Part shown: piece by piece, positions 1-35,361 of the stretch
How positions within the stretch are numbered: the first letter of the stretch is position 1
How the letters are laid out: every line of letters starts with the position of its first letter
Source: a virus
IMG/VR virus record: IMGVR_UViG_3300010392_000412
Coordinates: 1 to 35,361 of that record
Strand: one strand, 5' to 3'
DNA length: 35,361 bases
The notes under the pieces: generated by a model
Databases searched by the model: none
What the model saw: the letters and a program-made list of their open reading frames with translations, nothing else
Told to the model about the DNA's origin: nothing
Made by a program: the position numbers and the translations under genes

Positions 1-1951
1 ATACAGTAAGTGTACCATTAATCTGGGCAGAGTGTATAGCTCCAGCTAACGTAGCAGTGAAAGTTATAGTAGGTGCTATCCTGTTAGATCGTTGAGCTAA
101 CGGAACAGTGGCTACCCTTGGTACAGTAATAGTGTATGCTGGTACTACAGCATTAGTTGAAGGGTTTACAAATGACGCTAATCCTCCTACTTCTACTCCT
201 TGATCCAATGATTCTTTTAATTTAATCTCTATAGTGCTTGCACCTCCATCAGTGTATGCTACTTTATCCGTAGCTACAAATAGGCTAAATACATTCACCT
301 CGATAAGATTTATTAAATAATCAGTAAATCTTGTTATATCAGCAAACCAAGCAGTAGTAGAGCTAGTAGTACCGTTTCTTATGATAGACGCACCGCCAAC
401 TACTGATAGTAAGTTCACATTCTTGTTAAGCACTAAGGACTGAGCATTACTAGATAAAGTACTAGCAGCTATCCCAGATACTTGTTTGAATTTAAGAGTG
501 CTAGACCCTGGAGTAGTAGGTAAAAGCTTACCAGCAGCACCAGCGTCTATATACTCATCAAACTCGCTAAATAGTGGAACAGTCCTAGTATAGTTATAAT
601 TAGCTAGCGTAGTAGCTATGTCAGAGGTAGAGCTAGAAGCTACAGTCAGGTCAGATAACCTAGCAAAATACATCTTGCCTATGCTCTGAATTAAGGCAGC
701 AGTCCCTAGTATTAACTCATCACTAATCTTAGTAGAGGAGTCTTTCTTAGCGAGTGCTACCCCATACCAATCATTGTTTACCGCTTGGGCAGCCAATATA
801 GCTTCTGCTGGGGTTTCTAAATAAGTGTTAGCTGCACTTGTCGATAGAGTACCAAATAGATCAGCAGAAACATCTGTACCAGTTGCTCCAGCTACTACCG
901 CAGTTACCGTAATATCCTCGTCAGGGGATTGTATTACTAACCCTGTCGAGGTAAGCCCTACATTAATTATAAGCCCCGTAACAGTAGATATTTTAGCAGA
1001 CAATAGAGCACAAATCTCTTGAGGCTCGTTAATTAGAGTAAAATCTATATCACTAAATTGAGTGGTAGTTCCCCCAATAGTTAGCCCAAATGACCCATCA
1101 TCTACGGCCTGTAGGGTAGTTACGTCTGTAATAGCTAAGGCAGAAGCGATAGAAGCAGTAGAGGCAACTACAGTGGTGGATACAGTCCTACCAGTGCTAA
1201 GCCCTAAATAAGATGAATTAGATATGTCAGTACCATACCCGTATGCCTGAACATTTAGAAAGTTCTTTTCTAGGTCAGTAGTACCCATATAAAAACTAGA
1301 GGTGTTTGGATCATAGTTCAAGAATAATTCACCAGTAGGTGCTACTAGAGTAGTCCAGTAGTTATCATTCAAGTCTACCCAAAAATCAGATACGGCTGCA
1401 TCTTCAAACCAAGTATAAGTACCATCGGTATCAAATACAGCAAATTCTACGCTTTGGTTAGTTAAAGATAAGCTATTTAAATTAGCTTGGATCACATCAA
1501 CGACTTCTTCAATAGTAGTAATACTAGAAAAGTCTAAGTTTCTTAGTGTAATTATGATACTGTTGTAGATAAACGCAAATGACCCGTCAGTAATGGCCTG
1601 CCATTTAGCAACGTCAGTATTTACTGGTATGCCGAGTACCTTAGACCCAGCATTAGGTGGATTATCGCCTGCACCAAACCTAGCAGTTACTAAAACTGCG
1701 TCAGGTTTAGGATCTTGTCCAAAATACACTGAACAGGCTTTGTAGACTTCTGAGGAAGAACCCCAGTCGGCAGCTACGCCAGTTATGTCATCATATCTCC
1801 TAACACGTTCAGTCTGTGAGATAGGAGGAAGAGTAGCCCCATTTTGAGCACCTACCACCAGTAATGTATTAAAATCTTGACCTTCTATAGCAGCAGTTTC
1901 TACTGTTATATCTACGCCTACTATCTGCGAAATTGGAATATTGGTAGCCAA
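1..1951 (-). CDS. DUF3383-family tail protein, putative contractile tail sheath (3' end off window)
   Basis: Open reading frame of 650 codons that runs through the left edge, so the C terminus is missing. The N-terminal part (PISQIVGVDITV, then a run with ADWGSSSEVYKACSVYFGQ and PDAVLVTARF) is the pattern of DUF3383 proteins, which phages such as the AP22-like myoviruses annotate as tail sheath or tail tube-associated proteins. The rest is rich in Thr, Ser, Ala and Val with beta-type segments, as expected for a structural polymer. The start is a TTG at 1951-1949, directly after the TAA of the upstream gene, with a strong GAGGAG Shine-Dalgarno 8 nt before it; no ATG or GTG is nearby in frame. 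It is the most downstream visible gene of the leftward structural operon and lies just after the tail terminator, which fits a first tail gene. Family call is good; the sheath role is inferred. Confidence 0.8.
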   Translation of the reverse strand, partial: MATNIPISQIVGVDITVETAAIEGQDFNTLLVVGAQNGATLPPISQTERVRRYDDITGVAADWGSSSEVYKACSVYFGQDPKPDAVLVTARFGAGDNPPNAGSKVLGIPVNTDVAKWQAITDGSFAFIYNSIIITLRNLDFSSITTIEEVVDVIQANLNSLSLTNQSVEFAVFDTDGTYTWFEDAAVSDFWVDLNDNYWTTLVAPTGELFLNYDPNTSSFYMGTTDLEKNFLNVQAYGYGTDISNSSYLGLSTGRTVSTTVVASTASIASALAITDVTTLQAVDDGSFGLTIGGTTTQFSDIDFTLINEPQEICALLSAKISTVTGLIINVGLTSTGLVIQSPDEDITVTAVVAGATGTDVSADLFGTLSTSAANTYLETPAEAILAAQAVNNDWYGVALAKKDSSTKISDELILGTAALIQSIGKMYFARLSDLTVASSSTSDIATTLANYNYTRTVPLFSEFDEYIDAGAAGKLLPTTPGSSTLKFKQVSGIAASTLSSNAQSLVLNKNVNLLSVVGGASIIRNGTTSSTTAWFADITRFTDYLINLIEVNVFSLFVATDKVAYTDGGASTIEIKLKESLDQGVEVGGLASFVNPSTNAVVPAYTITVPRVATVPLAQRSNRIAPTITFTATLAGAIHSAQINGTLTV

Positions 1952-1953
1952 AA

Positions 1954-2547
1954 TTAGCTCTCCTCGTTAGTTACGTTTATGTTTACTATTTGGTTTATCA
2001 ACCCCTTGTCGGTAATTGTACCATTAATTACGGCAGTGTCGATAGTATCTATTTCATATTCATTAGAGAATATAGTGAATAAAGTTATTCTTTGAGTAGC
2101 CCTGTCTTCGTATTTTTTGTTTACGAGCTTTGTTATATTAGTTGCAATATTACGAGAAGCGTACCTTATACCTTTACTCCAAAACAAATCCCTAACCCGT
2201 TGAGTGTCTATAGTTAAAAACAAATCTATTAGGGTGTTGTCGGCATCGTCCCCAAATACGGATAAATCTATCTTAGCATAAAGAGGCATCTGAGTTATTT
2301 CTTTCATAACTTGATTATCTTCATCCCACACTGTTTTAGTATTTTGCTGAGACAGCATACGGTTAGCTTGGCTAAAATATATCGTACCAAAAGGTCTATT
2401 AGGCATAGAACCGCCTTGGTAATTAATAATCCACTCTATTGGATCTACCCTTAGCTGTTCAGGGGCTACAATTGAAAGCCACTCCCAAACAGAATCTTGT
2501 ATTTTTTTAACTGTCTGGTCGTATGGTAGTATCTCTGGGCTATTCAT
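1954..2547 (-). CDS. Phage neck/tail terminator protein (LIC_12616/gp12-like)
   Basis: 197 aa. The arrangement of an N-terminal helix, a central PNRPFGTIYFSQ strand, then VRDLFWSKGIRYASRNIATN and a final EYEIDTIDTAVI strand matches the neck-terminator family (LIC_12616-like), which caps the top of the tail tube and joins the neck in contractile-tailed phages. It overlaps the upstream gene by 8 nt and is followed at once by the DUF3383 tail gene, the position where a tail terminator is expected. Family membership is recognised by pattern; the role is inferred from family and gene order. Confidence 0.65.
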   Translation of the reverse strand: MNSPEILPYDQTVKKIQDSVWEWLSIVAPEQLRVDPIEWIINYQGGSMPNRPFGTIYFSQANRMLSQQNTKTVWDEDNQVMKEITQMPLYAKIDLSVFGDDADNTLIDLFLTIDTQRVRDLFWSKGIRYASRNIATNITKLVNKKYEDRATQRITLFTIFSNEYEIDTIDTAVINGTITDKGLINQIVNINVTNEES

Positions 2548-2896
2548 CTATTAGTAACTCCCCTTTGTATTCATAAAAGCCAAATGTGGATTTCCAGTCG
2601 CCTTCTTTCTGTATCGAGTAGGCGTTGCCATTATAATATATTAAAGTTTTATGAGTTGTGCCTTCCGATAAGTACAATTCATCAATAGTAAATATAGCTA
2701 CCTTACCATATCTCCTATCTGAATTAGGCTCGTAAAACTGGTCGTCAGTAAAATCTGCTGGCTGGATGCTAGCTAGGATAGTATAAGGCTCTTCAAGAGT
2801 TACCTCAAGAACCCCTCTGACATACTCCTGTACACGGTTGACTACGGTATACTCTTCCATCAATTTCTTTATGGATAGTCCTAGATTAAATATCAT
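2540..2896 (-). CDS. Putative head-closure/stopper or minor neck protein
   Basis: 118 aa, beta-rich, with no signal peptide or membrane segment. Features are an N-terminal helix (LSIKKLMEEYTVVNR) and strands such as PYTILASIQPADF and KVAIFTIDELYL, followed by YNGNAYSIQKEGDWKSTFGFYEYKGELL. The pattern 'make the measurement, then a W..FG.Y.Y.. L' at the C terminus resembles head-closure/stopper proteins that lie between the gp6-like adaptor and the tail terminator. Its start overlaps the stop of the upstream neck gene (ATGA) and its 3' end overlaps the tail terminator. I recognise no named family with certainty; the function rests mostly on its position in the head-to-tail gene order. Confidence 0.5.
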   Translation of the reverse strand: MIFNLGLSIKKLMEEYTVVNRVQEYVRGVLEVTLEEPYTILASIQPADFTDDQFYEPNSDRRYGKVAIFTIDELYLSEGTTHKTLIYYNGNAYSIQKEGDWKSTFGFYEYKGELLIDE

Positions 2897-3354
2897 AGCT
2901 TTATCACCTTAAAACTAACAGTTTCAGCCAAATTACCCGATTCCACAAGTGGGTCATTAAACCCTTTATTTTTGACAGTCCTGGCAGCATTAGGGGGTTG
3001 TGATATATTAACCACTCTATCAAACATAGCCTCTTGTAGCATATATGCAGTTTTCTCTATATCAAACTTACCTCCGTTATAGACGTATTCAGTAACAGAC
3101 TGAGATAAAACATCTTCTGCCCCAGCAGACCTAGCGTTTTCTACCGCAACATCAGTAATATTACGAGGAGGTACTTTATTTTCTGGATCTCCATATTGGT
3201 TTACGAATGCTACCTCCCAAGTCTTTAAACCGCTCTCATAAGTAATGCTGGTGTCTTCAAACCACCCTACTAATGCCTGAGTCCGTACTGCTTTCCTAGC
3301 ACGCTTCTTGATGCCATTAGTAAAATCTTTTTTTAGTATTACGGTTACGCCCAT
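2893..3354 (-). CDS. HK97 gp10-like neck/tail completion protein
   Basis: About 153 aa from the ATG at 3354, which lies just after the TAA of the DUF4054 gene; in-frame ATG 3372 and GTG 3375 also exist, so the start is uncertain by 7 codons. The N terminus is basic (TNGIKKRARKAVRTQ). It is followed by VGWFED.S..YESG..TWEVAFVNQYG (the usual 'GWf..a.Y.~G..va.iA..~EfG' pattern), a PPRNI segment, and a C-terminal NDPLVESGNLAETVSFKV that matches the 'PLidTG.L~~sisy.V' end of gp10-like proteins. Such proteins complete the head-tail interface. Neighbours on both sides are connector genes, which agrees. Confidence 0.65.
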   Translation of the reverse strand: MGVTVILKKDFTNGIKKRARKAVRTQALVGWFEDTSITYESGLKTWEVAFVNQYGDPENKVPPRNITDVAVENARSAGAEDVLSQSVTEYVYNGGKFDIEKTAYMLQEAMFDRVVNISQPPNAARTVKNKGFNDPLVESGNLAETVSFKVIKL

Positions 3355-3355
3355 A

Positions 3356-3751
3356 TTAACAATTACACCCATCACCGTAACTAAAGATGTGGATAACCAA
3401 GGCGTTTCTCATAGTAAGGTACATTGCCCCGTAACTAGTCTGGATAAGTAAAGCATCGTCAGCCGTATTATAGTAAGCCGTATTAGTATTGAATGATACC
3501 TTCACCCTACCAGCCACTATCTCTTTAGGGCTGCCTACAGACTGAGAAAAATCACCCTCTGCTTGGCGTATAGCTATTGTAAGGAAGTGGGCTGCAAGGT
3601 ATTGCCAGCCTAGAGCGTACCTAACACCCCAAGTGCATTCATCTACAAACGTTAAGGCCAAGTCAATTGCTCTGGATACTAAAGAATCATCAGTATCATC
3701 AAACTCTGGGAATGCTGCTCGAAAATCTGCGATTTGTGCTGTGGTTGCCAT
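3356..3751 (-). CDS. DUF4054 head-tail adaptor (gp6-like)
   Basis: 131 aa. The opening (IADFRAAFPEF), the central CTWGVRYALGWQYLAAHFLTI and the following G.VKVSF segment are the typical marks of DUF4054 proteins, mostly alpha-helical head-tail connectors that bind beneath the portal ring. Length is normal for the family. The protein ends unusually in DGCNC, with three Cys residues in the whole C-terminal half, possibly metal binding or simply drift. It follows the major capsid gene after a 144-nt gap that carries a hairpin terminator, and it precedes the neck genes. Only a weak AGG lies upstream of the ATG. Confidence 0.75.
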   Translation of the reverse strand: MATTAQIADFRAAFPEFDDTDDSLVSRAIDLALTFVDECTWGVRYALGWQYLAAHFLTIAIRQAEGDFSQSVGSPKEIVAGRVKVSFNTNTAYYNTADDALLIQTSYGAMYLTMRNALVIHIFSYGDGCNC

Positions 3752-3829
3752 TGGACTTTAATACCTGATTAAGAATTGAATAACATACAACAAAATCTAT
3801 CACAAAAAGACAAAAATAGAAAGGATAAA

Positions 3830-3872
3830 AGAAAAAAATGGGGATGGTGGGGGAAAGGAATGAAACCCCACC
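3830..3872 (-). terminator. Intrinsic terminator/attenuator after the major capsid gene
   Basis: Read on the minus strand, GGTGGGG (3872-3866) pairs with CCCCACC (3852-3846) around a 13-nt loop, and a run of seven T (about 3838-3832) follows after an ATCCCCA spacer. It lies 24 nt past the capsid stop codon. Partial termination here would raise capsid transcripts over the connector genes downstream. The separation of stem and T-run weakens the call slightly. Confidence 0.6.
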
Positions 3873-3895
3873 AAACTCAGTATACCACGTTTGCT

Positions 3896-5002
3896 TTAAA
3901 TACCAAAGGCCATTAAGGCAGAAAGTGGGTAATACATTATATGACCACCAGTAGAACAGTAACCGTTGATCCTAAATTCGAAATTAACTAATTGCGGTTG
4001 CAAGAAGTTGAATGGAGTAGCCATCCAGAATTTAAGTTTATGTGGGTCACGTCTAAGAGCCATCATAGCATCTTGTTGAAGATTAGCATTAGATATTGTT
4101 GCACCTGTAACGTCTGTACGGGTAGCAGCAGTACCGAATGGAGAAGTATTATTATCAGCAGCTTTTTGAGCGTTTGCATAAGAAAGCTCATTAACTACAA
4201 TAATATCCGACTCTGACTTCAAGTAAGGACTGTTTTTAATAACACGGCTCAACACTGTTTCTTGAGTAAATGTTGAGATTACAGTAGTAGCAATCAAGTT
4301 GTACTGTAAACGTGGAATTAATAGCGTATCAGCTACTTCTACACCTAAAGATCTGTTATTGATCTTAGCGAAGACATAATTGATTTGCTGGCTAATGCGT
4401 TGAGCAGCAGAAGCTAGATCATCAGCAGTAGCACCAGTTTCACTTAATGCTTCTTCCCAAGTAGCTGGAGTAGTACCGTCTTTCAACGTAACTACTGGAA
4501 ACTCATCAGAAACATTGTTTACCAATACACCGACTTGACCGTTATTAAACAAGCCATAAAAGTCATCTTCTGAAATATTCTTGTCACCGAAGTAAGCAAG
4601 TTTATTCATACGGATTTCTGTACCGTAACGAGCAGCTTCTAATTCACGGGTTTCCAAAGGAAGGTTAGCGAAACGAGCAGAATTAACTTCTTGAATCGTG
4701 TAAGCAGCCCCTTGGCCATATTCATAAATACCACGGTACTTACGGATCTTACCAGTTGTAGCTCTTGGAACATCTTTTGAGTAAGATGTAATTAACTGAG
4801 CTTCACCAGCTCTGTCATATACGTCATACGCAATTTGTTGTACGCCAGAAGCAGCAGAATTAACTGGAATTACTTTATCATAAGTAAGTTCAGGATATTC
4901 GATCTTATAGATCTCAGCTTCTTGATACTGTAACTCTGTTTGTACAAATTGAGATAGATTAGCAATCTCACTATCTGTTACATATTTACCATTTAAAATC
5001 AT
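3896..5002 (-). CDS. Major capsid protein, DUF2184 family
   Basis: 368 aa. Residues in the first half such as YDVYDRAGEAQLITSYSKDV and YGQGAAYTIQE, followed by ...LETRELEAARYGTEIRMNKLAYFGD, are the hallmark of DUF2184 major capsid proteins, which have the HK97 fold. The C-terminal half contains FAKINNRSLGVEVADTLLIP and a final HIMYYPLSALMAFGI. Length is normal. No processed N-terminal extension is evident. The start ATG at 5002 has a good AGGAGTT site 6 nt upstream. It sits after two cement-like genes and the protease/scaffold, the usual order for this phage type, and is followed by a terminator. Confidence 0.85.
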   Translation of the reverse strand: MILNGKYVTDSEIANLSQFVQTELQYQEAEIYKIEYPELTYDKVIPVNSAASGVQQIAYDVYDRAGEAQLITSYSKDVPRATTGKIRKYRGIYEYGQGAAYTIQEVNSARFANLPLETRELEAARYGTEIRMNKLAYFGDKNISEDDFYGLFNNGQVGVLVNNVSDEFPVVTLKDGTTPATWEEALSETGATADDLASAAQRISQQINYVFAKINNRSLGVEVADTLLIPRLQYNLIATTVISTFTQETVLSRVIKNSPYLKSESDIIVVNELSYANAQKAADNNTSPFGTAATRTDVTGATISNANLQQDAMMALRRDPHKLKFWMATPFNFLQPQLVNFEFRINGYCSTGGHIMYYPLSALMAFGI

Positions 5003-5014
5003 CTTTAACTCCTA

Positions 5015-5593
5015 TTATGGTGCTGTTGTTGCAAGTGGAACTCTTAAATCAAAGTATAGTTCACCGATTTGTTGGCCTACATCCGCATAAGAGTCAGAAA
5101 ATACAAAGGTATCCGTAGGTAGTACAGCCCAATTACCAGGAGTAGTCTGAGCACTAGCAGCAGTCATAGATACTGCCCCTACTATCTCACTTCCACCTGT
5201 TTCTGGTGCGATACGAACTGATAAAGGTTGTTGGCCTGATAACCAAGATCCTTCAACTGATACGTTTAAATAACCCATTCTTAAAACAGCGCAAGGCTTA
5301 CCTACTGCTATTTGAAATTGAATAGCTGAATTTAATGTAGAACCTGGAAAAATACCTCCAATTTCTTCACTAACCCTATCCAATTGTTTGACAGTAGCAC
5401 CAATCAATACATCGGTTTGAGTACTTAATGGCTCAACCTCTTTTGATCCATTAGCAGATCTTTTTACAAATACGCCCCATTTGATACCTTCTGCTCCAGC
5501 AATGAAAGCACCGATGTCATATGGGTTATTTTGTCCAACAACCCCAAGACCCTTAGAGTTTTGGTATAGATTTACCTGTGTTTGTACAGACAT
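5015..5593 (-). CDS. Capsid cement/decoration-like protein, copy A
   Basis: 192 aa, mainly beta-strand, no signal or membrane segment. The N terminus (MSVQTQVNLYQ, then GLGVVGQNNPYDIGAFIA) and the C-terminal LYFDLRVPLA resemble the small structural cement (gp24-like) proteins encoded beside DUF2184 capsid genes. It is a clear paralogue of the gene at 6501-7070: both share MSVQ...YQ...GLGV..Q.NP.DIGA.IA...GIK, VLIGATVK..DR and RMGY.N. The two copies are now split by a homing endonuclease gene. Its Shine-Dalgarno (AGGAGA) lies inside the last codons of that endonuclease and its ATG directly follows the endonuclease TAA. Confidence 0.65.
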   Translation of the reverse strand: MSVQTQVNLYQNSKGLGVVGQNNPYDIGAFIAGAEGIKWGVFVKRSANGSKEVEPLSTQTDVLIGATVKQLDRVSEEIGGIFPGSTLNSAIQFQIAVGKPCAVLRMGYLNVSVEGSWLSGQQPLSVRIAPETGGSEIVGAVSMTAASAQTTPGNWAVLPTDTFVFSDSYADVGQQIGELYFDLRVPLATTAP

Positions 5594-6493
5594 TTATTTA
5601 TCTCCTGTCCTACTAATTAAAAAATTTAAATACATACTATATGCTAGTATGACTGATAACGGGTTTATTGTAAATAGTTCCGTTGTACCTGTTTTAGAAA
5701 AAGGCGATTTCCCTGTATATTTATAAAGATTAAATAGTGTCTTTACAGCGTTCTCTATATCTAAAGCCTCTCTGCCCGTAGATAAGTTCTCAGAATACAC
5801 TACCTTATACTCAATCCCTTCGTCCTCATACCTTTTATAGACGCTTCTATTAGTGACTCCTATTTTATAGAGATCACCAACTTTTATGATATAAAATAAA
5901 GCTGGTTTTGTGGTTGAAAAAGAACAGTCAGCGCAGTTAGGACACCCGTGGCCTAATATATGATCCCTAGCCTTTTGATCAAATATACCGTGTTCAGAGC
6001 AATCCACAGTTAAATAGGAAAACCTGTCCTTAGTGTAAAGCCCTAAATATTCATACCTATACCCGTGTACTGCTCTAGCTTCTTTTATGCGGTCAGAAAG
6101 GGATTTAGCCCTGTTTATGCTTCCACAAGATTTGCACCCGTCTTTTCTGTCTAGGTGGTTTCTCTGTAATTGCATAATCATACCGTGATCTGGGCATTTA
6201 AAAATAACATAGGTTCTATTATTTTTAATTATAGTACCGAAATATTGGTATTTGCTATCGCCTTTACTTACTAAATCTTGGATAGATAGCTTATAATTGC
6301 CAGCGCATTTACTACACCCTACTTCACGTTGTATATGATTACTAGGGTATTGTTCAAATACTCCGTGCTCTGGACATTCAATTTTTAGACACACTCTGTT
6401 ATTTTTCTTTAACAAATACAGGTAAGCGTACTTGTCACCGTGTACGGCTCTAGCATCGCCTACCCATTCCTCAAAAGATTTTTTAACAGCCAT
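5594..6493 (-). CDS. Free-standing homing-endonuclease-like protein: zinc-ribbon repeats plus GIY-YIG (MUG113/T5orf172-like)
   Basis: 299 aa. Three N-terminal units of about 60 residues each have the DUF723-like form 'vHG.kY.YLg....CpeHGvf.q...H....GC..C', with CPEHGVFEQ, CPDHGMIMQ and CSEHGIFDQ and a closing CxxC; they probably bind zinc and DNA. A C-terminal GIY-YIG-type nuclease domain follows (FYIIKVGDLYKIGVTN, then R at VYKRY and a downstream E in REALDIE). The gene sits exactly between two paralogous cement genes: its ATG is 8 nt after one stop, its TAA abuts the next ATG. This is typical of a mobile intergenic endonuclease. A close relative is at 9718-11046. Nuclease target unknown; catalytic residues appear intact. 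Confidence 0.75.
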   Translation of the reverse strand: MAVKKSFEEWVGDARAVHGDKYAYLYLLKKNNRVCLKIECPEHGVFEQYPSNHIQREVGCSKCAGNYKLSIQDLVSKGDSKYQYFGTIIKNNRTYVIFKCPDHGMIMQLQRNHLDRKDGCKSCGSINRAKSLSDRIKEARAVHGYRYEYLGLYTKDRFSYLTVDCSEHGIFDQKARDHILGHGCPNCADCSFSTTKPALFYIIKVGDLYKIGVTNRSVYKRYEDEGIEYKVVYSENLSTGREALDIENAVKTLFNLYKYTGKSPFSKTGTTELFTINPLSVILAYSMYLNFLISRTGDK

Positions 6494-6500
6494 ATTAATA

Positions 6501-7070
6501 TTAACTTGTCACCCAGACATTTCCAAGAGCACCACCTGCAAGTGCTGGTAATCGCATATCAAGGAAAACTTCAACTGCACCAGCTTCACTAGCTTCACCT
6601 ATGAAAGCTGCCTCTGTTACTGCAAGCCAATCGGTGTCTGAATCTTTGCCAGTAGCTACGTTACCAAGGTCGCCAACAGTGTTGTTGTTTGCTACCCGTG
6701 TGTACAATTCATCGTAGGGAGATACTGCTGTCTCTGTATACAGATTAACGTACCCCATACGGGCTATTGGTAGCGGTTTTTCAAGTTCGACTTGGAAGGA
6801 TTGGTCAGAGTTTTTAGATGTACTTTTTACGATACCCCTATTCACCCCATTAGTTCTATCCTGAGTCTTAACAGTAGCCCCAATAAGTACAGTAGCATCA
6901 TTGGCTAATACTATACCTTTAGGAGTTGCACTTGATTTACATACTAAACGGCCTAATTTGATACCACTCTCTTTAGCGATATAAGCTCCGATATCGCAGG
7001 GGTTTGATTGGTTAATTACACCAAGTCCCTCTGGGGTTTGGTATAATTGAATATCGCTTTGGACTGACAT
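6501..7070 (-). CDS. Capsid cement/decoration-like protein, copy B
   Basis: 189 aa, paralogue of the 5015-5593 product. Shared blocks are MSVQ...LYQ...GLGV, NPCDIGAYIA, GIKLG, VLIGATVK..DR and ARMGYVNLYTE; the middle and C-terminal halves have diverged, though both end in a DMRLP/DLRVP strand. It lies directly downstream of the protease/scaffold gene: the ATG overlaps the preceding stop (TAATG), so the two are translationally coupled. Role as a capsid-surface cement protein is inferred from position next to the DUF2184 capsid gene and from the gp24-like pattern. Two diverged copies could make a mixed capsid surface or serve different lattice sites. Confidence 0.62.
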   Translation of the reverse strand: MSVQSDIQLYQTPEGLGVINQSNPCDIGAYIAKESGIKLGRLVCKSSATPKGIVLANDATVLIGATVKTQDRTNGVNRGIVKSTSKNSDQSFQVELEKPLPIARMGYVNLYTETAVSPYDELYTRVANNNTVGDLGNVATGKDSDTDWLAVTEAAFIGEASEAGAVEVFLDMRLPALAGGALGNVWVTS

Positions 7071-8320
7071 TATTTACCCTTATAAGCTGACTTTTTACGT
7101 TCAAACGCTTCTTGAGCTGGAGTAAGTTCAGCAGCCCCAGCACGATGACCAACAGCCTTAGACATTTGATCCGCAACGTAAGTATTACCCATAGTATTAT
7201 TCAAATACTTGATAGAGTCAAACCTTGCTTCTATATAATCTGCACTTTTACCTTCAAAAGACTCATCTTTAAAGTAAGTACTAACTACTTCACGTTTTAC
7301 TTGTTCAGCAGATTTGCCGTCTAAAACCAATGAAGGGGTATATACTTTAGCTTTTTCACGGGTGTCTACTAACGCAGCAACAGCAGCATCCATAGTAATA
7401 CCAGCATCCTTAGTGTCTTTCTTTTCAGTTTTTTTAGACTCATACTCATCGTCTTTATCAGCACGGATATCAGCTTTATCAGCTTTAGCCCGCATTTTTG
7501 CAGCCTCTTTAGGATCTTTTTTGTCTTCTTTACCATCTTTACGATCCTCTTTAGCATCTTTACGGTCAGCCTCAGCAGCAGACTCGTCACAAGAAGTTTT
7601 GTCTTTACCTTCAAGTTTTTCTAGCCTATCCGACATATCTTGAACCATAGCTCTGATATCAAAATCATCAGTTGATTTATCAGTTGCATCCTGAACCTCA
7701 GCCTTGATTGTTGGCTTGTTGTTCTTAGTGTCTTCCATACTTTTCTCCAATTTGTTAGCAGAATCAAAAATATAACAATCTTCTCCAGCCCGACCCGTAG
7801 GTACAATGGCTATGTGATTACCTCTTATATTCTTTTGAATAAAATCGTAATCTTCACCTTCAAGTGTTAGTCCGTATCGTTCCTCGTAATCAGCTATATA
7901 GCCTAAAGAAATCTGTTTGTTTCCAGAGTCTACTTCTCTAATGGTGTCTTCGTCTACAATAGTTATGTTACCACGAACATAGTTGTCAGATCTAGTAACA
8001 CTGTCTCCAGAATACCCTCTAGCGTGTTCTTTTGTGTTTTTTGCATCAAGAGGTGATTCAGGATGACCAAGAGTGACTGGTAAATTTGAAAATGTTTTTA
8101 GTGAGTCTTCGCTGAAAACTTCACTCGCTGGGCGCAATACTTTGAAAATGTGGTCAGGTCGGTCTTTTACACCTATCTCTGACCCTAAATAACGATATAT
8201 TCCAGTTCTAGCAAAATTAGCCGTAGCTTTTAGATAACCATTAGGCGTAACTTCACGCTGGCTCATATCCTCCTGGATATCAGAATCAACGTTTAGTATG
8301 TTGGAATACGTCTTTGTCAT
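7070..8320 (-). CDS. DUF2213 prohead protease with C-terminal scaffold-like region
   Basis: 416 aa. The N-terminal half has DUF2213 marks: LPVTLGHPE with its His around residue 85, KQISLGYIADYE with its Ser around residue 138, and RGNHIAIVPTGRAG around residue 168, matching the His/Ser catalytic layout of HK97-type prohead proteases. From about residue 225 to 310 it is extremely rich in Lys, Asp and Glu with predicted long coiled helix (many DKKD/KEDR/KADK units), as in a scaffolding domain. A protease fused to its scaffold is known in this group. The last 100 residues are helical and may bind the capsid protein. It lies between portal and capsid genes. Confidence 0.75.
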   Translation of the reverse strand: MTKTYSNILNVDSDIQEDMSQREVTPNGYLKATANFARTGIYRYLGSEIGVKDRPDHIFKVLRPASEVFSEDSLKTFSNLPVTLGHPESPLDAKNTKEHARGYSGDSVTRSDNYVRGNITIVDEDTIREVDSGNKQISLGYIADYEERYGLTLEGEDYDFIQKNIRGNHIAIVPTGRAGEDCYIFDSANKLEKSMEDTKNNKPTIKAEVQDATDKSTDDFDIRAMVQDMSDRLEKLEGKDKTSCDESAAEADRKDAKEDRKDGKEDKKDPKEAAKMRAKADKADIRADKDDEYESKKTEKKDTKDAGITMDAAVAALVDTREKAKVYTPSLVLDGKSAEQVKREVVSTYFKDESFEGKSADYIEARFDSIKYLNNTMGNTYVADQMSKAVGHRAGAAELTPAQEAFERKKSAYKGK

Positions 8321-8323
8321 TTA

Positions 8324-9721
8324 CTACTTCCAAGCTCCGCTAGTTTTCTCTTCTATAGTGGCTTCCTTGTCCGTATCGGGCTGGTGTTCCGTTTTATCTA
8401 GGACAGGAAAAATCTTCTCTTCTGATAATATACGCTTTGCAGTATTGATGTCAATCATTCCCTGTTCTAAAGCTATTACTATTCTATCCATTTGCTCATT
8501 TTTTAGAGTACTTGTCTCAGTTTCATCAACAAACTTAGGAACATCCCAAGACCATTTCAGATCTTTGTTGATTGCTTCAAACTCTTCTCCAAAAAGATTA
8601 CGTAGGAAAAATTTATCTACCGATTCTAAGGATTTAGTGATCTTTTCTTCACGATAACGCTCAACAGCAGCAATAAAGTTCTTCTCATCATTATCAGCTT
8701 TACCACTGGCATTCATACCTTTAGGTTGCTCACCAAGTAATCTAGTTACTGGGATACCCGTGATACCACTGATACGTTTAACAAACCACTCAGCAGCAGC
8801 GACATAATATCTTAAATCAGTTTCAAAATGCTGGTAGTCATCTTCTGAGTCAATAGCAATGGCTTTTGAGAAAGATTTGTAATAATTAAGGGCTTCCATC
8901 CTAGCAGCAAGGTTTTTCTTACCTTGAGGATCACTTACTGATTTCTTCAAACCAGCGTATTTCAATACATCAAAAGTGGCCTTGGTTGATAAATCAGATA
9001 AAACGCCCTCAACTGTAGTCAAATAGACAATAAGCTGGTAAACGTCTAATAGTTCTGATTTTCCCCACCACTGGTTGCGCTGGTATATGCGTATAGGGAC
9101 ATACTTGCCGTCTAAGCGTACCATCCTAGAAAGATGGATTGGTTCACCACCGTAAGCTAAAGTGACGTATGACGGCCTTAAAAAGTCGGTTGCCAATGGA
9201 TTATAAAGATCAGCTACTACTTTGTAGACTGTCCACCTATCCAAATGCCTGAATAATGAAATACTATCTTTTTTAATCGTGTTTAAGTTTATTGGTTTTT
9301 TTAACTCTTCTGGAGATTCCGTGGCCTTAAAAATAGGAATAATTACCGACCCACCATACAAACGGTCATCAATGAGAGCCTTACGTAAAACGTCTTTTAT
9401 CTCAAATTGCTTTTCAGCTTCTTCAATTTTTTGGACTACTGCTGGATCTGGATGCTCCCACTTGCGCCAAAAACGCAATGCCTCATCAATCATAGCATCA
9501 ACTACCATAGAAGCGATGTCGCTCCCTCCGAAGTACATAGCCTCAAGTTCTGGGTAACTAGGTTGAACCCCAAGCTGGAAATTGGTCGCTTTAGCCCCAG
9601 CCCCAGGGGTAAGCCCTACTGGTTGATTAACGCCTTGGCTGGTTTGAGAGCCGTAATACCCACTACTACAGTATTGAGCATCTTGAGTAAGTTTTTTTCT
9701 TTTGAATGGGTTTAGGTTCAT
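8324..9721 (-). CDS. Portal protein, DUF1073 family
   Basis: 465 aa. After a short basic N terminus and a flexible region, residues 50-190 (YPELEAMYFGGSDIASMVVD, EALRFWRKWE, LIDDRLYGGSVIIPIF) and the later ISGIPVTRLLGEQPKGMNASG segment define the DUF1073 portal family. The portal is a dodecameric ring at one vertex, through which terminase pumps DNA. Length is normal, without the C-terminal Acb1 phosphodiesterase extension seen in some relatives. The start ATG overlaps the stop of the upstream endonuclease-Mom fusion (ATGA), so expression may be coupled to that inserted gene. Confidence 0.82.
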   Translation of the reverse strand: MNLNPFKRKKLTQDAQYCSSGYYGSQTSQGVNQPVGLTPGAGAKATNFQLGVQPSYPELEAMYFGGSDIASMVVDAMIDEALRFWRKWEHPDPAVVQKIEEAEKQFEIKDVLRKALIDDRLYGGSVIIPIFKATESPEELKKPINLNTIKKDSISLFRHLDRWTVYKVVADLYNPLATDFLRPSYVTLAYGGEPIHLSRMVRLDGKYVPIRIYQRNQWWGKSELLDVYQLIVYLTTVEGVLSDLSTKATFDVLKYAGLKKSVSDPQGKKNLAARMEALNYYKSFSKAIAIDSEDDYQHFETDLRYYVAAAEWFVKRISGITGIPVTRLLGEQPKGMNASGKADNDEKNFIAAVERYREEKITKSLESVDKFFLRNLFGEEFEAINKDLKWSWDVPKFVDETETSTLKNEQMDRIVIALEQGMIDINTAKRILSEEKIFPVLDKTEHQPDTDKEATIEEKTSGAWK

Positions 9722-11046
9722 AGGTCAAACACAAATTTTAGTTTACTACAATGTGATGTTACTGGTATTTGCTTGAAATTACAAGCCTTATAAAGAGAAC
9801 CAGAGTGGAACTCTTTCTCAGACAAACTAAGAACGTACTTCCTGTCTTCAAGCATTTTAAGAGTTCTACTCAAGAACCAAGAGCTTATATTCTTTACTTG
9901 ATAGTAAGGGTGGATTACGAACCTTCTAAGCTCCCTCCACTCGCTTCTAAGCTCTTTAGGTAGAGTAGCCTTTCTAGTACCTAAAATAATGTCTTTACCT
10001 ATGTTAGTACAGCAAAAATCACCGTAAGCAGCACACCCAATCAACTCATCATTAAAGAACAAACCAAAATACTCAGAGCTGCTATGGTTTTGAGAGCCTA
10101 AATAGTGGTATTTGCTGATAAGGTTTCTACCTGTTTTATTTTCTATTCTCTTCACTGAGAGCTGGTTAAAGTCTAATTTCTCTATTGGAGGGAAAGGGTT
10201 GGCGGTATAGACCTCAGAGACTCCAGTATCTTTAAAAGGTGAATCACCATAGTACCTATAATCCTTATATTCTCTTTTAACCATTGATTCTAAATCCAAG
10301 GCTTCTTGACCTGACATCCACTCAGAATGCATTACCTTATAATCAATACCTTCTCTTAAATATCTTTTATGAACCCCTTGATTGGTAACGCCTATCTTAT
10401 AGAGATCACCTACTTTTATGATGTAAAACTGAGCTGGTTTTATTGTTGAGAAGTTACCAGCGCAGCTAGGGCATCCGTTTTTATATGTTATGTGATCATT
10501 AGTTCTTTGCTCAAATACTCCGTGTTTAGGGCATTTTATTTTTAATTTAGAAGGAGACCTCGAAGCCATACCTAAATACTCATAGGAACGCCCCCACACT
10601 GAAATAGCTTTACTTTTGTAATACTCAAAGGACTTAATTTTAGACCCTGCCATCCTATTATCACCACATTTAGGACACCCGTGTTTTTTATTTACGTGCT
10701 CCGAAGCAGATTGTTCAAATACACTGTGATCAGGGCATTCTATTTTTAAAAACGTTTTGCTATGGCTGCCTTTAATTAACCCTAAATATCTATATTTTCC
10801 ACCGTGTACTGACTTGGACTTGTCTACCCACTCCTCAAAAGATATAGTTCCCCAACCGCATTTAGAGCATCCATACCCTTGATTGATATGCCCATATATA
10901 CTTTGTTCAAATACACCGTGCTCAGGGCATTCTATTTTTAAAAACCTTTTACGCCCTTTATTGAATGCCCCTAAATATTTATACCTGTTATTATGTTTAG
11001 CATTCCCACGTTCAATGACCTCCTCAAATGTTAAAGCTTTTGGCAT
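9718..11046 (-). CDS. Zinc-ribbon/GIY-YIG homing-endonuclease-like protein fused to a Mom-like GNAT domain
   Basis: 442 aa. Residues 1-195 hold three DUF723-like units (CPEHGVFEQ, CPDHSVFEQ, CPKHGVFEQ, each ending CxxC). Residues about 205-285 hold a GIY-YIG domain almost identical at its start (FYIIKVGDLYKIGVTN) to the gene at 5594. Residues about 290-442 form a GNAT-type domain with the Mom-family layout: HYLGS near 315, FGLFFNDELIGCAAYG, WRELRRFVIHPYY, then KNISSWFLSRTLKML and SLSEKEFHSGSLYKACNF. Mom proteins carry out adenine methylcarbamoylation in phage Mu. Whether this domain modifies DNA is unknown. The gene lies between terminase and portal, preceded by an intrinsic terminator and overlapping the portal start by ATGA. 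Confidence 0.7.
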   Translation of the reverse strand: MPKALTFEEVIERGNAKHNNRYKYLGAFNKGRKRFLKIECPEHGVFEQSIYGHINQGYGCSKCGWGTISFEEWVDKSKSVHGGKYRYLGLIKGSHSKTFLKIECPDHSVFEQSASEHVNKKHGCPKCGDNRMAGSKIKSFEYYKSKAISVWGRSYEYLGMASRSPSKLKIKCPKHGVFEQRTNDHITYKNGCPSCAGNFSTIKPAQFYIIKVGDLYKIGVTNQGVHKRYLREGIDYKVMHSEWMSGQEALDLESMVKREYKDYRYYGDSPFKDTGVSEVYTANPFPPIEKLDFNQLSVKRIENKTGRNLISKYHYLGSQNHSSSEYFGLFFNDELIGCAAYGDFCCTNIGKDIILGTRKATLPKELRSEWRELRRFVIHPYYQVKNISSWFLSRTLKMLEDRKYVLSLSEKEFHSGSLYKACNFKQIPVTSHCSKLKFVFDL

Positions 11047-11069
11047 TTTTTTTTATTCCTTAAAAACAA

Positions 11070-11114
11070 AAAACCCGATGCTGCACAAGGAAACCACTCC
11101 TAACATCGGGTTTT
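11070..11114 (-). terminator. Intrinsic terminator between terminase and the endonuclease-Mom gene
   Basis: A perfect 11-bp inverted repeat, AAAACCCGATG (11070-11080) and CATCGGGTTTT (11104-11114), followed on the minus strand by T-rich DNA (TTTTTTGTTTTT). The loop contains a smaller AGGA/TCCT stem. Read leftward it would end terminase transcripts before the inserted gene and the rest of the structural operon, or let only a fraction through. Confidence 0.75.
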
Positions 11115-11174
11115 AAGTTAAAACTGTTTGGTTATTTTGTGCAAATGTTATTATAGCACTATGGTTAAATTAAA

Positions 11175-12632
11175 TCAACTATCGGAGCTTATTTGGGGTA
11201 AATTATCTTTCCATTGCTCCCATACGCCCATATCTTCATCTTCATCAATAAATGCTACCCTGATCCCATCTGATATCATATCGCAGATATCATCATTGCT
11301 ATGGAGCATTAACTCAGAAAAACTAAGTAATTCATCTTTAATATCATCAAATAGCTCGTGTTCTTGAGGGAAAAACACCCTTTCTTTAGCCATAAAGAAG
11401 CTGGCATCGTGCAATCTTTGGGTTTTATTTTCTTTAGCCCCACGTTTGATAGCCACCACCTCATTTACTGAATATCGACCATTTAACATCTGTATCAGAC
11501 CGATACCAGAAGCTTTATCTTCTATGCAAATTCTAGGTACTTGGTACTGCTCTTTAAGTCTAACCGCCCTATCAAACAAACCATCCGCTTCCCACTTGCC
11601 ACGTATGATATCTAACAGGAATATAATCTTGCTGTCCCCGACCCCGTGCTCCATCCAGACACCAAATACAGTGTAGTCGTGCTCCTGCCCTGTTTTCATA
11701 GCAGTATCCGCAGTGATAAACAGTTGGCTGTGGGTGTACTCTGGAAGGTCTTCAAAATTGTAAGTATGTATCCACTTCTCTTGGATAATCCCTGCCCCTT
11801 TGGATATAGGTGCTTGCTGGTACTGAGTATGGTATAAGAAAGGGTTTATCTCTTTCAGCTCCATCATTTGCTCATAAGGGTACTTATCTTCCCAGAAAGA
11901 CGTTTTATTTTCTTCATCAATAGTTGGTATGATCAGTTTGTTGTATTTGTCTGATTCGTTCTCGTGTATATAGCCAATAAGATCCTGTTGATGCAATCTC
12001 TGAGCAATAACTATTATTGGAGTCTTGGGGTTATTTTTACGTGAGGAAAGGCTATTAATGAACCAATCATTTGCGCCCTCTCTCATTGCTTTAGAAAATG
12101 AATCCGCTGAGTTCACCAAATCATCGACTATAATAGCACCATATGCCCCATATCCGTCTTTCTGTACCCCAGCACCTAGACCAGTCAATGATGACTGTGG
12201 TGATACTGGATTAGCCGACCCACCAGATGACATTTCTATCTTACCGTCCACGAACCTAGATACCCTAGAATTAGGGAACAGCTTTAGGTATAAAGGAGTC
12301 TCCATTATCATACGAGCTTCTCGAAGAGATTGCTTACCTAATTTAGTAGAGTAGCAAGCCAAAAGAACATTGGCCTTACCGTTGGATAGAGCCATCATAT
12401 ACGGTAATAAGTATACAGCACACATCATTGTCTTCCCTGAACGAGGTGCTATAGAGATCTGTAGGTTGTTATTATATTTGCTACTGAACATAACCTCATC
12501 CAGCATAGTAGCTACCTCGATGTGATGAGAAGCTTCTATCATATGGCTGCCTTGGGTATATAAAAACATACCCTTTACGAACGACAGGTAAGAGGATAGG
12601 AGATTTTTTCTTGTTTCCGATAGTAGAGACAT
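11175..12632 (-). CDS. terL: Terminase large subunit
   Basis: 485 aa. The ATPase half has a terminase-type Walker A, IAPRSGKT (residues 61-68), and Walker B GAIIVDDLV (about 165-173), followed by VIAQRLHQQD (motif III region). The nuclease half, with an RNase H fold, shows the acidic residues expected at ITADTA (Asp309), CIEDKASG (Glu371) and the DDICDMISDG stretch (about 448-455). It packages DNA through the portal and cuts concatemers. Full length for the family. It starts 3 nt after the upstream gene's stop and is followed by an intrinsic terminator. Confidence 0.9.
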   Translation of the reverse strand: MSLLSETRKNLLSSYLSFVKGMFLYTQGSHMIEASHHIEVATMLDEVMFSSKYNNNLQISIAPRSGKTMMCAVYLLPYMMALSNGKANVLLACYSTKLGKQSLREARMIMETPLYLKLFPNSRVSRFVDGKIEMSSGGSANPVSPQSSLTGLGAGVQKDGYGAYGAIIVDDLVNSADSFSKAMREGANDWFINSLSSRKNNPKTPIIVIAQRLHQQDLIGYIHENESDKYNKLIIPTIDEENKTSFWEDKYPYEQMMELKEINPFLYHTQYQQAPISKGAGIIQEKWIHTYNFEDLPEYTHSQLFITADTAMKTGQEHDYTVFGVWMEHGVGDSKIIFLLDIIRGKWEADGLFDRAVRLKEQYQVPRICIEDKASGIGLIQMLNGRYSVNEVVAIKRGAKENKTQRLHDASFFMAKERVFFPQEHELFDDIKDELLSFSELMLHSNDDICDMISDGIRVAFIDEDEDMGVWEQWKDNLPQISSDS

Positions 12633-12635
12633 AAG

Positions 12636-13007
12636 CTACTTTTTTCTGCTTACAAAGATATTGTTTATTTCCACCAAGGCTTCGTCTTCGTCTTTATTGT
12701 TGGACTTCTCTTCCATTTGAGGATGCCAGTCACTCCACCAAGTAGCCATTTTAATTTTGTAGATAGGAGCACCACGGCCATTCTTGCCCATTTCAGAGGT
12801 AATGTAGTAGTCTCTCATTACACCCAATTTATCAGCAGCTTTGATTTTAGGATGCTCTTCACACATCCAAAGCATTTCAGCATCATCCAAGCCACTCATT
12901 TTTTGGATAGTTGCTAGAGGCATAGAGTTGTCCAAGCACCTGACTATAAGTTCGACAAACTCATCTTCCTCCGTGTAGTCTAAAATTATTGGTCTTTTTG
13001 GTTGCAT
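12636..13007 (-). CDS. Probable terminase small subunit or packaging-associated protein
   Basis: 123 aa, acidic, helical. Residues 13-50 (EFVELIVRCLDNSMPLATIQ, then MSGLDDAEMLWMCEEHP) look like an HTH-type region, and a later KMATWWSDWHPQMEEK segment resembles the end of some phage small terminase subunits. The stop lies 3 nt before the terminase large-subunit ATG, and the start overlaps the preceding HTH gene by 22 nt. No family could be named with certainty. Of the two candidates for small terminase, this one is nearer to terL. Confidence 0.5.
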   Translation of the reverse strand: MQPKRPIILDYTEEDEFVELIVRCLDNSMPLATIQKMSGLDDAEMLWMCEEHPKIKAADKLGVMRDYYITSEMGKNGRGAPIYKIKMATWWSDWHPQMEEKSNNKDEDEALVEINNIFVSRKK

Positions 13008-13270
13008 TTATTACCAACTCTTAGTTTAGAATAGTTCTCTGTACAACGAAGTATATTAGGACTGCTTGGTACTGTCAATGCGTTTGGGTTTCTCCTGAAC
13101 GCTCTAAACCTCTGTATTTTCTTACCAATCTCTGTTCGAGTGAAGAGTTTAACCAATTGCTCTGGATTCAAGTTTAGCCTATCTGCGACCTGTCTCACAG
13201 TAAGGTTAGAGTCTACGTACATCTTTATAGCTCTATCCAATGCTTTTAAGTTTATGGCATTGTGTTTCAT
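12986..13270 (-). CDS. Small HTH protein, alternative terminase small subunit candidate
   Basis: 94 aa, basic. Residues about 8-45 (LDRAIKMYVDSNLTVRQVAD, then RLNLNPEQLVKLF) form a clear helix-turn-helix of the homeodomain-like resolvase/terminase type; the C-terminal half is rich in Arg, Lys and Asn and probably disordered. It is the first gene of the leftward structural operon, 32 nt after the predicted -10 box, with AAGGA just upstream of its ATG. Small terminase subunits often have this HTH and position, but a late-gene regulator is equally possible. Confidence 0.55.
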   Translation of the reverse strand: MKHNAINLKALDRAIKMYVDSNLTVRQVADRLNLNPEQLVKLFTRTEIGKKIQRFRAFRRNPNALTVPSSPNILRCTENYSKLRVGNKCNQKDQ

Positions 13271-13302
13271 TGGGTGTCCTTAAAGTTATTTAGTTCTGAA
13301 AA

Positions 13303-13331
13303 ATTTTATGTAACTGTTCTTAAAAAGTCAA
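13303..13331 (-). promoter_or_regulatory. Sigma-70-like promoter of the leftward structural operon
   Basis: On the minus strand TTGACT (13331-13326), a 17-nt spacer and TAAAAT (13308-13303) lie upstream of the small HTH gene, with predicted transcription start near 13296 and AAGGA before the ATG at 13270. The spacer contains TTAAGAACAG, which recalls the AAGAACA elements in the control region near 16.4 kb. It lacks the AACATASGTG motif found in five other promoters. Confidence 0.65.
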
Positions 13332-13448
13332 AATGAGTGGTGTAGTGCCGTCAGAGTTATTTTTCGATACGTACTAGTAGGGTATGGAAATGGATCTGGG
13401 GAAAAAAGTTAGTGTTGATCGATATTTGTACAGTTGGCTGATTAGTGA

Positions 13449-13766
13449 TCAATAGCTGGTTGATACTCGATCAGTTGAGTATTTATTGATCAACATTGTT
13501 AGTTGTTTTAATTGCTTGGTATTGGTGGCACACTCATTAAAATCGCTTTTATCGCTGGTATAGCAAATAGTTCTAATTTTATGAGTAAGCTTTAAACACT
13601 TATCTTGTAAGTTGTGGCTATCAAATTTACTAGCGCAGTATCTTACTAAACTACTATCTTGAGAATGCTTTTCATTAGCATTTGCAGTATTAACAACCAT
13701 AGCTGAAAACATAGCTACGATGATAAATGATAAGGTTGTTATAATTACGATTTTAAGTTGTCTCAT
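13449..13766 (-). CDS. Small exported four-cysteine protein
   Basis: 105 aa. The N terminus is a clear Sec signal peptide: basic MRQLK, a hydrophobic core (IVIITTLSFIIVAMFSAMVV) and a probable cleavage after ANA near residue 30. The mature part of about 75 residues is polar with four cysteines at 44, 57, 68 and 79, enough for two disulfides in the periplasm. It has its own promoter 32-60 nt upstream. Exported small phage proteins can act in superinfection exclusion or lysis inhibition; I recognise no family, so the role is open. Confidence 0.65.
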   Translation of the reverse strand: MRQLKIVIITTLSFIIVAMFSAMVVNTANANEKHSQDSSLVRYCASKFDSHNLQDKCLKLTHKIRTICYTSDKSDFNECATNTKQLKQLTMLINKYSTDRVSTSY

Positions 13767-13797
13767 TTTGATTTTATCCTTTTGTTTAACTACGGGT

Positions 13798-13825
13798 ATT
13801 ATATCACGTATGTTATATTAATCAA
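13798..13825 (-). promoter_or_regulatory. Promoter with AACATACGTG operator, for the exported protein gene
   Basis: On the minus strand TTGATT (13825-13820), a 16-nt spacer and a perfect TATAAT (13803-13798). The spacer contains AACATACGTG (13814-13805), the motif shared with promoters at 15.6, 22.2, 25.8 and 32.3 kb. The -35 box overlaps the stop codon of the preceding gene. Confidence 0.65.
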
Positions 13826-14417
13826 GTATTCTATTAATTAATCTATTAAAAAATAGGTTATCATCGGTATCAAATGCAAATAGTTTAGGAGTATATAAGG
13901 CAACGCAATCAAAATACTGTTCATTACTAAGTATCTTATCAAGGCTAACTCTTATTAGGTGCAAATCACCTTTAAAATAAATGGTTTTATCAGTAACAAT
14001 TAAAAAACCTTGATCTATTGCTCTAAGCTCCGAAACGCTTACTCTTTCAGATGTGCTAATACCAGTACTGAAATTTTTAATCCTAATTCCACCCCGTACA
14101 CCCCCGTATTTCATTCTAGACCTTACTTGGTAATGAGTAACGCCTTTAAATATCCATAGTATCTTTTCATTTTTTGTTATCCTAATAGGTAGGTCTAAAA
14201 CCTCAACTCTGGGGTTAAGGTCATTGAGTATACTAGCCTTAACTATCCTTACGGGTGTATCTTGATTTAATTCTTTAAGGATTTTAATATATTTTATTTC
14301 ATTATTTCTACTCATACGGCCGTTATCGTCTACGCACGATAGTATCTCAGCAGCCAATTTATCATATTTGGTAGGCTCACTAAATGATTGCTTACTTTTT
14401 TTAAATATATTAAACAT
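13818..14417 (-). CDS. Bacterial PH/GRAM-like domain protein
   Basis: 199 aa from the ATG at 14417, which overlaps the end of the upstream gene; a longer reading from 14558 would lie wholly over that gene and is disfavoured. From about residue 95 the order HYQVRSRMKYGG, ISTSERVSVSELRAIDQGFL, IVTDKTIYFKGD, IRVSLDKIL, LFAFDTDDNLFFNRLINRIL follows the bacterial PH/GRAM-like fold seen in many phage and bacterial proteins ('G.l.iTnkrl.F.G....~~i.l.kI'). No catalytic residues; likely a binding module. Last gene of the coupled leftward cluster. Confidence 0.6.
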   Translation of the reverse strand: MFNIFKKSKQSFSEPTKYDKLAAEILSCVDDNGRMSRNNEIKYIKILKELNQDTPVRIVKASILNDLNPRVEVLDLPIRITKNEKILWIFKGVTHYQVRSRMKYGGVRGGIRIKNFSTGISTSERVSVSELRAIDQGFLIVTDKTIYFKGDLHLIRVSLDKILSNEQYFDCVALYTPKLFAFDTDDNLFFNRLINRILD

Positions 14418-14745
14418 TGCAATTAATGTCATAATGTTTTTTTGCATCATTAAGCCATTGATCAATATTAGACAATACCGAGTTATGGCATTGTTCAATA
14501 TAGCTTTTTGTAGCTCGCTTGTTGCTATCGTGGCGTATACGCTTAAAATAGTCCTCAAATACGCTATGCTTTTCTATTGTATACCCATCTTGTTTATCAT
14601 CGACACAGGAACACGATAGACTAGTTATAATAGCTTTGCTATGCGTTCTATATGTCATAATAGACAACTGCAAATTATCTTTTAATATGGTCTTAGTTTT
14701 AGACGTCCAGACGTTATTGTATGATTTATAGATGATAGTATTCAT
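14410..14745 (-). CDS. Hypothetical protein of the leftward accessory cluster
   Basis: 111 aa, hydrophilic, no signal or membrane segment. It contains a CSC pair near residue 44 and a His/Lys-rich C-terminal helix (NDAKKHYDINCNV). I do not recognise a family. Its ATG immediately follows the TAA of the 51-codon gene upstream, and its last codons overlap the start of the PH/GRAM-like gene, so translation is probably coupled along the cluster. Confidence 0.6.
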   Translation of the reverse strand: MNTIIYKSYNNVWTSKTKTILKDNLQLSIMTYRTHSKAIITSLSCSCVDDKQDGYTIEKHSVFEDYFKRIRHDSNKRATKSYIEQCHNSVLSNIDQWLNDAKKHYDINCNV

Positions 14746-14901
14746 TTAGTTTAATTCCCGTAGTTGTGTGTTTTCTTTAGTAATTGCTAGCCAGTCCATA
14801 AAATTAACAATATCAACGCCTAACATACTTGCACGTTTTTTATATGCCTGGTATTGATCATATTGTTTATTTTGTTGCTTTACAGCGTCTGTATTAATCA
14901 T
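14746..14901 (-). CDS. Small hypothetical protein, 51 aa
   Basis: Found by reading the gap between longer genes. It begins MINTDAVKQQNKQYDQYQAY and ends KENTQLRELN; soluble, helical, rich in Gln and Lys. Its ATG overlaps the stop of the upstream small gene (ATGA), AAGGTGGG lies a few nt before the start, and its TAA abuts the next ATG. This tight fit is the main support for it being real. No family recognised. Confidence 0.55.
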   Translation of the reverse strand: MINTDAVKQQNKQYDQYQAYKKRASMLGVDIVNFMDWLAITKENTQLRELN

Positions 14902-15047
14902 AGTACCCACCTTAACCATTTATTTTTTTTAAAAGCCCTAGTATTTGATATCCTAACATACCAGACAAACGGCAAATAATCATAATTACGTTTAATCATT
15001 CTGCAGCGATACTTGCAATAATCTTTATAAATCATTTTAATACTCAT
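14898..15047 (-). CDS. Small basic hypothetical protein, 49 aa
   Basis: Found by reading the gap. It begins MSIKMIYKDYCKYRCRMIKR and ends KKNKWLRWVL; strongly basic and aromatic (about one third Lys/Arg, many Tyr and Trp), with a CxxxC pair, so it may bind nucleic acid or membrane. It overlaps the stop region of the upstream gene by 11 nt and its own TGA overlaps the next ATG. No family recognised. Confidence 0.5.
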   Translation of the reverse strand: MSIKMIYKDYCKYRCRMIKRNYDYLPFVWYVRISNTRAFKKNKWLRWVL

Positions 15048-15522
15048 CTAATCTATTAACAATTTTACATATTAAGCCAGCGTCCTTTAAATTACTTGCG
15101 TAGCTATTAACATCTTTTAAAAAATTGCACTGATTTTTAACAAACTTGCCATACTTGTCATAATAAAATACCTGGCTAACAGTATCTAACCAAATAAGAT
15201 AAGCTAGCGATTTATCAACTACGCCACTCGCTAGCATATCACTATAACAATAGTCGGCCGTTAATAGCTCATCATCACGCTTAAACGTTGTATTGTGCTC
15301 TATGTGGCTGTAATCGTGGCAAGCCCTTACAAGGTCATTTAAAACGTTACAACCGATAAAACGTTCAAGACCGTCACTAAATCGGATACCGACATACCCA
15401 GTAGTAGCATAGTGTTCTTTTAGTTCTTTGCTAGTATCAAATTCTCTATAATGGAATTTGATATCTTTATGAAATATGTATTGGCATAACTGATTAAATA
15501 CTATTCTTTGCTTTATATTCAT
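15037..15522 (-). CDS. HDYSH-motif protein, first gene of the leftward accessory cluster
   Basis: 161 aa. The segment LVRACHDYSHIEHNTTFKRD, followed by DELLTAD and later DTVSQVFYYDKYGKFVKNQ, resembles a phage domain with the layout 'R..HDy.gH...~F...~E..A.....Q.~yy..~G.f..Q', in which His and Asp residues could bind metal. The biochemical role of that domain is unknown to me. It is preceded by AAAAGGAT and by a promoter with the AACATAGGTG operator and a leader hairpin; four further coupled genes follow. Confidence 0.55.
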   Translation of the reverse strand: MNIKQRIVFNQLCQYIFHKDIKFHYREFDTSKELKEHYATTGYVGIRFSDGLERFIGCNVLNDLVRACHDYSHIEHNTTFKRDDELLTADYCYSDMLASGVVDKSLAYLIWLDTVSQVFYYDKYGKFVKNQCNFLKDVNSYASNLKDAGLICKIVNRLDEY

Positions 15523-15564
15523 CTTGCTTTTATCCTTTTATTGTGGTTAGCTGAATAAGTTTTG

Positions 15565-15594
15565 TCTAAGTAAAATAGCTAGTTGTTACTTAGA
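15565..15594 (-). repeat. Perfect inverted repeat at the 5' end of the leftward accessory transcript
   Basis: TCTAAGTAA (15565-15573) and TTACTTAGA (15586-15594), 9-bp stem with a 12-nt loop. On the minus strand it begins about where transcription from the promoter at 15603-15631 should start, so the mRNA would open with a hairpin. Similar 5' hairpins follow the promoters at 25.8 and 32.3 kb. Confidence 0.55.
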
Positions 15595-15602
15595 ACACGG
15601 AC

Positions 15603-15631
15603 ATAATATTACACCTATGTTATTAAGTAAA
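15603..15631 (-). promoter_or_regulatory. Promoter with AACATAGGTG operator for the leftward accessory cluster
   Basis: On the minus strand TTTACT (15631-15626), a 17-nt spacer and TATTAT (15608-15603). The spacer contains AACATAGGTG (15621-15612). The same spacer block AACATAGGTGTAATA is found in the promoter at 22228-22256 on the opposite strand. Confidence 0.6.
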
Positions 15632-15755
15632 TACTTTTTAGCAAAAAAGATTAAATTAAAATTAAGGGTAAAAATGATAATAGAACGCCTACGCTCGGAT
15701 AGCATAAACCGACAACCATTACAACAAAAATCATAATATATTTATTTGTTCAAAT

Positions 15756-15794
15756 TTTGATCTGGTTAATATTTGATCTGGTTAAATATTGATC
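15756..15794. repeat. 16-bp periodic repeat TTTGATCTGGTTAA
   Basis: TTTGATCTGGTTAA occurs at 15756-15769 and 15772-15785, and a degenerate third unit (TATTGATCA) continues the phase: GATC lies at 15759, 15775 and 15791, exactly 16 bp apart. Regular spacing near helical repeat multiples suggests binding sites for a phage regulator or initiator. Confidence 0.5.
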
Positions 15795-15805
15795 ATATAT
15801 CAAAT

Positions 15806-15824
15806 GAGAATGATTATCATTTGT
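15806..15824. promoter_or_regulatory. Fur-box-like palindrome
   Basis: GAGAATGATTATCATTTGT matches the E. coli Fur consensus at 14 of 19 positions, with a perfect AATGAT-T-ATCATT core. A second, offset inverted repeat, CAAATGA/TCATTTG (15801-15807, 15817-15823), overlaps it. It may bind host Fur or a phage repressor of unrelated type; sequence alone cannot tell. Confidence 0.4.
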
Positions 15825-15889
15825 ATTAATATACCACAACATAACCACAGGGTTTTAGTTATTTTCACCATACGTGATCGATGATGTTG

Positions 15890-16065
15890 AACCCCCTCAA
15901 ATAAAACCAAATACAAATCAATCCAAAACACCCACACAAACCCCACACAAATCACCAACATTCAATTCAAATAAAAAACATAACCAATCACCCCACCTCC
16001 TCACAAACTCTTCCCACACCCAAAACTAACCAAACACCCCATTTTCTAAAACTCACTTCAAAAAA
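15890..16065 (+). other. 176-nt G-free, CA-rich tract
   Basis: From 15890 to 16065 the + strand has no G at all and is rich in C and A (CCCACACAAACCCCACACAA is typical). Neighbouring DNA has normal strand balance. No coding frame explains it. Such strand asymmetry could mark an origin with an unwound or primer-forming strand, or an unstructured RNA leader. Confidence 0.85.
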
Positions 16066-16097
16066 GGGTGGTAAACTAACCAAAATAAAATCAACAC

Positions 16098-16234
16098 AAA
16101 ACGTGTGTTGCCAGCACGTATGTACCCTCCAAAAAATAGGGTATGATATAGTATACTTTTTATTATACTTCTGTTTACCCTCCCCTCTTGGTTTGAGAGC
16201 TGGTTCATACTTATGCGCTGGCAACACACGTTTT
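16098..16234. repeat. 18-bp perfect inverted repeat with a 101-nt loop
   Basis: AAAACGTGTGTTGCCAGC at 16098-16115 is repeated in inverse at 16217-16234 without mismatch. The loop is AT-rich and includes TATGATATAGTATAC. A frame of 97 codons crosses it on the minus strand but looks spurious. Candidates: origin structure, binding-site pair for looping, or remains of a small mobile element. Confidence 0.7.
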
Positions 16235-16349
16235 GCGTCGAAATGTGCGTATATTATTGATTTATAAAGGATTTTTAACACCTCTTTTTTTGCATCATTT
16301 TTTATGACATCAACAAAAACGACACTTTTAACTCAAACATATTAAACCC

Positions 16350-16590
16350 TGTGGAGAACATTGTGGTACTATCTGATTACAAATAAACCCATGTAAAGAA
16401 CACCCTCATTTCCTCACACCCAATATAACATCACCACCCCTACTACACCTACCCTCCACCACGAAGGGGGTGAAGAACATTGAAAAACTCACTTTTTACA
16501 AGTGCGTCTTTTTTTATGACTCATTTTATTGACGCATTTAAATTAATAATATACCATAGCTTTTAACACACATTGTGTGGAGAACATTGT
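16350..16590 (+). repeat. TGTGGAGAACATTGT direct repeats
   Basis: An exact 15-nt repeat at 16350-16364 and 16576-16590, with a variant GGTGAAGAACATTG at 16469-16482 and shorter AAAGAACA copies near 16395 and 16622. The last full copy adjoins a perfect palindrome CACACA-T-TGTGTG (16567-16579), about 70 nt before the first rightward gene. They look like operators or initiator-binding iterons. Confidence 0.5.
16529..16557 (+). promoter_or_regulatory. Weak promoter candidate for the rightward operon
   Basis: TTGACG (16529-16534), a 17-nt spacer and TACCAT (16552-16557); TATACC is an alternative -10 with a 15-nt spacer. It precedes the CACACA/TGTGTG palindrome and a TGTGGAGAACATTGT repeat, which would lie in the transcribed leader. 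The -10 match is poor, so an activator may be needed. Confidence 0.35.
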
Positions 16591-16648
16591 AATATTAAGC
16601 ATTGCTTACTACTTACACATATAAAGAACAAAATAAAGGAAAATAAGA

Positions 16649-17116
16649 ATGAATAAGCATTATGAGTACGATTCAGACCTACTTCACATAGCTGGTGAGG
16701 TGGTAGATGATCAATTAGCAATCATCAAGGATTTTATCCTCCAAAAAAAGCATTTGGTTCATCATTTATCACAAGGTAAGATAACCACAAGAGTTGGATC
16801 ATTGAGGATCAAGTACTCACTAGCTATAAAAGACGAAATTGAGGGTGATCTAATACAAAAGCTATCGGAACTTTCATCTATTAAACTCGCAGCTAGTGGT
16901 ACAGAGAACCCAGAAACAGGTCGCTATGCTGTAATGGGGTTCATAACTCGTAAAAGGGGCGGTGAGGTATTCACGGTCAGAGACGTGGCTAACAATCATA
17001 GGGTTAGGGAATCCCTGGTAGGTGTTAAGAAGAAAACCAAGGCATTGGAATACTTACTTGATCAACTAGTAGATAGAAATTTCATAATTAAAACAGAAGG
17101 AGGCTATTTAAGATGA
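16649..17116 (+). CDS. First rightward protein, C-terminal winged-helix-like module shared with the primase
   Basis: 155 aa. Residues 1-95 are charged and of unknown fold. Residues about 100-155 (EVFTVRDVANNHRVRESLVG, VKKKTKALEYLLDQLVDRNF, then GGYLR) closely match the last 60 residues of the primase-helicase at 23447-25777, including at DNA level. The pattern of helices ending in a 'G.Y' wing suggests a winged helix that binds DNA or a replication partner. It opens the rightward operon with AAAGGA upstream of its ATG; the next gene starts at its stop (ATGA). It may be a regulator or replication factor. Confidence 0.6.
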   Translation: MNKHYEYDSDLLHIAGEVVDDQLAIIKDFILQKKHLVHHLSQGKITTRVGSLRIKYSLAIKDEIEGDLIQKLSELSSIKLAASGTENPETGRYAVMGFITRKRGGEVFTVRDVANNHRVRESLVGVKKKTKALEYLLDQLVDRNFIIKTEGGYLR

Positions 17117-17706
17117 AATTTTATAAAGTATTAAACCATCCAGTGATTAACATTATAAACATAGATAGTTTTTCTAAATCAGATGGTATAGAAAAAATAG
17201 TATCCGATTGGGCAGCGAAGAATGACCACCTACTCAATCCAGAGGATGACTATCACGATCTAGGTAAAAAAGGTCAATACAAACAATGTACGGCCAGAGA
17301 ATTGAAGATCAGGTATCCATACTCCACTATCAAAACAACCCACCTAACCATTAAATACATAGGCGGTGAGATAGATCAAATAGTAAGAGAGTTGGTTATA
17401 TCGTTACTAGAGGCTGGTGAGTATATAAGTGTAAAGGGTGCGATGTGGGCTTTTAACCTAGATATGACATCAGGGAAAGCATTATCAAAAAGCCGTCTTT
17501 TATTTAAACAAGGCAAGGATCACACCATCAATCACTCACATAAATCTAAAACATATTGCTTTAGCTTTTATGACATTACTAGGGAAATTCAAATAGGAAT
17601 GAGGTTTATAATACGCTGGGGCAGTACGGAGTTGACTGATATTTTAAAAAAGTCTAGGCAAGAGTTTGATGATCTTAATGATTTCATCGCTGGGAGATCT
17701 AAATGA
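17113..17706 (+). CDS. Hypothetical early protein
   Basis: 197 aa, soluble, mixed charge, with no signal peptide or membrane segment and no motif I recognise. It contains an alpha-helical middle (QIVRELVISLLEAGEYISVK) and a beta-rich C-terminal half (YCFSFYDIT, GMRFIIRWG). It overlaps both neighbours by 4 nt (ATGA at each end), so it is expressed with the winged-helix protein before it and the double-HTH protein after it, and may belong to the same regulatory or replication-initiation function. Confidence 0.65.
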   Translation: MKFYKVLNHPVINIINIDSFSKSDGIEKIVSDWAAKNDHLLNPEDDYHDLGKKGQYKQCTARELKIRYPYSTIKTTHLTIKYIGGEIDQIVRELVISLLEAGEYISVKGAMWAFNLDMTSGKALSKSRLLFKQGKDHTINHSHKSKTYCFSFYDITREIQIGMRFIIRWGSTELTDILKKSRQEFDDLNDFIAGRSK

Positions 17707-18296
17707 GCAAATACAAATATACTTCATTACACGCTAAGATAGGCATATCACGCTCACAATTAAGTGAGTGGGCAAATGATGTAAAGTCACCAAGTAAATT
17801 AACCACGCAGTTTATGGACTACCTGGCCTTGGAGGATAAACCCACAAATTATGTGAATTACCTTAAAAAGATAAATAAGGTAGATATTGATACCAGTACT
17901 GGGGCTGATAATATCATCACCAAGATCTGTCACAAATTTAATATCTCTCAAAGGCAGCTAGGGACTATCACAGGCACTCATCAAGTAAAGATAGGTGAAT
18001 ATGCCCGTGGTGATAGAAAGATGTCCAGAGCTAATATGGCAGCGTTTAAAGCAATACTCCATTCAGACCAATATACACTTGATGAAATATTTGATGGAGT
18101 ACCAGATCAAGTATCCAATGACCGTAATGATGTGGTGATGATCAATCATTTATTAAATACATTAAATGACCAGATCCAACCAATATTACATAAATGCGCT
18201 GACAAGCTTGAAAACACAAGCGAAATATTTGATAGTATGAGAGAGAAGCTATCAATACTAAGTATAACCGAAGATGATGAAAGGGATGAAATCTAA
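17703..18296 (+). CDS. Double helix-turn-helix (XRE-like) regulator
   Basis: 197 aa with two HTH-like segments: residues about 8-40 (AKIGISRSQLSEWANDVKSP) and about 68-112 (CHKFNISQRQLGTITGTHQV, KIGEYARGDRKMSRANMAAF). Both have the XRE/Cro layout with a recognition helix after a polar turn. The C-terminal third (NHLLNTLNDQIQPILHKCAD and onward) is a helical or coiled-coil oligomerisation region. It is the best candidate in the window for the protein that reads one of the repeated operator elements. ATGA overlap with the gene before it, TAATG overlap with the next. Confidence 0.65.
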   Translation: MSKYKYTSLHAKIGISRSQLSEWANDVKSPSKLTTQFMDYLALEDKPTNYVNYLKKINKVDIDTSTGADNIITKICHKFNISQRQLGTITGTHQVKIGEYARGDRKMSRANMAAFKAILHSDQYTLDEIFDGVPDQVSNDRNDVVMINHLLNTLNDQIQPILHKCADKLENTSEIFDSMREKLSILSITEDDERDEI

Positions 18297-18556
18297 TGAA
18301 AGCTAGTATAGACATACAAAAAGGTGGGTTTAAGGTAGTTGGTGTGGTTAAGAGCTACGAACAGCTAGAAATAATAAGGGGGTTTTTTCAAGGCTACTTT
18401 AAGACTCCTCACAGGGATGTTCATTATGTTAAGCAAAATACCGAGACATTGAGAATTGAGTATCCATTAGACCAACTAAAGGAAGCAAAACAATTTATTG
18501 AAGCACTAAAACACGAAGACGCAGTACTAAAATCGAGGTCTATACAATGTCATTAA
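18296..18556 (+). CDS. Small hypothetical protein, 86 aa
   Basis: Begins MKASIDIQKGGFKVVGVVKS; mixed alpha/beta, with strands in the N-terminal half (FKVVGVVKSYEQLEIIRGFF) and a helical C-terminal part ending KSRSIQCH. No signal or membrane segment and no family recognised. Its ATG overlaps the stop of the double-HTH gene (TAATG) and the next gene starts within its last codons. Confidence 0.6.
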   Translation: MKASIDIQKGGFKVVGVVKSYEQLEIIRGFFQGYFKTPHRDVHYVKQNTETLRIEYPLDQLKEAKQFIEALKHEDAVLKSRSIQCH

Positions 18557-18753
18557 TATCAGAAAGAATATTTGAACACATAAACACTGGCCTACTTATA
18601 AGAGACGAACAACCATCTTGGATAAGATCAGTACATTCTTGCGTAGATAAAGAATATTACTTAACCAAAATACACTATAAAATGTCTTCCACCACGCTTT
18701 ATACGCTTGAGATTGCAGGCAGTAGACCATACCACCCACAAAAAGGAGCATAA
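18547..18753 (+). CDS. Small hypothetical protein, 68 aa
   Basis: Begins MSLISERIFEHINTGLLIRD. It contains WIRSVHSCVDKEYYLTKIHY and ends near RPYHPQKGA; the central part looks beta-stranded. No family recognised. It overlaps the upstream gene by 10 nt. The tail of this gene (AAAAAGGAGCA) supplies the Shine-Dalgarno for the next one. Confidence 0.55.
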   Translation: MSLISERIFEHINTGLLIRDEQPSWIRSVHSCVDKEYYLTKIHYKMSSTTLYTLEIAGSRPYHPQKGA

Positions 18754-18754
18754 A

Positions 18755-19255
18755 ATGATTAAACAATGTGAAAACTTTAAAAAAGAACTGCAGCAGCTAT
18801 TGGATAAATACTATATGGCTGATATGACTTGCACCCCACAGACTTTTACCAAGTTTGATAAAGAGTATTGGGTGGGTAAGAGGTGCTACACTATTAACGG
18901 TATTTCTATCTCTAGTTTTATTTTTACAGGCAGCCTTTTTGATATTGAACAATTAGAAGCAGGGAACGCATTTGAAACCAGAGCAGAGGCTGAGACGGAG
19001 CTAGAAAGGCGTAAAGCAAGGCAACGGCTTAAAAAAGCTATTGCAGAGTTTAACGGTGATTGGAAGCCTGATTGGAACACTCTTGATAAAAAGTTTTATT
19101 TGGATTATCCAGAGGGGGTAAGGAGTATTCAAGTAGGGAGTAATTACCATAACATTAGTAGACCTACTTGGTTATGCCTTAAAGAGCATCCAAGACGTGA
19201 GTGGATAGAAACTATTGAAAAAGATTATAAAACTTATATGGGTATTGAGCAATGA
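18755..19255 (+). CDS. Phage protein with GNxFxTxxEAE motif
   Basis: 166 aa from the ATG at 18755, chosen because GGAG lies 8 nt upstream; an in-frame TTG at 18707 would run into the previous gene. The N-terminal half has YWVGKRCYTINGISISSFIF, then GNAFETRAEAETELERR (the GNvFkTkeEAe element common in phage proteins of unknown function), and then EFNGDWKPDWN before a C-terminal beta region. The shared layout suggests a structural family present across phages; no activity is known to me. ATGA overlap with the next gene. Confidence 0.65.
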   Translation: MIKQCENFKKELQQLLDKYYMADMTCTPQTFTKFDKEYWVGKRCYTINGISISSFIFTGSLFDIEQLEAGNAFETRAEAETELERRKARQRLKKAIAEFNGDWKPDWNTLDKKFYLDYPEGVRSIQVGSNYHNISRPTWLCLKEHPRREWIETIEKDYKTYMGIEQ

Positions 19256-19470
19256 TAAGAGCAACTAAAAAACTATTACAATTAAAAGCCGACAGACTCA
19301 ATGAGATTTCAAACGTAAACCCAGGATATTGGATATGGTATACTGGAGGGTATATTGAGCTAAGATCAAATAAAACTGGAAGGTGTATCTATTCTGCAAG
19401 GACTAAAGGGGAACTGCTTAAAGTAATGGACGGTTTGGAGCAATTTAAATATACAGAGAATGGGCTATAA
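19252..19470 (+). CDS. Small hypothetical protein, 72 aa
   Basis: Basic and aromatic in the middle: NPGYWIWYTGGYIELRSNKT, with KGELLKVMDGLEQF near the end. It looks like a short helix, three strands and a helix. No family recognised. ATGA overlap with the preceding gene. Confidence 0.6.
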   Translation: MIRATKKLLQLKADRLNEISNVNPGYWIWYTGGYIELRSNKTGRCIYSARTKGELLKVMDGLEQFKYTENGL

Positions 19471-19471
19471 A

Positions 19472-19726
19472 ATGATAAGATATAAATTAAAAGGCAATTG
19501 GATTAGGGCTACGTTGACTAAATTTGTTAACGATGACCATAGTGCACTCTTTGGCACATTTAAGTTTAAAGAATATTACAGCAGAGATAGGGTCAGTAAA
19601 GAATTGGATCTTATTATCCACTGGTCAGGGACTCCAGAGGATAGATTTAACTCAAAAGGGTTAGTAGCATATTTTATCCTGTTACTAGAAAGTGAACTAG
19701 AAGATCAAGGTAAGGGTTGGGTATGA
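19472..19726 (+). CDS. Small hypothetical protein, about 84 aa
   Basis: Begins MIRYKLKGNWIRATLTKFVN from the ATG at 19472, 2 nt after the previous stop; ATG 19460 in the same frame inside the previous gene is possible but lacks room for a Shine-Dalgarno. Basic N-terminal strands, then a helical acidic end (LLLESELEDQGKGWV). Unknown function. Its stop overlaps the ATG of the HNH endonuclease gene (ATGA). Confidence 0.55.
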   Translation: MIRYKLKGNWIRATLTKFVNDDHSALFGTFKFKEYYSRDRVSKELDLIIHWSGTPEDRFNSKGLVAYFILLLESELEDQGKGWV

Positions 19727-20376
19727 GTCAAAGACAGGGGCAGTATGGTAGATTAACCATTATCAAAGAGGTAGCTCCAAAAATATACTCAAGTGGTAAA
19801 AAACTTAGAGTATTGGCTAAGTGTGATTGCGGTAATGAAAAAGAATATTTTTTTAGTAATTTAAAAAAAGGTAATACTTCATCTTGTGGCTGCTATAATA
19901 TAGAAAGGTCTACCACCCACGGATACAGGGATCACCCTCTTTATAATGTATGGAAGCACATAAAATACAGGTGTATTGACCTCAAAAACGGATCGTACGG
20001 GTACTACGGCGGTAGGGGCATTAAAATCTGTGAAGAGTGGTTAGATCCTAAAATATTCATTGATTGGTGTTTAGCTAATGGGTGGAAAAAAGGTCTTGAA
20101 ATTGATCGTATAAACAATAACGGTAATTATGAGCCTGGTAATTGTAGGTTTGTGGCAGGCTCTCTTCAATCTAGGAATAGGCGTGGGTATGGTACTAGCC
20201 TTTATCGTGGAGTGTGTTGGCACAAATATAAGAAAAAATGGGCTGCAAATGCTAAATTAAGGGGTAAAACATTGTATTTAGGGTGTTTTATTGAAGAACT
20301 AGATGCCCTAGCAGCAGTAAATGAATGGCATAGGGTTAATATGCCTAATAATCCAGAATTACTACAGAGGCGTTAA
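19723..20376 (+). CDS. HNH-like homing endonuclease with AP2 domain, copy 1
   Basis: 217 aa. Residues 1-65 hold a zinc-ribbon-like module (CDCGNEKEY, then SSCGC). The nuclease core follows (HPLYNVWKHIKYRC, YGGRGIKICEEW, then GLEIDRINNN, Y.PGNCRFV), the phage HNH-like layout. The C terminus is an AP2 DNA-binding domain (YRGVCWHKYKKKW..., LGCFIEELDALAAVNEWH). Paralogues lie at 29998 and 34330. It is inserted between a small gene and the helicase, overlapping the former by ATGA and ending 1 nt before the helicase ATG, so it behaves as a free-standing intergenic homing endonuclease. Confidence 0.78.
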   Translation: MSQRQGQYGRLTIIKEVAPKIYSSGKKLRVLAKCDCGNEKEYFFSNLKKGNTSSCGCYNIERSTTHGYRDHPLYNVWKHIKYRCIDLKNGSYGYYGGRGIKICEEWLDPKIFIDWCLANGWKKGLEIDRINNNGNYEPGNCRFVAGSLQSRNRRGYGTSLYRGVCWHKYKKKWAANAKLRGKTLYLGCFIEELDALAAVNEWHRVNMPNNPELLQRR

Positions 20377-20377
20377 A

Positions 20378-22075
20378 ATGAAATTTAAGTTATATCCGCA
20401 CCAACAAGATGCAGTTGATAATTATCACAAATCTACTGCAAAAAAGAGACTTATCGTGGCAGTTACAGCATTTGGCAAGTCTATCGTAATCGCTCACATT
20501 ACTGACCCTAATGAAAAGACACTCGTATTAGTACCTAATAAAGAGTTGGTTGAGCAAAACGCTAGCAAATTCTCGTACCCGACAAATAAATGGTACTCAG
20601 GATCTAAAGGCCATTATTCAAATACGGTTATTTCTACGTTTGCTAGTTTAAAAAGTAGGTTGAAAATAAATAAGGATATTAAATTTGACAGAGTGATTAT
20701 AGATGAAAGTAACCAAGTATCCACTACTAGTATAGTTGGTACTCTTCTTAGAACTCACGAAGCTTTTAGGGGTACAAAATCATTTACTGGGCTTACTGCT
20801 ACGCCTTATAGGCTGGATGATAACCAGTTTATAGGGCTAGAGCACGTCATATACAGTTGCAGTAGGCCAGCACTAGTTCTTCAAGGCTATTTAGCACGTA
20901 GAAAATACGAAAACGTCGTAGGAGTATTAGATACAGAAGGTGTAAGTATTGTTAGAGGTGATTATAACGTAAAAGAGTTAGTGGATAAGGTCAATGACCC
21001 GTCATTACTTATAGCTGCGTCTCATAAGGATACACCTAAATCAATGTTCTTTTGCATAGATAGGCAACACGCTGAGAATGTATGTAAAGTTCTACCAAGG
21101 GCTGCCGTAGTGTCTTCTGATACTTCTAGATCTGAAAGGGACTCGATAGTGAGAGCATTCAAAGCTGGAGTAATAACCCAACTAGTAAACATAACTTGCT
21201 TCACGGCTGGTTTTGACTACCCAGATCTTAGGAACATCATAGTATTAAGACCCAGTAAATCAAGAAGTTTGGTAGAACAAATATACGGGAGGGCTGATCG
21301 CATCGATGATAAACTAGACCAGATGTTAGCAGAGCACCATAATTTTGAATATGCTGGTAAAGATAAAATACTATTGGTAGCCAAGTATCCAAATGACGTG
21401 GATGATATTAGGAGTCAAATATCATTCCCTAATGTTGATGTATCTGATAAGGAGCTGCCAGGGTATGATGTGGTGATACCAGAGGTAGAATCAAATAAAA
21501 CATACTGCAATATTTTTGATTATACTGATAACTTTGCTACTTTTGTTACTGAGTATGATCCTAATGAAAGAAAGAAATCACCAGCTAAAGAATGCCCTAG
21601 CTGTGGTACTGTTACAGACCATAGGCTACACAATTGCCAGCATTGCAGGGCGCAGCTAAAAGACTCATTTGTTAGAGAGTCCCCAACTAAGACTTGTAAC
21701 CATTGTGGACACGTTCAGCACCCTAGCGCAACCTATTGTGTAAGCTGTAAGAAGCTAATTAAGAAGATAACTCAGTCCAATAGCTATATAGAGCTTAGGA
21801 GCTTGAGGATAATTTCAGCAACAAAAGATAGATGGAGGATCTTGTTAAATGAAACGGCCAAACTAACCTTGGTTATAGGCCACCAGGACATAGCAGCAGG
21901 CTGTTTAAAACAGTTGTTTGGGGTATTGCCACCTAAAGTATTAAAAGTAATCCAGAACTCACCAAGGCAGCCTAAAATAGAGTTCAATAAAAACAGGTTC
22001 AAGCTATATGTGAGCCGTGGGTTTGATGGATCACTCCAGCTAGAGGATATAATAAAAGATGAGGCTGAGGTATGA
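20378..22075 (+). CDS. SF2 DNA helicase (UvsW/RecG-like DEAD-type)
   Basis: 565 aa from the ATG at 20378 (AGAGG upstream). Helicase motifs in order: Q-like YPHQQDAV (6-13), motif I VTAFGKS (29-35, an unusual P-loop), motif Ia LVLVPNKELVEQN, motif II VIIDES (about 106-111), motif III GLTATPYR (about 138), motifs V-VI with TAGFDYPDLRNII and QIYGRADRID (about 300-310). From about 405 to 450 there are two zinc-ribbon pairs (CPSC...CQHC and CNHC...CVSC), then a C-terminal helical part. It is likely the phage replication or recombination helicase. Confidence 0.8.
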   Translation: MKFKLYPHQQDAVDNYHKSTAKKRLIVAVTAFGKSIVIAHITDPNEKTLVLVPNKELVEQNASKFSYPTNKWYSGSKGHYSNTVISTFASLKSRLKINKDIKFDRVIIDESNQVSTTSIVGTLLRTHEAFRGTKSFTGLTATPYRLDDNQFIGLEHVIYSCSRPALVLQGYLARRKYENVVGVLDTEGVSIVRGDYNVKELVDKVNDPSLLIAASHKDTPKSMFFCIDRQHAENVCKVLPRAAVVSSDTSRSERDSIVRAFKAGVITQLVNITCFTAGFDYPDLRNIIVLRPSKSRSLVEQIYGRADRIDDKLDQMLAEHHNFEYAGKDKILLVAKYPNDVDDIRSQISFPNVDVSDKELPGYDVVIPEVESNKTYCNIFDYTDNFATFVTEYDPNERKKSPAKECPSCGTVTDHRLHNCQHCRAQLKDSFVRESPTKTCNHCGHVQHPSATYCVSCKKLIKKITQSNSYIELRSLRIISATKDRWRILLNETAKLTLVIGHQDIAAGCLKQLFGVLPPKVLKVIQNSPRQPKIEFNKNRFKLYVSRGFDGSLQLEDIIKDEAEV

Positions 22076-22227
22076 TAGTCCTAGTAGGGATTGGCGTACT
22101 TTACCCTCTGGCTTTAATACTCTTTGATGGTGGCATAATACCTAAAAAGTATACTACAGCCGTAGTAGCTGTTACTTTAATTTTAGAAACAGCTTGGATA
22201 ATATCTTTAAATTATTTTATAAACTAA
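22072..22227 (+). CDS. Small membrane protein, 51 aa
   Basis: Found by reading the gap after the helicase, overlapping its stop by ATGA. Two hydrophobic segments (VLVGIGVLYPLALILF near residues 3-18 and TAVVAVTLILETAWIISL near 29-46) are joined by a short DGGIIPKK loop. A two-pass membrane miniprotein; function unknown. Its TAA abuts the -35 box of the next promoter. Confidence 0.6.
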   Translation: MIVLVGIGVLYPLALILFDGGIIPKKYTTAVVAVTLILETAWIISLNYFIN

Positions 22228-22256
22228 TTGACACTATATAACATAGGTGTAATAAT
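22228..22256 (+). promoter_or_regulatory. Strong promoter with AACATAGGTG operator, for the Acb2/Tad1-like gene
   Basis: TTGACA (22228-22233, perfect), a 17-nt spacer and AATAAT (22251-22256). The spacer holds AACATAGGTG (22240-22249). Its spacer block AACATAGGTGTAATA also occurs in the 15.6-kb leftward promoter. Confidence 0.7.
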
Positions 22257-22304
22257 CACATACGCAAAACGCAATAAAGCATTAACAAACAAAAAGGAAA
22301 TAGA

Positions 22305-22778
22305 ATGAAAAAATCAGAATTAGAATCAGGTATGGTACTAGAAACCGATAAGGGTAGAAGAGCAATAGTAGTAGGGAATACTATTTTGTATAGTGATGGT
22401 AAAAGTTTTGACACGTTGAAAAATATAGATGAAAATTTAAACGCTACCTCTGAGCACGCCCCTAGCATTAATAAGGTTTTTGAGTATAAAAATAAAAAGG
22501 TGCTCTCCCTACGCACGTCGGAGTGGGATAGACATCTTAATCTGTTATGGGATAGATACCAAAATCCAGTATCAGACCCTATATACCGTTCTAATGATAG
22601 TTGGCTATCTCAAAGCGTTGCACTAGAAGATCAGTGTATTAAGCTTTTACAGCACCTAGAAACTCTATCAAGCCAAGGAGTCGATACAAGGTGCATAAAC
22701 ATAGCCAAGACTCAAATCCAACAGGGCTTTATGTGGGTTAATAAATCCCTATTCAACGGAGGCCGTAATTATGAATAA
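22305..22778 (+). CDS. Putative Acb2/Tad1-type cyclic-nucleotide sponge with N-terminal SH3-like domain
   Basis: 157 aa. Residues 1-60 (SELESGMVLETDKGRRAIVV, then a Y-rich strand) look like the small SH3-like phage domain. Residues about 100-157 have the Acb2/Tad1 pattern: a helix CIKLLQHLETLSSQ, then GVDTRCINIAKTQIQQGFMW, and VNKSLFNGG. The Acb2 and Tad1 families bind and sequester second messengers of CBASS and Thoeris immunity. The residues Asp127, Arg129, Lys135, Thr136, Gly141 and Phe142 fall in the conserved stretch of that domain. Which nucleotide it binds cannot be told. It has its own strong promoter and AAAAAGGAAAT site. Confidence 0.65.
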   Translation: MKKSELESGMVLETDKGRRAIVVGNTILYSDGKSFDTLKNIDENLNATSEHAPSINKVFEYKNKKVLSLRTSEWDRHLNLLWDRYQNPVSDPIYRSNDSWLSQSVALEDQCIKLLQHLETLSSQGVDTRCINIAKTQIQQGFMWVNKSLFNGGRNYE

Positions 22779-22929
22779 ATTAAGCCATAAGGACAAAAAA
22801 GAGGCTAGGATGCTTTTAGCAGAAACATTGGAAGAAATTAATGATATCGGCTCTCTTCAAATTATGCTAGAAATATTTTCTGAGGGCATAGTAAGAGTGT
22901 GTGAAGAAATTAAGGAGAAACAAAAGTGA
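22771..22929 (+). CDS. Small helical acidic protein, 52 aa
   Basis: Found by reading the gap. It begins MNKLSHKDKKEARMLLAETL, then a helical segment (EEINDIGSLQIMLEIFSEGI), and ends EEIKEKQK. Predicted to be all helix, no signal. It overlaps the end of the Acb2/Tad1-like gene by 8 nt and the next gene by 4, consistent with co-translation. Confidence 0.55.
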   Translation: MNKLSHKDKKEARMLLAETLEEINDIGSLQIMLEIFSEGIVRVCEEIKEKQK

Positions 22930-23138
22930 AAAAAATGTCGATATGGGTACTTGATTTAATTTGTACCTTCTTAGGCTTCATTGTACTTTGTTGGGTAGTT
23001 GGTTGGACGATATCAATAACTATAAGTGTAATTTCTGAGCTTGCCCTTGCATCAGTTGTTGCCCTAGTGATCTTGATTTTAATAGATTTAGTTAGTAAGC
23101 TGAAAAGAAAACTAAAAAATAAGGTCAAAGGACAATGA
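22926..23138 (+). CDS. Small two-span membrane protein
   Basis: 70 aa from GTG 22926 (GGAG about 8 nt upstream; an in-frame ATG at 22935 would be badly spaced). Two hydrophobic segments, residues about 6-32 (VLDLICTFLGFIVLCWVVGW) and 36-55, followed by a strongly basic cytosolic tail (KLKRKLKNKVKG). Function unknown; anti-defence or membrane-associated roles are both possible for the gene position. Confidence 0.6.
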   Translation: MKKMSIWVLDLICTFLGFIVLCWVVGWTISITISVISELALASVVALVILILIDLVSKLKRKLKNKVKGQ

Positions 23139-23422
23139 ATAAAAATAACGTAATTGAGAAAATAATCGACCATTGGGTATTCAAAGATCCAAGTGTGTCA
23201 AAGTGTACTTTTGCTCTTAAACTACTAGCGTCTTGTAATAAGATATTTACCATACTGCCTAATGGGGAGTGTAAAATAAAAAATCTAAAAGTACTTAGAA
23301 ATATACTAGGTATTGATGATAATAATTTTATAGTGTGTATGAATAGAGCGGTTAAACATAGGTTTATTATGGTAGTGGATGGACACCAATCAGAGCCTAA
23401 AAAAATAGCGTTTTTATTCTAA
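23135..23422 (+). CDS. Hypothetical protein, possible HTH
   Basis: 95 aa. Residues 15-75 (DPSVSKCTFALKLLASCNKI, then VLRNILGIDDNNFIVCMNRA) have a helix-turn-helix-like spacing of hydrophobic residues, and the protein ends in a basic strand. No family named. ATGA overlap with the membrane protein gene; the primase start is 24 nt beyond its stop. Confidence 0.5.
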   Translation: MNKNNVIEKIIDHWVFKDPSVSKCTFALKLLASCNKIFTILPNGECKIKNLKVLRNILGIDDNNFIVCMNRAVKHRFIMVVDGHQSEPKKIAFLF

Positions 23423-23446
23423 TACACCCTCAAAAGGAATTTCAAT

Positions 23447-25777
23447 ATGAATGGTTTATCTGTAAAGCTTCAATCTGGGGCTGTAAGGTGCTTGCGCCTT
23501 GGAAAAAACTACCACCCTATTTCCAAAAACTGGGGTAAGAATCTCGTAGAGTATGATGATAGCTTTGAACCTTTATCTTTTGGGATAGGTACTAATTCTT
23601 TTGAAGATGACTTTAGTGTAATAGATGTGGATCTTACCAAAGGTGCTGACCATAGGGAGCTACTTAAAAAGTCTCCAATATACCAACAATTAGTAAACTT
23701 TAGAGATAAAACCCTAGTAGAAAACTCTAAATCTCTGAAAGGTAACATCCATATATACGTCCAGAACGATTTAAGGATGTTTAAGAAAAGTACAAAAATC
23801 TCACCTGAGCTTACTGTAGAGATTTATCCATCAACTCAGCACAAAAAAGAACATACCGATGGTTTTTATATCATACCAACTTTTAGGTTTACTAAGGACG
23901 GTACTAAGGACATTAATAATATTGAAGGACTGGAATCTTGGCTAGAATCCATAGGGTGTCAAGTTGATGACCAGAAATCAGATGAAGATCAAGAGCTTAT
24001 TGAGTTGGCTGAGAGCCTAAATCCTCAATCTTTTGGTAAGCCAGAGCTGATTGAAATCAAACGTGCTTTAGACTGCATACCTAATGATGGAGATACTGAC
24101 TATAATACTTGGTTGCAAGTGGGTATGGCCGTACACGAAGCTACTAATGGATCTAGTGAAGGGTACGGCCTATGGAGTAAGTGGTCTGATAAATCACCAA
24201 AGTCTGGAGTAGACAAAGATAATGAGTATACCTGGTCAAGCTTTGATGATGCTAGGAGAAGCAAGGTAACGGCTGGTACTCTATTTATGCTAGCTAGGGA
24301 TAATGGATATGTTCCTCCAATAGATATAGAAAACATCCAGAAGCCAGGAAAAGATCTGGATTTTCCAGAAATACCAAAAGAGTTTCACCTTGTTGAAATG
24401 ATGGATGTTATGGCAGGCGGTATGCCTCTTTCAATGAGTTTTTATCTATTCGCTTCTGTAATATCTGGGGTTATAGGTAGGTGCTATAGGACAGGGGTAC
24501 GGGGCAGGCCAAGTAATGGATCAGTGGGTATTATATCTCTAAACGGAGCACCAACAGGTGCAGGGAAGGATACTTTAATGGATCTATTAAGAGATCCAAT
24601 AGAACAAGACATACTCCCAAACCTTAAAAAGACCTATGCTAGATCTAAGCACGCTCATAGTTATCAACTTAAAAAATATCATAAAGAAGTTCAAGAGATA
24701 GCAGAAAACACCAAGGCTTCTCAAAAAAGTATTGATGAAGGTTTAGCTAGACTAACTGAACCCTTAGCTCCAGTAAACCCAGATTTCATTGAGGGTACTG
24801 TCACCCCTAATGGCTTACGGGTTGCTATGGGTCAAAATAGTGGCCATACCTTAATACTGAGTCCAGAGTTTAAAAGTATGTATGATCACTCTACTACTAA
24901 TATTATGGATTGGTCGGCTGTCTGGTGCGGATACTGGTCAGGAAAAAACGATAAAAAGAGAACTGCCGTTTCAGACTCAGGGTATTCAAATAGAGTGTAT
25001 TGCTCTCTAAGTGCATTTACTATGGATCAGCCTAGTACATTTCACCAGTTAATGGCTAATGATACTGTAGCCAAAGACGGGGTACTTTGTAGGTCTTTTG
25101 TTGAGATATATGATGAGGACTCGGCTAAGGATAAACAATTTAGAACTAATGATGAGTTTTCTAAACACTCTGTAGAGTATAAAGATTTCATTACTTTTTG
25201 TACTTATTACATAGATGAAGTAACTAGTACTTTCAAAGACCCGTCTTTAAAGCCCTATACCTATACTATAGGAGATAAGTCTATGGACTACCTGGAAGGG
25301 TTCAAAGATTGGGTAAAATATGAATTAGATAAAGACATATCCTCTCTACCTTTTGCAAGGTATCAGCTTACGAGAGCTTTCGAGAATACTTGTAGGCTAT
25401 ATGTAGTGCTATCATCGTATAAGAACTGTAATAGGATATCAGGTGGTTTAAAAGATGTTACAGTAGATGACCCAGAATTAGCAAAATTTTGTATTGCTGT
25501 AGTCAAATATAATCTTAATCGCTGCCATAATTTATTTTCTAGGGCTTCTGATATAGCCGAGGGTACGGTATCAGAACTTAGAGAAAGTGTATTGAGGTTT
25601 ATCGAGCGTAGGGGTGTTGGTGATCTCTTCTCTATTAGAGACGTATCTAACAACCATAAGGTTAGAGAGTCCCTTACAGACGTTAAAAAGAAAACCAAAG
25701 CAGTGAGATATTTAATTGACCAATTCGTAGAAGAAAAAAAATTAACAAAAAACGGTAACAAGTATTGTAAGTTATAA
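23447..25777 (+). CDS. Primase-helicase (PriCT-2 domain, DUF3987-like P-loop ATPase)
   Basis: 776 aa. An N-terminal region (1-190) has beta-rich PrimPol-like features (FGIGTNSFEDDFSVIDVDL, then HIYVQNDLR, VEIYPST). A PriCT-2 domain spans about 195-285 (IEIKRALDCIPNDGDTDYNT, WLQVGMAVHEATNG, ...AGTLFMLARDNGY). A P-loop ATPase follows with ISLNGAPTGAGKDTLMD at about 364-380. The last 60 residues repeat the winged-helix-like module of the protein at 16649. It probably primes and unwinds DNA at the phage fork, and lies beside the helicase, SSB and polymerase genes. Shine-Dalgarno AAAAGGAA precedes its ATG. Confidence 0.72.
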   Translation: MNGLSVKLQSGAVRCLRLGKNYHPISKNWGKNLVEYDDSFEPLSFGIGTNSFEDDFSVIDVDLTKGADHRELLKKSPIYQQLVNFRDKTLVENSKSLKGNIHIYVQNDLRMFKKSTKISPELTVEIYPSTQHKKEHTDGFYIIPTFRFTKDGTKDINNIEGLESWLESIGCQVDDQKSDEDQELIELAESLNPQSFGKPELIEIKRALDCIPNDGDTDYNTWLQVGMAVHEATNGSSEGYGLWSKWSDKSPKSGVDKDNEYTWSSFDDARRSKVTAGTLFMLARDNGYVPPIDIENIQKPGKDLDFPEIPKEFHLVEMMDVMAGGMPLSMSFYLFASVISGVIGRCYRTGVRGRPSNGSVGIISLNGAPTGAGKDTLMDLLRDPIEQDILPNLKKTYARSKHAHSYQLKKYHKEVQEIAENTKASQKSIDEGLARLTEPLAPVNPDFIEGTVTPNGLRVAMGQNSGHTLILSPEFKSMYDHSTTNIMDWSAVWCGYWSGKNDKKRTAVSDSGYSNRVYCSLSAFTMDQPSTFHQLMANDTVAKDGVLCRSFVEIYDEDSAKDKQFRTNDEFSKHSVEYKDFITFCTYYIDEVTSTFKDPSLKPYTYTIGDKSMDYLEGFKDWVKYELDKDISSLPFARYQLTRAFENTCRLYVVLSSYKNCNRISGGLKDVTVDDPELAKFCIAVVKYNLNRCHNLFSRASDIAEGTVSELRESVLRFIERRGVGDLFSIRDVSNNHKVRESLTDVKKKTKAVRYLIDQFVEEKKLTKNGNKYCKL

Positions 25778-25792
25778 CACGTATGTTATTAT
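25765..25792 (+). promoter_or_regulatory. Promoter with inverted AACATACGTG operator
   Basis: TTGTAA (25765-25770), a 16-nt spacer and TATTAT (25787-25792). The spacer has CACGTATGTT (25778-25787) in the orientation opposite to the 22.2-kb promoter; with flanks it reads AACACGTATGTT, a near-dyad. It overlaps the end of the primase gene. TTATGACATCA, seen also at 16.3 and 32.3 kb, follows at once. Confidence 0.55.
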
Positions 25793-25795
25793 GAC

Positions 25796-25815
25796 ATCAC
25801 CCAAGACGGGGTGAT
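25796..25815 (+). repeat. Perfect inverted repeat at the 5' end of the transcript
   Basis: ATCACCC (25796-25802) and GGGTGAT (25809-25815) form a 7-bp stem with a 6-nt loop, starting at about the predicted transcription start (near 25799). It is one of three such 5' hairpins after AACATASGTG promoters and could stabilise the mRNA or be a second operator. Confidence 0.55.
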
Positions 25816-25837
25816 CAACAACAAAAAGGAAATCAAA

Positions 25838-26236
25838 ATGTTTAAAAAATTAACTAATCGTAAAGCTTGTTTAAAAATGTTAGCAGTAGCTGATAAGCTG
25901 CCAAAAAAGTTTAAGATAGGCCAGCAAGTCTGGAGAGTAACAAAGCATTACGGAGAAAACGAACATAAGATAGAACCGTTGACTATTAAAAACTATGAAT
26001 ACTCTTTTAAGCACAACTCTAGTGCCTTGGAGATAAAATACTCAATCAATACGTGGGGAACAATTGATGAGAATGATAAGGTTTTTGATAAAGAAGCAGA
26101 TGCCTATGAGAACTTACTAATGATTATAAGGACTGAACTCAGTACCCATACAGACGTAGTTAGGATTGAAAAGGCTAAGGTAAAAGTAATCCAACTAAAT
26201 AAAAAACTAGAACAACTAACCAAAGAGGGTAAATAG
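25838..26236 (+). CDS. Hypothetical protein with GNxF-like beta domain
   Basis: 132 aa from the ATG at 25838 with AAAAAGGAAATC upstream (a GTG at 25811 in frame lacks a ribosome site). After a basic helix it contains FKIGQQVWRVTKHYGENE, a beta strand region, KVFDKEADAYENLL (like the fkTkeEAe element of the protein at 18755), and a C-terminal coiled-coil-like helix (KAKVKVIQLNKKLEQLTKEG). Perhaps the same broad family as the 18755 product. Expressed from the promoter at 25765. Confidence 0.58.
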   Translation: MFKKLTNRKACLKMLAVADKLPKKFKIGQQVWRVTKHYGENEHKIEPLTIKNYEYSFKHNSSALEIKYSINTWGTIDENDKVFDKEADAYENLLMIIRTELSTHTDVVRIEKAKVKVIQLNKKLEQLTKEGK

Positions 26237-26237
26237 G

Positions 26238-26393
26238 ATGGCTAAATACGTAATAGAAGATTTCCAACTTGATAGAGTAATTAACGATCTAACAGACGCT
26301 ATAAAGAGCACTTACAACACTAAAACTAAATTAGACTTGTGTAAAACTTTGGGTGATCTAGCTAGACTTGCTGAAAATGCGGAGATACAATAG
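26238..26393 (+). CDS. Small hypothetical protein, 51 aa
   Basis: Found by reading the gap. It begins MAKYVIEDFQLDRVINDLTD and ends CKTLGDLARLAENAEIQ, helical throughout, no signal. Its ATG lies 1 nt after the preceding stop and its TAG overlaps the next gene's GTG (TAGTG), which supports it being real. Confidence 0.55.
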   Translation: MAKYVIEDFQLDRVINDLTDAIKSTYNTKTKLDLCKTLGDLARLAENAEIQ

Positions 26394-26593
26394 TGGAAAT
26401 CTACATCGAAGAAGCTAATGATTGCTGTAAAGACGATGTAACAGCAGCTATGAACTTATGTGGGTGTGTAGGAAGTGCTCCAGATACTAGAGATATAGGT
26501 ATCTATGAAATGAAAAGGATACTTGATAGAGCTGGTGTGAGCTATGAAGAAGCAAACGGGAATCTTTATATCCCAGAAGATCAATTAGATTAA
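26393..26593 (+). CDS. Small cysteine-containing hypothetical protein
   Basis: 66 aa from GTG 26393 (GGAG 9 nt upstream). It contains CC and CGC clusters (NDCCKDDV..., MNLCGCVG) that may bind metal, and an acidic tail (YIPEDQLD). No family recognised. TAGTG overlap with the gene before it. Confidence 0.55.
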   Translation: MEIYIEEANDCCKDDVTAAMNLCGCVGSAPDTRDIGIYEMKRILDRAGVSYEEANGNLYIPEDQLD

Positions 26594-26606
26594 AAAAGGA
26601 AAATCA

Positions 26607-27518
26607 ATGATACAGATATCTTGTAGTAGTTTACCAAGGTTTATGGAATGTGGTGGTTTTATTCATAACCAGGCCATTTTAAGAGAGGAAGACGAACACG
26701 CTAAGGAAGGTACAGCCGAACACGAAGAGGTAGAGAGAAGATGCCGTGAGGGTATCTTAGAGGCCGACTACAAACATAATAATTTTGTAGATTTCTACAT
26801 TAGAGCCAAGAAAAAAGGAGCTACATTAATAGTCGAAGAGTACGTAAAAAATGAATACCTAAAAGGTAAGCCAGATTTAGTAGCATTTTTTAAAGATACG
26901 ATGTATGTGGTTGATCTTAAAAATGGCTTTATGGCCGTAGAACCTACATCTTGGCAGCTAGTAGGGTACGCCTTATTGTTTCTTAAACCAAACATTAAAA
27001 AAGTAGTATGCGCTATCTCTCAAAACGGAGCATTTAAAACTATTGAGTACACTATTGAAGAGTTGATGGAGAAGAAAGCGCAAATCTTAGCTAAGTTTAA
27101 AGACAATAGTTTAGCACTTGGTGATCACTGCCAGTTTTGCGACAGGTGCTGCCCACTACAACAAGCAGCAATTAAAGAGGCTCTAGGCTTTGCTCCTAGT
27201 TTAACTACCTTAGTAGATAATAAGGCTGATATAGCCAAGTGGTTAAAGAAAGCAGAAGGCGGTGTTATGGCTTTAACAGAAGCCCCCACAGGTTATTATT
27301 TTGATACCAAAACTACTAGCCGTAGATCTATTAATATTGGTACTGCTCCAGAAATATTAACTAAAAAAGCTGCCGTTTCTTTACAAGAGGCAGATACGTT
27401 TGTTAAACTGGGTGTCTTGAGCGAAGAAGACTTAAACAAACACATTACTACTAAAACCAGTAAAACTAAAAAACTATATAAAAAGCGTGATTTCTCTGAG
27501 GAAACCGTAGAATTTTAA
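26607..27518 (+). CDS. DUF2800 Cas4/RecB-like nuclease
   Basis: 303 aa. The PD-(D/E)XK core is visible: GKPDLVAF (Asp near 90) then VVDLKNG (Asp about 104, Lys about 106) and, before it, HAKEGTAEHEEVE with its His/Glu pair. Cys12 (RFMECGG) together with the C-terminal HCQFCDRCCPL cluster (about 173-183) suggest the four-cysteine iron-sulfur site of Cas4- and AddB-type nucleases. In phages, DUF2800 proteins sit with single-strand binding protein and polymerase, as here, and probably resect DNA in recombination-based replication. Shine-Dalgarno AAAAAAGGAAAATC precedes its ATG. Confidence 0.8.
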   Translation: MIQISCSSLPRFMECGGFIHNQAILREEDEHAKEGTAEHEEVERRCREGILEADYKHNNFVDFYIRAKKKGATLIVEEYVKNEYLKGKPDLVAFFKDTMYVVDLKNGFMAVEPTSWQLVGYALLFLKPNIKKVVCAISQNGAFKTIEYTIEELMEKKAQILAKFKDNSLALGDHCQFCDRCCPLQQAAIKEALGFAPSLTTLVDNKADIAKWLKKAEGGVMALTEAPTGYYFDTKTTSRRSINIGTAPEILTKKAAVSLQEADTFVKLGVLSEEDLNKHITTKTSKTKKLYKKRDFSEETVEF

Positions 27519-27547
27519 AACAGCACTAAAACAAAAAGGAAAATATA

Positions 27548-27730
27548 ATGTCTCTCACTTACTCTTACCATAAAAAATTACTTCTTAATTTAGGTAACTA
27601 TTCTAATATTGAAGTCTCTATTGGGGCTGACCACATAGATCCAAATGCTTATGATGATATCAAAAAAGATATCGACACTAAGGTATCGGAAGAATACAAA
27701 AAGATATCTAAATTAAAAGGTAAAATCTAA
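27548..27730 (+). CDS. Small hypothetical phage protein, 60 aa
   Basis: Begins MSLTYSYHKKLLLNLGNYSN, then IEVSIGADHI and an acidic helical tail ending KISKLKGKI. The 'lNlGnY.~.evs.g' pattern is seen in small phage proteins of unknown function that lie near DUF2800/DUF2815 genes. AAAAAGGAAAATATA lies before the ATG; the next gene starts within its stop (TAATG). Confidence 0.6.
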   Translation: MSLTYSYHKKLLLNLGNYSNIEVSIGADHIDPNAYDDIKKDIDTKVSEEYKKISKLKGKI

Positions 27731-27930
27731 TGGCACTTAAAGAATATTTCATATCATACTCTGATACTGCCGAGGAGTTGGGTTTAAAATCTCCTTACCA
27801 GCTAAGAGCTTTGATAAAATCTGGTGAGTTACCTAAACCAGTAAGAGCTATTGGAAGTGATGCCCGTCTTTATTTTGTTAGAGACGACATTAAAGAATAT
27901 AAACTAAAAAGGAAAAACAATGAACAGTAG
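27730..27930 (+). CDS. Excisionase/MerR-like HTH protein
   Basis: 66 aa. Residues 8-60 (ISYSDTAEELGLKSPYQLRA, then LIKSGELPKP, YFVRDDIKEYKLKRK) have the AlpA/Xis/MerR winged-HTH layout: an HTH followed by a strand, then a helical basic end. Such small proteins act as DNA-binding excisionases or architectural regulators. No integrase is in view, so a regulatory role is likelier here. It overlaps neighbours by TAATG and by the next gene's ATG inside its last codons. Confidence 0.65.
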   Translation: MALKEYFISYSDTAEELGLKSPYQLRALIKSGELPKPVRAIGSDARLYFVRDDIKEYKLKRKNNEQ

Positions 27931-29224
27931 AAAAGCAATAGAATTATTTACCAAATTTTTAAAAGATAACAACATTTCTGACGAGTATTCAGCAAACGTA
28001 CTGAATCACGGTAGTTGTGATGTTCACCAAAGAATAAAAGACGGAGAGTATACCAAGATATTAGCTGCTTCTTTTGCTTGGGATAAGACACCGCAAGGGT
28101 CTGTATATTGGGCTAGTAAGAGTGCAAAATGGGCAGCCCTGTTAATAGAAGAAAGAGCTAAAGAAGGAAAAAATAGAATTTTTGATATCGAATATACTCT
28201 ACCAGGGGTTGTTGAAAGTGTTGATATAGATGTCCACATTCACACAGGGTCTACTGAAAGATATAAAGGAGTGGATCTATTTATGCTATTTCTGCTAGAG
28301 GAGGGGGCTTTAGATAAATTTATAGCAAATAGGCAAAAGCAGCATAATACTGAAAAAGCTTTTTCATTTGGAGACTCTAAGGCTACGGATTATATAATGG
28401 ATTCCTTACACTGGGGTGGTACTTTAGAAGGTGTTGGGTACTGGTCAAATCTTGATGAAAAGTGGTTAAAAATTGTAGAAGACAAAGAGTTTGCACTTAG
28501 AACTAAACAAAAAGATGCAGTATTAGCTAACATAAAAAAATTATATAAATTGGATGCGTTATCTAAATTCATAAAATCATTTAAAAAAGCTGGTAGGTTA
28601 GTCACTTTAAAAGAGTTTTTCTTTATGCACGCCGAAGACAGTTTTTATACGTTCATTTCTTCTTCATTTTGTTGGAGTCATACTGACGAGAAGCACGAGT
28701 ATTGGTGTGAGATAGCAAATGAGATATCTCTTAAAACATTGGATGATAAAAACGAACCCCATATTAAAGACTTTTTATACTTCTTGTACGAAAATAAAGC
28801 CCTACGTAAATATGTTAAGAACACTGTTAAATATGGTAAAACTTTAAAAAGTGTATTTAATACATACCGACCTTTATGGATAGGTGGTGGCTTTTGTTGG
28901 GATTCTTCTCCTCAAGGTTTAGATTACTGGGTTAAATTAGATACTAAACAGTCAAGAGAAAATCTAAGTTTAGTTAAAAAACCAGAAGACAGTCAAAACG
29001 TGAAAGACATTAAAGAGTTTTTATATTTCTTATATAAAAATGATGCCCTATATTGCTTTTTTAAGAATGTAAAAAAGTACGGTTTTGGGATGGAGTTTGT
29101 TTTTGAAAAAGAACCACATCGTTGGATTTTAGGATCTGGGTTCGCTTGGCGTGAAACAAAAGAAGGCGTTGAGTATTGGGACAGCATAGACAACAAATGG
29201 AGGGAAAAAGTACGAAACATATAA
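27920..29224 (+). CDS. Five-repeat protein of unknown function
   Basis: 434 aa. A motif of the form (S/G)(F/L)xW, then 8 residues, then YW, occurs five times: SFAW/YW at 51-64, SLHW/YW at 162-175, SFCW/YW at 249-262, GFCW/YW at 324-337 and GFAW/YW at 407-420. Between them lie helices rich in FLYFLYENKAL..YVKN..K.G. Spacings are 111, 87, 75 and 83 residues, so repeats 2-5 are regular domains. The 'W..T.EG..YW' element is found singly in small phage proteins of unknown function. No signal or catalytic motif. It lies between an HTH gene and the SSB gene. Confidence 0.7.
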   Translation: MNSRKAIELFTKFLKDNNISDEYSANVLNHGSCDVHQRIKDGEYTKILAASFAWDKTPQGSVYWASKSAKWAALLIEERAKEGKNRIFDIEYTLPGVVESVDIDVHIHTGSTERYKGVDLFMLFLLEEGALDKFIANRQKQHNTEKAFSFGDSKATDYIMDSLHWGGTLEGVGYWSNLDEKWLKIVEDKEFALRTKQKDAVLANIKKLYKLDALSKFIKSFKKAGRLVTLKEFFFMHAEDSFYTFISSSFCWSHTDEKHEYWCEIANEISLKTLDDKNEPHIKDFLYFLYENKALRKYVKNTVKYGKTLKSVFNTYRPLWIGGGFCWDSSPQGLDYWVKLDTKQSRENLSLVKKPEDSQNVKDIKEFLYFLYKNDALYCFFKNVKKYGFGMEFVFEKEPHRWILGSGFAWRETKEGVEYWDSIDNKWREKVRNI

Positions 29225-29272
29225 ATAAGTAACAATAAAACAAACTAAACAACAACTAATCAGGAGATTAAT

Positions 29273-29968
29273 ATGAGTAAAGCAGTAGTTTTCCGTGGTA
29301 AAATAGCATTCCCTCATTTGAAAAAGAAGTCTGAAATGTCTGGAAAATATGAGTTTAACCTTATATTTGATAAAAGCCTTACAACTGGGTATGAAAAGAA
29401 ATTAATGAGTCAAGTAGCTGCACTGGCTAGCAATGACCATTACTTAAATCTAGCACATCCTCCAGTTAAGTGTGGGGAAGAATTAGCTCTTAAATTGGAG
29501 AAAAAGAAAAAGCGTAAGCTTGAACTAGATCCAACCAAGGATTATAAAGCAGGCGATGAGAAGCAATATGAAGACTTTAAGCCTTGTGATTACGTAACAT
29601 TTAGATCAGATAATGATGGTAATGAGTTCGTATGCGTTGATAAAGACGGCACACGCCTTGCACAAAGCGATATAGGCTTTAATGATGAAGTAAACGTTGT
29701 GTTCTCTGTAGGTGTTGGTGATAACTCTTACGGTAAGCAAATCTACTTAAACGTATCATTAATCCAACGTGTAGAGAAAGCTGAGCGTACTGGGGGTAAT
29801 TCTCTTTCTACAGAAGATGCCTTGGCTGCGGTTGATCTTGATGCAATCAAAGATGCTGTAGGTGTTGCTTCTATTGGTGACGATGACGATGATGATAAGT
29901 TTGATGATAAGTTTGATGCTGCTACAGCAGCCGATGACTTTGATGAAGACGATGATATCCCTTTCTAA
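29273..29968 (+). CDS. DUF2815 single-stranded-DNA-binding protein
   Basis: 231 aa. The beta-rich core (KAVVFRGKIAFPHLKKKSEM, YEFNLIFDKSL, PCDYVTFRSDNDGNEFVCVD, SYGKQIYLNVSLIQRVEKAE) matches DUF2815, the gp2.5-like OB-fold single-strand-binding protein of many phages. The last 40 residues are extremely acidic (GDDDDDDKFDDKFDA...) and end DDDIPF, the type of C-terminal tail that SSBs use to bind partner proteins. It is next to the polymerase, separated only by an HNH endonuclease gene. Shine-Dalgarno AGGAG precedes its ATG. Confidence 0.82.
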   Translation: MSKAVVFRGKIAFPHLKKKSEMSGKYEFNLIFDKSLTTGYEKKLMSQVAALASNDHYLNLAHPPVKCGEELALKLEKKKKRKLELDPTKDYKAGDEKQYEDFKPCDYVTFRSDNDGNEFVCVDKDGTRLAQSDIGFNDEVNVVFSVGVGDNSYGKQIYLNVSLIQRVEKAERTGGNSLSTEDALAAVDLDAIKDAVGVASIGDDDDDDKFDDKFDAATAADDFDEDDDIPF

Positions 29969-29997
29969 ATCGTAACTAATATAAAAAGGAAATTACT

Positions 29998-30474
29998 ATG
30001 TCTAGGAATCACGGATACCATAGTCACTGCCTTTACAGTGTATGGAAGCACGTAAAATACAGGTGTACTAATCCAAACGATGCAGGATACCATCACTATG
30101 GTGGTAGGGGTATTAAAATCTGTGATGAATGGTTAGATCCTAAAGTTTTTATTGATTGGTGTTTAGTTAATGGGTGGGTTAAAGGGCTTGAGATTGATCG
30201 TATAGATGTTAATGGTCACTATGAGCCTAGTAATTGTAGGTTTGTTGATCGGTCGCTGCAAGCTAGAAATAAGAGAGGTTATGGATCTACTAGCCCATAC
30301 AGGAACGTATATTGGCACAAGGCTTCTAAAAAATGGATTGCAAGGGCTTATATAAATAAAAAACAAATATATCTAGGTCTATTTGCAAACCAGTTAGATG
30401 CACTTGGGGCGATCAATGATTGGAATAAGGTTAATATGCCTAATAATCCAGAACTGATACAGGAGGAAGTATGA
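29998..30474 (+). CDS. HNH-like homing endonuclease with AP2 domain, copy 2 (lacks N-terminal ribbon)
   Basis: 158 aa. It begins straight at the nuclease core (HGYHSHCLYSVWKHVKYRC, YGGRGIKICDEW, then GLEIDRIDVN, Y.PSNCRFV) and ends in an AP2 domain (SPYRNVYWHKASKKWIAR, LGLFANQLDALGAINDW). It lacks the 60-residue zinc-ribbon module of the copies at 19723 and 34330. Core DNA sequence is close to the 19723 copy, so the two are recent relatives. It sits between SSB and polymerase genes and its stop overlaps the polymerase ATG (ATGA). Confidence 0.75.
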   Translation: MSRNHGYHSHCLYSVWKHVKYRCTNPNDAGYHHYGGRGIKICDEWLDPKVFIDWCLVNGWVKGLEIDRIDVNGHYEPSNCRFVDRSLQARNKRGYGSTSPYRNVYWHKASKKWIARAYINKKQIYLGLFANQLDALGAINDWNKVNMPNNPELIQEEV

Positions 30475-32318
30475 GTCGCAAGGTTTTTATTGATTTCGAA
30501 ACATTTAGCCCAGTAAATCTAAAAGATGAAGGGGCTTATAAATATTTAAACCATCCAGAAGCCGAAGTAGTTACAGCAGCATACGCTATAGATGACGGTG
30601 AAGTAGTAGATGGTATACCCGATCTTTTACCTACTGATTTAATCATAGCTCACAATGCTACATTCGAATATATGGTATTGGTATTAATACTCAACAGAGA
30701 TATCAAAGCTAACCAAATGTACGATACTATGGCAATGGGTGGCCAAGTAGGTTTTGCTAGTGGCCTCAATCAGCTTGCAGAGGCTCTAGGACTTGGTAAG
30801 AAAGACCCAGTAGGTAAGAGCCTAATTAATAGGAAAGATCTGTCTGAGGAAGAGAGGGCAGCCTTAAAATCATATTGCCGACAGGATGTTAGCCTTATGA
30901 GAGAATGCTTTGATATCTTGGCCTCTTTTAAACTGTATACCAAAAGAGAGCATAAGGTATTTACCAGCACCCTTGAAATGAATATGAGAGGCATTCCAGT
31001 ACATAGAGAGCTTATTGATCTATGTGATAGTAAACAAGAATATGCCATTAAAATAATTGAAAAGGATTTCAAAAAAATCACATCTGAAATGATATCCAAA
31101 GGCTATGCGACGCTAGATACCACTAAGTGGAAAACTCAAAAAACTATTGATAAAAAGCTAGCTGAATTTGCCGAAGGGTTCGATCATAAGAAAGGTGCTA
31201 GGATACGTGAAGTGCTCGGTGTAGACACTTTAGATAAAAGGCAGTGGGATAGGCTAGAAAAGGAGATTACAGCTCAAGGAGACGAGCTTAAATCCCAGCT
31301 ATGGGGTCTTTATAAAAAGATCAGCTATTCTAGCATAGCAAAGATAAAAACTGCTAAAAACTTTATCTGTGATGACGATAGGATACGTGGGGTACTGGTT
31401 TATCACGGTGCTCACTCTGGTAGATATACTTCTAAAGGGTATCAGATCCAAAATATGCCAAGGAAGGTAAATGGGTACAGTGATGACGAGATAAGGGAAT
31501 CAATCAGTAAACTAGCCTCAAGCAATGATGCTTATGAAATATATGATCTGCTATCAGGGATGATTAGGCATTTCATATACACCCCTAAAGGGCTTTGTAT
31601 CTTTGATTATAAATCTATTGAGCTGTATGTGGCCAGGTCTATAGTAGGAGATCCTTTAAAACCTGGTGAGGACGGATACCAGACTTTTGCAGCAGAAATG
31701 TTTAATAAGGACTACAAGGACGTAACCAAACAAGAACGTAATGAGGCAAAAGTACCAGTACTTGGTTTCCAATACCAGGCTGGGGCATCGGCTATACAAA
31801 CTCAAGCAGAACAAGTAGGGATACATTTTAGTGATGCTAGATCAGACGAGCTGCATTCACTGTACCAAGAAGTAAATTATAAGATATGTGAAATGTGGGA
31901 TGAGCTTAATCTTAGCTGCATACTGGCTCTTAACCAACATAATGAGAATAAGTATTTTGATTTTACGGACGATAGGATACTTAAATTTAAACTACCTAGT
32001 GGACGTAAGATAGGATTTTTACATCCGTCTAAAGGTAGTAGAGAGATTACCTATTACTCCAATAGGGGTAGAGATAAGCTCTATGGTGGTAAGCTATTTA
32101 ATTATATGTGCCAAGGTACGGGACGTGATCTTCTGGTACATAGTATGCTTAATTTTTCTGATTGTGTTTTTATGTCAGTACACGATGAAGTTGTAGCCGA
32201 AGGTACTGATAACTATGATAGGATACGAGAGGCAATGGAGCAGCCTAAGTGGTATTTGCAGGATTGCTTATTAATAGCAGAAGGTACTAAAGGCGTAGAA
32301 CACTATGGAAAATATTAA
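30471..32318 (+). CDS. Family A DNA polymerase with 3'-5' exonuclease
   Basis: 615 aa. Exonuclease motifs: FIDFETFSP at the N terminus (Asp8, Glu10), AHNATFEY near residue 62, and YCRQDVSLM near 140. Polymerase motifs: GRYTSKGYQIQNMPRK near 320, motif A FDYKSIELY near 380, motif B ERNEAKVPVLGFQYQAG near 422-438, motif C SVHDEVVAEG near 570. It lacks a 5'-3' exonuclease domain, as phage replicative PolA-type enzymes do. Its ATG overlaps the HNH gene's stop. Confidence 0.88.
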   Translation: MSRKVFIDFETFSPVNLKDEGAYKYLNHPEAEVVTAAYAIDDGEVVDGIPDLLPTDLIIAHNATFEYMVLVLILNRDIKANQMYDTMAMGGQVGFASGLNQLAEALGLGKKDPVGKSLINRKDLSEEERAALKSYCRQDVSLMRECFDILASFKLYTKREHKVFTSTLEMNMRGIPVHRELIDLCDSKQEYAIKIIEKDFKKITSEMISKGYATLDTTKWKTQKTIDKKLAEFAEGFDHKKGARIREVLGVDTLDKRQWDRLEKEITAQGDELKSQLWGLYKKISYSSIAKIKTAKNFICDDDRIRGVLVYHGAHSGRYTSKGYQIQNMPRKVNGYSDDEIRESISKLASSNDAYEIYDLLSGMIRHFIYTPKGLCIFDYKSIELYVARSIVGDPLKPGEDGYQTFAAEMFNKDYKDVTKQERNEAKVPVLGFQYQAGASAIQTQAEQVGIHFSDARSDELHSLYQEVNYKICEMWDELNLSCILALNQHNENKYFDFTDDRILKFKLPSGRKIGFLHPSKGSREITYYSNRGRDKLYGGKLFNYMCQGTGRDLLVHSMLNFSDCVFMSVHDEVVAEGTDNYDRIREAMEQPKWYLQDCLLIAEGTKGVEHYGKY

Positions 32319-32337
32319 AATAATTTTATGACATCAG

Positions 32338-32365
32338 TTGATTAGCCTATCACGTATGTTAAACT
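32338..32365 (+). promoter_or_regulatory. Promoter with inverted AACATACGTG operator, after polymerase
   Basis: TTGATT (32338-32343), a 16-nt spacer and TAAACT (32360-32365). The spacer holds CACGTATGTT (32351-32360). TTATGACATCA lies directly before the -35 box, as it does after the -10 at 25.8 kb. Predicted start near 32372. Confidence 0.55.
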
Positions 32366-32375
32366 GAGTTCGATC

Positions 32376-32428
32376 CCTTCTCTGTTCTTTTTATTAACTG
32401 ATAGCACGGATAGTATTAACAGAGAAGG
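32376..32428 (+). repeat. 11-bp perfect inverted repeat in the leader RNA
   Basis: CCTTCTCTGTT (32376-32386) and AACAGAGAAGG (32418-32428) form an 11-bp stem around a 31-nt loop. It begins 4 nt after the predicted start and ends 20 nt before the ATG of the next gene, so the transcript would begin with a long hairpin followed by a free AAGGAG. Confidence 0.6.
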
Positions 32429-32448
32429 CCGAAAACTAAGGAGACGGT

Positions 32449-32604
32449 ATGAGTCATTTATGGAGTTGTAAAAAAGGAGACAAAATAGAGGTATATCATC
32501 AAGAAGCAGTAATAATTAAAATAGAGGCATTTCACGTAGTCGTGGAATACCTAAATGGTGAACAAAAAACAATCGACATCAACACCCAAATAAGGAAACT
32601 ATAA
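32449..32604 (+). CDS. Small SH3/Tudor-like protein, 51 aa
   Basis: Found by reading the gap. It begins MSHLWSCKKGDKIEVYHQEA and ends TIDINTQIRKL, with strand-like VIIKIEAFHVVVEYLNG, suggesting a small beta-barrel (SH3/Tudor-type). AAGGAGA lies before its ATG and its TAA overlaps the next gene (TAATG). First gene after the hairpin leader. Confidence 0.6.
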   Translation: MSHLWSCKKGDKIEVYHQEAVIIKIEAFHVVVEYLNGEQKTIDINTQIRKL

Positions 32605-32891
32605 TGGAAAACACAGTACTAGCAGAAGTATTTTTAACTCACGATAAAGAAACCCAAAAAGTAGGTATAGCGTTTGCATTTACCCACGGCATCCAATCAG
32701 TAATCCAAGGGGCTTACAGAGGTGGGGCTAAGAAAGAAAACGTAGAAGGTTTAATTAAAGACCTTGCTGAGTCATTTGGATCTTTTAAAACTCAAGTATT
32801 GGATACCCTTGAAAAAGGTGGTTTTGATAAATTGCTCGAGCCTATGGATGACCAAGGTGATGTTACTGCCCAAAACCCTACCGTAAACTAA
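32604..32891 (+). CDS. Hypothetical protein
   Basis: 95 aa, with a beta N-terminal half (AEVFLTHDKETQKVGIAFAF) and a helical C-terminal half (VEGLIKDLAESFGSFKTQVL). Ends TAQNPTVN. No motif recognised. TAATG overlap with the small SH3-like gene suggests a coupled pair. Confidence 0.58.
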   Translation: MENTVLAEVFLTHDKETQKVGIAFAFTHGIQSVIQGAYRGGAKKENVEGLIKDLAESFGSFKTQVLDTLEKGGFDKLLEPMDDQGDVTAQNPTVN

Positions 32892-32916
32892 AACAGATCT
32901 AAAAAAGGAAAATACA

Positions 32917-33333
32917 ATGACCACTGTTACCACATATAGGACTTTAATTATACAATATAGTAAAGAAATATTAAAATTGGAAAGTAACCTAAAATGGTAT
33001 AACTTTATAGATAGATCAAAAATATCTTTATATAACAAGGTCATAGCTGATCTCAAAAATTGTATAAACTCTAGCATTGAAGAGAGAGATAGAAGGATGA
33101 CCTCTTCTAATAAGACCCATAAGAGGGAGAATCAGTTATTTTGGATGGGGGTACTATCTTCGTTCTCTATCCCATACGTTACTAATAACAACAGCATCCA
33201 TATACAATTTATTATCAAAAATAGGAAGGTAGATTTTTACCCTACCACAGAGACAGTACATTTTGATGGTAAACGTATATCTACCTATGAACTAATGGAG
33301 CTAATTAAAGCTAAAAAAGGGAAAATGCTATGA
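32917..33333 (+). CDS. Hypothetical protein with N-terminal helical region
   Basis: 138 aa. Residues 1-70 are helical and charged, with possible coiled coil (RTLIIQYSKEILKLESNLKW; LKNCINSSIEERDRR). Residues 70-138 are beta-rich (HIQFIIKNRKVDFYPTTETV), ending in a basic helix (LIKAKKGKML). No family recognised. AAAAAAGGAAAATAC precedes its ATG; ATGA overlap with the next gene. Confidence 0.58.
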   Translation: MTTVTTYRTLIIQYSKEILKLESNLKWYNFIDRSKISLYNKVIADLKNCINSSIEERDRRMTSSNKTHKRENQLFWMGVLSSFSIPYVTNNNSIHIQFIIKNRKVDFYPTTETVHFDGKRISTYELMELIKAKKGKML

Positions 33334-33917
33334 AATTCATAGTCGTAAAAAACTTTGTTGGAGCTTACGGAAAAATAATCACCAAGGTCTTAAATGAAAA
33401 TGAAGAGCTGGTTTTTGCCACGGTAGATAAATGGGCTTCTTATATTATAGCATCTGACCTAATAAAACACATAACCAAAACAGCTTTAAGGTTTTATCTT
33501 GCTAACATTCCCACAGGTAAAACCACTATCTGCCTTAAAGAGCTTCAAGAAGTTATAACTAAAGAGTATACGGATACTCCCGAATACGTAGCTGCTAACA
33601 ATATGGCTTTCATTGCTCCTAAAGTAAAACCACAAGACACTGTAATAGTAACGGCTGATAATATAGTGTACGTCAATGGCAAGTTTGCATATTTTAGTAT
33701 CAGTGACTTATATGAAAAGAATATGTCTAAAAGGTGCTGTACACGTCAAGCATTCAGCAAGAGGATCTCACCAAAAAGAGGCACTGCTGTTAGTGGTAAA
33801 GAAGTATTGGGTATGTTCGAAATAACCACAAGGCAAGAGAAGGCTGAGTCTACTATGAGTAAGACTGCCCCTAAATATTTTGATGAATTTAAACCGTTGA
33901 TGATGAAATGGATATAG
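33330..33917 (+). CDS. Hypothetical early protein
   Basis: 195 aa. Contains a helical N-terminal half (VLNENEELVFATVDKWASYI) and a beta segment near 100-125 (DTVIVTADNIVYVNGKFAYF), then a basic region (SKRCCTRQAFSKRISPKRG). No known motif or membrane segment. Ends in FDEFKPLMMKWI. Operon neighbours are unknowns before it and DUF1353 after it. Confidence 0.58.
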   Translation: MKFIVVKNFVGAYGKIITKVLNENEELVFATVDKWASYIIASDLIKHITKTALRFYLANIPTGKTTICLKELQEVITKEYTDTPEYVAANNMAFIAPKVKPQDTVIVTADNIVYVNGKFAYFSISDLYEKNMSKRCCTRQAFSKRISPKRGTAVSGKEVLGMFEITTRQEKAESTMSKTAPKYFDEFKPLMMKWI

Positions 33918-33922
33918 GAAAT

Positions 33923-34333
33923 ATGATGAGTAAGGTAGATAGAAATACAATAACTTTTGACCAAGTTAATAATGGCTACGTATTAAGAAAAAAGAGTATC
34001 ATAGAAACTAATACTTTCTATGTGGATCACCCTGTTAGGGTGTATGGTAAGTTCGCTATTTACACCAATGGTGAGGTAGAGGCCGATAAGAGTTACTTTT
34101 GGGATGGTGCTAGTGGTGTTGCTGTTGATACCTACTCTGTACTGATACCGAGCCTAGTACACGATATCTTGTACGAGTGGATACGCACTATTAAAGATAA
34201 AAAGTATAAAAAAGAAATGCGTAAGCTGGCCGATAAAACATATTACAACTTGTGTATTACCCACAAAGTTAATAAGTGGAGAGCCAAAGCTCACTATGTT
34301 GGATTAAGATTGTTGGGTTGGAACTATGTATGA
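33923..34333 (+). CDS. DUF1353 protein
   Basis: 136 aa from the ATG at 33923, chosen because AGGAAA lies just before it (33926 is an alternative). The central FWDGASGVAVDTYSVLIPSL, then VHDILYEWIR and later YVGLRLLGW are the DUF1353 marks (a metal-like Asp/His set). DUF1353 proteins occur in phages, sometimes near tail or lysis genes, and their function is unknown. ATGA overlap with the HNH gene that follows. Confidence 0.72.
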   Translation: MMSKVDRNTITFDQVNNGYVLRKKSIIETNTFYVDHPVRVYGKFAIYTNGEVEADKSYFWDGASGVAVDTYSVLIPSLVHDILYEWIRTIKDKKYKKEMRKLADKTYYNLCITHKVNKWRAKAHYVGLRLLGWNYV

Positions 34334-35004
34334 GGTACGGAAGACTAACAGTTATGAAAGAAGTTGAACCAAAGATTTACCCTAATGGTAAAAAAGTTAA
34401 AAGAGTATTAGTTAAATGCGATTGCGGAAATTTAAAAGAAATTAGACTACCAGACATTAAATCTAAACGTACAAAATCTTGTGGCTGTTTTTTAGTAGAA
34501 AGCACTATTAATAGAAGTACAAAACACGACTACTGTAGAACAAATAAAACACACTCACTGTATAAATGTTGGCAAAATATGAAAAACAGGTGCTACAATC
34601 CCAACAATGCTGGTTATAAAAATTACGGAGCTAGAGGAATTACTGTTTGTGATGAATGGAAAAATGATCCTAAAGTGTTCGTTGAATGGGGTTTATCAAA
34701 CGGGTGGGCAGAAGGACTTGAAATTGATCGGATAGATGTAAATAGTAGCTATGCCCCTGGTAACTGTAGGTTTGTTGATGGTTCTTTGCAAAGTAGGAAT
34801 AGAAGAGGAAGAGGTACGAGCAAATATAAAGGAGTTCATTGGGATAAAATAACCAGTAAATGGGTTTCACAAATTACGCATAAAAATAAAAAAAGAGAAC
34901 GCTTGGGCTATTTCACCAATGAATTAGATGCAGCCCAAGCAGTAAATGATTGGCATATGGAGAATATGCCTGAACACAGGGAGTTACTACAAGATGTCGG
35001 ATAA
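34330..35004 (+). CDS. HNH-like homing endonuclease with AP2 domain, copy 3
   Basis: 224 aa from the ATG at 34330, which overlaps the previous stop (ATGA); a longer frame from 34276 would lie over the DUF1353 gene. It has the zinc-ribbon module (CDCGNLKEI, then SCGCF), the nuclease core (HSLYKCWQNMKNRC, YGARGITVCDEW, GLEIDRIDVN, Y.PGNCRFV) and an AP2 domain (YKGVHWDKITSKWVSQ, LGYFTNELDAAQAVNDW). More diverged from the other two than they are from each other. Its 3' end carries the start of the next gene. Confidence 0.75.
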   Translation: MRYGRLTVMKEVEPKIYPNGKKVKRVLVKCDCGNLKEIRLPDIKSKRTKSCGCFLVESTINRSTKHDYCRTNKTHSLYKCWQNMKNRCYNPNNAGYKNYGARGITVCDEWKNDPKVFVEWGLSNGWAEGLEIDRIDVNSSYAPGNCRFVDGSLQSRNRRGRGTSKYKGVHWDKITSKWVSQITHKNKKRERLGYFTNELDAAQAVNDWHMENMPEHRELLQDVG

Positions 35005-35266
35005 GATAAATAGTATATTAGCTGAAAGGGGTAGGCAGTATGGCGATTATTCTGAAAAATGTGAAATAGTAATGTCTATAAGGAGAATATTACCTACAGT
35101 ACATCTACCTGACTATATGAGAGTTTCCATTGAAGAAATAATTAAAAAGCTATCAAGGGCTTGCGTTGGAGACTATACCCATAAAGATAATTTTGATGAT
35201 ATTGCAGGGTATGCCACTTTAGTTAGCAAAACTTTACAGGAGATTGAAAAATGCCCATCACAATGA
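34994..35266 (+). CDS. DUF6378-like protein
   Basis: 90 aa from the ATG at 34994, inside the end of the HNH gene. The start MSDKINSILAERGRQYGDYS, then helical region and KLSRACVGDYTHKDNFDDIA, GYATLVSKTL match the DUF6378 layout ('ILeeRgk.YGdf..h...... ~~r...d...~Dn~~DIaGYa.Lv'). Small phage helical protein, function unknown. Its last 16 nt overlap the next gene. Confidence 0.65.
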   Translation: MSDKINSILAERGRQYGDYSEKCEIVMSIRRILPTVHLPDYMRVSIEEIIKKLSRACVGDYTHKDNFDDIAGYATLVSKTLQEIEKCPSQ

Positions 35267-35361
35267 CCATTGAACAAGTAGCCTTGCTGGTAAAAGATAC
35301 CTCTGCTAGGATACTTTGTATCTGTACAACTCATAACTTAGGCCGTAGAGTTCATAACAAC
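35251..35361 (+). CDS. HTH-like protein fragment (runs off window)
   Basis: 37 codons visible from ATG 35251, open at the right edge. MPITMTIEQVALLVKDTSAR, then ILCICTTHNLGRRV looks like the start of a helix-turn-helix (helix, turn, recognition helix). ATG 35263 in the same frame is an alternative start. Too short for a family call. Confidence 0.45.
   Translation, partial: MPITMTIEQVALLVKDTSARILCICTTHNLGRRVHNN

Follow-up and report, generated by a model that had tools for sequence, protein, structure and literature searches.

A phage protein joining an Acb2/Tad1-type helical hairpin to a widespread phage beta domain

Introduction

Sponge proteins built on a helical hairpin are a leading route by which phages silence nucleotide-based immunity. 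Acb2 (T4 Vs.4; Pseudomonas phage p26/gp24; PDB 7uq2, 8h2j) is a stand-alone protein of about 74–110 aa, in which the hairpin is accompanied by an N-terminal GY segment and a lysine; as a hexamer it takes up cyclic di- and trinucleotides. In T4 Acb2, the substitution Y8A disrupts dinucleotide binding and abolishes function, so that Panoptes is not activated (PMC12657218, PMC12657230), T68M lowers the affinity (PMC12657230), and F82C diminishes binding (PMC12657218). Tad1 (SBSphiJ7 Tad1, cbTad1; PDB 7uav, 8smd, 8kbe) is a gcADPR-binding inhibitor of Thoeris. Its layout is different, with an N-terminal beta domain followed by a C-terminal hairpin (PMC12043709).

Here we analyse a 157-aa protein encoded in IMG/VR record IMGVR_UViG_3300010392_000412, the whole of which, 35,361 nucleotides, is referred to as the window. 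A sequence-only reading had described the protein as an SH3-like domain fused to an Acb2/Tad1 domain, and had proposed that it was an anti-CBASS or anti-Thoeris sponge expressed from its own strong promoter.

Results

Locus and promoter

The gene content of the window is that of a tailed-phage genome fragment. The minus strand encodes a terminase, a head protease and a major head protein, the plus strand a helicase, a primase and a DNA polymerase. The terminase shares only ~32% identity with those of the closest phages on record, from Idiomarinaceae and Pseudoalteromonas. The 157-aa ORF is one of a series of small accessory genes, with overlaps of a few bases, between the helicase and primase genes (Table 1). 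The two small genes said to follow it, one of them encoding a membrane protein, were found; neither product matched any family in the libraries searched, Pfam and PHROGs among them. It is plausible that they form an accessory cassette with the 157-aa gene. An identical 157-aa protein occurs in contig IMGVR_UViG_3300006467_000163 (50.1 kb), which shares 99.99% DNA identity with the window over 10.5 kb.

Table 1. Positions of the 157-aa gene, its domains and its neighbours in the window.
Feature	Position	Strand	Remarks
Helicase gene	20321-22075	+	Upstream of 157-aa ORF
Sigma-70-like promoter, TTGACA-17-AATAAT, TG extended -10	22228..22256	+	11/12 matches; predicted
Ribosome-binding site AAGGAA	22294..22299	+	5 bases before ATG of 157-aa ORF
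Two-domain protein, 157 aa	22305-22778	+	ORF, ATG start
N-terminal beta domain, residues 1-85	22305..22559	+	Profile from relatives, window excluded; model
Linker, residues 86-94, QNPVSDPIY	22560..22586	+	Low pLDDT in full-length model
Acb2/Tad1 helical hairpin, residues 95-150	22587..22754	+	PF24729 and AlphaFold; Pfam-matched part 108-150 = 22626-22754
Soluble helical protein, 52 aa	22771..22929	+	Overlaps end of 157-aa ORF by 8 bases
Membrane protein, 70 aa	22926..23138	+	Hydrophobic stretches, Kyte-Doolittle 2.85 over 19 residues
Function-unassigned protein, 95 aa	23135..23422	+	4-base overlap with 70-aa gene; upstream of primase gene at 23447
Primase gene	23447-25777	+	Downstream of 157-aa ORF

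The promoter-like site falls in the 77-base gap before the ORF and is the best in the 20–26 kb stretch. Across the window, the 11/12 pattern was matched four times at three places, against 2.45 matches expected by chance, so it is position, and not rarity, that supports the site. The promoter claimed earlier is present and well placed, and may well be used, but there is nothing statistically special about it.

The C-terminal hairpin

The 157-aa protein belongs to the Acb2/Tad1 hairpin superfamily. Profile PF24729 (Acb2_Tad1_hairpin) matched residues 108–150 over profile positions 17–57 of 58, at 33.0 bits (E 6.8e-8; curated cut-off 27 bits) and at 34.6 bits in a genome-wide search. The PHROGs Acb2 family, phrog_717, also matched the hairpin (E 5.2e-6). 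The family call, made by eye, was thus correct at the domain level, with the profile match lying inside the residues proposed for it, 100–157. The nearest sequences to the hairpin were the Acb2 genes of two viral contigs, L002 and L003 (45–48% over 40–49 residues). AlphaFold2, given the window protein together with 17 hairpins, predicted long antiparallel helices at residues 95–123 and 128–150 with pLDDT of 85–97, which is the expected two-helix layout. In a Foldseek search with the model of the 157-aa protein, the most plausible PDB match was T4 Acb2 (7uq2_A, probability 0.69, rmsd 3.3), though it was not significant by E-value, and no PDB match of the full-length model passed E 0.001.

We considered whether the upstream part of the frame was spurious and the protein in reality a canonical Acb2. 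This was rejected, as there is no internal MDNQH-type start and the upstream part is itself a conserved domain. Other long hairpin frames do carry such a start inside the frame, unlike the 157-aa ORF.

Superfamily membership did not extend to membership of either Acb2 or Tad1. With Acb2 the protein has in common the PF24729 hairpin, the helix-2 core and the equivalents of T68 and F82, but an extra 85-residue domain stands in front, and the GY segment and lysine are absent or displaced. With Tad1 it shares the order of beta domain then hairpin, and a valine where Acb2 has the lysine. SBSphiJ7 Tad1 (142 aa) gave a similarly partial match to PF24729, 34 bits versus 33, and in both cases the match begins late in the profile, at position 17 for the 157-aa protein and at 22–25 for Tad1. 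However, hhalign with three Tad1 sequences aligned residues 108–150 only, the N-terminal domains showing no sequence relation, and the 50 PDB fold matches listed for the N-domain included no chain of Tad1. Canonical Acb2 proteins match columns ~190–287 of the 289 in phrog_717, at 66–78 bits. The ~190 N-terminal columns of that family, which suggest that some of its members are fused, did not match the window N-domain.

Binding-site residues

Alignment with relatives identified T136 and F150 as the counterparts of T4 Acb2 T68 and F82, both kept. The helix-2 signature is likewise retained: R129, A134, T136, Q139, F142 and M143 do not vary across 17 relatives. R129 aligns with R67 of Pseudomonas Acb2 in 8h2j, presumably a residue of the trinucleotide site. 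Other positions have changed. A GY motif (T4 Y8) at the right spacing was not found in the 157-aa protein; the sole candidate for Y8 is Y94, in PIYR of the linker, where the spacing is four residues shorter. Y94 could possibly be the displaced counterpart of the Acb2 tyrosine, and in one relative, L108, PYR replaces GYR. V105 takes the place of the Acb2 lysine (T4 K23, Pseudomonas K26), which 15 of 17 aligned relatives carry, and the invariant arginine and proline after helix 2 are K147 and G152. As for Tad1, the cbTad1 residues F82 and N92, which we take to be gcADPR contacts, fall at L121 and I131 by their hhalign positions.

Four divergent stand-alone hairpins, L022, L042, L108 and L125, also lack GY or the lysine, so that losing these features is in itself no bar to function. 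Taken together, the kept and lost residues point either to a sponge whose ligand has changed or is of trinucleotide type, or to a scaffold that has ceased to bind. The earlier step from the domain to an anti-CBASS or anti-Thoeris sponge was unsupported, given the missing or displaced GY and the changes to V105, K147 and G152, even with the T68 and F82 equivalents in place.

The N-terminal beta domain

Residues 1–85 form a distinct, widespread phage domain. Direct searches of Pfam, PHROGs, NCBIfam, PADLOC, PDB, phages and viral contigs gave no sequence match for it, and a profile search of 391 genomes gave none either. The first relatives were obtained with a probe composed partly of the window sequence and partly of a phage consensus, which matched Ruminococcus, Pseudoalteromonas and Tenacibaculum phage proteins. 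Because this mixed probe was circular, the family was rebuilt from real proteins only, with the window left out, as a profile of 38 viral loci (IMG/VR) gathered from an alignment of real phage domains. Among 2,002 sequences searched, the profile matched the window protein at 41.9 bits (E 1.3e-11), while the best of 2,000 shuffles reached 10.9 bits. The domain alone scored 44.1 bits, and hhalign of the window protein with the family gave 98% probability over residues 1–89. The conserved pattern, KsDLkdGMvVe...G...l......DIvkVy......LiWeR, ends at W82–R84 of the window protein. A joint alignment of both domains was set aside, as the beta domains fell onto the hairpin.

Modelled with 29 relatives, the domain was mostly beta, with pLDDT 89.6 and pTM 0.81; in the first full-length model the N-domain had pLDDT <60, and Foldseek on that part was uninformative. 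Foldseek of the improved model against PDB found nothing at E<=0.001, the best fold match, CwlO (8wt3; E 0.22, probability 0.90, TM 0.36), not being significant. In the viral library BFVD, three uncharacterised phage proteins matched at E 1.5e-4 to 5.7e-4. The SH3-like N-terminal domain of ~60 residues proposed from the sequence is a distinct phage domain, modelled as all-beta, but of ~85 residues; for so small a beta domain the SH3-like label is plausible.

Relatives occur in Pseudoalteromonas phages HM1 and J2-1, in Tenacibaculum phage Larrie, in Ruminococcus phages and in the 38 IMG/VR loci (L199–L236). As read from their sequences, these proteins have the domain ahead of coiled coils and other small beta modules or placed between them, whereas in the 157-aa protein its partner is the hairpin; no hairpin was seen beside it in the 38 loci read. 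These varied partners make it look like a general phage module. The family has no Pfam or PHROG name and, as a common module without an entry in either, merits a family of its own. Two other leads on the N-domain were discarded. Matches in prokaryote genomes at E 5e-4 to 0.08 proved fortuitous, falling on broken frames and on IscA-like and LytTR-like proteins, and a guess at a relative from a DNA motif led to an unrelated protein.

Rarity of the fusion

The pairing of beta domain and hairpin was seen in one phage only, in its two near-identical contigs. The ~99 hairpin loci of viral contigs included no fused hairpin, only stand-alone ones, and none was present among the above-cut-off matches in 369 + 391 gammaproteobacterial genomes, where the open frames were stand-alone and of 71–133 aa. 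Such searches are biased towards sequences close to canonical Acb2. Longer hairpin frames in GC-rich contigs had the usual MDNQH-type start inside. A search for the fusion with the pattern FMWxNK...F returned the same phage, plus chance matches. The fusion had been called unusual. This holds for the particular pairing, but a beta domain ahead of a hairpin is not unusual in itself, since Tad1 has that plan (PMC12043709). The architecture therefore follows the plan of Tad1 with new components.

Very divergent prophage hairpins were also encountered. L179, L180 and L182 lack both GY and the lysine but retain MWA at the end of helix 2, which indicates that the superfamily is wider than Acb2 and Tad1.

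Discussion

The reading we favour, with a probability of about one half, is that the 157-aa protein may be a two-domain, oligomeric sponge of the hairpin superfamily, perhaps not for cyclic dinucleotides. In its favour are the PF24729 match, the confident hairpin model, the kept helix-2 signature, the Tad1 layout and the setting among small accessory genes. Under this reading, the C-terminal hairpins would assemble as a dimer or hexamer that holds a nucleotide signal from a bacterial defence system, so that the effector is not switched on. The beta domain would probably shape or cap the ligand pocket, or stabilise the assembly. With the tyrosine and lysine changed and the helix-2 core kept, the ligand would more likely be a cyclic trinucleotide or other nucleotide than 3'3'-cGAMP. 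Against a sponge stand the lack of GY at the right spacing, the residues V105, K147 and G152, an N-domain that by sequence is not that of Tad1, and the lack, in the searches made, of an orthologue in another phage.

The same losses lend themselves to a second explanation, which we consider rather unlikely: that binding has been lost and the hairpin serves as an oligomerisation scaffold only, presenting multiple copies of a beta domain that targets a protein, of phage or host, or nucleic acid, perhaps in connection with replication. Tyrosine, lysine, arginine and proline are all missing from conserved hairpin positions, the beta domain has very different partners, with no hairpin in the 38 loci read, and the gene lies between helicase and primase. 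However, the helix-2 core, T136 and F150 included, is fully kept, beyond the need of a pure scaffold, and the divergent stand-alone hairpins L022, L108 and L125 likewise lack GY or the lysine.

A bolder version of the sponge reading, which is doubtful, would place the protein in a third lineage of hairpin sponges, distinct from Acb2 and from Tad1, whose new pocket arose by recruitment of a general phage beta domain in front of the hairpin. If so, the ligand would lie outside the range of the known sponges, and the defence signal or specificity would be new to the superfamily.

The PF24729 domain and Tad1-like layout would also suit a classical sponge, whether an anti-CBASS protein of Acb2 type or an anti-Thoeris protein of Tad1 type, with the usual ligands (3'3'-cGAMP and cUA, or gcADPR) and a passive beta domain. 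Yet GY and the lysine of the dinucleotide site are missing, and the positions of cbTad1 F82 and N92 are occupied by L121 and I131. We therefore regard such an identity as improbable. Least probable is a decaying or chimeric gene, two recombined phage modules with no selected joint function: the fusion is restricted to one phage and the linker at the joint is of low confidence, but the frame is open for 157 codons with a good start, ribosome-binding site and promoter-like site, the conserved cores of both domains are kept, and an identical copy exists in a second contig, albeit of a near-identical phage.

Returning to the favoured sponge reading, if the 157-aa protein does bind a signal, the hairpin would be a portable core whose specificity is set by the N-terminal domain, be it that of Tad1, the one described here, or none, as in Acb2. 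A hairpin without GY and lysine, joined to an added domain, would then serve as a handle for finding sponges that are now left as hypothetical in Acb2 and Tad1 searches.

Additional observations

Several features were noted in passing. In contig L002 (IMGVR_UViG_2852567696_000001), a gene with an RyR domain (PF02026, 3.4e-12) at 4129-4881 immediately precedes a canonical acb2; in L003, a similar-looking small gene without the RyR domain follows acb2. Elsewhere in the window, at 27920-29224 (+), a 434-aa protein matched at least six different small function-unassigned PHROG families along its length, in a pattern that looks repeat-built. At 9718-11046 (-), residues 4–313 of a 442-aa protein matched the HNH endonuclease family phrog_681 (8e-48) and residues 289–429 the Mom-like DNA-modification family phrog_1384 (4e-18); this protein is possibly an endonuclease–Mom fusion or a homing insertion.
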